Notes under the pieces: model-generated
Told to the model about the DNA's origin: nothing
The model's database searches: none
The model's input: only the letters and a program-made list of their open reading frames with translations
Translations under genes and position numbers: made by a program
DNA from: Prochlorococcus sp. AG-409-G20
GTDB lineage: Bacteria; Cyanobacteriota; Cyanobacteriia; PCC-6307; Cyanobiaceae
Assembly: GCA_003215775.1 (NCBI GenBank)
Contig: QCJW01000007.1
Location: forward strand, 1-64,000
Length of the DNA stretch: 64,000 bases
Direction: 5' to 3'
Shown here: one piece after another, positions 1-64,000 of the stretch
Numbering within the stretch: the stretch's first letter is position 1
How the letters are laid out: each line of letters opens with the position of its first letter

Positions 1-75
1 AGTGCCATCGAAGCCCTTATGGGTATTAATACTCACGAGAGCGAAGCCCTCTTGTCGGCAAGGCTGTTTATTTGA
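1..75 (+). CDS. 3' end of an upstream protein gene (partial)
   Basis: From base 1 an open frame runs 24 codons to a TGA at 73-75. Its composition (ALMGINTHESEALLSARLF) looks like a real protein C-terminus, and no gene on the other strand explains this stretch. The start lies outside the window, so the family cannot be named. Bases 76-167 hold nothing recognisable apart from the probable leader of the next gene. Confidence 0.4.
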   Translation, partial: SAIEALMGINTHESEALLSARLFI

Positions 76-167
76 TTAAGTATGTTTTCGTGGATTGGAA
101 CCCTTTAATCCATTCTTAAAGTTAAATGTCCAAATAGGCACCACAAACTGCATCGAGAGAACTCTAA

Positions 168-1796
168 ATGACGAGAAGCTCTTCATTGATCGAGTCTAAA
201 CGACAAAAATCGCATGAAGTTATTTGCGAAAAAGAAAGTGTTCTTCTTGTTAGATTACCTTGCAATCCTATCTTCCCGATTGGTCCGATATATTTAGCCG
301 ATCATTTACATAAATGCTTTCCCAAGCTAAAGCAGAAGATAATTGATTTAGCTGCAGTTCCATTACCTGACGTAGAAAGAATATTAATATCACAGATCAA
401 TGAATTAAAGCCATCATTACTTATCTATTCTTGGAGAGATATACAAATTTACGCTCCTGTCGATGGAAGAGGAGGCAATCCATTACAAAATTCTTTCGAG
501 GTATTCTATTCGAAAAATATAATCAGGAAACTAAAAGGAGCAATAGGAGGATTGCAATTAATAAGGAGTCATTATGGAGAGATAAGGCGAAATCAGAGTC
601 TCATCAAGAAAGGACTTAAATGCGCTAAACATCATCGCAAAAACGCTAAGGCAGTCATAGGAGGAGGCGCAGTAAGTGTTTTTTACGAACAACTTGGAAA
701 AGTACTACCTAAAGGGACAATCATCTCTCTCGGGGAAGGAGAGCCGTTACTAGAGAAGTTACTGCGAGGAGAAAAAATAGAGAATGAAAGGTGTTTTCTT
801 GCTGGAGAATCCCCTCGAGCAGGCCTCATACATGAACAACCTCAAAGCCTTCCAAAAACTGCTTGCGACTATAAATATATAAGCTCTATCTGGAGCCAAC
901 TTGAGTGGTATCTGGAAGGAGGTGATTTCTATGCTGGCGTTCAAACGAAAAGAGGCTGTCCACATAACTGTTGTTATTGTGTCTACACGATTGTAGAAGG
1001 GAAAAAAGTAAGGCTAAATCCTATCAAAGAAGTTATCAATGAAATGCGTCAATTATACGACCTTGGAGTACGTAGCTTTTGGTTCACAGATGCACAATTT
1101 ATACCTACAAAGAGCCATATCAAAGAAGCCAAAGAACTATTAAAAGCAATTAAAGAAGAGGGACTAGAGGACATTCAATGGGCAGCTTATATAAGAGCCG
1201 ATAATCTTGACAAAGAATTAGCAGAACTAATGGTTGAAACAGGAATGAGTTACTTTGAAATCGGCATAACTTCTGGGTCTCAGGAATTAGTTAGAAAAAT
1301 GCGTATGGGTTATAATCTTCGCACAGTTCTTGATAATTGCAGGCTACTCGCAGACTCAGGTTTTCAAGACAATGTATCAGTAAATTATTCATTTAACGTT
1401 ATTGATGAACGACCTGAAACGATCAGACAAACCATTGCTTACCATCGAGAGTTAGAAAATATTTTTGGCAAGAATAAAGTTGAGCCATCTATCTTCTTTA
1501 TCGGTTTACAACCTCATACTCATCTCGAGCAATATGCTTTTGAGAAGAAAATAATTAAACCTGGATATAATCCCATGAGCATGATGCCCTGGACTGCTCG
1601 CAAGCTTCTGTGGAACCCTGAGCCAATGGGAAGCAAGTTTGGCGCAATATGCCTAGAAGCCTTTGAGCAAGAAGGAAATAATTTTGGCAAAGCTGTTTTC
1701 AACTTACTCGAAAGAAATTACGGTAAATCCTCCTTAGAAGAATCTTTGAGAGCCCCTCTCACTGGATTCCGAACTATTGCTAATGCAAAGAACTGA
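168..1796 (+). CDS. B12-binding-type radical SAM protein, substrate unknown
   Basis: A 542-residue putative Fe-S oxidoreductase. Residues about 24-200 look like a cobalamin-binding-type Rossmann domain (VLLVRLPCNPIFPIGPIYLA at the start, IGGGAVSVF and LGEGEP later). The radical SAM core follows, with the CxxxCxxC 4Fe-4S motif at C264, C268 and C271 (RGCPHNCCYC). The lone Cys next to the motif (C269) is unusual. Members of this broad superfamily (the BchE and PhpK type) carry out methylations, cyclisations and rearrangements, but nothing here fixes the substrate. The ATG at 168 has no clear Shine-Dalgarno. The last 79 bases overlap the convergent CPBP gene tail to tail, so the two 3' ends share DNA. 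The family assignment is firm; the function is not. Confidence 0.8.
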   Translation: MTRSSSLIESKRQKSHEVICEKESVLLVRLPCNPIFPIGPIYLADHLHKCFPKLKQKIIDLAAVPLPDVERILISQINELKPSLLIYSWRDIQIYAPVDGRGGNPLQNSFEVFYSKNIIRKLKGAIGGLQLIRSHYGEIRRNQSLIKKGLKCAKHHRKNAKAVIGGGAVSVFYEQLGKVLPKGTIISLGEGEPLLEKLLRGEKIENERCFLAGESPRAGLIHEQPQSLPKTACDYKYISSIWSQLEWYLEGGDFYAGVQTKRGCPHNCCYCVYTIVEGKKVRLNPIKEVINEMRQLYDLGVRSFWFTDAQFIPTKSHIKEAKELLKAIKEEGLEDIQWAAYIRADNLDKELAELMVETGMSYFEIGITSGSQELVRKMRMGYNLRTVLDNCRLLADSGFQDNVSVNYSFNVIDERPETIRQTIAYHRELENIFGKNKVEPSIFFIGLQPHTHLEQYAFEKKIIKPGYNPMSMMPWTARKLLWNPEPMGSKFGAICLEAFEQEGNNFGKAVFNLLERNYGKSSLEESLRAPLTGFRTIANAKN

Positions 1797-2602
1797 ACCA
1801 TCAAAACCAATGTCAAAATTACTATGCCTAAATAGCCACCTATCGGATTAAAGCTTCCATCACCTGTTCCTAAAATCCACCAAGTGGGGTTTGGCGAAAG
1901 TACAACCAAGTCATTAGAAACAGCAAACCATAGCCCAACTAGGCCGCCATGGAAACCAATACAAGTCCACAAAGACCCATCATTAAATTTGCGAAAAAGT
2001 GCAAGGACAATTCCTAATAAAAACAAACCAAGGCATAACCCTATAAGAGTTGGCAAATTAAGATCAAATCGAATATGAGCTAAGCTAAAAATTAATGCCT
2101 GAAGAACTAAGCTATACCTAGGAGAATAAAGATACTTCAGTTCCAACCACAACCATGATCTAAAGACTAATTCCTCTGCAAAACCAACTCCAAAACCAAG
2201 AAAAATTGCATTCAGCAAATTCTTTCCACTCAAAAAACCTAACCAAATACCTGAGGATGTATATAGCAAGGCAATTAAAATAAATAAAATTAAAACAACT
2301 GCTAAGAGAAATCCTTGCAATAGCTGACTAAAAGCAACTCTTTTACTAGAGCCAGCCAGACCCAATAACTGCCAGGGGTTTGACTGACGCCAACGGAACC
2401 TTGTCCAAGCAGGCAGTAAAATAACAAATAAAAAAAATGTAATTATTGTCCCAAATAATCTAATTTGATCAGAATAATAATCTGCAAAAATAATAAAAAA
2501 GGGAATTGTAATTATCCAGCCAAGAAAATAAAGGGCTGGAATGAATATCAATGTTGGCAGCAAATTCTTTTGTTGCAGCAAATATTTAATACTATCAACC
2601 AC
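1718..2602 (-). CDS. CPBP-family intramembrane metalloprotease
   Basis: A 294-residue, very hydrophobic protein with about seven or eight predicted membrane spans. It carries the CPBP (Abi/CAAX) signature: EExxxR at E143-E144-R148, FxxxH at F172-H176, and a further membrane-embedded His at H218. These are the residues that bind the metal and water in Rce1-type glutamic proteases. Cyanobacterial members are mostly of unknown substrate; some relatives process prenylated proteins or bacteriocins. The start is GTG. It lies 11 bases downstream of clpS on the same strand and may be co-transcribed with it. Its 3' end overlaps the radical SAM gene by 79 bases. Confidence 0.85.
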   Translation of the reverse strand: MVDSIKYLLQQKNLLPTLIFIPALYFLGWIITIPFFIIFADYYSDQIRLFGTIITFFLFVILLPAWTRFRWRQSNPWQLLGLAGSSKRVAFSQLLQGFLLAVVLILFILIALLYTSSGIWLGFLSGKNLLNAIFLGFGVGFAEELVFRSWLWLELKYLYSPRYSLVLQALIFSLAHIRFDLNLPTLIGLCLGLFLLGIVLALFRKFNDGSLWTCIGFHGGLVGLWFAVSNDLVVLSPNPTWWILGTGDGSFNPIGGYLGIVILTLVLMVQFFALAIVRNPVRGALKDSSKEDLP

Positions 2603-2613
2603 AAAGACTAAAG

Positions 2614-2952
2614 TCAGTTTTCTTTCTCAATTGTACTAGTAAGACCCTTCATGTTCAGCGTCTCTGAATAAAATTCAGCAGGCTCAAGGTCGCATACTAT
2701 GACAAGGCCTACTCCATTATTATGCGCTTCCAGCATAATGCTTATTGCATCCTGTTCGCTAAGCCTTGGTACAACCTGTCTCAAGGTAATAACAACATAT
2801 TCCATTGAATTAACAGGGTCATTATGAAGAAGTACTTTATATAAAGGAGAATTACTCTTTAGTAATTCCTTATCCTTTTCGAGCAATTCAGCGGTCCCAA
2901 GAGTTCCAACAGCTAAGTCAAAAATACTCAATGGCGATACTAAATACGTCAT
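2614..2952 (-). CDS. clpS: ClpS, adaptor of the Clp protease
   Basis: A 112-residue ClpS. Adaptors of this family bind the N-domain of ClpC/ClpA and hand over proteins bearing destabilising N-terminal residues. The core motif is present (LLHNDPVNSMEYVV, N44-D45 and M50-E51), as is the ligand-pocket His (H77 in LEAHNNG). The second Asp of the canonical NDD is Pro46, a change that may alter N-degron preference; cyanobacteria usually have two ClpS paralogues. The N-terminal 35 residues form a variable extension. ATG start. The gene lies 44 bases downstream of dapL on the same strand. Confidence 0.9.
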   Translation of the reverse strand: MTYLVSPLSIFDLAVGTLGTAELLEKDKELLKSNSPLYKVLLHNDPVNSMEYVVITLRQVVPRLSEQDAISIMLEAHNNGVGLVIVCDLEPAEFYSETLNMKGLTSTIEKEN

Positions 2953-2996
2953 ATTTGTCTATGGTAATTTTCAGATAGGAGATTACATTAGATCAA

Positions 2997-4223
2997 CTAC
3001 AGAGCTGCTATACGATTCATAGCAGTCTGTACATTTTCACGGCTATTGAATGCTGATAAACGAAAATAACCCTCACCAGCAGCCCCAAATCCACTACCAG
3101 GCGTGCCAACAACATTAGCCTCTTGCAATAAATAATCAAAGAAAGTCCATGAATCCATACCTTCTGGTACTTTAATCCATACGTATGGAGCATTGTCTCC
3201 TCCAAAAACTTTCAAACCTGCTTCAATCAAGGATGTTTTAATCAAGGTAGAGTTTTCCATATAGAAAGAAACTAACTTCTTAATTTGAGACTTCCCTTCA
3301 CTTGAATAGGCTGCCTCAGCTCCTCGCTGAATAATATAACTAACACCATTAAATTTAGTACTCTGACGACGATTCCACAGATTCCATAGTTCAACCAATT
3401 TACCATCTTTAGACTTTCCAAATAACGTCTTAGGAATAACAGAAAATGCACAACGAGTTCCTGTAAAACCAGCATTTTTAGAGAATGATCTAAATTCAAT
3501 CGCACATTCACGAGCTCCATCGATTTCATATATTGAATGTGGTATCTCCTCAGATTGAATAAAAGCCTCATAAGCAGCATCAAACAGAATCAAAGCTTCT
3601 TGCTTATTTGCATAATCAACCCATTTAGATAATTGTTCTTGAGTGGCGACAGCACCTGTCGGATTATTAGGGAAGCACAAGTAAATCAAATCAACAGGTT
3701 CTTTAGGAAGTTCTGGTTCAAAATTATTTGCCGCACTAATTGGCAAATAGGTTAGGCCTCCATACCTTCCTTCCTCTTCTAATTCTCCAGTTCTTCCTGA
3801 CATAACATTGCTATCAACATATACGGGATAAACGGGATCCGTAACAGCTATGCGATTGCCATCTCCTAGGATGTCAAGAATATTGCTACTGTCACACTTT
3901 GAGCCATCAGAAATAAAAATCTCTTCTGGACTTATTTCACATCCGCGGGCCTGGAAATCATTTTGAGCAATTTTTTGACGTAACCATTCATAACCTTGTT
4001 CTGGGCCATAACCACGAAATCCATCAACTGTCCCCATTTCATCGATAGCTAATTTCATTGCCTGGCGGCATGCATTAGGAAGTGGCTCTGTTACATCTCC
4101 GATACCTAAGCGAATCAAGTCAGCACTAGGATTTATTTCCATAAACCCTGTCACTCTTCTTGCAATCTCAGGGAATAAATATCCTGCCTTCAACTTGAGA
4201 TAATTTCCGTTAACTTGAATCAC
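2997..4223 (-). CDS. dapL: LL-diaminopimelate aminotransferase
   Basis: A 408-residue PLP aminotransferase that converts tetrahydrodipicolinate directly to LL-diaminopimelate using glutamate. This is the one-step lysine and peptidoglycan route used by cyanobacteria and plants. The N-terminus ([20 protein letters not shown]) is diagnostic of DapL. The PLP lysine is in [12 protein letters not shown], and the NNPTG and DAAYE motifs of fold-type I enzymes are present. The start is GTG; no upstream ATG is in frame. It begins 53 bases from the divergent radical SAM/DUF2344 gene, so the two promoters are packed into one short gap. Confidence 0.95.
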
Positions 4224-4276
4224 TTGAGAGAATTTGATTGATTATCAGCATCTTGCTATGAAAAGAGCCTTTTCGG

Positions 4277-7003
4277 GTGGAAATAAGTCCATACGATGTA
4301 AGAAGAATGAACAAAACCTCTTTGTCCCTTGCATCTCATTCTTCGAATCAGAGCAACGAGCGCAATGCTCCAATTGACTTTGAGGGTCTAGTTGATAATC
4401 ACATCAATAAGCCTGGACGATATATCGGACAAGAATTAGGTGTATCAACAAGGAATTGGGACAAAGCGAGAGTGCGCTGGGCTCTGACTTATCCAGAGAT
4501 TTATGAAGTAGGAGCAAGCAATCTTGGCCACATAATCCTTTACTCAATTCTCAATAAATTACCTAATCAACTTTGCGACAGGGCATATCTGCCTGGAGTT
4601 GATTTAGCTAAAAAGCTTAGAGATCAATCTCAACCATTGTTTGGAGTAGAAACACGTAGGCCGCTATTTGCATTCGACATTCTCGGATTCAGTCTTAGTT
4701 ATGAGCTTGGCGCAACAAATATCCTCGAAATGCTGGATCTTGCCCAATTAAAACTTTATGCATCTGAACGAGGAGATCTTCCAATTAACGATCCAGCTGC
4801 GCCTCCTTTGATATTTGCTGGAGGTCCAACAGCAACTAGCAATCCTGAACCTTATGCAGAATTCTTTGACTTTTTTGCACTAGGGGATGGAGAAGAACTC
4901 TTACCTGAAATTGGCTTGGTTATTTCTGAGGCAAACCAACACAGCCTGAGCAGATCAGCAACTCTTCTTGACCTATCAGAGATTCCAGGCATTTATGTTC
5001 CTTCTCTTTATTTAGTTGATCCCCAAAAAACTTCCTTTATCCCAATTAATCCATCTATCAACAAAAAAATCCTTCGTCGTGTTGCAACACCAATTCCTCA
5101 TTATTCAACTGGTCTAGTACCGAATATAGAAACCATCCATGACAGATTAACTATCGAAATCAGACGTGGTTGCACTCGAGGATGCCGATTTTGTCAGCCA
5201 GGCATGCTCACTCGACCCGCTAGAGATGTTGAACCTGATCAGATTATTAATGCCGTAGAAAAAGGAATGGAAAAAACTGGATATAGCGATTTCTCACTAC
5301 TTTCACTTAGCTGTAGTGATTATTTAGCTCTTCCTGCAGTTGGGGTTGAACTTAGAAATCGACTAGCAGATAAAAATGTATCCCTTCAGCTTCCCAGCCA
5401 AAGAGTCGACAGATTCAATGATGACATTGCTCATATTCTTGGAGGAAGTCGTAAAACAGGACTCACTTTTGCTCCTGAAGCAGGCACCCAAAAGTTACGC
5501 GACATAGTTAACAAAGGTTTAACTGATGAAGACTTGATAAATGGCATTCGAAAAGCCATGGAAAACGGTTACAGAAAAGTCAAGTTATATTTCATGATCG
5601 GCTTACCTGGCGAAACAGATGGTGATGTTATTGGGATAAGTAATACTTGTAAGATGTTGCAAGAAAAATGCAAAGATTTAGGTAGGCTTCATCTAAATAT
5701 CACAATCAGCAATTTTACCCCTAAACCTCATACTCCATTTCAATGGCATAGTGTATCCACTAGAGAGTTTGAGAGAAAACAAAGAATACTTAGGAAAGAA
5801 TTTAATCAATTAAAAGGTGTAAAAGTTAACTTCACAGATGTGCGTCTATCTGCAATGGAAGATTTTATTGGGAGAGGTGACAGAAGATTAGCCAAAGTTA
5901 TTGAAAAAGCCTGGAAAGACGGCGCAGGCATGGATGCCTGGTTCGAATCATTAGACCGTACCTATACAGCTTGGACAAATGCGATCAAACTATCTGGACT
6001 TTCTAGTTCCTATAGAAAAATTGAAATGGGTGATTGGAGTTCTATCGAGTCTTTATCCAAAAAAGAATTGCTAAATTTCTGTAATCTTCCTCTACCTTGG
6101 GATCATATTGACACTGGCATAGACAAAAGGTGGCTCGCAAATGATCTTATAAATGCTTTAAACGCTAAAACAATACCTGATTGTTCATTCAACAGTTGTA
6201 GCAGTTGTGGAGTGTGTGGAACTGAATTAGGCCACAACATCATTATCGACCCACCAGAAGTACCAAATCAATATATTAAACAGAAGCCTCCTACTAATAA
6301 AGAATGTCGCATAAGGTTCTATTTTACAAAAACATCGCCTATTACACTACTTAGTCACTTAGATATTGTAAGGATATTTGAAAGAGCTCTCCGAAGAAGT
6401 AACTTACCTGTTAGTTATTCAGAAGGGTTTCATCCTCTTCCAAAAATAAAGCTTGCTCTTGCCTTGCCATTAGGAGTAGAAGCCTATGGTGAAATAATGG
6501 AGATCGACTTTACCCAGAAACTTGAATGCAAAAGAATAGTTGAGACAATTCAAAAGACTTTACCTAATGGTCTTAATCTGACAAAAGCTATAAATGTTCC
6601 TCTTAACACTCCAAGCCTTGCGAAACAATTAGATGCAGCTATTTGGAGTTTCACACTAGAGCATGAAGAAGGAGCAATAGCGAACTATTTTCAATGGCAA
6701 CAAGCAGTCAATTCAATAATGAATGCAGACGAACTAATATGGATTGACAATGACAAGAAAGGTCGAAAACGGACGAGAGACTGCAGACCGGGGCTAAATT
6801 ATCTAAGACTCAAAAGCACGTGCCCAAAAGGTCAGGAAGAACTACCTTTGAAGACTGTTCAGTTTGAATTCAAAACAATTATCGATGTGATGGGACGAAG
6901 CTTAAAGCCTGTTCAAATAAAATACTGGCTAGAAAAAGATTTGAAAAGCAATTTTATTATTAAAAGCTCAGCAAGAGATGAACTTCTCTTATGCGAGTGC
7001 TAA
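4277..7003 (+). CDS. TIGR03960-type radical SAM protein fused to DUF2344
   Basis: A 908-residue fusion. The N-terminal half is a B12-binding-like domain followed by a radical SAM core with C299, C303 and C306 (RRGCTRGCRFCQPG). A Cys-rich linker (CSSCGVCG) follows at about 645-650, then a C-terminal DUF2344/TIGR03936 domain (HLDIVRIFERALRRSNLPVS, EGFHPLPKIKLALALPLGVE). In many bacteria these two parts are encoded just upstream of RNase E/G, and the same order holds here with rne 263 bases downstream. The reaction is not established; the linkage suggests a role in RNA or ribosome modification (inference). The open frame begins at GTG 4277. ATG 4307 is an alternative, since the first 10 residues look unconserved. 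Confidence 0.85.
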   Translation: MEISPYDVRRMNKTSLSLASHSSNQSNERNAPIDFEGLVDNHINKPGRYIGQELGVSTRNWDKARVRWALTYPEIYEVGASNLGHIILYSILNKLPNQLCDRAYLPGVDLAKKLRDQSQPLFGVETRRPLFAFDILGFSLSYELGATNILEMLDLAQLKLYASERGDLPINDPAAPPLIFAGGPTATSNPEPYAEFFDFFALGDGEELLPEIGLVISEANQHSLSRSATLLDLSEIPGIYVPSLYLVDPQKTSFIPINPSINKKILRRVATPIPHYSTGLVPNIETIHDRLTIEIRRGCTRGCRFCQPGMLTRPARDVEPDQIINAVEKGMEKTGYSDFSLLSLSCSDYLALPAVGVELRNRLADKNVSLQLPSQRVDRFNDDIAHILGGSRKTGLTFAPEAGTQKLRDIVNKGLTDEDLINGIRKAMENGYRKVKLYFMIGLPGETDGDVIGISNTCKMLQEKCKDLGRLHLNITISNFTPKPHTPFQWHSVSTREFERKQRILRKEFNQLKGVKVNFTDVRLSAMEDFIGRGDRRLAKVIEKAWKDGAGMDAWFESLDRTYTAWTNAIKLSGLSSSYRKIEMGDWSSIESLSKKELLNFCNLPLPWDHIDTGIDKRWLANDLINALNAKTIPDCSFNSCSSCGVCGTELGHNIIIDPPEVPNQYIKQKPPTNKECRIRFYFTKTSPITLLSHLDIVRIFERALRRSNLPVSYSEGFHPLPKIKLALALPLGVEAYGEIMEIDFTQKLECKRIVETIQKTLPNGLNLTKAINVPLNTPSLAKQLDAAIWSFTLEHEEGAIANYFQWQQAVNSIMNADELIWIDNDKKGRKRTRDCRPGLNYLRLKSTCPKGQEELPLKTVQFEFKTIIDVMGRSLKPVQIKYWLEKDLKSNFIIKSSARDELLLCEC

Positions 7004-7265
7004 TCTCATTACAGAGCAAACACTAACGGGCGCCTCCGCCATTTGTGTGTCTCAGCCTTTCTTACCCCCAATCGTGAGGTAACTCAGGCATCTTGTAACT
7101 CACAGAATCAGATCTGTCACGCTGTTGCAAATTTAATAGGAGCATCGCCTCCGTCTATTTATTCCATTGGCCTTCAGTCTTAAATCAAATACCAATTACT
7201 AGCAGAAATCCCTGCAAGTTCTTAGAACGATTCAGAGCTGAGATGGCTCCCACCTTTTTTGATAT
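7004..7265 (+). promoter_or_regulatory. Leader/promoter region of rne, no gene seen
   Basis: A gap of 262 bases before rne. Its 5' part has GC-richer pieces and the last part is pyrimidine-rich with a T6 run (7255-7260) just before the ATG. There is no Shine-Dalgarno. rne transcripts in other bacteria carry long autoregulatory leaders; by analogy this gap may do the same, but I see no defined fold. Confidence 0.3.
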
Positions 7266-9197
7266 ATGCCTCAGCAAATTGTCATTGCTGAGCAGCTGCG
7301 TATAGCAGCCTTGCTCACAGATGAGAAAGTTGAAGAATTAATCGTTGCCCAAGGTCGATACCAGATAGGGGACGTTTATTTAGGCACAGTTGACAATGTC
7401 CTCCCTGGGATTGATGCAGCCTTTGTAAACATTGGAGAAAGTGAAAAAAATGGTTTTATTCATGTCACAGACTTAGGTCCTCTACGACTTAAAAAGGGTG
7501 CTGCCGGAATAACAGAGCTGCTTGAACCTCGACAAAAGGTACTGGTTCAAGTCATGAAGGAGCCAACTGGAACCAAAGGGCCCCGACTGACAGGAAACCT
7601 TGCCTTGCCAGGGCGGTATCTAATACTTCAACCTCATGGGCAAGGGGTAAATATCTCAAGAAAAATAAATGCTGAAAGTGAAAGGAATAGATTAAGAGCT
7701 CTGGGAGTTCTAATTAAACCTCCAGGCTCAGGTTTATTAATACGAACAGAAGCCAATAATATTAGCGAAGATCTACTGATTGATGACCTAGAGGGATTAC
7801 TAAAGCAATGGGAGGCAATACAGCAAGCTGCCATTAATTGCACACCACCAACTCTTCTTAATCGTGATGAAGATTTTATTCATAGGGTGCTCAGAGATCA
7901 TATAAATACTGATATTCAAAGAGTTGTCGTAGAAAGCGACTTAGAAAAAGAACGAGTCAATCAGTTCCTTGGGCAAGACTGTCCAGACCTCTTGATTGAG
8001 TCTCACTCTGAGTCAACTACGCTGCTTGAACACTTTCGTATAAACGCAGCGATTCGAGATGCTCTTAGACCAAGAGTAGAGCTCCCTTCAGGTGGATACA
8101 TAATTATTGAGCCAACCGAAGCACTAACTGTTATTGATGTCAATTCAGGTTCATTTACCAGATCGGCAAATGCGCGGGAAACAGTTTTATGGACAAATTG
8201 CGAAGCAGCAATAGAAATTGCTCGCCAATTGAAACTTCGCAACATTGGAGGAGTCATTATCATTGACTTCATAGATATGGAGTCTCGTAAAGATCAACTT
8301 CAATTACTAGAACATTTCACCTCAGCAATCAAAAATGATTCAGCTCGTCCTCAAATAGCTCAACTTACTGAACTAGGTTTAGTAGAACTTACCAGAAAAC
8401 GTCAGGGACAAAATATTTATGAATTATTTGGACGACCATGCTCTAGCTGTGCAGGATTAGGACATGTTGCACTTTTGCCAGGAAAGGATGATCTTCAACC
8501 AGCTGCCACTGCTAGTGGAATAGTTCGATCTTCTATCTCAAAGGCTGAGGTACAAGTTTCCTCAGACATTAGTAACGCCAGACGAAAAAAGGGTGGCAAA
8601 GCGAGAACCAACAATGATCTGGCACCTGATGAAGAAAACAGTCAAACCATTAGTGACTTTGACCAAGAAGGCAATATCACTGAAACCAGTGAAGAGAATG
8701 TAAATCAAGATATTTCCCACCACCGTCAAGATCCAGAAGTTATAGCAGTCCATATGGATGAAGAACAAGAAGAAGTATTTGGATTACTAGGCTTTAGCCC
8801 TTCACTCTTATTAGAAAATGACTATGAGAAAGAGCATGTGTTAGTCCGGATAGTAAGGCCTGGAGAAGATGAGGAGACAATTCTTGAAGAAGCTAGACAA
8901 CAAATTGCATCCAATGCAGTTCGAAAAAGGAGAAGAGGAAGAGGGCCTTCCAAGGGAAGTAATAAGTCTGGGATAGAAATTAATGAAGCAATAGATAACG
9001 AAGAAGTATTGAAAAACGAATCTGAACATAAAAAAGACGATGTTGTTGAAGAAGTCATTCCTATTTCAAATATTGAAGAGACAGAGTCAGAAGAGATAAC
9101 CTTTAGCAATTCGGCTGACAATGAAGATCAAGAGCAACAGATTGAAGATCCTCGAAGAAGAAGAAGAAGGTCTTCTGCGTCAAATTCAAATGAATAA
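7266..9197 (+). CDS. rne: Ribonuclease E/G family endoribonuclease (short cyanobacterial type)
   Basis: A 643-residue RNase E. The S1 RNA-binding domain spans about 35-120 and is followed by the 5'-sensor/RNase H-like and DNase I-like regions. The catalytic aspartates correspond to D291 (VIDVNSG) and D334 (IIIDFIDM), 43 residues apart as in E. coli D303/D346. The Zn-link pair is C392/C395 (CSSCAG). The enzyme starts mRNA decay and processes stable RNAs. The C-terminal 230 residues are acidic and low-complexity and end in a run of six arginines, matching the short Arg-rich segment that binds PNPase in cyanobacteria (established knowledge). ATG start. It is preceded by a 262-base gap that must hold its leader. 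Confidence 0.95.
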   Translation: MPQQIVIAEQLRIAALLTDEKVEELIVAQGRYQIGDVYLGTVDNVLPGIDAAFVNIGESEKNGFIHVTDLGPLRLKKGAAGITELLEPRQKVLVQVMKEPTGTKGPRLTGNLALPGRYLILQPHGQGVNISRKINAESERNRLRALGVLIKPPGSGLLIRTEANNISEDLLIDDLEGLLKQWEAIQQAAINCTPPTLLNRDEDFIHRVLRDHINTDIQRVVVESDLEKERVNQFLGQDCPDLLIESHSESTTLLEHFRINAAIRDALRPRVELPSGGYIIIEPTEALTVIDVNSGSFTRSANARETVLWTNCEAAIEIARQLKLRNIGGVIIIDFIDMESRKDQLQLLEHFTSAIKNDSARPQIAQLTELGLVELTRKRQGQNIYELFGRPCSSCAGLGHVALLPGKDDLQPAATASGIVRSSISKAEVQVSSDISNARRKKGGKARTNNDLAPDEENSQTISDFDQEGNITETSEENVNQDISHHRQDPEVIAVHMDEEQEEVFGLLGFSPSLLLENDYEKEHVLVRIVRPGEDEETILEEARQQIASNAVRKRRRGRGPSKGSNKSGIEINEAIDNEEVLKNESEHKKDDVVEEVIPISNIEETESEEITFSNSADNEDQEQQIEDPRRRRRRSSASNSNE

Positions 9198-9203
9198 CCC
9201 AAA

Positions 9204-9809
9204 GTGCGAATTGCAGGAGTTGACGAGGTTGGTCGTGGAAGCTTGTTTGGACCGGTCTTTGCTGGAGCTGTTATTTTAAATAACAAGGCTGCAGCAGACT
9301 TGCTTAAATTAGGACTAAAAGACAGTAAATTGTTATCAGCAAAAAAAAGATCTGCACTTATTCCCGAAATAAAATCATTATCTTCTGGCTGGGCTCTAGG
9401 GCAAGCATCATCTAACGAGATTGATAAATTTGGAATAAGATTGGCTACTGAAAAAGCCATGATTCGTGCTTTACTTAAATTACCTTTCCCTATAGAAATG
9501 GTTCTGGTAGATGGAGTTTTACCCATTCGCAATTGGAAAGGATTTCAGAAGACATTAGTAAGAGGTGAAAGTCAGTCACTCGCAATAGCAGCAGCAAGTG
9601 TTTTAGCCAAAGAAGCTAGAGACAAACTTATACGAAGCTTATCTAATAAATACCCAGGTTATAGTCTTGATAAAAATGTTGGGTATGGCACTAAAGATCA
9701 TCGTTTAGCCCTTATCAAACAAGGTCCTACAAAATTGCATCGTTATTCATTCTTATCAAAAATACTTGTCAATAGGAATTGTGCTAATCAAGGTAAAGAT
9801 TTTTCCTGA
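9204..9809 (+). CDS. rnhB: Ribonuclease HII
   Basis: A 201-residue RNase HII that removes ribonucleotides and RNA primers from DNA duplexes. The signature [19 protein letters not shown] carries the catalytic Asp-Glu pair; further acidic ligands lie in KDSKLL and MVLVDGV. It starts at GTG 9204, six bases after the rne stop, which fits translational coupling in an rne-rnhB operon. Its last 22 bases overlap the convergent DUF1997 gene. Confidence 0.93.
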
Positions 9810-10309
9810 CACCAAGCATTAAAGTCTTTTAAAAGTTGTTGTTGAACACGAGATTTAATTCCCAACAAAATACCATTTAAAATTGATTGACCTGTATTTT
9901 CCAAAACTGTTTTTGGTATCAACTTTAAAAGCGGTGGCTGGCTGACAGAAACCCCAAGGGCTGCTTCTCCTTCAAGCCCGTTTTCAGTAGCCTCGAGAAC
10001 CGCATCAAGAATCAATTCAAAATCGTCTACCAAGCCAAGACCATCTAACTCACTATCAGTTGCCTGCATTCTGAGCTTCCCTTCTGAATTAGTGACACCA
10101 ATAGAAACAACAGGATTAACCTGCAGTTGAAAGACTTTAAAGCTAGTAACGTTATATCTAAAGCCACCAGCTCCTAAGGGGCTTATTTTATTGGGATCTA
10201 GCATTGCACCAACAACCCTTTCCTGCTCTAGCAAATAGGCAGGCAAAAGCTCCGCATTACTGCTGACTGGGAGATTGAGTTTTTGTCGAGCTTCGAAGGC
10301 CAGAGGCAT
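9788..10309 (-). CDS. DUF1997 family protein
   Basis: A conserved cyanobacterial/plastid protein of unknown role (DUF1997). The open frame reaches a GTG at 10318 (176 residues), but the ATG at 10309 is preceded by AGGTG at suitable spacing, so I use it (173 residues). The predicted fold is an alpha/beta domain rich in beta strands, with no signal peptide or membrane span. Recognisable blocks are [32 protein letters not shown] and [20 protein letters not shown]. It overlaps rnhB by 22 bases at its 3' end. The divergent pheA starts 53 bases away. Confidence 0.8.
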
Positions 10310-10362
10310 AATCGGCACCTGACACGCAATGATCTTATAGACCTTTCCATCCTATTTTCCTA

Positions 10363-11211
10363 ATGCCCACAAGAGTCGCTTACCTCGGACCAGCTGGAAC
10401 ATATGCTGAACAGGCGGCTCTGGCATTAGCAGGCCTAGAAAAACTTCATAAACCTGTCTTTGTTCCTTGTCTTGGTATGCATTCCGTCATAGAACAGGCA
10501 GCAAATAAAAATTGCGATGTAGCAGTCGTCCCCATAGAAAATTCAGTAGAAGGTGGGGTAAGCGCAACTCTTGATGCACTGTGGCAACACCCTCAATTAT
10601 TCATACGAAGAGCATTGGTCATTCCAATAAGGCATTCCCTTGTTGGTAGTGGCCCAATCACAGCTATATCTGAAGTACTTTCACATCCTCAAGCCCTAGC
10701 ACAATGCAGCCAATGGCTCAAAACAAACCTACCAAAAGCACTTCAACTCTCGACCAGCTCAACAGCAGAAGCAATTAGGATGGTCAAAGGCAGTCCTTTC
10801 AGGGCTGCAATCGGATCCAGGTCTGGAAACAACTTGGAAGGGCTTAAAGAACTTGCTTATCCAATTAATGATGCAGCAGGCAATTGCACAAGGTTCGTTC
10901 TATTGCAATCCGAAGAACTTCCTCAAGAAGGAGAAAGAGCTAGCCTCGCATTCTCATTACATTCCAATTCCCCAGGAGCATTACTAGAAGCCCTCTCTTG
11001 CATAGCAAATCTTGGATTGAATATGAGCAGAATCGAATCTCGTCCATCAAAACGAGAACTAGGAGAATATGTTTTTTTCATTGATGTTGAATTACCTGAA
11101 AACAATGCTCAAGCAAATAACAAACTTAAGAACTCGTTAAAACCATTATGTGAAAATCTCGTATATTTTGGCTCATATCCAAGTACTGAAATCTACTCTT
11201 CAGAAGCCTAG
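10363..11211 (+). CDS. pheA: Prephenate dehydratase
   Basis: A 282-residue monofunctional prephenate dehydratase, which makes phenylpyruvate for phenylalanine synthesis. The N-terminus VAYLGPAGTYAEQAA is characteristic. The catalytic Thr-Arg-Phe is in NCTRFVLL, and a C-terminal ACT domain carries the Phe-sensing ESRPS motif, so feedback inhibition by Phe is expected. No chorismate mutase domain is attached. ATG start. The last four bases overlap the convergent methyltransferase gene. Confidence 0.95.
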   Translation: MPTRVAYLGPAGTYAEQAALALAGLEKLHKPVFVPCLGMHSVIEQAANKNCDVAVVPIENSVEGGVSATLDALWQHPQLFIRRALVIPIRHSLVGSGPITAISEVLSHPQALAQCSQWLKTNLPKALQLSTSSTAEAIRMVKGSPFRAAIGSRSGNNLEGLKELAYPINDAAGNCTRFVLLQSEELPQEGERASLAFSLHSNSPGALLEALSCIANLGLNMSRIESRPSKRELGEYVFFIDVELPENNAQANNKLKNSLKPLCENLVYFGSYPSTEIYSSEA

Positions 11212-12143
11212 CCTCGACAGCGAAATACCCCAAACTGCATAAGACCCTTTGAGAAAGCCCAATGCATTAAAAGTATAGTTGGAACCTCTCTTATTGCCTT
11301 AATGAAGCCCATCAGCCCTAATCCGAAAACAGCCTTAGGGCGAACTATCCCTTCTGTAATCGAGTGAAACCAGGAAGGCAATGTGAACCTTGTCCAATCT
11401 TCAGTCTCAACAGAACTGCCGCAGAAACCACTATTTAGTAAATTCTTTTGGAAGCCAAGAATGCTAGAGAATTCAGGGTGCGACCATTGATTTAATAACT
11501 GACTCATAACTATTTTTTCCAACCTATTCAGATCACAATCAGACGTGTCTCTTTTATTCCAATCAGCAACAACCAAAATACCTCCAGGCCTAAGCACTCT
11601 CAACAGTTCATCAGCAAACTTTTGCTTATCGACCATATGTGGTCCTGCCTCTACACTCCAAACTCCATCAAACCCACCATTAGGAAGCTCTAAATCAAGA
11701 GCATCCATTCTTTCAAAAATGCATTGAATATCAGAAGGAGTCAATTGTCTAGCTCGCTCAACTTGTGCGCGACTGACTGTGATACCCATTACATCAAATC
11801 CATAATCTCTTGCAAGAATTCTCGCACTACCTCCAATACCACATCCAACATCTAGGACTCTGGAACCTTTAGGGAGGCTATCTAAACCACTCCATTTGAC
11901 TAACTCATGGACAAAGTCTTCTTTTGCTTGCCGAAAATCTGACGCAAACAAAGACTTCCTATAAAAACCAAGATGAATGTGCTCCCCCCAAAGTCTTTCC
12001 AACAAACGATCATTTGTCCATTGATCATAAGAGGAAGCAACATTCTCTATAGAATTAAATGCTCTATCTTTCTTATACCAAATAAACAATAAGGCTGTAG
12101 AAACTATAATTAGTATTAACAATAACTTAATCAAAATATTCAT
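11208..12143 (-). CDS. MPBQ/MSBQ methyltransferase-like (tocopherol/plastoquinone pathway)
   Basis: A 311-residue SAM-dependent methyltransferase with one N-terminal membrane anchor (about 2-23). Motif I is VLDVGCGIGG. The overall pattern (YDQWTNDRLLERLWGEHIHL, GITVSRAQVERARQLTPSD, VWSVEAGPHM, LRVLRPGGILVVADWN, IREVPTILLM) closely follows what I recall of Synechocystis Sll0418, the 2-methyl-6-phytyl-1,4-benzoquinol methyltransferase, rather than soluble gamma-tocopherol methyltransferases. It would act at the thylakoid or envelope membrane on prenylquinol precursors. The ATG overlaps the stop of the upstream LON-domain gene by one base (TAATG), suggesting coupled translation. Confidence 0.82.
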   Translation of the reverse strand: MNILIKLLLILIIVSTALLFIWYKKDRAFNSIENVASSYDQWTNDRLLERLWGEHIHLGFYRKSLFASDFRQAKEDFVHELVKWSGLDSLPKGSRVLDVGCGIGGSARILARDYGFDVMGITVSRAQVERARQLTPSDIQCIFERMDALDLELPNGGFDGVWSVEAGPHMVDKQKFADELLRVLRPGGILVVADWNKRDTSDCDLNRLEKIVMSQLLNQWSHPEFSSILGFQKNLLNSGFCGSSVETEDWTRFTLPSWFHSITEGIVRPKAVFGLGLMGFIKAIREVPTILLMHWAFSKGLMQFGVFRCRG

Positions 12144-12805
12144 TAATTATTTGCCTTGTCTACATTTGAGAGTGTATCTTTTAGAACAGTACGTGCAGCC
12201 AAATGCCTCCTAGTTTTGTCAAGCATTTCATATTCATAATTAAGCCTGTCACCCGTATCACTAAGTTCTAACAAATACTGTTGTTCTTTAGCGACAGGTC
12301 CCCCAAGATGAGCTCCAATCCAAAAAGATAACTCTCTTGGAAGATCTGGTAAATCATCTGGCAGAACAGAATCAGATCCTGTGAGCTTACCTGTCAAAGA
12401 AACAACATCATGCAAAGCAGTTAAAACAGTCTCAGAGAGTTTGGCCAATTGTTCCGGCTCGTCCACTTCTTGATCCTCAACCCAACTAACCATTCCAGTC
12501 ATATAAGGAACCTCACGAGTAATTTCTAATATTCGAAATCGTTGTTGGCCCAAGGTAATGATATTGCTTCTACCATCTTGCGATGTCTGATGTTTAATTA
12601 TCTCAGCACAGCAGCCAACATCTGCCATTTTCTGATTAGCCGGGTCCCAACGAACAACACCAAATCGACTATCAGATTCCAAAACAGTTTGAAGCATAAT
12701 TCGATATCTAGACTCAAAAATATGAAGTGGGAGTATTTCCTGAGGGAAAAGAACCACTTCAGGTAAGGGGAAAAGGGGCAACTCCCTTACAGCAAGTTCA
12801 ACCAC
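12143..12805 (-). CDS. LON substrate-binding (N-terminal) domain protein
   Basis: A 220-residue stand-alone LON N-domain (PUA-like fold) without the ATPase or protease parts of Lon. The hallmark is LPLFPLPEVVLFPQEILPLH, then IFESRYRIML and VGCCAEI. Cyanobacteria and plastids keep this protein conserved; its partner is unknown. The start is GTG. It sits 66 bases downstream of rpsJ on the same strand, so it may be read through from the str operon, and it overlaps the methyltransferase start by one base. Confidence 0.85.
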   Translation of the reverse strand: MVELAVRELPLFPLPEVVLFPQEILPLHIFESRYRIMLQTVLESDSRFGVVRWDPANQKMADVGCCAEIIKHQTSQDGRSNIITLGQQRFRILEITREVPYMTGMVSWVEDQEVDEPEQLAKLSETVLTALHDVVSLTGKLTGSDSVLPDDLPDLPRELSFWIGAHLGGPVAKEQQYLLELSDTGDRLNYEYEMLDKTRRHLAARTVLKDTLSNVDKANN

Positions 12806-12871
12806 GACGAGCCTGAATCAATTCTCTTCTAAATCCTAGAGAAAAGAAATTGATTTAGAGAGAGTGATGGT

Positions 12872-13192
12872 TTAGAGCTTAACTTCAATGTCTACACCAC
12901 TTGGGAGATCCAGCTTCATTAGTGCGTCTATAGTTTTTGCAGATGGATTATAAATATCGATAATTCTTCTATGAGTTCTGGTCTCAAAGTGCTCTCTAGA
13001 GTCCTTATCCACATGAGGTGATCTAAGTACACAATAAATTTTGCGCTTAGTTGGCAAGGGAATAGGTCCTATTGCAGTTGCAGCGGTATTATCGGCAGTT
13101 TCAATAATCTTTTCGCAAGACAGATCAAGCATTCTTCTGTCAAAGGCCTTTAAACGGATGCGAATCTTTTGTTGTGCAATTGCCGTAGACAT
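12872..13192 (-). CDS. rpsJ: 30S ribosomal protein S10
   Basis: S10, 106 residues, 30S head protein and part (NusE) of antitermination complexes. It is recognised by [32 protein letters not shown] and [16 protein letters not shown]. An AAGGA Shine-Dalgarno lies upstream of the ATG. As usual in cyanobacteria it closes the str operon after tuf instead of opening the S10 operon. It is separated from tuf by 153 bases carrying two hairpins. Confidence 0.97.
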
Positions 13193-13259
13193 AAATAATT
13201 CCTTGTGGTCCCTTCAACAAGGGATATGCAGATTGGGTTGTCGAGGTTCTCTCAAAGCA

Positions 13260-13332
13260 AGGTTATCCATTCCGAGATGAATAACCTTTTCACTAATAGT
13301 AGAAGATGGTGGGACAAAAATTCCACCATCTT
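13260..13332 (-). terminator. Two tandem hairpins between tuf and rpsJ (attenuator candidate)
   Basis: Arm pair 1 is 13260-13270 with 13277-13287 (AGGTTATCCAT / ATGAATAACCT, one mismatch). Arm pair 2 is 13303-13312 with 13323-13332 (AAGATGGTGG / CCACCATCTT, perfect). On the minus strand neither is followed by a strong U-run, so partial termination, processing or an RNA stability role for the tuf message is more likely than full termination. Confidence 0.5.
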
Positions 13333-13345
13333 ATTTTATCTGAAA

Positions 13346-14539
13346 TCAGGCAATAATCTTTGAGACTACACCTGCGCCAATAGTCCTGCCTCCTTCTCTA
13401 ATTGCAAAACGCATCCCTTGTTCGATAGCAACTGGACAAATCAATTCTCCTGTCATTTTAATTCGGTCACCTGGCATAACCATCTCAACGTTTTTCCCAT
13501 CATCTGAGGTAAACGCAGTAATTTGACCAGTCACGTCAGTTGTACGAATATAAAACTGAGGGCGATATCCAGCAAAGAATGGAGTATGTCTGCCACCTTC
13601 TTCTTTTTTAAGAACGTAGACCTCCCCCTCAAATTTCGTATGAGGAGTAATAGAACCCTTCTTCACAAGCACCATACCTCTTTCAATATCCTCTTTCTGA
13701 ATACCACGAAGCAATAGTCCAACATTATCGCCTGCCATCCCTTCATCCAGGAGTTTACGGAACATCTCAACTCCAGTAACAGTTGTGAGTCGGGTTTCTT
13801 TAATACCAACGATCTCAACTTCTTCCCCTACCTTAACCTTTCCTCTTTCAATTCTTCCGGTAGCAACTGTTCCACGACCTGTAATAGAGAAAACATCCTC
13901 TATTGCCATTAAGAATGGTTTGTCAACTTCCCTCTCTGGTTCTGGAATAGAGGTATCAACCGCTTCCATTAATTCATTGATCTTTGATTCCCATTCGGAA
14001 TCCCCTTCTAAAGCTTTTAATCCGGAGACCTTGACTATTGGCACATCATTGAAGCCATAACCTTCAAGAAGCTCACCAATTTCCATCTCAACTAGCTCAA
14101 TAATCTCCTCATCATCGACCATGTCACATTTGTTTAATGCAACCACAAGCGCTGGAACGCCTACTTGTTTAGCCAGAAGTATGTGCTCCTTAGTCTGAGC
14201 CATAGGGCCGTCAGTCGCAGCGCAAACCAATATGGCGCCATCCATTTGAGCCGCTCCCGTGATCATGTTCTTCACATAATCTGCGTGTCCTGGGCAATCC
14301 ACATGGGCGTAATGCCGTCCTTCAGTCTCATACTCAACATGAGCTGTATTGATCGTGATACCGCGCTCTCGCTCTTCAGGAGCGCCATCAATATCACCAT
14401 AGTCTTGTGCCTTGGCTTGCCCCTTCTTGGCCAACACATTTGTTATTGCTGCCGTAAGGGTTGTCTTGCCATGGTCAACATGACCAATTGTGCCAATGTT
14501 GACATGAGGCTTGTTCCTCTCAAACTTCTCGCGTGCCAT
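13346..14539 (-). CDS. tuf: Elongation factor Tu
   Basis: EF-Tu, 397 residues, GTPase that brings aminoacyl-tRNA to the ribosome. G1 is [10 protein letters not shown]3 DCPGHADY and G4 NKCDMVD; domain 2 and 3 blocks ([36 protein letters not shown]) are intact. It is slightly shorter than the 399 residues I recall for relatives. It lies 42 bases after fusA in the str operon. Confidence 0.97.
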
Positions 14540-14581
14540 TTTGTTAAAGAATCGGGGGGATTGGAATGTTGGTTTCAGAGA

Positions 14582-16657
14582 TCAGGATTTGCCCTGATTC
14601 TTGGAGATGATGGCTTCAGCAACGTTTCGAGGAACTTCCTCATAGTGGCTGAACTCCATAGAAAAGATACCCCGGCCCTGGGTCATAGATCTGAGCTGGG
14701 TGGCATAACCGAACATTTCGGCTAGAGGCACTTTGGATTGAACTTTAGACAATCCATCATCAATAGATTGTCCTTCAACTTGTCCTCTTCTGGAGGAAAG
14801 ATCGCCGATTATCGCACCAAGGAAGTCCTCGGGGACCTCGACCTCAACTTTCATCATTGGCTCAAGAAGTACAGGACTGCACTTCTTAACCCCATCTTTG
14901 AAAGCCATAGATCCGGCAATCTTAAAGGCCATTTCAGATGAATCAACATCATGATATGACCCATCAATCATGGTCACCTTCACATCAATAAGTGGGTAAC
15001 CAGCAATTACACCTGACTCACAGGTTTCTTTCATTCCAGATTCAGCAGGGCCAATATATTCCTTCGGGACAACGCCACCAACAATTTTATTCACGAATTC
15101 AAAGCCAGAACCAGGTTCACCAGGTTCCATCTCAATAACTACATGCCCATACTGTCCTTTTCCTCCAGTCTGTCTTGCAAACTTCCCTTCTCCTTTAGCA
15201 CTTGCTCGAATTGTCTCCCGATATGAAACCTGAGGTGCACCAATATTGGCTTCAACCTTGAACTCTCGCAGCATTCTATCTACAAGTATCTCAAGATGTA
15301 ATTCACCCATACCAGCAATAACTGTCTGACTAGTCTCAGGGTCAGTACTGACTCTGAAAGTCGGATCTTCCTCTGCAAGAGATAACAATGCTTTTGACAA
15401 CTTCTCCATATCTCCTTTGGTTTTTGGCTCTACGGCAACTGAAATAACTGGTTCAGGTATGTAAAGTGTTTCTAGGACTATTGGATCTTCAGTTGTACAA
15501 AGAGTATCGCCAGTAGTTGTATTTTTGAGTCCCAGAACAGCTCCAAGATCTCCTGCTCTCAATTGATCAACTTCTTCTCTGTCATCAGCCTTAAGAACAA
15601 TCAATCTAGAGATTCTTTCTTTTTTATCTTTAGTTGAGTTAAGGACATAGCTTCCTTTTTCTAATACACCTGAATACATCCTCACGAAGGTCAGCTTTCC
15701 ATAAGGATCTGCCATGACCTTAAAAGCAAGTGCACTAAATGGAGCACTATCATCTGAAGGACGTAAAGCCTCCTTGCCACTAGGTAAAACACCCTGGATA
15801 GGTGGAACATCTACAGGGGCAGGAAGATAGTCAACAACTGCATCAAGAAGCAATTGAACTCCTTTATTTTTAAAAGCTGAGCCACAAAGCATTGGCACTA
15901 AACCATGCTTGAGCACACCTTCACGAATACCTGACTGAAGTTGTTCTTGTGATAATTCACCAGTATCAAGAAAAGCCTCTATCAGGTGCTCATCTGTTTC
16001 TGCGACACATTCCATTAATTTCGCACGCCACTCAGAAGCCAACTCTTCCATGTCAGATGGAATCTCTGTTTCTTCAATATCTTTACCTAGATCATCTTTA
16101 TAGATATATGCCTTATTTTTAACCAAATCAACAATACCCTTAAGATCATTTTCGGCACCTATTGGCAATTGAATAGGAACAGCATTTGCTTTAAGCCTAT
16201 CTTTAATTTGCGTATAAACCTTCAGAAAATCTGCACCAGTTCGGTCCATTTTATTTACAAAAACCATCCGTGGGACCGAATAGCGATCAGCTTGTCTCCA
16301 AACTGTTTCAGACTGGGGCTGCACTCCTCCAACCGCACAAAAAACAGCAATAACACCATCAAGAACTCTCATGGAGCGCTCAACTTCAATAGTGAAGTCA
16401 ACGTGACCAGGGGTATCGATGATATTGATCCGATGGTCCTGCCAGGTAGTTGATATCGCAGCCGCGGTAATTGTGATACCTCTCTCCCTTTCTTGAGCCA
16501 TCCAATCAGTTACAGCAGCACCATCATGTACTTCTCCCATTTTGTGAACAACACCTGAGTAAAACAGGATGCGCTCAGTACAGGTAGTTTTCCCAGCGTC
16601 AATATGGGCTGCTATCCCTATATTTCTAACGCGTTCCAAAGCAAAGGCACGAGCCAC
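14582..16657 (-). CDS. fusA: Elongation factor G
   Basis: EF-G, 691 residues, GTPase driving ribosomal translocation. G1 is [17 protein letters not shown], switch I is [12 protein letters not shown]3 DTPGHVDF and G4 NKMDRTGAD; domains II-V are all present ([33 protein letters not shown]). Start GTG. It lies 94 bases after rpsG. Confidence 0.97.
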
Positions 16658-16751
16658 AGATCAATCTCCGATTTGAGGAGTAAAAACGGGAGAGACTCTA
16701 CAGGGCAGCCTGCCCTTAATTGAAGTTTCTAAAGGAAAGGGCTTAATTGAA

Positions 16752-17222
16752 TCAATAGCGATAATGAGCAAAAGCTTTATTAGCTTCAGCCATTTTGTGA
16801 GTTTCTTCTCGTTTCCTAACAGCACTTCCAGCTTCATTGGCTGCATCCATTAATTCACCAGCAAGTTTTTGAGCCATACTTCTACCATTCCTTGCTCTTG
16901 AAAAGTTCACAAGCCATCGCAGTGCCATCGCAGTACCCCTTTCTTGGCGCACCTCCATTGGAACCTGATACGTTGCCCCACCCACTCTTCTGGCTCTAAC
17001 CTCAACTAATGGCGTGGCATTTTTTACTGCTGTTTCAAAAAGCTCTATAGGATCATTACCAGTACGTTCATTTATTAATCCAAATGCCTCAGCAAGTATC
17101 TTTTGTGCTGTTGATTTCTTGCCATGTTTCATCAAGCGAGCAATCATCATGCTCGCAAGTCTATTGTTGAACTGAGGATCAGGGAGAACAGGTCGCTTTA
17201 CAGCTGCATTTCGACGAGACAT
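16752..17222 (-). CDS. rpsG: 30S ribosomal protein S7
   Basis: S7, 156 residues, the primary binder of the 16S 3' major domain. Family blocks are [33 protein letters not shown] and [19 protein letters not shown]. It lies 53 bases after rpsL. Confidence 0.97.
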
Positions 17223-17275
17223 AAACTTTTAGTAATGGAATGAGAATAAAAGCTGAATTCTTAAAAGAAAATTAT

Positions 17276-17653
17276 CTAGTCATTTTTAGGAGATTTTGCT
17301 CCGTACTTAGATCTTGCTTGTCGTCGATCCTTAACACCAGCTGTGTCAAGTGTCCCACGAATTATGTGATAGCGGACTCCTGGTAAATCTTTGACTCTTC
17401 CGCCACGTAAAAGCACAACAGAGTGCTCCTGAAGATTGTGCCCAATCCCTGGTATATAGGCCGTAACCTCAAAACCAGAAGTAAGGCGAACACGTGCGAC
17501 TTTGCGCAATGCAGAATTGGGCTTTTTAGGAGTTGAAGTGTAAACACGAGTACACACTCCCCTTCGTTCAGGGCAAGCACGTAATGCAGGTGATTTGGTC
17601 TTTCGGGAAAGACGCTTTCGCTCAGTGCGAATTAATTGCTGAATGGTTGGCAT
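17276..17653 (-). CDS. rpsL: 30S ribosomal protein S12
   Basis: S12, 125 residues, decoding-centre protein and first gene of the str operon. It has [20 protein letters not shown], the conserved [17 protein letters not shown] loop where streptomycin-resistance changes map in other bacteria, and [17 protein letters not shown]. The residues in these loops look wild type. Confidence 0.97.
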
Positions 17654-18031
17654 CGACGATTGACAGATTGGTCAGAAGTTTGACCTGTGCACACAATCCC
17701 TCACAATACTGGTTCACCTGTGCTGAAGGGAAATGATCAGTAATTAAAGCACTAAAGCAAAAATCAACTTATAAGTACATTATGTCCATCAAGGGCTCTA
17801 AAAGCCTTGAAATGAATGAACAGGTGTTTCAAACCGATTCGCTATACCAACAATTTTTGGAGAAGGATTGTGAACTTCACTGACCTGACATATTGACTAT
17901 TGCAATGCTTGGTAAAGACAAGTCACTAAATCAAATGGTTGAAAGGAACTCGCCTATTTAAGATTCCTACCTAAACCAAATCAATTATTTCCAATTCGCA
18001 GCAGCAGCTAAGAGAAATTTTTTTTAATTTC
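17654..18031. promoter_or_regulatory. Divergent promoter gap between rpsL and gltB
   Basis: A stretch of 378 bases that must hold the str operon promoter (minus) and the gltB promoter (plus). A short imperfect hairpin with a CAAGG-GCT arm lies near 17789-17808. A TATTTA element near 17956 could serve as the gltB -10 box. I see no clear NtcA site and no gene. Confidence 0.4.
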
Positions 18032-21000
18032 ATGCCTAAAGTCTCCTTTAATCCAATTTGGCCATACTGCGACAGCAGCGCTCCTCCAGCAATTACTGGC
18101 GAGAAAGATGCTTGTGGCGTTGGATTTATTGCTCATGTCAAAGGTCAAGCCAGCAATTGGGTCCTAAAACAAGCTCTTAAAGCTCTTAATTGCATGGAGC
18201 ACAGAGGGGGGTGTGGTGGAGATAGTGATTCAGGAGACGGTGCAGGATTACTTTGCGAAATTCCTTGGAAATATCTTTACCAAGTTTGGGACCAAGCAAA
18301 AGCCTACTCAAACAAATCTTGTGGCATTGGAATGATTTTCTTGCCTCAAGACGAAAAAAGAATTAAAGAAGCTAAAGAAATTTGTGAACAAGAAGCTAAT
18401 TCTCTTGGCCTTAAGTCAATAGGTTGGAGACTTGTACCTGTAGATAATTCAGTTCTAGGTCCTCTTGCAAGAGAAACAGCTCCTATCATTCAACAATGGC
18501 TAGTTACAAGTTCATTATCAGGAGATGAATTAGAAGCCACCTTGTTTCGACTAAGAAGGCGAATAGGTGAACGTTCCAGACAAATTTGGGAAGAGAGTTC
18601 CAATGATCTTTATGTCGCGTCTTTAAGTGGTAGAACCATTGTCTACAAAGGAATGGTCAGATCAGAAGTTCTGGCTGCCTTTTATTCAGATCTACTAGAC
18701 CCTGACTTTGAAGTTGCCTTTGCTGTTTATCACAGAAGATTCAGCACAAATACACTTCCTCGCTGGCCATTAGCGCAACCTATGAGGTTGCTAGGTCACA
18801 ACGGTGAAATAAATACCCTTTTAGGTAATCTTAATTGGGCACAAGCAAGTGAAAAGAACCTTGATCAAATCTGGGGGGAAACTTCTTCAGATCTCAAACC
18901 AGTAGTAAATAATTCCTTTAGTGATTCTGCAAATCTTGATGCAACTCTAGAACTGCTTGTAAGAAGTGGAAGACCCATAACCGATAGCCTGCTGACCCTA
19001 GTTCCAGAAGCATTCCAAAATCAGCCTGAACTAATAAATAAGCCAGAGATAAAAGCCTTTTACGAATACTCTGCTTGCACTCAAGAAGCATGGGATGGCC
19101 CTGCACTACTAGTGTTTGCAGATGGGGTGTACGTAGGTGCCACACTCGACCGCAACGGATTACGACCTGCTCGTTACTGCATTACAAATGATGGCTTTGT
19201 AATCATGGGTTCAGAAACAGGTGTTGTAGAGCTAGACGAAAGCAAAATCCTTAAAAAAGGTCGTTTAGGGCCAGGGCAAATGTTGGCAGTAGATCTTAAA
19301 GAAAACAGGGTATTAACAAATTGGAATGTAAAACAAGAAGCCGCAGATAGATACCCCTATATAGAATGGATAAAGAAAAATCGCAAATCTATATCTGACA
19401 CAATTTGGCAAGGAAAGACATACTTAAACTCTGAAGATCTTCTTCAGCAACAAACTGCATTTGGATTCTCTTCAGAAGATTTAGAGTTGATCATCAACTC
19501 AATGGCAAGTGGTGGGAAAGAGCCAACTTTTTGCATGGGTGATGATATACCTTTACCAATCCTCTCTGATAAACCCCATATTCTTTACAACTACTTTAAA
19601 CAAAGATTTGCCCAGGTAACGAATCCACCAATTGATCCATTACGAGAAAAACTTGTAATGAGCCTAGAAATGCATTTAGGAAAGAGAGGCTCACCTTTAA
19701 AACCTAGCGAAAATTCTGCTTCTGTTCTTCATCTAAATAGTCCTATCCTGAACGAATCGGATCTATCTCTCATTAAAGAAAAAGGATTTAAAATAGAAAC
19801 AATATCTACTTTATATACTGTTGATGATAGTTCAGACTGTCTACAAAAAAACCTCCGAAAATTGTGCATTAATGCTGAGAATGCAGTTCAGGCAGGTTGC
19901 AGAATAGTTATCCTGTCTGATAGAGGAGTTAGTTCTAAAAATTCATACATTCCACCTTTACTTGCCATTGGCGCTGTTCATCATCATTTGCTTACTAAAA
20001 AATTACGCCTAGAAGCATCTCTAATTATAGAAACAGCCCAATGCTGGAGTACGCATCATGCTGCCTGTCTTATTGGATATGGAGCAAGTGCTATCTGTCC
20101 ATGGCTAACATGGGAAACCACTCGACACTGGTGGAAGAGCCCCAAGACTCAACAACTAATTTCAAAAGGAACGTTTGACAAACTAACTATTGAGCAAGCA
20201 CAAAGAAACTTACAAAAAGCATTAGAAGACGGCCTAAGAAAAATACTTTCAAAAATAGGAATCTCTCTACTAAGTAGCTATCATGGTGCCCAAATTTTTG
20301 AAGCTATAGGAATCGGAGCAGACTTAATAGAGTTAGCTTTTAAAGGTACAACTAGTCGAATTGCTGGTTTAAGCCTCAAGGAACTTGCTGACGAAACTAT
20401 TAGTTTCCATTCAAAAGCGTTCTCTCAACTAAATAGAAATAAACTAGATTTCATGGGATTCGTGCAATATCGCAACGGAGGTGAATATCATCTCAATTCA
20501 CCTGAAATGTCAAAAGCACTTCACTCCGCAGTCAAATCAGGACCTGGCTACGACCATTTTTCTACCTATCAAACTCTTTTAGAAAATAGACCTCCAACAG
20601 CACTGCGAGACTTATTTACCTTAAAAACAGTAAGTACACCTCTGCCCTTAGACCAAGTAGAAAGTGTTGAAAATATATGTCAGAGATTTTGTACTGGAGG
20701 GATGAGTCTTGGTGCTCTTTCAAGAGAGGCCCATGAAGTCCTTGCTATTGCCATGAACAGAATTGGCGGCAAAAGCAACAGTGGCGAGGGAGGAGAAGAT
20801 CCCTCAAGATTCAAAATCCTCCAAGATGTTGACTCAGATACTCTTTCAAAAACCCTTCCCAATATCAAAGGCTTACGAAATGGAGACACTGCATGTTCTG
20901 CAATAAAACAAATTGCATCTGGCAGATTCGGAGTCACTCCTGAATACATTAGAAGCGGGAAGCAACTGGAAATAAAAGTCGCCCAAGGAGCTAAGCCAGG

Positions 21001-22618
21001 TGAAGGAGGGCAGTTACCTGGTCCAAAAGTCGATACTTACATCGCCAAACTGCGTAACAGCAAGCCTGGAGTTGCCCTTATTTCGCCTCCTCCTCACCAT
21101 GATATTTATTCAATCGAAGATTTAGCCCAACTAATACATGATCTCCATCAAATCCACCCTTCAGCAAAAGTTAGTGTGAAACTTGTTGCAGAAATAGGTA
21201 TAGGAACAATTGCTGCAGGTGTAGCAAAAGCAAATGCAGATGTTATACAAATCTCAGGGCATGATGGAGGAACCGGCGCATCACCTTTAAGCTCAATCAA
21301 ACATGCTGGATGCCCATGGGAGCTAGGCCTAAGCGAAGTCCACAGTTCTCTAATCCAAAACGGCTTAAGAGATAGAGTTCTATTAAGAGCTGATGGAGGG
21401 CTCAAGACTGGGTGGGATGTTGTAATAGCAGCATTACTTGGTGCAGAAGAATTTGGTTTTGGCTCTATTGCAATGATTGCTGAAGGCTGCATCATGGCCC
21501 GCGTTTGTCATACAAATAATTGTCCAGTTGGTGTTGCTACACAAAAAGAAAATCTTCGGAAAAGATTCACGGGATTACCTGAGCATGTTGTGAACTTTTT
21601 CCTATTTATTGCTGAGGAAGTCAGACAACTAATGAGCAAATTAGGTGTCAAAACAATCGACGAACTTATTGGGAGAAGAGATTTACTCAAATTACGTGAA
21701 ATAACCCTAAGCAAAACAAATTCTATTGATTTATCATGTCTCGTTAATTCCGTAGAAGGGGAGTCTGATAGATCTTGGCTTGCTCATAATAAAAATGCAC
21801 ATAGCAATGGAGAAATACTAGAAAACCAGCTTATCCAAGACCATAAATTTATAGATGCACTAGAAAATCATGGTTACTTTAACAAAACCATTCCAATATT
21901 AAATACCGACCGAAGTGTATGTGCAAGAATTTCTGGTGAGATAGCTGAAAAATTTGGTAACAAAGGATTTAAAGGGAAAATTGATCTAAAATTTATAGGC
22001 GCTGCAGGACAAAGTTTTGGATCTTTTGCACTTCAAGGAATGAATATTAAACTTGTCGGAGAAGCAAATGATTATGTAGGCAAAGGAATGAATGGAGGGA
22101 AAATAGTAATTCTCCCTCCACTGGAAGATGTACAAACTAAACCTCAAGTAATAGTTGGGAATACATGTCTTTATGGAGCCACTGGTGGAGAGATGTTTGT
22201 CCTAGGGTCGGCAGGAGAACGTTTCGCGGTGAGAAATAGTGGAGCAAAGGCAGTTTTAGAAGGAGCAGGAGATCATTGCTGCGAATACATGACAGGAGGT
22301 GTAGTAGTTGTTCTTGGCTCTACAGGAAGAAATATTGCAGCAGGAATGACAGGCGGAATTATTTTCTTACTTGATCATGAGAATAATGTAGAACAAAAAA
22401 TAAATAAAGAAATCGTAGAAATCTTCAACCTTCGAACTATCGAACAAGAAAATATTCTAAAAGAATTACTAGAAAGTCATATTGCCGAGACTCAAAGTGT
22501 CAAAGCAAAAGAAATTCTTTCTGAATGGAAAGTTTTCAAAGAAACCTTTAAGGTGCTTGTACCGCCAAGCGAGAAAGAAAAGTTAGGACTCCTAGAGAAA
22601 GAGAGAGCAATTATTTAA
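18032..22618 (+). CDS. gltB: Ferredoxin-dependent glutamate synthase (Fd-GOGAT)
   Basis: A 1528-residue single-chain GOGAT that makes two glutamates from glutamine and 2-oxoglutarate with reduced ferredoxin, completing ammonium assimilation. The class II amidotransferase Cys is C28 (KDACGVGF), so a 27-residue propeptide is removed. The central domain follows, then the FMN/synthase domain (SNSGEGGEDPSR, KPGEGGQLPG, SGHDGGTGASP) and the 3Fe-4S cysteines in CHTNNCPVG, and finally the C-terminal beta-helix of GxxxGGE repeats. Also called glsF/gltS in cyanobacteria; no small NADPH subunit gene is adjacent. Two bases separate it from the YciI-like gene, probably one transcript. Confidence 0.95.
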   Translation: MPKVSFNPIWPYCDSSAPPAITGEKDACGVGFIAHVKGQASNWVLKQALKALNCMEHRGGCGGDSDSGDGAGLLCEIPWKYLYQVWDQAKAYSNKSCGIGMIFLPQDEKRIKEAKEICEQEANSLGLKSIGWRLVPVDNSVLGPLARETAPIIQQWLVTSSLSGDELEATLFRLRRRIGERSRQIWEESSNDLYVASLSGRTIVYKGMVRSEVLAAFYSDLLDPDFEVAFAVYHRRFSTNTLPRWPLAQPMRLLGHNGEINTLLGNLNWAQASEKNLDQIWGETSSDLKPVVNNSFSDSANLDATLELLVRSGRPITDSLLTLVPEAFQNQPELINKPEIKAFYEYSACTQEAWDGPALLVFADGVYVGATLDRNGLRPARYCITNDGFVIMGSETGVVELDESKILKKGRLGPGQMLAVDLKENRVLTNWNVKQEAADRYPYIEWIKKNRKSISDTIWQGKTYLNSEDLLQQQTAFGFSSEDLELIINSMASGGKEPTFCMGDDIPLPILSDKPHILYNYFKQRFAQVTNPPIDPLREKLVMSLEMHLGKRGSPLKPSENSASVLHLNSPILNESDLSLIKEKGFKIETISTLYTVDDSSDCLQKNLRKLCINAENAVQAGCRIVILSDRGVSSKNSYIPPLLAIGAVHHHLLTKKLRLEASLIIETAQCWSTHHAACLIGYGASAICPWLTWETTRHWWKSPKTQQLISKGTFDKLTIEQAQRNLQKALEDGLRKILSKIGISLLSSYHGAQIFEAIGIGADLIELAFKGTTSRIAGLSLKELADETISFHSKAFSQLNRNKLDFMGFVQYRNGGEYHLNSPEMSKALHSAVKSGPGYDHFSTYQTLLENRPPTALRDLFTLKTVSTPLPLDQVESVENICQRFCTGGMSLGALSREAHEVLAIAMNRIGGKSNSGEGGEDPSRFKILQDVDSDTLSKTLPNIKGLRNGDTACSAIKQIASGRFGVTPEYIRSGKQLEIKVAQGAKPGEGGQLPGPKVDTYIAKLRNSKPGVALISPPPHHDIYSIEDLAQLIHDLHQIHPSAKVSVKLVAEIGIGTIAAGVAKANADVIQISGHDGGTGASPLSSIKHAGCPWELGLSEVHSSLIQNGLRDRVLLRADGGLKTGWDVVIAALLGAEEFGFGSIAMIAEGCIMARVCHTNNCPVGVATQKENLRKRFTGLPEHVVNFFLFIAEEVRQLMSKLGVKTIDELIGRRDLLKLREITLSKTNSIDLSCLVNSVEGESDRSWLAHNKNAHSNGEILENQLIQDHKFIDALENHGYFNKTIPILNTDRSVCARISGEIAEKFGNKGFKGKIDLKFIGAAGQSFGSFALQGMNIKLVGEANDYVGKGMNGGKIVILPPLEDVQTKPQVIVGNTCLYGATGGEMFVLGSAGERFAVRNSGAKAVLEGAGDHCCEYMTGGVVVVLGSTGRNIAAGMTGGIIFLLDHENNVEQKINKEIVEIFNLRTIEQENILKELLESHIAETQSVKAKEILSEWKVFKETFKVLVPPSEKEKLGLLEKERAII

Positions 22619-22620
22619 CA

Positions 22621-22929
22621 ATGCCTTGGTTTATCAAAAGAGAGATTTTCACAAAAGAGGCTGAAAAAATGTCTTCAACTAAAAAACAAATTGTCATCGA
22701 TCAGCACAAGGAATGGGTTTTCAACCTGCAAAATTCAGGATACAAGGTTTTAAGCGGTTATCTTGTAGATGCTAAAAAAAATCCAGGAGGTGGTGGATTA
22801 CTCTTACTAGAAGATACTTCATTTAAATCAGCACTTTCAATTGTAGAAAGAGATCCAATAATATTAGCTGGAGTAGTTGAATGGGACCTACATGAATGGA
22901 TCACAATATCAGGAAAGATAGACTTCTAA
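22621..22929 (+). CDS. YciI-like (YCII domain) protein
   Basis: A 102-residue small alpha/beta barrel-like protein of the YCII family. The family blocks are HKEWVFNLQNSGYKVLSGYL, NPGGGGLLLLE and ERDPIILAGVVEWDLHEW. The His-Asp dyad proposed as catalytic in YciI proteins corresponds to H29 and D78. Role unknown. The frame begins at ATG 22621, two bases after gltB; ATG 22669 has a better AGAGG upstream, but the N-terminal MPWFIKREIF matches the family start, so I keep the longer form. It ends three bases from the convergent lipA. Confidence 0.75.
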   Translation: MPWFIKREIFTKEAEKMSSTKKQIVIDQHKEWVFNLQNSGYKVLSGYLVDAKKNPGGGGLLLLEDTSFKSALSIVERDPIILAGVVEWDLHEWITISGKIDF

Positions 22930-22932
22930 GTA

Positions 22933-23826
22933 TTACCGAGGATTAGTCTTCATTAATTTCTGAACTTCACTTGCATGATAACTACTACGAGTCAAAGGTG
23001 AACTGATAACCTGCAAAAATCCCAGTTCTATCTCTCCAAGCTTCTTATAGACTTTAAATTCATCTGGAGACACGAATCTGTGAACATCTAAATGATTAGG
23101 ACCTGGAGAGAGATACTGGCCAATAGTGACTATATCTACATTATTTGAACGAAGATCTCTCAATAAATCTACAACTTCGTGGTTAGTTTCTCCCAAACCC
23201 AGCATAAAACCAGATTTCGTGTAAGTCTTTGGCCAACCTTCATGTGTACGTTTTAAAAGTTCTAATGATTTCTGATAATTTCCTTGAGGCCTGACCCTTC
23301 TATAAAGCCTTGGAACAGTTTCTATATTATGATTGAGGACATCAGGAGATGAATCTAAAACTAATTTCAAAGCTTGCCAATTTCCACAAAAGTCTGGTAT
23401 CAAAGTCTCAATTGTTGTTGATGGCGAAGATGTTCTAATAGCTTGTATACATTTCACAAACTGACTAGCTCCACCATCAACCAAATCATCTCTATTAACA
23501 GAAGTAATAACTACATGACGAAGTCTCATTCTTGATACAGCCTCTGCAAGGCGAATAGGCTCGGTGTCATCTAATCCACGAGAACTTTTATCAAATTCAA
23601 TATCACAATATGGACAAGCTCTAGTACAACCAGGGCCCATAATTAAGAATGTCGCAGTACCACCTGCAAAACATTCACCAATATTTGGGCAGCTTGCCTC
23701 TTGGCAAACAGTATTCAATGCCAAGTCAGTCAACAAATCAGAAACATTCCCAATACGTTCCTCCTGAGGAGCCTTAACACGCAACCAACTAGGTTTTACC
23801 AAAGCTTTAAAAGTCGCAGTACACAA
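22933..23826 (-). CDS. lipA: Lipoyl synthase
   Basis: A 297-residue radical SAM enzyme that inserts two sulfurs into octanoyl groups on lipoyl domains. Both 4Fe-4S clusters can be read: the auxiliary CxxxxCxxxxxC ([12 protein letters not shown]) and the SAM cluster CxxxCxxC (CTRACPYC), plus the C-terminal serine motif (RSSYHA). The frame is closed by a TGA just upstream of residue 1 and contains no early ATG; translation must start at TTG 23826 or the TTG eight codons later. Cyanobacteria commonly have two LipA paralogues. Confidence 0.93.
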
Positions 23827-23884
23827 TCAGAAAAAGATTAGCAATGAAGATGAGTTTATAGAACTGCTTATAAAATCAACTACT

Positions 23885-23958
23885 CGTGACGTGCCGCACT
23901 TTGGTAGCGCCCTTCGTTCGGGAGGAAGTGGACACAGGTTCGAATCCTGTCATCCCGA
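23885..23958 (+). tRNA. tRNA-Pro(CGG), structurally degenerate, possible pseudogene
   Basis: A 74-base cloverleaf. The anticodon CGG is at 23919-23921 in loop TTCGGGA, and the T arm is perfect (ACAGG TTCGAAT CCTGT). Other helices are damaged: acceptor pairs 3:70 (T:C) and 6:67 (C:A) are mismatched, D-stem pair 10:25 is C:C, anticodon-stem pair 31:39 is G:G, and position 15 is C in place of a purine. A normal tRNA-Pro would begin CGGG and pair throughout with the intact 3' half (CATCCCG A). No CCA is encoded. Either a decaying gene or an RNA with another use; tRNA-Pro(TGG) could read CCG codons by wobble. Confidence 0.75.
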
Positions 23959-23981
23959 TCAATAACTTTTTGCTTTAGAAA

Positions 23982-25805
23982 TTAGCTATTAAAATAGCCT
24001 CGAGGGGTTAAGAGAAATTGATCCTTAATAATACTTCTACTATTACCTATGAGAACAAGAGTAAACATATCTATTTTACCAAGAGGGCAATCACCAAGTG
24101 TATATAAATTTATATTTTCAGAGTCTCTGCCAACTTGTCTCGCTAGTGCAACAGGAGTATCATTTGGCCGATATTTCAATAATATATTAAATGCAACTTG
24201 AATTTGCCAGTCTCTATTCTTTGACTTTGGATTATAAATAGCAATCACAAAATCCGACTCACCTGCTGCAATCAATCTACCCTCAATCTCTTCCCAAGGA
24301 GTTAAACGATCACTCAGACTTATGCAACAGAAATCACTCATCAAAGGAGCACCTAGTCTACTTGCGACCATTTGTATTGCTGACACCCCTGGATGAACAA
24401 AAAACTGAGGTCGTTCCTCAGGAGTTTTTTGCAAGTAAAGCTCTAAAGCCAAGCCTGCCATGCCATATATTCCGCTATCACCAGAGGAGATAACAGCAAC
24501 TCTTATACCCTGAGATGCCAATTCGAGAGCTTCTTCACATCGCTCGACCTCTTTAGTTAGTTGGCCATCAATTCTTACTTGATCATTTCTTCTAAGAGGT
24601 TCTAACAAGTCTAAATAAAATCCATAACCAATCCAAACTGCTGATCTAGCAAGCGCAGAGCGTGCGTCATTTGTAAGGAAAGAACTATCACCTGGCCCAC
24701 TCCCAACCAAATGCAACTCTCCCGATTTAGGTCGAGATGGAACTATAGATTCTGCAATTGCAATAGTTACCGCTCCATGCTCTTCTTCTTGTGGGTAAAA
24801 AATAGTTTTCTTTTGCAATAGACAACCAGATTTTCCTGCTGCAAGTAGAGCGGCAGCTTCAGCAACAGAAGCACATCCAATTTCCTTTTTAACAGCATTT
24901 GAGGGGGTAGGCACTGAAACCTTATCAAGAGACTCCACACTGAAAAACCGAATTGGCCAAGCATTAGTTTCAACTAAATCAATTAAAGATTGCTCATCCT
25001 GTTTTAAATCAACAGTGGCAAAACCAGCTACAGCCTCCTTGGCCAAACAAGCTCTTTGGAAAGAATTATCTAAAGCCCTCCGAATAAGACTTTGGCTTGT
25101 ATTTCTTTCACAACCAATACCAATCCAAAGAGTTGCTGGATGCCAAGAACACTTATGTGATTGATCTGGTCCTATGAAAAAAATGCCAGAATTATCATTC
25201 AACTCAGCTTGTTCATTCGTAACACAGTTAGCAGCTGCTTTACTCGTCAGCCATAAACGAGAACCTTTTTGCTGGCGAAAAGATACTGCTTTGCCCTGTG
25301 CCTGAAGAATCATTAGTTCCTTCCAGTTTTTAGCAGTACCACTTCTTTTCCATCCCCAAGATTCTCCAAAACTATCTATTGATAAACGATTACTAGTTTT
25401 GCAATCTCCAGTTATTACTGCTGTTCCACCAATATCTTCAGCCAATTGTATTGCTACAGACTCAGCACCTGCTGAATGACCACCTATTAAAGGAACAAAA
25501 TAATTCCCCTGAGCATCTAAAACCACAACTGCCGGATCATTATCTTTTCCACCCAGAAATGGAGCAATGAGTCTTGTCACAGCTCCAATAGCGCCAACCA
25601 CAAACAAAAGTTCAATAGTGTGCCAATTTTCAGAAAATATTTTCGAAGGTCTACTAATAATGCAATTTTCAGGAATAGTTTCTAACGCCTCTGCTGCTCC
25701 ATATGACAGAGCAATGGAGTCAACATACTTTCGATTTCTCAGCCTAAGCATCATTGGTATCGAACTCGAAGATAATCCGATGGCCAATTTTTTAGGAAAA
25801 CTCAA
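23982..25805 (-). CDS. cobJ: CbiG-CobJ fusion: cobalt-precorrin 5A hydrolase / precorrin-3B C17-methyltransferase
   Basis: A 607-residue fusion in the corrin ring part of cobalamin synthesis. Residues 1-340 are CbiG-like (VGAIGAVTRLIAPFLGGK, IGGHSAGAES, GIGCERNTS, VAEAAALLAAG). From about 363 there is a tetrapyrrole methylase domain (LHLVGSGPGDSSFLTNDAR, ISSGDSGIYGMAGLALEL, VHPGVSAIQMVASRLGAPL) typical of CobJ/CbiH. Prochlorococcus makes pseudocobalamin, needed by its B12-dependent enzymes. The frame opens at TTG 25805; the first ATG is 17 codons in (25754), but it lies inside the conserved start (LAIGLSSSSIPMML), so a TTG start is likely. Confidence 0.9.
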   Translation of the reverse strand: MSFPKKLAIGLSSSSIPMMLRLRNRKYVDSIALSYGAAEALETIPENCIISRPSKIFSENWHTIELLFVVGAIGAVTRLIAPFLGGKDNDPAVVVLDAQGNYFVPLIGGHSAGAESVAIQLAEDIGGTAVITGDCKTSNRLSIDSFGESWGWKRSGTAKNWKELMILQAQGKAVSFRQQKGSRLWLTSKAAANCVTNEQAELNDNSGIFFIGPDQSHKCSWHPATLWIGIGCERNTSQSLIRRALDNSFQRACLAKEAVAGFATVDLKQDEQSLIDLVETNAWPIRFFSVESLDKVSVPTPSNAVKKEIGCASVAEAAALLAAGKSGCLLQKKTIFYPQEEEHGAVTIAIAESIVPSRPKSGELHLVGSGPGDSSFLTNDARSALARSAVWIGYGFYLDLLEPLRRNDQVRIDGQLTKEVERCEEALELASQGIRVAVISSGDSGIYGMAGLALELYLQKTPEERPQFFVHPGVSAIQMVASRLGAPLMSDFCCISLSDRLTPWEEIEGRLIAAGESDFVIAIYNPKSKNRDWQIQVAFNILLKYRPNDTPVALARQVGRDSENINLYTLGDCPLGKIDMFTLVLIGNSRSIIKDQFLLTPRGYFNS

Positions 25806-26311
25806 TTTAAAAATGAAAAGTCAGGGATTTCTTTCAAACGGAAAGTCTTAGCTCAACTAAGTCAAGACTCCCTAAGATAAGGTTAAAATAGTTGTTAAGT
25901 AAAAACCTTATGAGTCTGCTTATACAAAAGTAGCAGCCCAAAGCCATAACAGCAAAAGGCTTTAGATAAAAATTTCAAAAAAAAGAGTCCAGTCCTTATG
26001 TGAAATTAAGTTAACTAATATTGACTTTTGACTTGTCCACACTTCTTTTCAAATCCAAACCTTTCAAGTCGCTGGATAGAACATTTGTTACTTGCATCAG
26101 TAGGAATAGGATCTCGCCTCTATGATTTCCGTAATGGAGCTCATATGAGCCCCTTCTTTCTGATTGGTTTAAAGGACTAGTACTAGTCCGGCGAACCATT
26201 TGAAGCAGGAACTTGCACAACTTTCGTTGCAACTCCTACTTCATTGACAAACCTTATGGCTTGTCAATTGGTGGCATTCCACCTCGACCCCATACCTCGA
26301 GGAAAATCTCG
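25806..26311 (+). promoter_or_regulatory. psaA upstream region with two perfect palindromes
   Basis: A 506-base gap before psaA without a convincing gene. It contains a 12-base palindrome GCTCATATGAGC (26139-26150) and a 16-base palindrome GGACTAGTACTAGTCC (26174-26189). An SD-like GAGGA (26299-26303) lies in a small CGAG...CTCG inverted repeat directly before the psaA ATG at 26312. These are candidates for light-dependent transcriptional or translational control of photosystem I; no consensus HLR1 pair was found. Confidence 0.45.
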
Positions 26312-28588
26312 ATGACCATTAGCCCACCGGAACGTGGGGAGAAAGCAAAGGCTTCAGGAGGAGTACCAACTCCATATGATCAGCCTGTTGACAGGGATCA
26401 TGTACCTGCCGACCTTGAGAAGCTAGGGAAACCTGGGTTTTTCTCTAGCAAGCTTTCCAAAGGACCCAAAACCACAACTTGGATTTGGAACCTCCACGCT
26501 GACGCTCACGACTTCGATACCCACATAGGTGACCTCGAAGAAACAAGCCGAAAGATCTTCTCGGCCCACTTCGGACACCTTGCGGTTGTATTTATATGGA
26601 TGAGCGGTGCCTTTTTCCATGGCGCCCGATTCTCCAACTATTCAGGTTGGCTAGCAGACCCCACGCACGTGAAACCAGGTGCACAGGTGGTTTGGGATAT
26701 TGTCGGACAAGACGTCATGAACGCCGATCTTGGTGCCGGATACAACGGCATTCAGATCACCTCCGGCATTTTCTCAATGTGGAGGGCCTGGGGCATTACA
26801 AACGAGACCCAACTAATGGCACTAGCCATTGGTGCTCTAGTAATGGCCGCCCTAATGCTTCATGGAGGCATATACCACTACCACAAAACTGCTCCGAAGC
26901 TTGCTTGGTTCAGAAAAGTCGAACCAATGCTTCAGCACCATCAAATCATTTTGATAGGTCTTGGTTCTATTGCCTGGGCTGGACACCTTATTCATATTGG
27001 TGCGCCTACTGCAGCCCTTCTTGATGCAATTGACGCTGGGAAGCCTCTAGTTATTGATGGCGTAACAATTGCAACTGCAGCAGACATCCCAACCACAACA
27101 CTCTGCAATCCAGAGGTGGCAAGTCAAATCTTCCCAAGCTTGGATGGCAGAACTGTAGAAAACTTCTTCACTTTAAATTGGTGGGCTTTCAGCGACATCC
27201 TCACTAACAAAGGTGGAGTAAATCCAGTAACTGGCAGTTTATGGATGACTGATGTCTCTCACCACCATTTGGCATGGGGTGTGTTCGCCATTTTTGGTGG
27301 CCACATGTGGGGGAATGACGTCCATGGTGTTGGTCATCGGATGAAAACCATCATGGATAACGCAAAGGGCGATCCAATACTTTTCCCAGCTCCTAAAGGC
27401 CATCAAGGAATTTTTGAATTCTTGAGCAACAGCTGGCATGCTCAGCTATGCATCAACCTTGCAATGGTTGGCTCAGCAAGCATCATTGTTGCCCACCACA
27501 TGTATGCATTACCTGCTTACCCATATTTATCTAGTGATTACCCAACAGTTCTTGGGTTATTCACTCACCATATGTGGATTGGAGGATTAATGATTTGTGG
27601 GGCAGCTGCTCACGGTGGTATTGCCATGGTTCGTGATTACGACCCAGCAATTCATGTCGACAATGTCCTTGACAGGATTCTCAAAGCTAGAGATGCAATT
27701 ATTAGCCATCTCAACTGGGTATGTATGTGGTTAGGCTTCCACAGCTTTGGCCTATATATCCATAACGATGTCATGCGTTCCCTAGGACGTCCGCAGGACA
27801 TGTTTAGCGATACAGCTATCCAACTTCAACCATTTCTGGCTCAGTGGGTGCAGAACATCTGGCAAGGTTCAATTGGAACTGCAGAACTTGTTGGAGCTGG
27901 AAATTTACCAGGTGGAATCAGTGATGCGTTCTCAATGCCTCTTGGCACAGCGGACCTCATGATTCATCATGTACACGCTTTCACTATTCACGTCACTTTG
28001 CTCATCCTTCTGAAGGGTGTTCTTTATGCAAGGAGCTCTCGTCTGATCCCAGACAAAGCTAATCTTGGTTTCCGTTTCTCATGTGATGGACCAGGACGTG
28101 GCGGCACTTGTCAAGTCTCTTCTTGGGACCATGTCTTCCTAGGTCTCTTCTGGATGTATAACTCTCTTTCAGTAGTTATCTTCTATTTCTCCTGGAAGAT
28201 GCAGAGTGATGTATGGGGACTAACCGGAGGAAACTTTGCGCAAAGTTCAATCACAATTAATGGTTGGCTGCGTGACTTCCTTTGGGCACAATCCTCTCAG
28301 GTTTTAACTGGTTATGGTGGCTCTAATGCTGGCTATAGCTTGCTATTCCTTGGTGGTCACTTCATCTGGGCTTTCAGTTTGATGTTCCTGTTCACTGGTC
28401 GCGGCTATTGGCAGGAGTTATTTGAGTCCATTATTTGGGCACATAACAAACTCAAAATCGCTCCAACCATCCAGCCTCGAGCACTATCAATTACTCAAGG
28501 CCGCGCCGTTGGTGTGACCCACTTCCTCCTAGGCGGTATTGTCACCACCTGGGCCTTCTTCCACGCCCGCCTTATTGGGCTCGGCTGA
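26312..28588 (+). CDS. psaA: Photosystem I P700 apoprotein A1
   Basis: PsaA, 758 residues, the 11-span core subunit that with PsaB binds P700, A0, A1 (phylloquinone) and the shared 4Fe-4S cluster FX. The FX loop [13 protein letters not shown] is present, as are many His chlorophyll ligands ([32 protein letters not shown]). The frame is open for 33 more codons upstream, but homologous PsaA proteins start MTISPPERG, so the ATG at 26312, with GAGGA before it, is chosen. psaB follows after 22 bases in the usual psaAB operon. Confidence 0.98.
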
Positions 28589-28610
28589 CCTTTCCTGACC
28601 TTATCCCCAC

Positions 28611-30839
28611 ATGGCAACGAAATTTCCTTCGTTTAGTCAGGGTCTGGCACAGGACCCTACAACCCGTCGTATTTGGTACGGCATTGCCACGGCTCACGAT
28701 TTCGAGAGCCATGACGGCATGACCGAAGAGCTGCTTTATCAAAAGCTGTTCTCAACTCACTTTGGTCACCTTGCAATTATTGGTCTATGGGTTGCTGGCA
28801 ACCTGTTCCATATCGCTTGGCAAGGTAACTTCGAACAATGGGTTACTGACCCTCTTCATGTTCGCCCAATTGCTCATGCAATTTGGGACCCTCATTTTGG
28901 TCAAGGCATAACAGATGCCATGACCCAAGCTGGAGCTAATGGACCAGTCAACATTGCTTATTCCGGTCTATACCACTGGTGGTACACAATCGGAATGCGT
29001 TCAAATGTTGAGCTTTATCAGGGTGCGATTTTCGTAAATATCCTGGTTTGCTGGTTACTATTTGCAGGCTGGTTACATCTACAACCAAAGTTTAGGCCCT
29101 CTCTAGCCTGGTTCAAGAATGCAGAAGCTCAACTAAATCATCACTTAGCTGTTTTATTTGGTTTCAGTAGCATTGCCTGGACTGGCCACCTTGTCCACGT
29201 TGCTATTCCTGAGTCCCGTGGTCAACATGTTGGTTGGGACAACTGGTTAACAGTTCTTCCTCATCCTGAAGGCCTAACTCCTTTCTTTACAGGTAATTGG
29301 GGTGCATACGCACAAAATCCAGATTCTTTAAACGCAGTTTTTGGTACTTCTCAAGGAGCAGGAACAGCAATCTTTACCTTTTTGGGTGGATTACATCCTG
29401 ACAGTGGATCACTTTGGCTAACCGACATTGCTCACCACCACGTTGCAATTGGCGTTGTGCTGATCATTGGCGGCCATATGTATAGAAATACATTTGGAAT
29501 AGGCCATACACTTAAAGAGATTACTGAAGCTCACAACACAAGTCACCCAAATGATCCTCATAAGGGACATTTCGGAATTAATCACAATGGTATCTACGAA
29601 ACTGTTAACAACTCACTCCACTTCCAGCTTGGTTTAGCTCTAGCTTGTCTTGGAACAGTTAGCAGTTTGGTGGCTCACCATATGGGAGCTCTACCTTCCT
29701 ATGCATACATTGCTCAGGATTACACAACCCAAGCAGCTCTCTATACCCATCACCAGTACATAGCCATACTTTTAATGTGTGGTGCATTTTCTCATGGTGC
29801 AATCTTCTTTATTCGTGATTACGATCCAGAGCTCAACAAAGACAATGTTCTTGCAAGAGTTCTTGGAACAAAAGAAGCATTAATTAGTCACCTGAGCTGG
29901 GTTTGCATGCTTTTAGGTTTCCATACCCTTGGCTTATACGTTCATAACGACGTATGTGTCGCGTTTGGAACACCTGAGAAGCAAATCTTGATCGAGCCAG
30001 TTTTTGCTCAGGCAATTCAGGCTTTTAGTGGAAAAATGATGTACGGCATCGATGCACTTCTTGCTAATGCAAATAGTGCAGCGACCTTAGCCAGTAATCA
30101 GATCCCAGGAGATCATTACTGGATGGATATGATCAACCGTGAGGATGCTCTTACAAACTTTGTCCCAATTGGACCAGCCGATTTCTTGGTTCATCACGGC
30201 ATTGCGTTAGGCATTCATACAACTGCATTAATCCTGATCAAGGGCGCTCTAGATGCAAGGGGCTCCAAGCTAATGCCTGATAAAAAAGACTTTGGCTACT
30301 CATTCCCTTGCGATGGTCCAGGTCGTGGAGGTACTTGTGATATATCTGCTTGGGATGCCACATATATGGCACTTTTCTGGGCAGTTAACACAATTGCTTG
30401 GGTTCAGTTCTACTGGCATTGGAAGCATCTTGCTATATGGCAAGGGAACCTCGCTCAATTCAATGAGTCAGGTACTTATCTAATGGGATGGTTCCGTGAT
30501 TATTTGTGGCTTAACAGTTCACAGCTAATTAATGGCTACAACCCATTTGGAGTCAACTCCCTTTCTGTTTGGGCTTGGATGTTCCTCTTTGGTCACTTGG
30601 TATGGGCCACAGGATTCATGTTCCTCATCTCATGGCGTGGATACTGGCAAGAACTGATTGAGACTCTTGTATGGGCTCATCAGAGAACTCCTATAGCCAA
30701 CCTGATTGGTTGGAGAGACAAGCCTGTAGCACTATCTATTGTTCAAGCTCGTCTTGTTGGTGTTGCTCACTTTGTCATTGGTACGGCGGTAACTTATGCC
30801 GCATTCGTAATCGGATCAACTGCTGGCAAATTTGGATAG
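28611..30839 (+). CDS. psaB: Photosystem I P700 apoprotein A2
   Basis: PsaB, 742 residues, partner of PsaA. It begins [20 protein letters not shown] as in the family. The FX cysteine loop [13 protein letters not shown] is intact and followed by the WxxxYW-type segments of the last helices. It is co-transcribed with psaA and followed 45 bases later by a strong intrinsic terminator. Confidence 0.98.
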
Positions 30840-30884
30840 AAACACTTATCTCTTCTATTCAAGAGAAACATTTAATTAGCTTCA

Positions 30885-30916
30885 AACCCTCACCAGAGTT
30901 CTGGTGAGGGTTTTTT
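30885..30916 (+). terminator. Intrinsic terminator of psaAB
   Basis: A perfect 12-bp stem AACCCTCACCAG / CTGGTGAGGGTT (30885-30896 with 30901-30912), loop AGTT, and T6 at 30911-30916. Placed 45 bases after the psaB stop. Confidence 0.93.
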
Positions 30917-31121
30917 ATTATCAAACACCTAAACAAAGTACCCACCCGAAAGAAAACATATCATTAGAAAGTTTAGAAGTGCATACTATTTAAGAAGCAA
31001 TAGCGACTGCAAAATTCTTCTCAGAGTAGATAATTTCAGACGAATATTTTAATAACAGTCGAATTAGGCATATCCAGCATCCAATAAAAATATCCCTAAT
31101 CAACCAATTCTTAAGTTACTT

Positions 31122-31295
31122 TCAAATTTTCTTCTCATTAACGGATATCTTGAGAAGAAAAGTATTCCAAGTTTTAGGCCACTTCCATCTAAAAAAAACT
31201 GCAATAATGATTAAGTAGAAAATCCCTTCAAGAGGGTGTTGGATATTCGACAATGGGGGCAGAGAATCCGCTATCAAATCAAGTCTTATTGCCAT
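31122..31295 (-). CDS. Possible small membrane protein (57 codons)
   Basis: A short open frame in the 530-base gap between the psaB and psaL terminators. From ATG 31295 (or ATG 31301, two codons earlier) it encodes a peptide with an acidic/polar N-terminus and one hydrophobic segment (GIFYLIIIAVFFRWKWP), then a basic tail ending VNEKKI. The frame is free of stops, but I see no good ribosome site and recognise no family. It may be a small integral membrane protein or chance. Confidence 0.3.
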   Translation of the reverse strand: MAIRLDLIADSLPPLSNIQHPLEGIFYLIIIAVFFRWKWPKTWNTFLLKISVNEKKI

Positions 31296-31392
31296 AACCA
31301 TTGATGCTGCATGGTTCCGAATGAATAATCAAATGTTTGCTTAGAATAAAGGATTATTGGAATTAATAATTTAACTATTAATACGAATAAAT

Positions 31393-31422
31393 AAAAAAAA
31401 TGGGACATTTAAAATGTCCCAT
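31393..31422 (-). terminator. Intrinsic terminator of psaI-psaL
   Basis: On the minus strand, stem ATGGGACAT / ATGTCCCAT (31400-31422, small AT loop) is followed by a T7-8 run (plus-strand A-run at 31393-31400). It is placed 30 bases after the psaL stop. Confidence 0.92.
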
Positions 31423-31452
31423 AGAAAAGTAATTTACTAGTGAGATCAGGAG

Positions 31453-32052
31453 TCAGCCTCCAGCCCAAACACCATTAATGAATTGCATCAAACTATCCAA
31501 ATGCAAAGTTCCACATAGTAACCAGGCAAAAACTGCTCCTCCACATCCACCTAACCAAAATCCACTGGTAAAATCAGCCCAGCCAACTCGAGTGAACAAA
31601 TCTTGTGGGGGATTGTTTATCGTAGAATCTGCTGGCTGGACATTAGGTGCCTTTCCAGGAGCGTTGTAAAGAACAAGCAAGGCTGTCAGTATGTGAACAG
31701 CACCTACAGCTCCAAGCAGGCCAGCTGTTAAAGCGAAATCGCTATTACGAAGTGGTCCCGTTAACATATAAGGACCAAAAAGTAGATAGCCAAATGCAGC
31801 ACCTACTTCAAGGCCTCGGAAATTTGGAGATAATCCTTCACGATAAAAAGGCAGATTGTTTAAAAAGGCCTTTGTGAAGTATCCACTGTTAACTGGTGTA
31901 GCGAGGTCACCAACACAAGGGTCAGATGCTGGCGTTACAGCCCATTGATCGGCAATACCGATATCACCAGCACGAACAGTTTGATCAACATACTTCTGAT
32001 CAAACTTGACGGGTTGGTTGGACTTAAGAAACGGGTCTTGGAATTCAGTCAT
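31453..32052 (-). CDS. psaL: Photosystem I subunit XI
   Basis: PsaL, 199 residues, the subunit at the centre of PSI trimers. Family blocks: [41 protein letters not shown] and the C-terminal membrane segment [19 protein letters not shown]. Three membrane spans are predicted. psaI lies 44 bases upstream on the same strand, so psaI-psaL form one short operon ending at the terminator at 31393-31422. Confidence 0.97.
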
Positions 32053-32096
32053 TAGGTTAAAAGAACTGGGTTGCCAAATAAAGATGAGACTGAAAT

Positions 32097-32213
32097 TCAG
32101 TCTGTTGCCGTGATGTGCCTACCCACCAGAACAATAAAAACTGCCGGTGCCATTATCCCTATAAGAGGCACAAATACAGAGGGCAGCCAGTTTGCAGCAA
32201 ATTCGCTAGTCAT
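32097..32213 (-). CDS. psaI: Photosystem I subunit VIII (38 residues)
   Basis: A tiny gene. From ATG at 32211-32213 it encodes a 38-residue single-span protein with the PsaI pattern: N-terminal [17 protein letters not shown], then [15 protein letters not shown], ending in a TGA at 32097-32099. PsaI sits next to PsaL and stabilises its binding, which agrees with the psaI-psaL order here. Confidence 0.93.
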
Positions 32214-32352
32214 GGCACATGCCAATAGATCCATAGTTACTGTATAGATTGACTTAAGTACTTACTCGCTAAATGGCCTTGGGTGACATAAAAGTTCAAT
32301 CCATGACCAAACAATAAAAAATCCCTTCCATCAGAATGAAAATCTTTTTTCT

Positions 32353-32838
32353 ATGAATCAAGTCTTTGCAGGATCAATTGCTGTTGTCCTTGCCGTATTG
32401 ATATGGGGGCTTGGAAAGAGCAATAAGAAGCGACCTACTCTCGAAACAAATCAAGGCTATAGCAACGATTTGAGGCAAGAGACAATCTCTCTAGTGCAAC
32501 TCAAAGAATCAGGCCTAGAACCCAACAACACACTTAGAAAGCATCAATACAAAGAATGGACATGGCCCAAAACAGCCAAAGGGAAATTGGAACTTCAAAA
32601 AACTCTCGAGAAACTAATGTCTTTAGGACCTGACGATCGACTTCAAGCAGTCAACATTGCAAGCGCATGGATGAACAAAAGATCAATACCTATTTTAAGA
32701 AGAGGCTTAAAAGATTCAGACCTAAGAATTGTCTATATAGCTGCGCAAGGAATTCAAAAATTCAAAAGGAGTATTAATCAAGAATCCTTTCAATTTTCTG
32801 CCCGGCGTCCACCACGCAATATCTCTCTTATGCGGTAA
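32353..32838 (+). CDS. Conserved-looking unknown, membrane-anchored
   Basis: A 161-residue protein I do not recognise. Residues 3-21 form an uncleaved-type hydrophobic anchor (VFAGSIAVVLAVLIWGLG). A polar linker follows, then a helical C-terminal part (LEKLMSLGPDDRLQAVNIA, RSIPILRRGLKDSDLRIVYIAAQGI) that resembles two degenerate HEAT-like repeats. The last 49 bases overlap the convergent glycosyltransferase gene. ATG start without a clear Shine-Dalgarno. Confidence 0.65.
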   Translation: MNQVFAGSIAVVLAVLIWGLGKSNKKRPTLETNQGYSNDLRQETISLVQLKESGLEPNNTLRKHQYKEWTWPKTAKGKLELQKTLEKLMSLGPDDRLQAVNIASAWMNKRSIPILRRGLKDSDLRIVYIAAQGIQKFKRSINQESFQFSARRPPRNISLMR

Positions 32839-33758
32839 ATCGGCCTCCCCTGACTTTCGTGATAGGTACGAATCTGTAATTCACCAAGCAACCCAAAACA
32901 AAAGAGTTGAACGCCAGCAAGGCCTAAAACAAGCGCCAATATCAATAAAGGCCTATTCCCAATATCTTCTCCTAACAATTTGACCAAAAGAAGATACCCA
33001 GATGCAACCAAACTTCCTGCAATGGCAAGTATTCCACCAAATCCAAAAACATACATAGGTCTGGTTAAGAACCTATTCATAAACCAAACCGTAAGTAAAT
33101 CCATCAAGACCCTATAAGTTCTATCAATTCCATATTTGCTAGTGCCATATTGCCTAGCTCGATGATTGACCTTTACTTCTGTAATTCGAGCACCTTCAAT
33201 ATTTGCAAGCACAGGTAAAAACCTATGAAGTTCTCCATACAATCTCATGTCAGCAAGAACCTCCCTCCTATAAGCCTTAAGCGAACACCCATAATCATGG
33301 AGACGAACACCAGTTACACGTCCAATAAGTCGATTCGCAATTTTAGAAGGTAATTTTCTTTTAATTACTGCATCTTGCCTGTCATACCGCCATCCACTGA
33401 CTAAGTCATAACCTTCGCGCAACTTGGAAAGCAGCAAAGGTATATCAGCTGGATCATTTTGCAAGTCTCCGTCAAGACTAATAATAAACTCTCCTTTTGC
33501 AATATCAAATCCTGCAGCCATTGCAGCAGTCTGTCCATAATTCTTTCTCAAAGAAACGCAAACCAGTTCTTTGACCTCTTTACTTAAGTTAGATAAAACC
33601 ATGGCGGTTTTATCTATAGATCCATCATTTACCAGAACCAATTCAAAGCTTTCTCCAGTTGGATGTAAAGCATCCAAAAGCTGCTGAACCAATTCAGAAA
33701 GACTACCTTCTTCGTTATAAATAGGAACTACTACAGTTAGGTCTACAGAAACATTCAT
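32790..33758 (-). CDS. GT2 glycosyltransferase (dolichyl/undecaprenyl-phosphate sugar synthase-like)
   Basis: A 322-residue family 2 glycosyltransferase. The GT-A domain (1-225) has VVVPIYNEEGSLSELV, VNDGSIDKT and the metal site SLDGDLQNDP; two C-terminal membrane spans follow (about 232-257 and 268-292). This layout matches polyprenyl-phosphate glucosyl/mannosyl/aminoarabinosyl synthases (GtrB, DPM1, ArnC), which load a sugar on a lipid carrier for transfer outside the membrane. Sugar and acceptor cannot be told from sequence. ATG start. It lies 40 bases after the NlpC/P60 gene on the same strand. Confidence 0.85.
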   Translation of the reverse strand: MNVSVDLTVVVPIYNEEGSLSELVQQLLDALHPTGESFELVLVNDGSIDKTAMVLSNLSKEVKELVCVSLRKNYGQTAAMAAGFDIAKGEFIISLDGDLQNDPADIPLLLSKLREGYDLVSGWRYDRQDAVIKRKLPSKIANRLIGRVTGVRLHDYGCSLKAYRREVLADMRLYGELHRFLPVLANIEGARITEVKVNHRARQYGTSKYGIDRTYRVLMDLLTVWFMNRFLTRPMYVFGFGGILAIAGSLVASGYLLLVKLLGEDIGNRPLLILALVLGLAGVQLFCFGLLGELQIRTYHESQGRPIYRIREILRGGRRAEN

Positions 33759-33798
33759 CCAGAAGATCCCTCAATAAGTATCAACTTAGACAAAGACC

Positions 33799-34557
33799 TC
33801 ATGGAAGAGTAGTGCCGTCATGACATCTTTTGACTCGACCAACACCTCTTAAGTGTGAGAAATAAAAGGATGCAACTGGAGAACACTGAGAATCACTAAG
33901 TTCTTCGCAAGCAATGCCATTATGACCATGATCCAATCCAGAGCTATGCCAATAAAAACCATTTCCCTTATATACACCAACATGATTGCAATATGCTTTC
34001 GTTCCGAAGAAAAGAAGATCTCCAATTCTTAGAAATTTGTTATTGAATGGAGGCTCCAAAACTTTTTCACAAAAACTCTCCTGCTGATAAGCATCTCGAG
34101 GCAACCATATCCCTTGACTAGCAAAAGATGTCTGAACCAAACCAGAACAATCAAAATCAGGACCTAAAGTTCCTCCCCATAAATATTTGTTCTTATTAAG
34201 CGCAGCATTCTCAATCCACTCAAGGACTGCAGGAATTCGCTCGTCAATTTCAAAAACATCCAACAAATCAGGTTCAAAAGGCTCTGTCCTGAAATAACCA
34301 TCCTGAATTTCCTTGAGATCAATCCAACAGATATAACCATCTTCAACAAGACGAACTTTTATTCTTTTAAGCAAGGTTAATTGAGATTGCCCTTCCAATA
34401 ATTGACCTTTAACAACCTCAAAACAACGACCAGGGAATATTTGTGTCACTAGATCACTTCCTAAATCCTTCGCGTATCCATTAGCAGGAACCTTAAGTTC
34501 CCAGAAACCTGCCAAAGAGATTTCTTGATTTGCATCAGAAGCTCCTAGTCTCGACAT
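33799..34557 (-). CDS. NlpC/P60 cysteine peptidase (peptidoglycan endopeptidase)
   Basis: A 252-residue protein with an SH3-like N-terminal part and a C-terminal NlpC/P60 domain. Catalytic residues can be read: Cys in GPDFDCSGLVQTSF, His in YCNHVGVYKG, and a third polar residue in the WHSSGLDHG segment. Such enzymes cut gamma-D-Glu-diaminopimelate bonds in peptidoglycan stems. No classical signal peptide is seen, so export, if any, is by another route. The frame opens at TTG 34563; I use ATG 34557. The beta-lactamase-like gene diverges only 17 bases away. Confidence 0.85.
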   Translation of the reverse strand: MSRLGASDANQEISLAGFWELKVPANGYAKDLGSDLVTQIFPGRCFEVVKGQLLEGQSQLTLLKRIKVRLVEDGYICWIDLKEIQDGYFRTEPFEPDLLDVFEIDERIPAVLEWIENAALNKNKYLWGGTLGPDFDCSGLVQTSFASQGIWLPRDAYQQESFCEKVLEPPFNNKFLRIGDLLFFGTKAYCNHVGVYKGNGFYWHSSGLDHGHNGIACEELSDSQCSPVASFYFSHLRGVGRVKRCHDGTTLP

Positions 34558-34574
34558 TGTCAATTAAGGCAGAT

Positions 34575-35486
34575 ATGGTTTTCTACCAATCAAGTCTAGA
34601 AATGAATTCTCATCTAGAAAATTTACTTGATCAGATTGAGAAAGATAGTAGGCCTGGGTTGAAAAACAGCATTGCCATTACTTGGATAAGGTATGACAGG
34701 CCTAATCCTATCCCTGGCAGTGGAATAGGAACAGGCTTATCACAAAATCAATTGCTTTACCCAGCAAGTGTAGTGAAACTCGTTTATGCAATTGCAATTG
34801 AAGAATGGATTCAAAAGGATATTGTGCCTGATTCGGAAGAGCTAAGAAGAGCAATGAAAAACATGATTAAAAATTCAAGTAATGATGCAACTGGACTACT
34901 AGTTGATTTATTAACAGGGACTAATAGTGGTCCATCTCTCAATGGGAAAACCTGGGAATGCTGGAAACAACAAAGGGAATTAATCAATAAGTGGTTAGAA
35001 AATTTCAACTGGCCTGAATTAAAAAATATTAATTGCTGTCAGAAAACTTGGAGTGACGGTCCTTATGGAAGAGATCGCGATTTCTATGGACCAGGAAATT
35101 TAAACCGAAATAGCCTTAGTACAGACGCGACTGCTCGATTACTCGAAGGAGTAATGACAAATGCATTTATTTCACCCCCAGCTTGTAAAAGAATACGAAA
35201 TCTTTTATCAAGATCACTAGATTTAACTCAGAGAAAAGAAGATCCAGAGAACCAAGTAGATGGTTTTCTAGGTCAAGGTTTAGCTCCTGGCACTCAGCTA
35301 TGGAGCAAAGCAGGATTAATGTCCCAGGCCCGCCATGATGCTGCCTGGTGGAGCAGTCCAAAAGGGAATCAAGGCAATCCAATGCTGCTTGTGATATTTA
35401 CACAGGGGAGAGAAAGAGCCAATGACACCTTGCTCTTACCAACTCTTGCAAAAGAAATAAATTCATTGGAATTTACAGCAACTTAG
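34575..35486 (+). CDS. Class A beta-lactamase-like serine hydrolase
   Basis: A 303-residue protein of the serine beta-lactamase/DD-peptidase fold. The SxxK motif is YPASVVKL (S65, K68), an SxN element is in KNSSNDATG (S101, N103), and the third box is SKAG in place of KTG. There is no signal peptide, and the Glu166-type omega loop is not obvious, so a peptidase or esterase is likelier than antibiotic resistance. Translation from ATG 34575 (AAGG upstream) avoids overlap with the divergent NlpC/P60 gene; an in-frame ATG at 34530 would overlap it. Confidence 0.78.
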   Translation: MVFYQSSLEMNSHLENLLDQIEKDSRPGLKNSIAITWIRYDRPNPIPGSGIGTGLSQNQLLYPASVVKLVYAIAIEEWIQKDIVPDSEELRRAMKNMIKNSSNDATGLLVDLLTGTNSGPSLNGKTWECWKQQRELINKWLENFNWPELKNINCCQKTWSDGPYGRDRDFYGPGNLNRNSLSTDATARLLEGVMTNAFISPPACKRIRNLLSRSLDLTQRKEDPENQVDGFLGQGLAPGTQLWSKAGLMSQARHDAAWWSSPKGNQGNPMLLVIFTQGRERANDTLLLPTLAKEINSLEFTAT

Positions 35487-35624
35487 TAATTAAGATCTTT
35501 AAAGAGTTCCCATTTCATCAAAAAGCAATTGGGTACCAAACCCCATTACCAAAGAATGTCTCAGGCAAAATCAAATTGATTCACGGACTACGAGTCAACT
35601 TGCGACTGACTATGTCCTTTCGCT

Positions 35625-35795
35625 TCATCTAGCGATCAACATCACTCCCGCAAATAGGACTGAACCAATAATGAATCCAAGCCCAAGAAGGATAGCGACT
35701 ATTGGTGTATTGAGATAAACGGATATGGTTGCCAACTCATTTCCTTTTTTTTCAGCCACTTGTCTGTCCTGATATACATCCCAATATTCAAGCAT
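35625..35795 (-). CDS. Small single-span membrane protein with NEL-ISVYL motif (copy A)
   Basis: A 56-residue protein from ATG 35795, which has GGAAGAG five bases upstream; the longer frame to 35831 lacks this. It has a polar N-terminus, then GNELATISVYL, then one membrane helix (VAILLGLGFIIGSVLFAGVM) ending LIAR. The motif and layout recur in the next two genes on this strand, so the three look paralogous. I know no family with this motif. Confidence 0.6.
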   Translation of the reverse strand: MLEYWDVYQDRQVAEKKGNELATISVYLNTPIVAILLGLGFIIGSVLFAGVMLIAR

Positions 35796-35915
35796 CAACT
35801 CTTCCCTGTGAAAGCAAAAAAAGCACTCCATACAACAATTACCGCAACAAACTCAAGCAATCCTTCATCTACAACGATTAGAAAAACTTACGGACCCTAA
35901 AAGAATTTCTCATCT

Positions 35916-36482
35916 TCATGAATGTTTTGACTGGAACAAATCAACTGCTGTAATTGCTTTCCTGGGCTGACTCCTCACAAACTCTTTAGGGATAGATCTT
36001 ATTTCATCAAACTCAGCAGGAGGCATTTCAGATTGAAGGTCAGGGCGATTTCCTATCAAGTTAGTTCTTTCTTCATCTGGGCGATCAATTAAGTCATCTT
36101 CCTCAAGATTGACAACATCCGAAACATTTCTTTCCTCACTAACTCCAGTTTTAGCAGGGACTATAGAGACTCTTTCTGAACGAATTTGTTCTGTAGCGAA
36201 TGCATTACCCAAGCTTAATTTCCCATGAGAAATGCTAACCGCAAGAAATACACAGACTGTCGCTAAAGAAACTACTGAAAAGAGAATTAAAAGGATTTGA
36301 TTGATTGGTTTCCAGAAGACAGAAACGTTAGCCAGCTCATTGCCTGGTTTAATCGATGCAACTTTAGGTTCTCCTCCCCAAGCAACATAAACATCATCCC
36401 TGATCCAACCTTTGTTTGCTGATCGATATGGTGATTCAGTGGTTGCGAAATCGATCAGTTCTTTAATTCTCTCTCTTACCAC
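35916..36482 (-). CDS. Single-span membrane protein with NEL-VSVF motif (copy B)
   Basis: A 188-residue protein. Residues 1-46 are soluble (MVRERIKELIDFATTESPYR at the start), then GNELANVSVFW (47-57), one membrane helix (about 61-83), and a 100-residue acidic, disordered-looking tail rich in Asp, Glu, Arg and Pro. The short NEL motif ahead of the helix matches copies A and C. Function unknown. It lies between copy A (120 bases) and copy C (115 bases), all on minus. Confidence 0.6.
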   Translation of the reverse strand: MVRERIKELIDFATTESPYRSANKGWIRDDVYVAWGGEPKVASIKPGNELANVSVFWKPINQILLILFSVVSLATVCVFLAVSISHGKLSLGNAFATEQIRSERVSIVPAKTGVSEERNVSDVVNLEEDDLIDRPDEERTNLIGNRPDLQSEMPPAEFDEIRSIPKEFVRSQPRKAITAVDLFQSKHS

Positions 36483-36597
36483 TGAACAAGCCTCCAGACA
36501 GAACAGTTCCTAAGTAAAGAAGGATAACTTGAAGCCATAACAACCAAAAGCATCAGACATTAAGCGAGGAAAGTTTTAATAATCTGATCAAGTCGTT

Positions 36598-36927
36598 TTA
36601 CCTGACAATAAAGGTCAGAGAAGTTACCAATAATGCTGCCGCTATTACTCCTGCAGATACCAAACCAGCGACCTTGCCTGTATCCAAGTAAACAGAAATA
36701 CTAAATAATTCGTTCTTCTGCTCTCTCTTCTTCTCAGAGACCGACTTGACTTGCTGAGGCTTGGCCAGACTTTTAGCTAAAGCAGCTTTCTTCTCAGCAG
36801 CTTTGCGCTCGGCAGCTTTCTTCTCAGCGGCTTTGCGCTCGGCGGCTGCTTTCTGATCAGCGGCTTTCTTCTCTGCTGCTTTGCGCTCGGCGGCTTTCTT
36901 CTCAGCTGCTGCGTTCCTTTCAGCCAC
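36598..36927 (-). CDS. Lys/Ala-repeat membrane protein with NEL-ISVYL motif (copy C)
   Basis: A 109-residue protein starting at GTG 36927, with AAGGA seven bases upstream. Residues 4-50 are a low-complexity array of AEKKAAERK-type units (a likely long, highly positive helix, TolA- or histone-H1-like in composition). KNELFSISVYL (71-81) follows, then a C-terminal membrane helix (84-106) ending FIVR. A tail-anchored protein with a basic cytoplasmic rod is the simplest reading. Function unknown. Confidence 0.6.
   Translation of the reverse strand: MAERNAAAEKKAAERKAAEKKAADQKAAAERKAAEKKAAERKAAEKKAALAKSLAKPQQVKSVSEKKREQKNELFSISVYLDTGKVAGLVSAGVIAAALLVTSLTFIVR
36778..36918 (-). repeat. Tandem repeat coding Lys/Ala/Glu units
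   Basis: Near-repeats of about 24-27 bases (plus-strand form gctttcttctcagcagctt followed by tgcgctcggc) build the KKAAERKAAE array of copy C. The units differ slightly, so slippage or recombination could change the repeat number between strains. Confidence 0.8.
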
Positions 36928-37461
36928 TTTGTAATCCTTCAGATTTAAAGGTATTCAAGCATTTCCAAGACTGCAAAAATTTTCCAAAACCCTTCGTTGA
37001 AAACAACTGCGAAAATTGATTTCCAAGAAAGCCTTACTCCAATACCTTAAAGAAAAACAATCCATCAGAGATTTAGCGATAATCAAAATTGAAGATAGCT
37101 AAAAACAATAGAAAACCTTATCAAGTAAAAATACTGCCATCCTGAGCATCATAAAGAAATCGTCTGTCAAGATCTACAGCAATTCAAATTACTAAATTTG
37201 ACTTAAAAGTCAATTAAGACAAAGAAATCCAATATACCTAGATCTCCACTTCTCACAACGCAAAACAATTCAAGCCGACAATTTAGCAATAGATAGCTAA
37301 CAGAGAACAATCATAATTAGATAAAATCTTGTCAAGCCAACCTTCCTTGATTGAAAATTAATACAAAAAATTCAAAAAAGTAGATTAAATAATATTAGTC
37401 AAAAAAAACAAAGAAAAAATATCTATAGGATTTATAACATTATCTCAACAATCACGGCCAA
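36928..37461. other. AT-rich gap without genes
   Basis: About 530 bases of very AT-rich sequence between copy C and Yfr1. No tRNA, no open frame with coding character and no strong hairpin were seen. Confidence 0.5.
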
Positions 37462-37532
37462 ATGAGCAAGGCACCCAGGGGACGCGGGTGCCTGATCATC
37501 AGAACTATGGTGTGAGGAGTGTTCTGACCCCC
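37462..37532 (-). ncRNA. yfr1: Yfr1 small regulatory RNA
   Basis: The minus strand holds the 11-base Yfr1 signature ACTCCTCACAC (37510-37520), conserved across cyanobacteria. It is flanked by TCAGAAC / GTTCTGA (37521-37527 with 37499-37505), which put the motif in a loop. A GC-rich terminator hairpin AGGCACCC / GGGTGCCT follows (37486-37493 with 37469-37476). The 5' end is probably the GGGGG at 37528-37532; TACAAC lies about where a -10 box should be, with ATGACC 17 bases further up. The length of about 70 bases fits the family. Yfr1 is known to repress porin (som) mRNAs in Prochlorococcus through the CUCC-rich motif. Confidence 0.88.
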
Positions 37533-37965
37533 TAAGTTGTAGTCAGCAGAAGATTCAAGGTCATTGAGTAAAAACACCCATTCAAATAACCCAATTCCCT
37601 GTCAGCCGGGAATAACCATACAAAGCCACTGGCTATAGAGTAAAAATGTCGCTATATCGAAAAAGTAACAATAAAAACTGAGTTAATCATTATTCCACGA
37701 AAGGAAGCAAGATTTTTGAAAATCATGCCTGTCAGAATAAAACAATAATCTCTCAAGAATAATTCCGAATAAAAGAAAACTCAGAAAGATTGTAGAGCCT
37801 CAAATGATATACAGTTCAATAACATTAAATACTGTGATCAAGTCAATAAGTCAATAAAAGCGATCAGAGAAATAATCCATGGCTAATATAGCTTTTTGAT
37901 AACGCCAAGATCTAATGCTATAAATTCATCACTGATAGCTCATAATTTACTAAAGACAATAATGT
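37533..37965. promoter_or_regulatory. Yfr1 promoter and AT-rich leader of the oxygenase gene
   Basis: About 430 bases. The Yfr1 promoter (minus) lies at about 37537-37566. The remainder is AT-rich and holds the unlocated promoter of the PhyH-like gene; no other gene is visible. Confidence 0.4.
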
Positions 37966-39042
37966 ATGGAGCCACAAAAGAGTTTAATACAGGAAAACAA
38001 TTACAAAGAGCTAGAATTTGAGCATGCTATACTTGTAATAGTTCAATGGGCTATTTTGGATTCATTTCTAAAAGAAAGAGAGTCAATTTTAGAACTATTT
38101 AATAAGACAGGATTAACGAAAGAAGACCTGGTTGATATTTTTCTTGCCTATAAAAGCAATCTGAAATACGGAAAAATACCAGAAGATGTTCATCATAGAC
38201 TGATTCAGTTATACTGTTTATCCTCTGGCCATGTGCAAGATTGCCTGCATAAAATGCGGCTAAGCAGTAGATCAAATTTATGCGAACAGATTAACTTAAC
38301 ATCTAATAGGTTTTCAATTAGCCCAAAAGAGTTTACAGACATCATAACAATTATGTCTGACGAAGGGTATTGCATACTACCGTTTTCACTATCAGAACAA
38401 GAGTGCGATCAGATCATAAATTACTCTCATGAATTTAACTATTCATGTTTACTAGATAATGGAGAACAAGTAGTAAGAAAAATGAAAAATGATATGTTTG
38501 ATTTTGAGAAAGATGTAGTACTAGCCCGTGCATTTGAAGAGGATATAGAAAACATGAACATGATCAATCAAATAATTTATGACCCAGTAATTCTAGGTAT
38601 CGTTTCTATTTTGCTTGGGAGTAAAGCACTTCTAAGACATTGCTCATATTGGTTTACCTATCCAGGGAAGAAAACAACGAAACATCAATCAGAAGCTGCG
38701 CAATTATTTCATTATGACCTAGATGAATTCAAGTGGCTTAAACTATTTATCTTCATGGATGATGTAACTGATGAGAATGGACCGCATGTCTACATTCCAG
38801 CCACTCACAAGCCTGGTAATAAGCCATTCGACTTATTAAAATTTGGTTATTCACGACTGCCTGACAATTTAGTCAGTCAATTTCATAAGAAAGAGACATG
38901 GAAAAAACTAACATGCAAAAAAGGTACAATGGTTCTAGCAAATACACAGTGCTGGCATAAAGGAACACCTCTTACAAACGGAAGGCGATGTGTGCTTGTA
39001 CCAGAATATTCAATCACAACCTTTTCGAAAGTGTTCTTATAA
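37966..39042 (+). CDS. PhyH-like Fe(II)/2-oxoglutarate dioxygenase
   Basis: A 358-residue protein. Residues 1-110 form a helical domain I do not recognise. The rest is a phytanoyl-CoA dioxygenase-type double-stranded beta helix. Iron ligands are HxD at H249/D251 (LFHYDLDEF) and H331 (QCWHKGTPL), with R340 or R341 to hold 2-oxoglutarate. PhyH homologues hydroxylate acyl-CoAs, natural products or compatible-solute precursors; the substrate here is open. It lies 92 bases before a TPR protein with another 2OG oxygenase domain and shares its AT-rich, Asn/Lys/Ile-rich composition, unlike the core genes around. A weak start: ATG without Shine-Dalgarno. Confidence 0.82.
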   Translation: MEPQKSLIQENNYKELEFEHAILVIVQWAILDSFLKERESILELFNKTGLTKEDLVDIFLAYKSNLKYGKIPEDVHHRLIQLYCLSSGHVQDCLHKMRLSSRSNLCEQINLTSNRFSISPKEFTDIITIMSDEGYCILPFSLSEQECDQIINYSHEFNYSCLLDNGEQVVRKMKNDMFDFEKDVVLARAFEEDIENMNMINQIIYDPVILGIVSILLGSKALLRHCSYWFTYPGKKTTKHQSEAAQLFHYDLDEFKWLKLFIFMDDVTDENGPHVYIPATHKPGNKPFDLLKFGYSRLPDNLVSQFHKKETWKKLTCKKGTMVLANTQCWHKGTPLTNGRRCVLVPEYSITTFSKVFL

Positions 39043-39134
39043 TCAATATTAAGTCTAAATGGGAAAAAAAGAAAAGATAATTTCTCAAATGCATATTCCT
39101 TATTATCTAAGTAATATAATAAAAAGCTGATACA

Positions 39135-41132
39135 ATGGTTCATGCATTAGACTTTTTTCATTTGGAAACAAATATAGAAATAGCACAGTCACTCTTTGAA
39201 CAGAATAAATATCAAGAAACAATTATTACGTGCAATGCAATATTAGCTCATGATAAAAACTCAGTAGAAGCTATAAAATTAATAGCAAAATCTTTTCTAG
39301 CTACAAGTAAAATAGAAGATGCTCATTTATATTTAAAAAAAGCACTTAATCTTCAACCTCACGATTATGAAGTAATGAAAGATCTAGGTAATGTCTATAA
39401 AGTTAATGGCGATGAAATTAATGCTAAGGACTTTTACGAACAAGCCATAGCAATTAATTCTAATTATGCTCCAGCATTAACCAATCTTGGCACTCTTGAG
39501 TTGTCTTCTGGAAATAAACAAAAAGCACTAAGCTTACTCATTCAAGCAACTATATCGGATCCTCAATTGGCTCCTGCTTGGATAAATCTTGCTAATGGTT
39601 ATCTTCAGATAGGCAATTGGAAAGAAGCTGAGATTGCCTCAAGAAGATCACTAGAGCTCAATCCCAATCTCTTTAATTCACATTTCCTTCTTGCAAATAT
39701 CCTCATTGGGCAAAGAAAGTTCAAAGAAGCAGAAGCACCACTGCTTAAAACTATTGAGCTCAAACCAGATTTGGTTGAAGCTCATTTGAACCTTGGCACA
39801 CTTTTAAAAGACTTAGGTGAACTAGAAGAAGCAGAAGTATCTATACGCAATGCCATTAAAATTAAACCTGACTTGGCTGAGGCTTATTACAACCTGGGTA
39901 ACATTTGGATTTATCGTGGCAAATTAAAAGAAGCAACAGCTGCACTTTGCAAAGCCATTGAATTCAAGCCTAGTTTCGCTGAGGCCTATTACCATCTAGG
40001 AAATATTTGGATTAACCTCGGCAAATTAAAAGAAGCAGAATCATCACTACGTAAAGCTATTAAATTCAAACCTAATTTTGCTGAAGCTCATTCTAATCTA
40101 GGAGGAATATTGAGTGATCTTGGTAAATTAAAAGAGGCAGAATTATCATTACGCAAAGCTATTGAAATCAAACCTAATTATCCCGAGGCATATTCCAATC
40201 TTGGAGGCATATTGAGGGATCTTGGTAGCCTTCAAGAAGCTGAACTATCGACTCGAAAAGCTATTGAATTCAAAGATGATTTTGCTGAAGCTCACACTAA
40301 TTTAGGATGCATATTGATAGATCTTGGCAAGCACAAAGAAGCAGAGTCGTCACTGCGCAAAGTAATTGAAATAAAACCTAGCAAGTTCGCATATTTTCAC
40401 TTTGCTAGTTGTCTTTTTCAAAGAAAAAAATTTGAAGATGCTAAAAAAAGTATATATACAGCCTATTCCATAATTACTGAAGACATAAATGAGTATTATT
40501 TAGATGCTGCGATAGAGGCGATTGACTTTACAAGAGAAAACATAATCAGTCTTCCTAAGACAAATCGTTCGAACAACTTACATCTATTAAATAATCAAAA
40601 ACTTAATAAATTGATTTCAAATCGAAAAGTAGAATTTGAACTATTGTCTTATTTATATAGCCTTAAGAACAAACAATTAAATCTAACCAAGAATAAAGAT
40701 GCTAGGTTTGGATATGGATTATGCTCATTAGACTTCGAATTATTTAGAGATAAAGCCACTATAATAAAAGATTTAGAAAGAGATATGATTAATCTTTGCA
40801 AAAAAGAACTTGGACTTAAGAAAGTAATTATTTGCGATTCGTTTTTTAATATTTTTACTTCAGGTTCTGGAGCGATACCGCACAATCATATCACATCACT
40901 AGATATTAATTTTGATCTCAATTTATATAAATACACACTCGTCTACTATCTAGATGTTGGGGATCAAACAGGTAAAGATCCAGGCATCTTAAAATTGCAT
41001 GAGCCAGAAGAAGAAATTCTACCAACTAACGGGATGATTGTAATAGTTAATAGTAAAAGATCTCACTCAGTTTCATATCATGGCAAGAAAGATAGAGTAA
41101 TGATAGGTATAAACTTTTATGGCTTCTCATAA
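39135..41132 (+). CDS. TPR-array protein with C-terminal 2OG-Fe(II) oxygenase domain
   Basis: A 665-residue protein. Residues about 15-440 are some twelve TPR units of 34 residues; those from about 195 to 410 are nearly identical (EAEAYYNLGNI, LGKLKEAESSLRKAIEIKP-type). A 100-residue linker follows, then a 2OG-FeII_Oxy_5-like domain at about 540-665 with H583/H585 (IPHNHITSLD), H644 (RSHSVSYHG) and R653, and the GILKLHEPEEE and MIGINFYG strands. TPRs would present a protein partner to the oxygenase, so a protein hydroxylase is plausible (inference). No signal peptide. It is paired with the PhyH-like gene upstream. Confidence 0.8.
   Translation: MVHALDFFHLETNIEIAQSLFEQNKYQETIITCNAILAHDKNSVEAIKLIAKSFLATSKIEDAHLYLKKALNLQPHDYEVMKDLGNVYKVNGDEINAKDFYEQAIAINSNYAPALTNLGTLELSSGNKQKALSLLIQATISDPQLAPAWINLANGYLQIGNWKEAEIASRRSLELNPNLFNSHFLLANILIGQRKFKEAEAPLLKTIELKPDLVEAHLNLGTLLKDLGELEEAEVSIRNAIKIKPDLAEAYYNLGNIWIYRGKLKEATAALCKAIEFKPSFAEAYYHLGNIWINLGKLKEAESSLRKAIKFKPNFAEAHSNLGGILSDLGKLKEAELSLRKAIEIKPNYPEAYSNLGGILRDLGSLQEAELSTRKAIEFKDDFAEAHTNLGCILIDLGKHKEAESSLRKVIEIKPSKFAYFHFASCLFQRKKFEDAKKSIYTAYSIITEDINEYYLDAAIEAIDFTRENIISLPKTNRSNNLHLLNNQKLNKLISNRKVEFELLSYLYSLKNKQLNLTKNKDARFGYGLCSLDFELFRDKATIIKDLERDMINLCKKELGLKKVIICDSFFNIFTSGSGAIPHNHITSLDINFDLNLYKYTLVYYLDVGDQTGKDPGILKLHEPEEEILPTNGMIVIVNSKRSHSVSYHGKKDRVMIGINFYGFS
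39717..40365 (+). repeat. Tandem 102-bp TPR-coding repeats
   Basis: About six consecutive 102-base units inside the TPR gene code near-identical 34-residue repeats (GKLKEAE.SLRKAIE.KP..AEA pattern). Their DNA likeness makes unit loss or gain by recombination likely. Confidence 0.8.
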
Positions 41133-41222
41133 GCTGAATTTTATACCCTTTAAAAAAGATTTGGCCTATAAGGAGGTTAAACTTAAATGATAGAGAGGTA
41201 TATGTCCTTGGAAGAAAAATAT

Positions 41223-41330
41223 CTACTGCGCAGTATCCTCTTTTTCATCCTTTGTAGCAAAATAGGAATTAGAATAGAGAGCATCTCGTCCTCCTAAAAA
41301 TTGCTCTGCATTAACATAAAGGTTTCTCAT
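41223..41330 (-). CDS. Possible 35-codon small protein
   Basis: A short open frame on minus, from ATG at 41328-41330 to TAG at 41223-41225, in the 300-base gap between the TPR gene and tRNA-Ser. The peptide (MRNLYVNAEQFLGGRDALYS then NSYFATKDEKEDTAQ) has a protein-like composition and an acidic tail. A weak TAGGTG lies upstream. It is not a family I recognise and may be a remnant of a larger gene. The rest of 41133-41436 shows nothing. Confidence 0.3.
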   Translation of the reverse strand: MRNLYVNAEQFLGGRDALYSNSYFATKDEKEDTAQ

Positions 41331-41436
41331 AACACCTACAGAACCTTATTTACTTTTTAAGCTCTCAAATCCTTTACTGTTAATCTATTGCATCTGTTTT
41401 CTGAACTTATATAAACTCGTTCTAACTGAATAAGAG

Positions 41437-41525
41437 CGGAGAGGGAGGGATTCGAACCCTCGACAGAAGTTGCCTCCTGTAACTCCTTAGCAGGGAGCCG
41501 CTTTCAACCACTCAGCCACCTCTCC
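41437..41525 (-). tRNA. tRNA-Ser(GCT)
   Basis: An 89-base class II tRNA. The acceptor stem GGAGAGG pairs with CCTCTCC, the anticodon loop is CTGCTAA (anticodon GCT, reads AGC/AGU), the long variable arm is typical of Ser, and the T arm GAGGG TTCGAAT CCCTC is perfect. No CCA encoded. It borders the AT-rich oxygenase segment. Confidence 0.95.
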
Positions 41526-41595
41526 AGTAGCATCATCCATACCTTATCAAGAGGGTTGTTTGTCAGGATGGCTTTATCTCGAATATAAAAAATTC

Positions 41596-42849
41596 TCAAA
41601 CAACCAGTCTTGGGAGCCTGTTTTTAAAACCGCACAATACTTCCCAAGGAATAGAGCCACTCAAATTACACCATTCAAGGGGCGTCAGAAATCTATCTCC
41701 TTCCCTACCAAGCATCGTTACAACACTTCCAACCTCAATATCAGGATGATCTGTAACATCTAACATCAACATATCCATGGTAATGGAGCCAACTTGAGGC
41801 AAAAGTTTTCCTTGGCATAATCCTGAAATCTTTCCAGACAAAAGGGAACTAACTCCGTCAGCATATCCAATCCCAACAACAGCCAGCCTAGTCAATCGAT
41901 GAGCTTGGAATTTGTGACCATAACTCACACCTGTTCCTGAAGGAACTTCTCTAATGAGAGTTATTTTAGCCTTAACAGAAAGAGCTGGTTTTAAGTCTAG
42001 AGATTGGAATTTAGAAGGAGTTGGAAATGGGTTATATCCATATAAAGCTAGTCCAACTCTAACCATATCGTAGTGGAAATCATGTCCAAGGAAAGTGCCT
42101 GCTGAATTTGCTAAATGAAAACAACAGTTTTTATACTTTTTCCGAATAGACCCTAATAAGCTATCAAAGCGTTTCTTTTGTTTATAAGTTTCACTTCCTA
42201 TATCATACTGAAATTGATTATCTGCTAAAGCTAAATGACTATAAACACCTTCTAATTCCAAATAATCAGATTTATCAACTAAATCAACTAAAGTCAATAA
42301 ATCTTCAATATTACATCCTAGTCTTGACATTCCAGTATCAACCTTAATCTGTACTGGGAATTTCTTTTTCTTTACATCTGCATGAGCATCGCAAATATAA
42401 ACTTCTCTAATAGAACTAAGAGTAGGGATTAGATTCCAATAGAGACATGCATAAAGTTCTTCTTGATCAAAAAGATTTCCCAAAACCAGAATTGGACATT
42501 GCAACCCTTTCTTTCTGAGTTCTATTCCTTCCTGCAAAGTCGCCACACCCAATTTATCTGCTCCTCCTGACAATGCAGCTTGTGCAACAGTCTGAGCACC
42601 GTGACCATATCCGTCTGCCTTGACAACTGCAAGAAACAAACATTCTTCCCTGAGAATTGTTTTTAACTTCCGAACATTTTCAGAGATAGCAGCTGGTTCA
42701 ACTTCTATCCAGGCACGTTGACGAGGGTTAGACCAGCTAAGAGCCTTGCTATCCCTATCAAAATCTTGATCATCTTCAGTGGCAATCAATTCATGCATAA
42801 AGTCTTTTATCAAACATAGGGTGCAAGAATCGACCAATGCAGTTAGCAT
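41596..42849 (-). CDS. alr: Alanine racemase
   Basis: A 417-residue PLP enzyme making D-alanine for peptidoglycan. The PLP lysine is in VVKADGYGHG and the opposite-face catalytic Tyr is in GVSYGHKF; VDTGMSRLG and VGIGYADG are also family blocks. Homology begins only near residue 46 (RQRAWIEVEPAAI), so the true start could be ATG 42849 or ATG 42798 (residue 18); neither has a good Shine-Dalgarno. Divergent from the HNH gene. Confidence 0.93.
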   Translation of the reverse strand: MLTALVDSCTLCLIKDFMHELIATEDDQDFDRDSKALSWSNPRQRAWIEVEPAAISENVRKLKTILREECLFLAVVKADGYGHGAQTVAQAALSGGADKLGVATLQEGIELRKKGLQCPILVLGNLFDQEELYACLYWNLIPTLSSIREVYICDAHADVKKKKFPVQIKVDTGMSRLGCNIEDLLTLVDLVDKSDYLELEGVYSHLALADNQFQYDIGSETYKQKKRFDSLLGSIRKKYKNCCFHLANSAGTFLGHDFHYDMVRVGLALYGYNPFPTPSKFQSLDLKPALSVKAKITLIREVPSGTGVSYGHKFQAHRLTRLAVVGIGYADGVSSLLSGKISGLCQGKLLPQVGSITMDMLMLDVTDHPDIEVGSVVTMLGREGDRFLTPLEWCNLSGSIPWEVLCGFKNRLPRLVV

Positions 42850-42871
42850 GCCGCATATCTAACGTGCTGGC

Positions 42872-43375
42872 ATGAGCCAGGTTCTTGTTCTCAATGCATC
42901 CTATGAACCTTTAAATATCACATCATGGCGACGTGCCATGGTAATGATGATCAAAGGCAAAGCGGAAAAACTTGAAGAGGATCCAAAAAGAATGATCAGG
43001 GAGGACACTAGACTTCCTACAGTGATCCGCTTAAGGCAATTTGTTCGAGTACCGTTTAGAAATATTCCTCTAACCAGAAGACATATCCTTCAAAGAGACA
43101 ATAATTGCTGTCAATATTGTGGACAGATTGGAGAGAATCTCTCTATAGATCATGTGATCCCAAGAAGCAGGGGTGGGGAACATAGCTGGGACAATGTAAC
43201 CACAGCTTGCTTATCTTGCAATGTATTTAAAGGGAACAGAACTCCAAAAGAAGCAAAAATGAAATTAAACAGACCACCCCACAAACCTTTAAGTAATTTA
43301 AGCTTTGAAACACAAAGACACATCAATTCTGGCCAACATAAAGAATGGAGTAAATATGTTATTGGTTGGCATTAA
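42872..43375 (+). CDS. HNH endonuclease family protein
   Basis: A 167-residue protein of the small cyanobacterial HNH group (VLVLNASYEPLNITSWRRAM at the N-terminus). The HNH core has a CxxC pair (CCQYCGQ), the catalytic DHVIPRSRGGEHSWDN, and a second pair (CLSCNVFKGNRTP), giving a zinc-stapled beta-beta-alpha-metal fold. Nearly all cyanobacteria carry this gene as a housekeeping-like protein of unknown target. Its 3' end is 10 bases from the convergent prfA. Confidence 0.88.
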   Translation: MSQVLVLNASYEPLNITSWRRAMVMMIKGKAEKLEEDPKRMIREDTRLPTVIRLRQFVRVPFRNIPLTRRHILQRDNNCCQYCGQIGENLSIDHVIPRSRGGEHSWDNVTTACLSCNVFKGNRTPKEAKMKLNRPPHKPLSNLSFETQRHINSGQHKEWSKYVIGWH

Positions 43376-43385
43376 TCAGATACAA

Positions 43386-44483
43386 TCATTCATCATCATC
43401 ATTAGCTAGTTCTTCCATTTTACGTCTCTGCTCCTCAGCAATACAAGCTCCTATTAGTTCTTCTAATTGACCAGAAAGTACAGGCTCAAGTGAGAAATTA
43501 GATCCCAATCTATGATCGGTAGCTCTATTGTCTTTATAGTTATATGTTCTAATTTTTTCACTGCGATCTCCTGTTCCCACCTGGGCCTTTCTTGCTGAGC
43601 TTTCTCGTGCATTTGCTTCAGCAATTTGCATTTCCAACAACTTTGCTCGCAAAATTTCCATTGCTCTCTCACGATTTTGCAATTGAGAACGTTCTTGAGT
43701 GCAAAAGACTCTGATCCCAGTTGGCTTATGCAACAAATCCACAGCTGTTTCAACCTTATTAACATTTTGGCCACCAGCCCCACCAGAACGAGCAGTACTT
43801 ATCTCTAAATCCACTGGCTCAATTTGGACCTCAACTGGATCCGCTTCAGGCATAACAGCCACTGTTGCAGTTGAAGTATGAACTCTCCCCTGAGATTCAG
43901 TCGCTGGAACCCTTTGAACTCGATGAACCCCTGCCTCAAATTTCAGCTGACTAAATACTGAATTTCCCTTAACGGAAATAATTAATTCACGAAAACCACC
44001 CAAATCAGCCTCTGTTGAGCTCATAGGCTTTACAGACCATCCAACTCTCTGACCATATCTTTCATACATACGAGCCAAATCACCTGCCCATAAACAAGCC
44101 TCATCACCACCAGCTCCTGCACGAATCTCCAACATCACACTTCTTTCATCCCTAGGATCTTTGGGCAATAAAGCAATAGTTAAACTTTGGAGTAATTTAT
44201 CTTTCTTAGCGTCTAAAGTCTTTAACTCTTCCTGCGCAAGAGATTCCATATCTTCATCACCTCTGCTTTGTCTTAGCAAATCCCTAGCTTGCCTCCACTC
44301 ATCTTCAATAGTTTGCAGAGCCTCATAATCCATGACCAAAGGCTCTAAACGAGCTCGTTCCCTAGCAATGTTTTCTAATCGCTTTGGATCTGAGGAGATA
44401 TCTGGATCAGCAAGCTGCCGCTCTAAATTTTGGAAACTACTTTTAGCAGTTTCTAATCTTGTTTTTAGGGTTGAAGAGTCCAT
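43386..44483 (-). CDS. prfA: Peptide chain release factor 1
   Basis: RF1, 365 residues from ATG 44483 (GGTGAG just upstream; the open frame extends three codons further to a TTG). GGAGGQ provides the catalytic GGQ, and the PAT tripeptide ([10 protein letters not shown]) reads UAA/UAG. Last gene of the ribosomal cluster. Confidence 0.96.
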
Positions 44484-44537
44484 ACTCACCAACTCCTGCT
44501 CTTATTAAGAAAAGGAATCTGATTAACTATTTTTCTT

Positions 44538-44825
44538 TTATTTGGATGCGTTGGAAGAATCTTCAGAGTCTTTTTGAGATTGGCTTTTAACTTTAGTGGA
44601 ACTATCTGAATCGGAAGTTGAACCCATTCCATACTTACGCATAAAGCGATCAACTCGACCTTCTGTATCCAATATTTTCTGAGTGCCAGTAAAGAAAGGA
44701 TGATTACCACTCCATACATCAACATGTATTTCTGGTTGAGTGGAGCCTGTTGTCATAACAACTTCACCATTACAAATAACCTTTGCTTCGGGGTACCAAG
44801 TTGGATGGATATCTGGCTTAGGCAT
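44538..44825 (-). CDS. rpmE: 50S ribosomal protein L31 (zinc-free type)
   Basis: L31, 95 residues. The core PDIHPTWYPEAKVICNGEVV ... WSGNHPFFTGTQKIL keeps the fold but lacks the CxxC zinc pair (CSGCHPF in C+ forms is WSGNHPF here), so this is the C- type. A 25-residue Ser/Lys/Asp tail is longer than usual. Confidence 0.95.
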   Translation of the reverse strand: MPKPDIHPTWYPEAKVICNGEVVMTTGSTQPEIHVDVWSGNHPFFTGTQKILDTEGRVDRFMRKYGMGSTSDSDSSTKVKSQSQKDSEDSSNASK

Positions 44826-44870
44826 AGTGGGAAAAGATAAAAGAGATTGGTCAAAAAGAAAGGGAAAATT

Positions 44871-45281
44871 CTAACGTTTGGAAAATTGAGGCGCCTTACG
44901 AGCTTTCTTCAGGCCATATTTTCTTCTTTCTTTTGCCCTTGGATCTCTACTTAAATGGCCCTCAGTTTTTAAAGGTTTTCTATTGTCAGCAGAAAGCTCA
45001 CATAAAGCTCTTGCTGCCCCTTGCTTAATAGCATCAGCTTGGCCGGTCAGTCCGCCTCCATAAACATTTACCAAGACGTCATAAGAATCATTCAATCCAA
45101 GAGTCTGCAAAGGTGCCATCACAGCTGCAAGATGAGAAGGATTGAAATTCAAATAATGGTCACCTGCTCGACCATTTATGGTTATTTTTCCACTGCCGGG
45201 AACTAAACGAACACGAGCTACAGAAGTTTTGCGACGACCTGTGCCCCAATAGACAACGCTGTTGTTTGTTGAACTACTCAT
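44871..45281 (-). CDS. rpsI: 30S ribosomal protein S9
   Basis: S9, 136 residues, ending in the [12 protein letters not shown] tail that touches P-site tRNA. ATGA overlap with the rplM stop implies coupled translation of the L13-S9 pair. Confidence 0.97.
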
Positions 45282-45730
45282 TGTTCTTTGTTGTTGGAAT
45301 CAAATTGCAAAGTCTTGGGATTTTGAGCCACATGAGGATGGGTAGCCCCCTTATAAACCTTTAGCTTACGAAATAATTGTCTTCCAAGCGCATTATGGGG
45401 AAGCATTCCTTTAATTGCCTTCTCAACAATTCTTTCAGGTATTCGTTCCTGGAGTGATTTAAAGGTCTCTACCTTCATCCCTCCTGGTCGTCCTGAATGA
45501 CGTCGATACAGCTTTTGATCTGCTTTCTTCCCACTTACTCGAATTTTTTCAGCATTCACAACAACTACAAAATCCCCCGTATCAAGGTGAGGTGTGAAAT
45601 TTGGCTTGTTCTTGCCTCGGAGCACTGAAGCTACTTCAGTCGCAAGTCTGCCAAGGGTTTGATTCTCAGCATCAACCAGATACCACTGGCGATCAAGGGA
45701 ATCAATGGGAGGAATAGGAGTCTTGTTCAT
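45278..45730 (-). CDS. rplM: 50S ribosomal protein L13
   Basis: L13, 150 residues from ATG 45730 (a GTG lies one codon upstream). Blocks: [35 protein letters not shown] and [20 protein letters not shown]. There is no Shine-Dalgarno; instead a GC palindrome ends four bases before the ATG. truA lies 184 bases upstream. Confidence 0.96.
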
Positions 45731-45734
45731 CACG

Positions 45735-45755
45735 CCGGCATGCCGGATTTTTTAA
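45735..45755. promoter_or_regulatory. GC palindrome at the rplM start
   Basis: A perfect palindrome CCGGCATGCCGG (45735-45746) sits immediately before the rplM ATG, where a ribosome site would be. On the plus strand it is followed by ATTTTTT and so has intrinsic-terminator form against antisense reading; on the minus strand it would form a hairpin in the L13 leader. Confidence 0.55.
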
Positions 45756-45914
45756 ATGCCCTATCGAATACATCCATAGGGGAGAACTAGGATTCAACTC
45801 CTGCAAAACTAAGCAGAAAAAATCCAAGGTTCAATCTTACACTTTAATGGAGGAGCTTGCATACCTCTGAGTTTAATTAGTTCTTATTTTGACCAATTCT
45901 CAGCCAGGTCATGA

Positions 45915-46796
45915 TTATTGGACAATTAATGGTGGATTCTTTGGAGGATCATTAGTTGACAACGAATAATTAGGCAGGCAAGTATACGAGCTAGCCTTAG
46001 AAAAAATACAATCTTCATAGCCTGCCCTCAAAAAGAAAAGTCCTTTTGCAGGAGCAGCTTCCTTGACGTCTTTTCTTCTACATTCTTTCCATAACCTTTC
46101 GAAGTGATCAAGGTCAAACCTATGCTCACCAAGAGCAACCAATTGACCTACCAATAAACGAACCATTCCATATAAAAAACCGCTAGCTTGAATCTCAATT
46201 ATCAACAAATCTCCTTTCCGTTCTAAAAAAACTTCCTGAATAGTAGTGTATGAATTTGATCTATTACTCCCTACTCTCCGAAATGCCTCGAAATCATGAT
46301 ATCCAAGCATTCCCTGAAGAGCTAAGCTCATTATTTGTTCATCTAAGCAATATTGATAACGATGCCAACTCCATTTAGATAAGAAAATATTTGGCCTACA
46401 TCCATTGTAAATAACATAACGATAACGCCTATAAATAGCAGAGTGACAAGCATGCCAAGTTGATGGGCATTCAACCGATTCAGTTATTCTGATTTCTTCT
46501 GGAAGCCGACCATTCAAAGCAGATGACCATCTATTTGGAGGGATTTGTCCATTGCAATCAAAATGAACCACCTGCCCTGCAGCATGCACTCCTGAATCTG
46601 TGCGGCCTGCAGCAACAGCCTGAATAGGACTTAATGGATCCAAATCAGATATTGCTCTTTCTAAAACTCCTTGAACACTGACTCCTGTACTTTGTCGTTG
46701 CCATCCACAAAAAGCAGATCCATCGTATTGCAAAGATAATGCAACCCTCTTCAGTCTAGATCTTTTCTCTTGTGTAATATTTGCTTGAGGTTGCAC
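45915..46796 (-). CDS. truA: tRNA pseudouridine(38-40) synthase
   Basis: TruA, 293 residues. The catalytic Asp is in [11 protein letters not shown]; other blocks are [33 protein letters not shown] and [23 protein letters not shown] start. It follows rplQ by 38 bases. Confidence 0.95.
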
Positions 46797-46834
46797 TGCC
46801 TGAGAAAGCAGAAAGAGTGGAGCTTAATTAATAT

Positions 46835-47185
46835 TCAAACCAACTCAATAATTGCCATTTCAGCATTATCGCCACGACGATGAACAGTTCTAACTATTCG
46901 AGTGTATCCACCTTTTCTCTCACCATAACGTTCTTGAGCCTTTTCAAAAAGAGCATGAACTAATTGCTTATCATAAATATATCCAATAGCTCTTCTCCTA
47001 GATGACAATGAACCATCTTTGGCAAGGCTGATCATCTTCTCAGCTTCATCTCTCAAGGCCTTAGCTCTCGCCTTGGTTGTTGTAACTCTACCTTCACGGA
47101 TTAACTGAGTAGTCAATCCTCGGAGCATTGCCTTCCTTTGATCTGCAGGACGGCCAAGTTTTGGAACTCTACATTGATGACGCAT
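46835..47185 (-). CDS. rplQ: 50S ribosomal protein L17
   Basis: L17, 116 residues: [40 protein letters not shown] and [19 protein letters not shown]. It follows rpoA by 36 bases. Confidence 0.97.
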
Positions 47186-47221
47186 GTTTCTAATTAAAGC
47201 ACTTGGCGGGGGGCAAAGAAA

Positions 47222-48160
47222 TTAGGCTGATGTACGACTTTGAGGAATTGAAATGCCAATTCTCTCCAAAGCTTCTAAAACTTCATCTGCTGATTTAGAA
47301 CCGAAGTTCTTAATCTCCAAGAGATCCTCATAACTGAAACCCATAAGGTCTGAAACTGAGTTCACTTGGGCTCGCTTCAAACAGTTATAAGCCCTCACAG
47401 AAAGATTTAATTCTTCTAGAGGTATTTGAGCTTCGGCAGAAGGCTCGGGTTCAGGAATTTCTTCCTCAACCATGGTGACTGTAGCCAATGGTTGAAAAAG
47501 CTCGATAAGTTGATTAGCAGCCTCAGCAAGTGCATCATCTGGCGTCGTCGAACCATCAGTAACTATCTCCATTCTTAGCCTTTCACGAGTGGATCCACCC
47601 TCAGCTACTGCGGTTTCATCAATAGTAAAATTGACCCTTCGCACGGGCATGAAAACAGCATCTATCTGCAAAAGATCAATCGCACTTGTTTCTTCGTTAT
47701 GACGATCAACTGGTCTATAGCCAATTCCCCTCTCTACATGAAGCTCTAGTTCTAAACTATGTCCCTCATGGACTGTAGCTATAGGTCTATCTCCATCAAC
47801 CACTTGAACTTGCGAAGAGAATTGAAGATCACGTGCCTTAATTTCTGCAGGCCCTGAAATAACCAGGCGACCTATTTCTAACTCCGAACTCCTGCTATTA
47901 ACTGATAATTGTTTGCAGTTAAGAAGAATATCTAAAACATCCTCTCGAACTCCTGGAATTGTTGCGTATTCATGATTAACCCCTGCAATACGAACAGCTG
48001 TAACAGCACTACCTTCAAGACCACCCATAAGTACTCTCCTCAAAGAGTTACCTAATGTGGTTGCCTGGCCTCTTTCTAGAGGACCTATGAGGAAAATGCC
48101 TGTCTGAGAACGATCATTAGCAACTTCATGATCGATACGGTCAATCTGGTATTGCAACAC
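47222..48160 (-). CDS. rpoA: RNA polymerase alpha subunit
   Basis: Alpha subunit, 312 residues. The N-terminal dimerisation domain has [20 protein letters not shown]; the C-terminal domain (about 245-305) has [19 protein letters not shown] and [14 protein letters not shown], the surface contacting UP elements and activators. GTG start. Confidence 0.97.
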
Positions 48161-48218
48161 GGGGTTAAACGATGGAGGTGAAAATAAAAGGTTGATTCAG
48201 AAAATGGAATTCAGAAGG

Positions 48219-48611
48219 TCAAACCCGTCGACGTTTAGGCCTTCTGCAACCATTGTGAGGCAATGGCGTGACATCTCTAATCAAGGTAATTTCTAAACCA
48301 GCAACCTGCAATGCCCTTATTGCGGTCTCCCTACCAGACCCTGGTCCTCTTACTAGAACTTCTATTTGTCTCATACCCTGCTCTAATGCTCTTCTAGCTG
48401 CTGCTTCAGCTGCTGTTTGGGCTGCAAAAGGCGTGCCTTTTCTTGCACCCTTAAAACCGCTTGCTCCAGCTGAAGACCAAGAAATAACCTCTCCAGAGGT
48501 ATCGGTAATTGAGACAATAGTGTTATTGAAGGTGCTCTGAATATGCACAACTCCATTAGGGACGTTGCGCTTAGACTTTTTGGAACCTGATTTCTTTGCT
48601 GGTGTGGCCAT
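48219..48611 (-). CDS. rpsK: 30S ribosomal protein S11
   Basis: S11, 130 residues: [35 protein letters not shown] and the terminal [18 protein letters not shown]. Between rpsM and rpoA, gaps 64 and 58 bases. Confidence 0.97.
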
Positions 48612-48675
48612 GTTGTAGGGGGCCTGTAATTAAGGAGTTAGGAAATAAATGACTAGACAATAAGGAAAAAATATT

Positions 48676-49041
48676 TTATTTCTTTTTACCAGCCACGGTT
48701 TTTCTAGAGCCTCGTCGAGTTCGGGCATTTGTTCGAGTGCGCTGCCCTCTGACAGGGAGACTCATTCGATGACGACGTCCTCGAAGGCAGCCAATATCCT
48801 GCAGCCTTTTAAGAGCCATACCTTCCTGCCTTCGAAGGTCACCCTCAATGGTGAAACCTTCTATCGCAGCACGAAGCTTTTGCACATCACCATCATCTAA
48901 ATCCTTAACACGCGTGTCTGGATTTACTCCTGAATTGGAGAGTATGGTTTTGGACCTTGTCAGACCAATACCATAAATATATGTGAGGGCAATTTCGACC
49001 CGCTTTTCACGGGGTATGTCGACGCCTGCAATCCTTGCCAC
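48676..49041 (-). CDS. rpsM: 30S ribosomal protein S13
   Basis: S13, 121 residues: [31 protein letters not shown] and the basic tail [17 protein letters not shown] start. Confidence 0.97.
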
Positions 49042-49131
49042 TTAAGAATCAATCGAGAAGGACGGGAGCACCTTAGGAAGGCACTTGTTGCAAAGGGAAA
49101 GAGTGTTCTCTATCACTTTAAGAACCAGGAT

Positions 49132-49245
49132 TTAACCCTGGCGTTGCTTGTGCTTTGGGTTGGTGCAAATCACCATTACCCTACCGTGGCGGCGAATCAC
49201 CCGGCATTTTTCACACATTTTTTTGACTGAGGCACGCACCTTCAT
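49132..49245 (-). CDS. rpmJ: 50S ribosomal protein L36 (37 residues)
   Basis: L36, short. From ATG at 49243-49245 it reads [14 protein letters not shown], then [13 protein letters not shown] and [10 protein letters not shown]11, C14, C27 and H32 form the zinc ribbon (C+ type). Stop TAA at 49132-49134. Between adk and rpsM as in other cyanobacteria. Confidence 0.96.
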
Positions 49246-49291
49246 ATGGTGTTGCTCTCCAAATTTGCAAACAAAGATTCTACTACATCAA

Positions 49292-49840
49292 TCATCCTAT
49301 TTTTTCTTCTATCAACTCTGATATGTCTTCAACATTGCCTCTTGCTTGTACCGAAGTCAAAATCCCAAGCTTTGTGTAGTAATTAATTAGTGGAGACGTC
49401 TTTTCCCGATATACCAAAAGTCGATTTCGAATCACTTTTTCATTATCATCAGCTCTACCGCGGGCAATTAATCGCTCCACCAAAACTTCATCATCAATTT
49501 CCAAGAGAATAACCAAATCAATTGGTTGAGAAACTTTCTCCAGTAAAGTGCCTAAGGATTCAGCTTGGGAGACATTTCTAGGGAATCCATCCAACAACCA
49601 ACCTTGATTAGCCAATAAAAGTTTTTTCTCAACAATTGATAAAACAATCTCATCACTGACAAGCTCACCTTTATTCATTAGATCTTCAGCTTCTTTCCCA
49701 AGGGAAGTAGCCGCAGTAACCTCAGCTCTCAATAAATCACCTGTAGACAAATGAAGCAGATTTCTTATCTTACAAATTCTCTCTGCTTGAGTACCTTTGC
49801 CAGCCCCTGGCGGTCCTAGAAAAATTAATCGTTTTGTCAT
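49292..49840 (-). CDS. adk: Adenylate kinase (short form)
   Basis: A 182-residue kinase equilibrating ATP, AMP and ADP. P-loop FLGPPGAGKGTQ; AMP site HLSTGDLLRAE and LLDGFPRN; the LID is the short version without zinc ligands (RGRADDNEKVIRNR). Lies between secY and rpmJ. Confidence 0.96.
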   Translation of the reverse strand: MTKRLIFLGPPGAGKGTQAERICKIRNLLHLSTGDLLRAEVTAATSLGKEAEDLMNKGELVSDEIVLSIVEKKLLLANQGWLLDGFPRNVSQAESLGTLLEKVSQPIDLVILLEIDDEVLVERLIARGRADDNEKVIRNRLLVYREKTSPLINYYTKLGILTSVQARGNVEDISELIEEKIG

Positions 49841-49886
49841 AATGAAAAAAATAAAATTTGAAAATTAAAAATATTCAAATGATTTA

Positions 49887-51206
49887 TCATTGTCTTACCA
49901 GACCTTCATATCTTTGAGATATCACATAAGTCTGTACCTGTTTGGCTGTATCGATTGCAACTCCAACCAGAATCAACAAAGAAGTCGCACCTAAGCCTTG
50001 AAAAGTCTGAACATTAGTTGCCCTCTCAACAGCCGAAGGGATAATCGCGACCGATCCCAGAAACAGCCCACCTAATAAAGTGAGTCGATTTTGTACACCA
50101 GATAAATAATTTGCTGTTGCACTTCCAGGCCTTACTCCTGGAATAGCAACACCACCTTTTTTTAAATTGACTGAAATATCAATTGGATTAATAGTTAAAG
50201 AAGCATAAAAATAGGCAAACCCAAGAATTAATGCAAAAAAAGCTATTGCATATGGCCATGGATTAGCTGCTCCAGGGCTCAACAAACTAGCAGCTTTTAT
50301 TAATAATGGGATTTTAGTAAAGTTTGCAATTGTTATAGGTAAGAAGATTAACGCCGAAGCAAAAATAATAGGCATAACCCCCCCTGCATTTAGCTTAAGA
50401 GGCAAGTAACTCTGCCGAACTGGCAGAATACTAGTCTCGCCTATTTGCCTCTTAGCACTAACTATAGGTAGCCTTCGTGAGCCTTCCTGAACAAAAATAA
50501 TACCAACAATTGTCAGCAAAAAAACCAACAAAAGAACAAGTATCCCAACTACATCATTCCGATCTCCGGTTTGAGCCTTTTCTATAGTTGAGCTAAGTGC
50601 TTTTGGCAAGGTGGCAACAATATTTAGGAAAATCACTAACGAAGCTCCTTGGCCGATACCCTTTTCAGTAATAATCTCACTCAACCACATTACTATCATC
50701 GATCCTGTCACTAATGCGAGTGCAGTTTGAGCCACAAAGGCAACTTCGCTCAAACTTTCTATCGAATAGCGTCTTAGTATTAAGGCAAAAATAATACTCT
50801 GAACCAATCCCCAACCCAGTGCAACATAACGAGTTATCTGAGCAATTTTTCTGCGACCAGCTTCTCCTTCATTCTTCTGCAAGTCTTCAAGTTGAGGCAC
50901 AGCTGCTGTTAAGAGTTGAAGAATTATCGAAGCATTGATAAAAGGAAGAATCCCAAGCGCAAATATTCCCAATGTTGAGATACCGCCACCAGTAAAGATA
51001 TCGAGAAAGCCTATCAACTGTCCTCCTTGTTCCAGGAAACTCTGAAAAGCATCACGATCTATTCCTGGCATTGGGATATATATCCCAAGCCTTATAAGCA
51101 GAAGCAAACCTAAAGTAGTTAAAACTCTTCCTCGTAGTTCCTGGTTACTCACCAACTGAGTAATGACTTCAGTGGCACTAGGGTTACGTCCTCTACTTAC
51201 AAACAT
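49887..51206 (-). CDS. secY: Preprotein translocase subunit SecY
   Basis: SecY, 439 residues, ten predicted membrane spans. Blocks: RLGIYIPMPGIDRDAF (plug side), GIFALGILPFINASIILQLL, and the cytosolic loop near IPGVRPGSATANYL. It serves both plasma and thylakoid membranes in cyanobacteria. 99 bases after rplO. Confidence 0.97.
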   Translation of the reverse strand: MFVSRGRNPSATEVITQLVSNQELRGRVLTTLGLLLLIRLGIYIPMPGIDRDAFQSFLEQGGQLIGFLDIFTGGGISTLGIFALGILPFINASIILQLLTAAVPQLEDLQKNEGEAGRRKIAQITRYVALGWGLVQSIIFALILRRYSIESLSEVAFVAQTALALVTGSMIVMWLSEIITEKGIGQGASLVIFLNIVATLPKALSSTIEKAQTGDRNDVVGILVLLLVFLLTIVGIIFVQEGSRRLPIVSAKRQIGETSILPVRQSYLPLKLNAGGVMPIIFASALIFLPITIANFTKIPLLIKAASLLSPGAANPWPYAIAFFALILGFAYFYASLTINPIDISVNLKKGGVAIPGVRPGSATANYLSGVQNRLTLLGGLFLGSVAIIPSAVERATNVQTFQGLGATSLLILVGVAIDTAKQVQTYVISQRYEGLVRQ

Positions 51207-51305
51207 CTAGAAAAGAGAGTGAATGTTTTCCAAAATTTTCATTAAAAATTCTTTGTTTTAGAGTGGAATAAACAAGTATCTATAACTATATAGAGAAACT
51301 ATTCC

Positions 51306-51758
51306 TCAAGTCAAAACCTCACAGGTTCCACCTGCAGACTCTATTTTAGAACGAGCTGTGTCTGTAAAGGCAGCAGCCTGAACATTCAACTTAGTTTTTA
51401 AATCACCATTACCAAGAACTTTCAAAGGATTCTTAGGGCTAGTTACGATTCCAATCTTTACAAGAGAATCAAGATTGACTTTTGATCCATCTTTCAGCTT
51501 GTTTAAATCAGAAACATTCACAATTGTGAATGATTTTCGATTAACTATAGGAAAATGCTTCAGCTTTGGAACCCGTCTATAAAGAGGCATCTGACCCCCT
51601 TCGAAACCTGGTCGCGTTGGTCTCCCTGACCTGGATTTCTGGCCACGCATCCCAAAACCACAACTAGCACCTTGCCCAGCCGCAATTCCACGACCTTTGC
51701 GAAGTTTGCGCCTACGCGCACCTTTATTGGGCTTTAGAGATTCGAGTCGAAGTGTCAT
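51306..51758 (-). CDS. rplO: 50S ribosomal protein L15
   Basis: L15, 150 residues from ATG 51758 ([20 protein letters not shown]). The frame is open for ten more codons, but that would overlap rpsE and precede the family start. [12 protein letters not shown] is conserved. Confidence 0.95.
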
Positions 51759-51768
51759 TGGTTCAAGT

Positions 51769-52404
51769 TCAAGAGTAGATCTGTTCAAGAGATATGCCTC
51801 GTTCCTTAGCAGTTGCCTTATGAGTACGAAGGCCTGCTAAAGCAACCATAGCTGCACGGGCATTATTCAAGGGAGTTTTACTGCCTAATCTCTTTGCAAG
51901 AACATTCTTAATTCCTGCAAGTTCTAAAACAGTACGAATAGAACCACCAGCAATTACTCCAGTACCAGGAGCAGCTGGTCTAATCAAAACACTAGCGGCA
52001 CCATCTCTTCCATTTGAGAGAGTCGGAATTGAACTCTGACTAGTAAGAGGCACTCGCACAAGATGCTTTTTGCCATCAGCCACCCCCTTTCTTACTGCCC
52101 CAATTACATCTCCTGCTTTTCCTACTCCTACACCTACTTGGCCACGCTCATTACCAACTACAACAATCGCCCTAAAACTCATTTTTTTACCACCCTTTAC
52201 TGTTTTAGAGACCCTTCGAATTTGAACCACTCTTTCTTGCCATTCAGAGTCTCTCTCTTGACCTCGCCTATCTCCTCTCCGTCCGCGCCCCCCTTTCCCT
52301 CGACGCTGCTGCTGGCCTTTGTCGGAGGTTTCATTAGTTGCAGCTGGGACATCTGCTGCTGCCGGGGTTTCTTGTGAAGTTGTTTGCTTGTTTGATTCAG
52401 TCAT
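51769..52404 (-). CDS. rpsE: 30S ribosomal protein S5
   Basis: S5, 211 residues. A 50-residue Gln/Gly/Arg-rich N-terminal extension, then [39 protein letters not shown] and [20 protein letters not shown]. Confidence 0.97.
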
Positions 52405-52419
52405 TGTTCAGAGCAGCAT

Positions 52420-52788
52420 TCAGAATTGGAGGCCAGCTTTTCTGGCAGCCTCAGCAAGTGCCTTAACCCTACCGTGGTAAAGGTTTCCACCTCGATCAAA
52501 GACTACTTGGTTAATGCCTTTTGCAAGAGCACGCTGAGCAACCAACTCGCCTACTGCAGTAGAAGCGTCACAGCTACTTCCGTCAACTTTAAGGGTCGAT
52601 CGAAGATCTTTATCAACTGTTGAAGCAGCACACAGTGTGTTTTGAGCAAGATCATCAATAACCTGAGCGTATATATGGTTATTGGATCGAAAAACAGCCA
52701 ACCGGGGACGCTGTGGAGTTCCACTTAGATCACGACGTAATCGCCTATGCCGCTTCTGAGTTTGCTGTTTTCGTGAAAGAGTAGTCAT
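52420..52788 (-). CDS. rplR: 50S ribosomal protein L18
   Basis: L18, 122 residues, binds 5S r[34 protein letters not shown] and [20 protein letters not shown]. Confidence 0.97.
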
Positions 52789-52819
52789 GATGAATGATTA
52801 AGTGCAAATAAACAAAGCT

Positions 52820-53359
52820 CTATTTCTTGCCAGATTTACCGGCTTTTCTAAGTATTCTTTCACCTTCATACTTAATTCCTTTACCTTTGTATGGCTCAGG
52901 AGGTCTAATAGAACGAATTTTGGCAGCTTCATTGCCGACCAACTCCTTATCTGGGCCAGAAACAATCACATTCGTGTTATTTTCCACCGCAAAAGTAATT
53001 CCAGATGGAGGGATTACTTCAACAGGATGACTATAACCAGCACTAACTACAAGATTCCTCCCTTTTACTTGGGCTCTTGATCCAACACCAACAATTTCCA
53101 ATCTTCGGGTATAACCCTTACTGACACCTTCAACCATATTCGCAACTAAAGAACGACAGAGACCATGACGTTCTTTTGATTTTCTCTTATCAGTTGTTGG
53201 TGAAATAACAATTGTATTTTCAACTTGACTGACACTAACTCCCTCAGGGAGGACACGACTCAATTCCCCTTTAGGTCCTTTAACTGTTACGGATAATCCA
53301 TCAACAGTAACCGCGACTTTCTCTGGGACTGAAATCGGATTTTTACCAATTCGAGACAT
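52820..53359 (-). CDS. rplF: 50S ribosomal protein L6
   Basis: L6, 179 residues: [30 protein letters not shown] and the C-terminal [19 protein letters not shown] that reaches the sarcin-ricin loop. Confidence 0.97.
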
Positions 53360-53374
53360 AGATCAAACTCCTAT

Positions 53375-53776
53375 TTAATAGACATAGCAGAGAACTTCTC
53401 CGCCAACGCCTTGTTTACGTGCATCCCTATCACTCATAACACCTTTAGAAGTGGAGATGATTGCTACACCTAGACCACCGAGCACTTTTGGGAGTCCTCT
53501 TGTGTTCTTATAGATCCGAAGACCAGGTTTGCTAACTCTCTGCATTGACCTAATGATTGGATGGCGATGCTTGCCGCTGTATTTCAACTGAAGAACTAAT
53601 TGAGTTCTTACGCCTTCACCTTCTTCACTAATTTCTGCAATAAACCCCTCATTCTGCAATACCTTTGCAATACTGCGAGACATGCGGGAAGCCGGAACTC
53701 GTGTGGTTTGATGACGCTTTTCACTCGCATTGCGAATACGAGTGAGCATATCGGAAATTGGATCGTGGTTAGCCAT
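53375..53776 (-). CDS. rpsH: 30S ribosomal protein S8
   Basis: S8, 133 residues from ATG 53776 ([17 protein letters not shown]). Seven more codons upstream are open but not part of the family. [20 protein letters not shown] at the end is diagnostic. Confidence 0.96.
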
Positions 53777-53793
53777 AATCGTCTGCGTAGGTC

Positions 53794-54333
53794 TCAATTA
53801 CTGCGGAAAGGCATTCCCATCTCGCGGAGGAGGGCCTTGCCCTCTGCATCCGATCGAGCACTGGTAACAATCGTGATATCCATTCCCCTGATGGAATCAA
53901 CTTTGTCAAAAGATATCTCTGGGAAAATGAGTTGCTCTCTCACTCCCAATGTGTAATTACCTCGGCCATCAAAACTCTTTGGGCTAACACCCCTAAAGTC
54001 CCTAATTCTAGGCAATGCAAGATTTATCAAACGTTCCAAAAACGCATACATCCGCTCACCACGGAGGGTGACTGCACAGCCAATGGGCATTCCTTGTCTA
54101 ATTTTGAAACCAGCAATTGCTTTCTTAGCTCTTGTTACTAGAACCTTCTGGCCCGTAATGGTTGCTAGCTCATTGATAGATGCCTCCAGAGCTTTTGCGT
54201 TAGTGGCAGCTTCGCCTAATCCCCTATTTACAGTGACCTTGACCACTTTAGGGACTTCATGAATATTGGAGAGACTAAGATCTTTCAGTAATTTTGGCTG
54301 AATAGTCTCTCGATAGCGCTGTTTTAGTGACAT
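53794..54333 (-). CDS. rplE: 50S ribosomal protein L5
   Basis: L5, 179 residues, binds 5S r[31 protein letters not shown]-like [20 protein letters not shown], and [18 protein letters not shown]. Confidence 0.97.
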
Positions 54334-54439
54334 GGCTTGGGTTGAGAATACTTCTGGGCTTGGTCAGAAGAAAAATCAGAATGGGTGAAGGAAATGGTAA
54401 AAATCTCTCCTAAGTAAGAAAGAACAAGCAACTGGTGAT

Positions 54440-54796
54440 TTAATCAATCAATTCACCAGTTTTCTTAAGACGTCGTTTCTTATTACCATCCTTATCAACA
54501 ACCAATTCGACTCGGCTAGCAACTTTTTTAGCACTGGAATACAACATCACATTAGAAGCATGCAATGAGGCTTCCTCAGTAACAATTCGTCCTGATTCTC
54601 CTTCCTGGGTTGGTTTTACATGGCGGGTTCGTAGATTAACTCCTTGGACAATTACTCTATTCTCAACTGGCAAAGTTTTTAAAACCTCTCCAGTCTTGCC
54701 TTTATCCTTGCCATTAATAACTTTCACAGTATCTCCTTTACGAATCCGCATCTTGATTCGCTGAGTGGATGTGTGCTTTTGAGATAAATTCTGCAT
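54440..54796 (-). CDS. rplX: 50S ribosomal protein L24
   Basis: L24, 118 residues, assembly initiator: [20 protein letters not shown]. The ATG directly abuts the rplN stop (TAAATG) and has a perfect Shine-Dalgarno inside rplN. 106 bases follow before rplE. Confidence 0.96.
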
Positions 54797-55162
54797 TTAA
54801 ATCACCTCCGGAGCCAAGGAAACAATTTTGGTGAAATTGCGCTCGCGCAATTCACGTGCTACAGGGCCAAAAACCCTTGTTCCTCTTGGGTTTCTGTCAT
54901 CATTAATTAAGACAGCAGCATTATCATCAAATCGAATTGAATTACCAGTTTCTCGTCTCATGGTTGCCTTGGTCCTGACCACCACAGCTTTAACAACATC
55001 AGATTTTTTGACGCCCATATTTGGCATCGCATCTTTTACTGCAGCAACAATGACATCACCCACATGGGCATACCTACGATTAGAACCAAGTACCCGAATG
55101 CATTGAATTCTTTTTGCACCACTGTTATCAGCAACAGTCAAAAACGTTTCTTGTTGAATCAT
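54797..55162 (-). CDS. rplN: 50S ribosomal protein L14
   Basis: L14, 121 residues: [33 protein letters not shown] and [14 protein letters not shown]. Overlaps rpsQ by ATGA. Confidence 0.97.
54801..54809 (-). promoter_or_regulatory. Perfect Shine-Dalgarno of rplX
   Basis: GGAGGTGAT on the minus strand, full complement of the 16S 3' end, four bases before the rplX ATG and inside the last codons of rplN. It fixes the rplX start. Confidence 0.85.
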
Positions 55163-55425
55163 TTTGCGACCTCCTCAGCCTTAATGCTGTGTCCTAAGAC
55201 CTCTGAAACTTTCCAACGTTTAGTTGCGCTGAGTGGACGAGTCTCAGTAATGCGAACTCGATCGCCTACTCGGCAATTGTTCTCTGCATCATGAGCTTTA
55301 TAACGAGTTGTCCGGCTGACAGTCTTCTGATAGATGGAATGTGGGAAGCGGTTGATAACTGCAACAACCACTGTTTTATCCATCTTGTCACTAACAACAG
55401 TTCCAACTCTTTCTTTAAGTGCCAT
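55159..55425 (-). CDS. rpsQ: 30S ribosomal protein S17
   Basis: S17, 88 residues: [20 protein letters not shown] and [16 protein letters not shown]. Confidence 0.97.
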
Positions 55426-55442
55426 GAGTTCTAAGAAGGTAA

Positions 55443-55655
55443 TCAGGAAGATGAATCAGAGGAGCTTCGCTCCTTCTGGACCGTCAAAAGTTGTGCCAAC
55501 TTAATTCTGGCTTCTTTAAAACGGTGAGAATTGCTCAGCTGCCTGGTGGCCTGCTGAAAACGAAGATCAAAAAGCTCTCGACGGACCTCATCGATCTGTT
55601 CATTAATGTCAGCGTCTGTGAGTTTGCGCACCTCTGCAGTGCTTGTTCTAGACAT
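55443..55655 (-). CDS. rpmC: 50S ribosomal protein L29
   Basis: L29, 70 residues from ATG 55655 (the TTG at 55661 is an open-frame artefact). [20 protein letters not shown] is the family core. Two bases after rplP. Confidence 0.95.
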
Positions 55656-55657
55656 GA

Positions 55658-56134
55658 TCAAGACTCCGATTTAGTGGTTGTTGAACTGGAGGTTTGAGGT
55701 CCACTAGTCAACAAGCCCTGGTCTTCTAAAGCTAAAAACTTAGTTTTCACAGGAAGCTTGTACTGAGCCAATCGCATAGCTTCCTTAGCTATTTCCTCAG
55801 TAATTTCGTCACCGCCCATTTCAAAGAGAATGCGGCCTGGCTTAACAACAGCAACCCAAAATTCAGGGTTACCTTTACCTGAGCCCATACGGGTTTCAGC
55901 TGGCCTCATGGTGACTGGCTTATCTGGGAAGATGCGGATCCAGATCTTTCCTCCACGTTTAACGTAACGAGTCATTGCTCGTCTACTGGCTTCAATCTGC
56001 CTAGAGGTGATCCAGCCACATTCTTGAGCTTGCAATGCAAACTGACCAAAAGCAATGGTATTGCCTCTTGTGGCAATACCACGCATACGGCCACGTTGTT
56101 GTTTGCGGAATTTGACGCGTTTTGGACTGAGCAT
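55658..56134 (-). CDS. rplP: 50S ribosomal protein L16
   Basis: L16, 158 residues: [39 protein letters not shown] and [19 protein letters not shown]. The C-terminal 20 residues are a Ser/Thr-rich extension. Confidence 0.97.
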
Positions 56135-56149
56135 GTTCAGGACTCCTTA

Positions 56150-56878
56150 TCAACTTTCATTGGAACGATCTTCAAACTGTTGGGGTCTTCGATTCCCCCT
56201 TCGTCTAGGGCTTCCACCAACTGGAAGAGGTTGATCTTCATTCGCTAGGACTTCGCCTTTGAAAATCCATACCTTGATTCCTAAAACTCCATATGTTGTG
56301 CTTGCGACCTTGGTTGCATAATCGATTTCTGCTCGCAGAGTATGGAGTGGGACCCTTCCTTCTCTTGTCCATTCAGTACGAGCAATTTCTGCTCCATTCA
56401 AACGACCACCTACTTGAATCTTCAAACCAAGCACTCCAGCACGTTGAGCTCGCTGAACAGCCATTCTGATAGTTCTTCTAAAAGCGACTCTCTTTTCTAA
56501 TTGTTGAGCTATGTACTCAGCCAAAAGGAAAGCATCTGCATCAACTCGATCAACTTCTACAACATTAATTCGGACTTGCCGACCACGATCACCAATTGTT
56601 TTCTGAATCCCAGCTCGAAGCTCCTCAATTCCGCTACCTTGGCGACCAACAATTACACCAGGCCTTGCTGTTTTGAGCTCTACTTCCAGTTGATCTGCTT
56701 TACGCGCAATCAATACATCGCTAATACCTGCAGCCCCATATTTCTTATGAATAAACCGACGTATTCCATCATCCTCCTTAAGAAGAGATGGATATGTCTT
56801 GCTTGGGGCATACCAGCGAGATCGGTGCTCTTGCGTGATGCCAAGGCGTAAACCAGTTGGATGGATTTTGTGTCCCAT
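56150..56878 (-). CDS. rpsC: 30S ribosomal protein S3
   Basis: S3, 242 residues with KH domain: [33 protein letters not shown] and [15 protein letters not shown]. Arg/Pro-rich tail. Confidence 0.97.
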
Positions 56879-56896
56879 CAGTTTTCTTTGAAAGGG

Positions 56897-57262
56897 TCAG
56901 GAATCAGTCTTTGATGTCACAGCAATGCTGATGTGACAAGTTTGCTTTTTGATCGCAAAAGCGCGACCTTGTGCACGTGGCCTATAGCGCTTCATTGAAG
57001 GGCCCATATCTGCAATAGCAGTAGTAATAACTAATGATGCAGGATCAAGTCCAAGGTTGTGTTCGGCATTTGCCACTGCTGAACGGAGAACTTTTGTAAT
57101 AGGTCCAGTTGAGCGATAAGGCATAAATTCGAGCATGATCAAAGCGTCGCGATAAGTGCAACCTCTAATCTGGTCAAGTACACGCCGAACTTTTGAGACA
57201 GAGCCTCTAATAAAACGGCCATGAGCCTCAGCTATTGGAGTTGTTGAAGTTTCAGTGGTCAT
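56897..57262 (-). CDS. rplV: 50S ribosomal protein L22
   Basis: L22, 121 residues from ATG 57262; the frame opens three codons earlier at a TTG overlapping the rpsS stop. Family blocks [19 protein letters not shown] and the exit-tunnel hairpin region [20 protein letters not shown]. Confidence 0.95.
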
Positions 57263-57267
57263 GATTT

Positions 57268-57543
57268 TCAACGAGCTCCTTTCTTGTCTTTAATGTGACC
57301 CTTATAGGTTCGGGTCGGGGCAAATTCTCCCAGTTTGTGACCAACCATTTGTTCAGTAATAAATACCGGAATATGGGTTTTACCGTTGTGAACGGCAATT
57401 GTATGGCCAATCATCATTGGGAGAATAGTTGATGCCCTTGACCAGGTCTTGATAACTGACTTGTTATCATCACTATTTTGCTTTTCAACCTTTCGAAGAA
57501 GGCTGTCAGCAATAAAAGGGCCTTTTTTAAGTGAACGTCCCAT
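57268..57543 (-). CDS. rpsS: 30S ribosomal protein S19
   Basis: S19, 91 residues: [35 protein letters not shown] and [18 protein letters not shown]. Confidence 0.97.
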
Positions 57544-57579
57544 AACAAATAATCAGATGGAATGAAAGTGATAAGGGAA

Positions 57580-58443
57580 TTAGGAATCTCTTCCACCACG
57601 GCTCCGTTTAGAAATCCGGCGTCGCTTACGAAGTACAAACCGATTACTTGGCTTGTTCCGCTTTCTGGTTTTTAATCCCAAGGCTGGTTTACCCCAAGGG
57701 GATACAGGGCCTGATCGACCAATAGGTGCCCTGCCTTCGCCACCTCCATGTGGGTGGTCACATGGATTCATGACACTTCCACGAACTTGTGGCCGCCGCC
57801 CCAACCATCTCCGACGACCAGCCTTACCTAGGCTGGTATTTCTAATCTCAGAATTGCCTACTTCTCCAAGCGTTGCATAACATTCCTTTCGAACAAGCCG
57901 AACCTCTGTTGAAGGCAATTTAAGTGCTACATAGTCACCTTCTTTGGCCATGACCTGAGCACTAGCACCTGCTGTACGAACCATCTGACCACCACGTCCG
58001 GCATAAAGCTCCACGCAATGAACATTGGAACCTAATGGTATTTGGGACAGAGGCATTGCATTCCCAACCTCAATAGGGGAATCAGGCCCGGAAACAATTT
58101 CTTGACCTACTGATATTCCTGCAGGTGCAAGAATATACCTTTTTTCGCCATCGGCATAAAAGAGCAAAGCCAATCGGGCATTGCGATGTGGGTCATAGTG
58201 AATAGCAGCAACTTTTGCAGCTATTCCATGCTTGTTCCGGCGGAAATCTACAACTCTATATAGACGTTTATGACCCCCGCCACGATGGCGGCAAGTAATT
58301 ACTCCGCGATTGTTGCGACCCTTGCGACGATGCTTAGAAACAACCAGTGACTTCTCAGGCTTGCGGCCAGTCACCTCATTGAAATCTGTAACTACCCTTG
58401 TTCGAGTACCTGGGGTATAGGGACGAAAAGTTCGAATTGCCAT
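57580..58443 (-). CDS. rplB: 50S ribosomal protein L2
   Basis: L2, 287 residues, peptidyl-transferase region protein: [19 protein letters not shown], and [20 protein letters not shown] containing the conserved HPHGGGEG. Confidence 0.97.
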
Positions 58444-58456
58444 AACTAAAAACTCC

Positions 58457-58759
58457 TCAAGACTCAGGGAAGAGTTGAATTGTGTTGCCCTCTGCTAAAC
58501 GCACAACAGCTTTTTTAACTTGAGAGCGCTTTCCAGCAAAACGACCTATTCGGCGCGTCCTTCTTGGAGGATTCATAGTGCTCACACCTAATACCTTTAC
58601 ATCAAACATCTTTTCTACTGCTGCCTTGATATCAGGCTTCGCAGCACGATGATCAACCTCAAAAGTGTATTGGTTGAGCTCTAAAGCACGAGTAGCTTTT
58701 TCGGTAATCAACGGACGTCTAATGACATCTGCTAATCGGCCAATAAAACGTTCAGTCAT
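58457..58759 (-). CDS. rplW: 50S ribosomal protein L23
   Basis: L23, 100 residues from ATG 58759 ([20 protein letters not shown]); the open frame extends nine codons further into rplD. Overlaps rplD by eight bases. Docking site for trigger factor and SRP at the exit tunnel. Confidence 0.95.
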
Positions 58760-59387
58760 TTCCGTAGACCTCCCGGATGGTCTCAAGAGCGTCTTCGCCT
58801 AATACCAAAGAATTGGCATTTAATAGATCAAAGACATTTAAATGATTAGCAGACACCAACTTAACCTTCTCAAGATTGCGAATAGAGCGAGCTATTGTCT
58901 CAGAAGGATTAGAAAGAATAACCAAGACCTTTGAATCCTTTGAGATACCTAGTCGTCCAAGAGCTGAACTAATCTCACTGGTTTTAGGAGTTTTAAGAGT
59001 AGTTCCAAAATCCCTAACTACAACTGCATCACTTAATCGAGCCATAAAGGCTGTTCGCAAAGCCAATCGACGTTCCTTTCGGTTCATCGAGAGGTTGTAG
59101 GTGCGAGGCTTAGGACCAAAGATAATTCCTCCGCCTGGACGTAAGGGAGTACGAATGGAACCTTGTCTAGCTCGACCAGTTCCTTTCTGTTTATAAGGCT
59201 TACGACCACCTCCACGAACTTCTGCCCTAGTAAGGGTACTTGCGGTACCTTGGCGACTATGAGCATGATGACGCAAAACAGCTCGATGCATTAAATCACC
59301 AGCTGTAGAATCCTTGGCAACTTTGAGATCAATAGTTGCCTCGCCAGATTCCTTGCCCTGCCAATCTTTAACTACACAACTAACCAT
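58752..59387 (-). CDS. rplD: 50S ribosomal protein L4
   Basis: L4, 211 residues: [40 protein letters not shown] and [28 protein letters not shown] (59393-59400) lies five bases before the ATG, and the start overlaps the rplC stop by one base. In E. coli L4 represses its own operon; not shown here. Confidence 0.97.
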
Positions 59388-60043
59388 TACTTACCTCCTT
59401 GAGCAAGGTTCATCCCTACTCGCTTTGCAGGTCTGATATTGAGCAATGATCCAGGCTTCCCTGGAACAGAACCTTTCACAACCAGAAGATTCAACTCACT
59501 ATCAACTTTTAGTATCGTTAATCCACGAGTAGTCACTTTTTTTCCACCATATCGACCAGCCATCCTTTTGCCTGGATAAATGCGTCCTGGAGTTGTACCA
59601 GCACCAGTTGATCCAGGTTCTCTATGATTTTTTGAGCCGTGACTCATTGGCCCTCGACTAAAACCATGACGCTTCTGGTAGCCAGAAAAGCCTCGACCCA
59701 TAGTGTCACCACTAACATCAACCTTTTGACCAGCCTCAAAATCTCGAACAGTAATAGCACTGCCAATTTCAAAGCCCTCTAACGCTTCAACGCGATATTC
59801 ACGTAAATAGCGAAGTAATCCGTCTCCAGATTTAGACAGATGTCCTTTAGCAGGCTTATTAATTAGCTTCTCACGAATTTCGCAGAAACCAATTTGCACC
59901 GCTGAATAACCATCGGTGTCGCTACTTTTTAATTGAGTGATCCGACACGGACCTGCTTCGATAAGTGTTACCGGAACAGCTCTGCCTTGATCGTCGAAGA
60001 GCTGAGACATGCCCAGCTTCTTCCCAAGGATGCCAATAGACAT
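59387..60043 (-). CDS. rplC: 50S ribosomal protein L3
   Basis: L3, 218 residues, first gene of the 30-gene cluster: [40 protein letters not shown] and [19 protein letters not shown]. The ATG lacks a Shine-Dalgarno; the leader ends TTTCCTCCAA, which is an anti-SD-like string. Confidence 0.97.
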
Positions 60044-60427
60044 TTGGAGGAAAAAACACCAGCGTGTACTACCTCAAGACAAGTCATGAGGTTTTGGAAT
60101 CTGCTGATTAAATAAACGCTTTACCAACCTTAAAACTCAAAAGATCTCGGAGAAATCGATCACTTCAGAGCTGGCTAGCGAATAAATCAGCTGGCTGAGA
60201 CTTGACGGGTCTTAAATAAAACAGTCAGTATCTCGGCAATAAATCTCTTTACTGCACTGGCCTTAGGACCTAGCGCAATCGCCAGGCCTGCCTAACACCT
60301 GGAGGCCCGGCTAGCGGACGGGCACAGAGTGTCAAGCAAACTAAAACACTACACCACCATGGTTCACCTAGTAATAATTTGCTTTAGCTGTCAAACTCAA
60401 TCTGAATAAAAGACTTAGATTTAACTC
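60044..60427. promoter_or_regulatory. Divergent rplC/ndhN gap with a GC-rich structured patch
   Basis: A 384-base gap. Bases 60270-60335 are markedly GC-rich compared with flanks and can form competing helices: CCAGG/CCTGG (60282-60286 with 60298-60302), GGCCT/AGGCC (60285-60289 with 60303-60307) and GCCCG/CGGGC (60305-60309 with 60319-60323). This may be the leader of the S10 cluster on minus or a separate small RNA. No TTCGA T-loop, so not a tRNA. Confidence 0.45.
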
Positions 60428-60889
60428 ATGCCGCTATTGCTTTCTGGAAAAGATTTTCGTAAAGAACTAGAAGAGGCTGGCTGCATAGCAATATTTGTGC
60501 CATTAGAAGGCGGAGCAGAAACTCGCTTACTGCGCCGACTTCGTGCTGGAGGATATAAAACTCAAATCACAACTGCCAGAGGCCTTGGAGATCCGGAAGT
60601 TTTCCTTTCCAAGCTTCATGGGATTAGACCACCTCATTTAGGTCATCAATGTGTTGGACGTAATGGAGCTGTAGGAGAAGTTCAACAAGTCATGCCTCAA
60701 TTAGGTGAATTACTGCTCGGAGATTCACCCATTGCCCTTTGGATTCTTGAAGGCCACGCCTTTTCGAAGTCTGAACTATCTGCCTTAATTGACCTTTGCA
60801 AAAAAGAACCACGCATAAAATTAATCGTGGAGATGGGAGGTGCACGAAGCCTCAAATGGCAACCAATGCAACAACTGCTACGAAACTAA
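60428..60889 (+). CDS. ndhN: NAD(P)H-quinone oxidoreductase subunit N
   Basis: NdhN, 153 residues, peripheral oxygenic-photosynthesis-specific subunit of the NDH-1 complex, near the ferredoxin- and quinone-facing arm. Blocks: [39 protein letters not shown] and [22 protein letters not shown] start. Confidence 0.95.
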
Positions 60890-60986
60890 AACAAGATCCA
60901 AGAAGATCTATTGCCAATATGAATACTCCGTATGCAATTATTTGAGGAGCAGATCAAGTACCTTTTGAAGGTCTGATCCATTTCAT

Positions 60987-61058
60987 TGGGCCGTCGCCAA
61001 GTGGTAAGGCATCGGGTTTTGGTCCCGACATTCCTAGGTTCGAATCCTAGCGGCCCAG
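60987..61058 (+). tRNA. tRNA-Gln(TTG)
   Basis: A 72-base cloverleaf: acceptor TGGGCCG / CGGCCCA, anticodon loop TTTTGGT (anticodon TTG), T arm CTAGG TTCGAAT CCTAG. Discriminator G, no CCA encoded. The HAD-like gene begins 16 bases downstream. Confidence 0.96.
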
Positions 61059-61074
61059 TTCAACTAACAATTGA

Positions 61075-61851
61075 GTGACTTCTAAACCTCTTCTAATCTT
61101 TGATTTTGATGGGGTCATTGTTGATGGGATGTACGAATACTGGTCCAGTGCTCGGAAAGCATGCCTTGCACTTTTAAAGAGCCGTTCAGATTCCAATATT
61201 TTGCCCAAGGAAATCCCATCAAACTTTCGGGAACTTCGCCCATGGATTAACCAAGGATGGGAAATGGTTCTCTTGGCAGCAGAAATGACACGTACTGAAA
61301 GTCCTCTAAACCACTACATACCAAGCATCTATGCATCTGAATACCATTTAAGATGTCAAGAGGCCCTGCAGATATGGAAGTGGACTGACAAGAAACTCCA
61401 AAACGCTCTAGACAATATTCGGACAGCTGAACTCACTCATAATCACAAACAATGGATTCAACTTCATAAACCCTTTCTTCATATTTTTCCACTATTAAAT
61501 TCAATTCATACCAAAGGGATTGAATGGGCTGTTTTAACTACCAAAGGCGAGTCTTTTACTTATGAGATTCTGAATTCACTGGGACTACAAGCAAATTTAG
61601 TTTATGGGCATGAATCAGGTAGCAAAATAAAAATCTTGAAGCAACTCAAAGCAAATCGATCGATTCAAGGTTTTATAGAAGACCGTCGCGCAACTCTTGA
61701 GCTAGTTCGAAGTACTCCAGAGACATCTGATATTCCTTGCTACCTGGCCAGCTGGGGTTACCTAAAGCCTAATGATATCGACAATCTTCCAAAAGAAATT
61801 CATCTGCTAAAACCAGAAAATCTGATGGCCCCCTTGGCGAGAGCAATCTAA
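61075..61851 (+). CDS. HAD-like phosphatase family protein
   Basis: A 258-residue haloacid dehalogenase-type protein. Motif I is IFDFDGVIVDG (D10, D12), motif II is in VLTTKGESF, motif III Lys in GSKIKILKQL, and the final acidic box is FIEDRRATLELV. The large insert between motifs I and II is helical cap. The phosphorylated substrate is unknown. Start GTG 61075, just 16 bases after tRNA-Gln, so the two probably share a transcript. Confidence 0.8.
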   Translation: MTSKPLLIFDFDGVIVDGMYEYWSSARKACLALLKSRSDSNILPKEIPSNFRELRPWINQGWEMVLLAAEMTRTESPLNHYIPSIYASEYHLRCQEALQIWKWTDKKLQNALDNIRTAELTHNHKQWIQLHKPFLHIFPLLNSIHTKGIEWAVLTTKGESFTYEILNSLGLQANLVYGHESGSKIKILKQLKANRSIQGFIEDRRATLELVRSTPETSDIPCYLASWGYLKPNDIDNLPKEIHLLKPENLMAPLARAI

Positions 61852-61859
61852 TTCGGTAG

Positions 61860-61873
61860 GGTACGCTTGTACT
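61860..61873 (+). promoter_or_regulatory. LexA (SOS) box upstream of recA
   Basis: GGTACGCTTGTACT fits the cyanobacterial LexA consensus RGTAC-N3-D-GTWCB at every position. It lies 130 bases before the recA start and just after the HAD-like gene, where the recA promoter should be, so SOS control of recA is likely. Confidence 0.8.
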
Positions 61874-62003
61874 ACTTCAAGGTAAAGAGGTTGGCGGCCG
61901 AAATTGCTTATCTAAAGTACTAGTTCAAAGAATTCAAACTTTGCGCAAGGCATCCAAATCGACATGCACATGAACCTCTTCATCTATCACTAAAAAAATT
62001 CCA

Positions 62004-63134
62004 ATGCCAACTGAACGCAAAACAATCTCATCACACAATGCAGACTCTCAACGCCCGGGAGAACGCGATAAAGCCCTCAGCATGGTTCTTGGCCAAATAG
62101 AACGCAATTTTGGCAAAGGCTCAATCATGCGGCTGGGAGATGCTTCAAGGATGCGGGTGGAAACGATATCAACCGGTGCATTAACTTTGGATCTTGCACT
62201 GGGCGGAGGTTACCCAAAAGGAAGAGTTATAGAAGTATATGGACCCGAGAGCTCTGGGAAAACAACACTCACATTGCATGCAATTGCGGAAGTGCAACGC
62301 CGCGGAGGAGTAGCGGCCTTTGTCGATGCAGAGCATGCTCTTGACCCTTTCTATGCCGCCTCTTTAGGTGTCGATGTTGAGAATCTACTGGTATCTCAAC
62401 CAGATACCGGTGAGATGGCACTAGAAATTGTTGATCAATTAGTCAGATCAGCCGCCGTTGACCTAGTCGTTGTCGATTCTGTAGCCGCTCTAACTCCCCG
62501 TGCAGAAATTGAAGGAGAGATGGGAGATCTAGCAATCGGAAGTCAAGCTCGCCTCATGAGTCAAGCGATGAGGAAAATTACAGGCAACATCGGCAAATCA
62601 GGCTGCACAGTTATTTTCTTAAATCAACTGCGGCTTAAAATAGGAATCACATACGGCAACCCAGAAACAACTACCGGAGGTAATGCACTCAAGTTTTATG
62701 CATCAGTAAGACTAGATATACGACGTATTCAAACATTGAAAAGGGGTACAGAAGAGTATGGAATTCGTGCGAAGGTGAAAGTAGCAAAGAATAAAGTTGC
62801 CCCCCCATTTCGTATAGCTGAATTTGACATTCTATTTGGCAAAGGAATAAGCACATTGGGATGTTTACTCGATTTGGCCGAAGAAACATCTGTAGTTACA
62901 CGAAAAGGTGCCTGGTATAGCTACGAAGGAGACAATATTGGGCAAGGACGTGACAATACGATTACTTGGCTCGAACAGAATCCTGAGAATAAAGAGAAAA
63001 TCGAAGCATTAGTACGGCAAAAACTAACAGAAGGGTCTGAAGTTAGTGCCAATTCAATGAGACCAATTGCAACTGCAGCAGCCAAGGCAACAAATACCAA
63101 ACAATCTATAACTACAAATATTGAAGCTGCCTAA
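62004..63134 (+). CDS. recA: RecA recombinase
   Basis: RecA, 376 residues, ATP-dependent strand exchange and LexA co-protease. Walker [10 protein letters not shown] (80-88), Walker [11 protein letters not shown], loop L1 EIEGEMGD, loop L2 [20 protein letters not shown]. The C-terminal tail is less acidic than in E. coli. ATG start; 152-base leader with the LexA box. Confidence 0.98.
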
Positions 63135-63206
63135 CAACCAATAGAGAAAAAAGTGTACAAATTAATAAAGATAGAAGTAAAAAAATTATATCAACAATCA
63201 ATAGTT

Positions 63207-63446
63207 TCAACTCATATCAGCTGGGATCCACCAACCAGCAGCAGGACCAATAAATCTAACAACCACCCACAAAACAATTAAAGACCCAATTCCAATCCAA
63301 GCACCACGCTGAGTGATTGAATAAAATTGTTGTTTTTGATTCTGGGTAATAGGTAGCCAGCTAACAATTCTGGAAGAAGTATCTTGTTTATCCTTGGTCT
63401 GACGAGGTGGCAAGCCTTGACTTGCTCTACGACGAGCCTCTCCCAT
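63207..63446 (-). CDS. DUF2839 family small membrane protein
   Basis: A 79-residue protein starting MGEARRRASQGLPPR, then a polar stretch and one membrane helix (WIGIGSLIVLWVVVRFIG). This is the cyanobacterial DUF2839 pattern; role unknown. 38 bases after the DinG-like gene on the same strand. Confidence 0.85.
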   Translation of the reverse strand: MGEARRRASQGLPPRQTKDKQDTSSRIVSWLPITQNQKQQFYSITQRGAWIGIGSLIVLWVVVRFIGPAAGWWIPADMS

Positions 63447-63484
63447 GATGATAATAAGCAGTTTTCAGGACAAGATTACGATGC

Positions 63485-64000
63485 CTAATCTGGCAATAGC
63501 CTATGCAGAGATGTCCAAGGTTCTAAAGCCTTAAGTATCTCCAGTCCCCAACTACGTGCTTTCAATCTTCCGTCAAGCACTGCCAATCTAGTCTGAGTAT
63601 TTCTAATAGGAGCAACTGCCTGGGACAAAACATCAAGAGCCTCTGGCAATAAGAAATCACGGAACCAATCTTGACCCTGACACTTATAGGACTCGACTCT
63701 GGCTGCAACCAAAGGTGATTCCAAACTTGCAAAAGGTAACAATGCAACCACTAATTGCTCTGGAGATGGAAGTTGATCATGATATTTAATCCACCATGAC
63801 CAAGTACAACAAATAACACCATTGGCTTCTGGTGCTGTTGTTTCATGTACAACTCTTCGTCCGAATTCAGCAGCTAATTGACTAGTCAACGTCATTCTTA
63901 ATTCAAAATCATCTAACAAGATTATTGTGAGGCCAGAACGACCAAGAATCAACCTAAGAGATTGTTCTAATAGATGAGATGCATATACCTCTGTATTGGG
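63485..64000 (-). CDS. DinG/Rad3-type helicase, C-terminal part (runs off the window)
   Basis: The frame is open to base 64000 (172 codons seen), so the gene continues outside; the TTG at 63952 is not the start. The fragment looks like the second RecA-like domain of DinG-type superfamily 2 helicases: VYASHLLEQ, LPFASLESPLVAARVESY and WFRDFLLPEALDVLSQAVAP. Motif VI, normally QGxGRLIR, reads QAVAPIRNT, losing the Gly and first Arg, so ATP-driven unwinding is doubtful. It lies downstream of recA on the opposite strand. Confidence 0.7.
   Translation of the reverse strand, partial: PNTEVYASHLLEQSLRLILGRSGLTIILLDDFELRMTLTSQLAAEFGRRVVHETTAPEANGVICCTWSWWIKYHDQLPSPEQLVVALLPFASLESPLVAARVESYKCQGQDWFRDFLLPEALDVLSQAVAPIRNTQTRLAVLDGRLKARSWGLEILKALEPWTSLHRLLPD

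Follow-up and report, generated by a model that had tools for sequence, protein, structure and literature searches.

A probable tRNA-Pro(CGG) pseudogene of recent origin in the lipA–cobJ interval of Prochlorococcus sp. AG-409-G20

Bacterial tRNA pseudogenes have been counted genome by genome (PMC9858662) and are recognizable as tRNA-like loci with uncompensated lesions from which no functional tRNA is expected. Among proline isoacceptors, the tRNA-Pro(cmo5UGG) of E. coli is essential and reads all four proline codons (PMC4519876). In Prochlorococcus, partial copies of tRNA-Pro(TGG) are found at genomic islands, and in the Cyanobiaceae, including Synechococcus, Cyanobium and low-light Prochlorococcus, a tRNA-Pro(CGG) gene occupies a conserved place between lipA and a cobalamin synthesis gene. 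In the literature that we searched, we found no description of the loss of tRNA-Pro(CGG) in Prochlorococcus.

We analyzed a 64,000-nucleotide stretch (the window) from the draft genome of Prochlorococcus sp. AG-409-G20, and surveyed that assembly for tRNAs (1.50 Mb, 83% complete, 30 contigs). The original prediction had placed a tRNA-Pro(CGG) with structural defects at 23885–23958, and both the position and the anticodon proved correct. The locus and its neighbors, identified by cmscan against RF00005, Pfam, synteny in relatives, orthologue comparison and comparison of upstream sequences by eye, are as follows.

22933–23826, minus strand: lipA, lipoyl synthase (Radical SAM), intact upstream neighbor, syntenic in relatives
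23869–23876, plus strand: retained -10-like element TATAAAAT, at the place of the orthologues' conserved TCTAAAGT-type upstream motif
23885–23958, plus strand: degenerate tRNA-Pro(CGG) gene (probable pseudogene), at the syntenic place where relatives carry intact genes
23919–23921, plus strand: anticodon CGG, unchanged
23982–25805, minus strand: fused CbiG/CobJ-type cobalamin synthesis gene (CbiG_N, CbiG_C, TP_methylase), intact downstream neighbor, syntenic in relatives

Positions 23885–23958 match the Rfam tRNA model RF00005 over its full length with a score of 35.0 bits (E = 1.4e-3 in the 64 kb window), which lies above the gathering threshold of 29 and places the locus in the tRNA family; no other Rfam family exceeds its threshold there. 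The score is nonetheless low compared with the 64.5–68.8 bits of four tRNA-Pro(CGG) orthologues, and it is the lowest of the 33 tRNA loci in the draft genome, the other 32 of which score 51.9–76.1 bits. A high score had been named beforehand as the result that would speak for a working tRNA. ARAGORN makes no call at the locus and reports only tRNA-Ser and tRNA-Gln in the window. Given the cmscan E-value and the intact orthologues at the same place, the locus is a true tRNA relic rather than a chance match.

Those orthologues are numerous. In a DNA search of 400 family genomes, most gave a close tRNA-Pro(CGG) match, with E-values of about 1e-17 or better, and in the loci that we read, more than 50 family genomes carry an intact, nearly invariant gene between lipA and cbiG/cobJ. 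The carriers include Prochlorococcus AG-363-B04, AG-363-O06, AG-363-P08 and AG-363-P19, as well as Synechococcus AG-679-C18, RCC307, Cyanobium and others, and their syntenic genes establish the orthology of the window copy to a functional gene. Among 50 genomes we found only seven intact haplotypes, which vary at string positions 9, 16, 48, 50 and 58. The window copy resembles these genes in its place, length, anticodon, T arm, 3′ acceptor strand and the position of its -10-like motif, and a consensus promoter scan finds no full sigma-70 site upstream of it. It differs from them in an Rfam score about 30 bits lower and in seven derived changes at otherwise invariant sites, all away from the positions that vary among intact haplotypes. 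Orthologue comparison gives these changes, all on the plus strand, as follows.

23887: G3T, breaks pair 3:70
23890: T6C, breaks pair 6:67
23894: G10C, breaks pair 10:25
23899: G15C, breaks the 15:48 tertiary pair
23911: A26C, changes one partner in the 26:44 contact
23924: C39G, breaks pair 31:39
23929: G44T, changes the other partner in the 26:44 contact

The mismatched pairs are thus T3.C70, C6.A67, C10.C25 and G31.G39, and position 15 is a C. All five of these defects had been noticed originally, but that count was too low, as it missed A26C and G44T. As had also been noted, no damage is seen in the T arm, the anticodon loop or the 3′ acceptor strand; discriminator A73 and pair 1:72 are likewise intact. 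No relative shares any of the seven changes, which all fall at positions invariant in the other genomes compared, and no second change compensates for any of them; with four mismatched stem pairs and both the 15:48 and 26:44 contacts altered, the copy retains neither a fully paired cloverleaf nor its conserved tertiary positions. Six of the seven changes (23887–23929) are transversions, three of them G/C swaps, and we found no cause for this excess, for which P is 0.007 when transversions make up one third of mutations and 0.06 when they make up half. Template switching was considered as a source for the paired transversions G10C and G15C and rejected, as neither arm copies the other.

We mapped the tRNA changes by parsimony on a 51-genome lipA+cobJ tree and took the expected number from the rate elsewhere on that tree. 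The branch leading to this genome carries seven tRNA changes against 0.76 expected (P = 1.6e-5), a departure from the purifying selection seen in the orthologues. The genome is placed among deep-branching Prochlorococcus lineages, its end branch measuring 0.50 changes per residue, and siblings with similar end branches have 0–2 changes in tRNA-Pro(CGG). Its tRNA-Gln(TTG) and tRNA-Pro(GGG) are 100% identical to the sibling copies, evidence against both an assembly error and a rapidly evolving genome. Because protein divergence on the branch is large while the tRNA has accumulated only about 0.1 changes per site, the decay probably began late on this branch. The lineage is represented by one genome, so the seven changes may be either polymorphic or fixed.

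The locus is very probably a recent pseudogene of a dispensable isoacceptor, tRNA-Pro(CGG) being one of the three tRNAs for proline. This reading draws on the orthology, loss of constraint, random-like damage and repeated loss elsewhere that the comparisons demonstrate, and comparison with relatives, a simulation of random hits and the independent losses described below all lend good support to the original suggestion that a pseudogene has been caught while decaying. In this genome CCG accounts for 2.26 per 1000 codons and 4.9% of proline codons, counted over 109,226 codons as had been proposed at the outset. In lipA plus cobJ, low-GC relatives have similarly low CCG counts whether or not they carry the gene, and GC-rich relatives that carry it have high ones. 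We propose that CCG turned into a rare codon in this lineage that could be read through wobble by tRNA-Pro(UGG), and that the gene would have lost its selective value because CCG was both rare and readable in this way. At least seven uncompensated point mutations would then have followed, disturbing the cloverleaf at six contacts and sparing the rest by chance only. Transcription from the retained -10 region may persist, as the kept motif makes plausible, and the product should fold poorly, fail to be aminoacylated and be turned over. The intact -10 region, anticodon loop and 3′ part count against a pseudogene, as does the predominance of transversions, an unusual outcome of neutral decay where the genome is fairly AT-rich. 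Unlike the bacterial tRNA pseudogenes described previously, the window copy keeps its anticodon, full length and syntenic place and has been damaged by point mutations only. The event is of a known, ordinary kind, unusual only in being caught halfway.

A tRNA-Pro(CGG) that is weakened yet still functional, with its mismatches tolerated and low charging sufficient for a rare codon, is an improbable alternative. The intact anticodon loop, discriminator, pair 1:72 and T arm would suit such a molecule, as would the score above the gathering threshold and the continued use of CCG. The changes themselves point the other way, since all seven strike invariant positions and none is compensated, and complete relatives lack the gene at the lipA–cobJ place altogether. 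Folding with ViennaRNA also disfavors it: the cloverleaf has weakened from -26.3 kcal/mol in the ancestor to -15.6 kcal/mol and is no longer the predicted structure, which is a different fold at -20.3 kcal/mol.

A simulation in which seven random mutations were drawn 3000 times, under each of two mutation models, further supports the pseudogene reading. The four mismatches, the cloverleaf energy and the minimum free energy (MFE) observed are all ordinary outcomes of seven random mutations, and stem positions take four of the seven changes against 3.97 expected, so that the distribution of lesions, small as it is at only seven changes, is indistinguishable from random hits. Since the number of mismatches, the stability of the cloverleaf and the folding energy all match such hits, selection has not favored a new structure. 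The window copy can also form a shifted hairpin (with pairs such as C26-G40 and C27-G39) and a GTGC/GCAC palindrome, but we rejected an alternative RNA fold because the MFE of the copy is no better than that of random mutants.

These results bear on the original suggestion that the transcript is kept for another reason, for which we found no positive support: the mutation pattern gives no sign that a structure has been preserved or rebuilt. It is very unlikely that the gene has become a non-decoding RNA, such as a regulatory RNA or a decoy for RNase P or a synthetase, that drifted from the cloverleaf under new selection. Retention of the -10 element is compatible with this idea, and the last 29 nucleotides are unchanged from the closest haplotypes, with a chance of 0.025 if the 3′ end is named beforehand. 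A clean run of such length anywhere has P = 0.20, however, so the intact 3′ end is poor evidence for a kept function. Moreover, the MFE is not below that of random mutants (P = 0.85–0.87), as it should be had a replacement structure been built, the locus matches no non-tRNA Rfam family above threshold, and no sister genome has the same form. Equally slight is the probability that a degraded tRNA is still made, for example to titrate a tRNA-processing enzyme, with the cloverleaf relaxed and the T arm and acceptor 3′ strand kept.

The decoding that the pseudogene reading presupposes requires tRNA-Pro(TGG), and the 83%-complete assembly contains no full-length gene for it. We observed instead its exact 3′ 46 nucleotides on an 11 kb contig (C22:9066–9111 in G000; L107, L256), with an integrase-like gene (406 aa, phrog_1 E = 3e-12) starting about 160 nucleotides away. 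This appears to be a tRNA-Pro(TGG) island, like those of several relatives in which more than one such fragment occurs. Three siblings (G006, G040 and G037) likewise lack a full copy, and in G079 the gene is split between contigs C27 and C30, one carrying its 5′ part and the other its 3′ part, which suggests that assemblies break at these attachment sites. Given the three siblings and the split copy, the most fitting reading of the gap is that the assembly broke at the island, and we infer that this genome has a full tRNA-Pro(TGG). The original claim that the cell can dispense with the CGG isoacceptor is supported by complete relatives that keep tRNA-Pro(TGG), which lack the CGG gene at its conserved place and have no close DNA match elsewhere, but this genome shows tRNA-Pro(TGG) as a 3′ fragment only.

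The same fragments bring up the original proposal that tRNA-Pro(CGG) is itself maintained as a chromosomal attachment site for a tycheposon or phage. Its 3′ half, the usual attachment part, is intact, and tRNA-Pro(TGG), also a proline tRNA gene, serves as such a site in this genome and its relatives. The fragment at C22 is likewise a non-functional tRNA-Pro sequence in this genome; the island copies, however, are 3′ fragments of the TGG type, here near an integrase gene, whereas the window copy is a whole mutated gene flanked by lipA and cobJ with no element between. We found no partial copy of tRNA-Pro(CGG) elsewhere in the genome, neither an adjacent integrase nor a direct repeat of its 3′ end, and no IMG/VR contig with its exact last 26 nucleotides. 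The attachment-site reading is thus largely refuted and has only the barest probability. That the seven changes are sequencing or amplification errors is as good as discounted, for although the assembly is an incomplete draft and most of the changes are transversions, the flanking ORFs are open, the other tRNAs checked match the siblings, and a 10% error rate limited to 74 nucleotides is implausible.

The fact that the gene has disappeared elsewhere in the family fits its reading as a pseudogene here. Complete genomes of genera g4, g10, g17, g39 and g56 contain no close match to tRNA-Pro(CGG) in a DNA search, their best match being an intact tRNA-Pro(TGG), and no recognizable trace of the gene remains upstream of lipA. 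This gene-less group is separate from the lineage of the window on the lipA+cobJ tree, on which deep branches are weakly supported, and perhaps reflects one or two losses. In genus g44, two species (G104 and G124; loci L279 and L281) whose lipA genes are 95.8% identical carry a 36-nucleotide acceptor/T-arm stub upstream of lipA, and two other species have the gene intact. The stubs share a 38-nucleotide deletion between GCGCAG and CCGCAG repeats that removed most of the D arm and the anticodon arm, and they carry point changes beyond it. They represent the same gene, place and outcome as the window copy, but were lost by a single deletion of the anticodon arm followed by point changes, whereas the window copy has decayed by point mutation only. 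On about three occasions, then, tRNA-Pro(CGG) has been lost, and the routes differed. Weak matches in G323, G338, G336, G058 and G326 were rejected as decayed copies, as each is an intact tRNA-Pro(TGG), and in most genomes that gave no good match to the gene a complete, assembled lipA locus is missing too; G104 and G124, with their true truncated stubs, are the exceptions.

The lipA–cobJ locus therefore displays tRNA loss by point decay, by deletion in the g44 stubs and by complete removal in a large Prochlorococcus group. The window copy offers a snapshot of a bacterium shedding a redundant tRNA, in which a near-frozen family gene becomes neutral sequence once its codon is rare, and together these loci form a small natural series with which the loss of tRNAs from streamlined genomes can be timed; no general idea is changed. 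We also observed a second lipA paralogue in g17 genomes (for example, G016:C4:81156–82019); in many of them the match contains one in-frame TAA, which may be merely an end effect.
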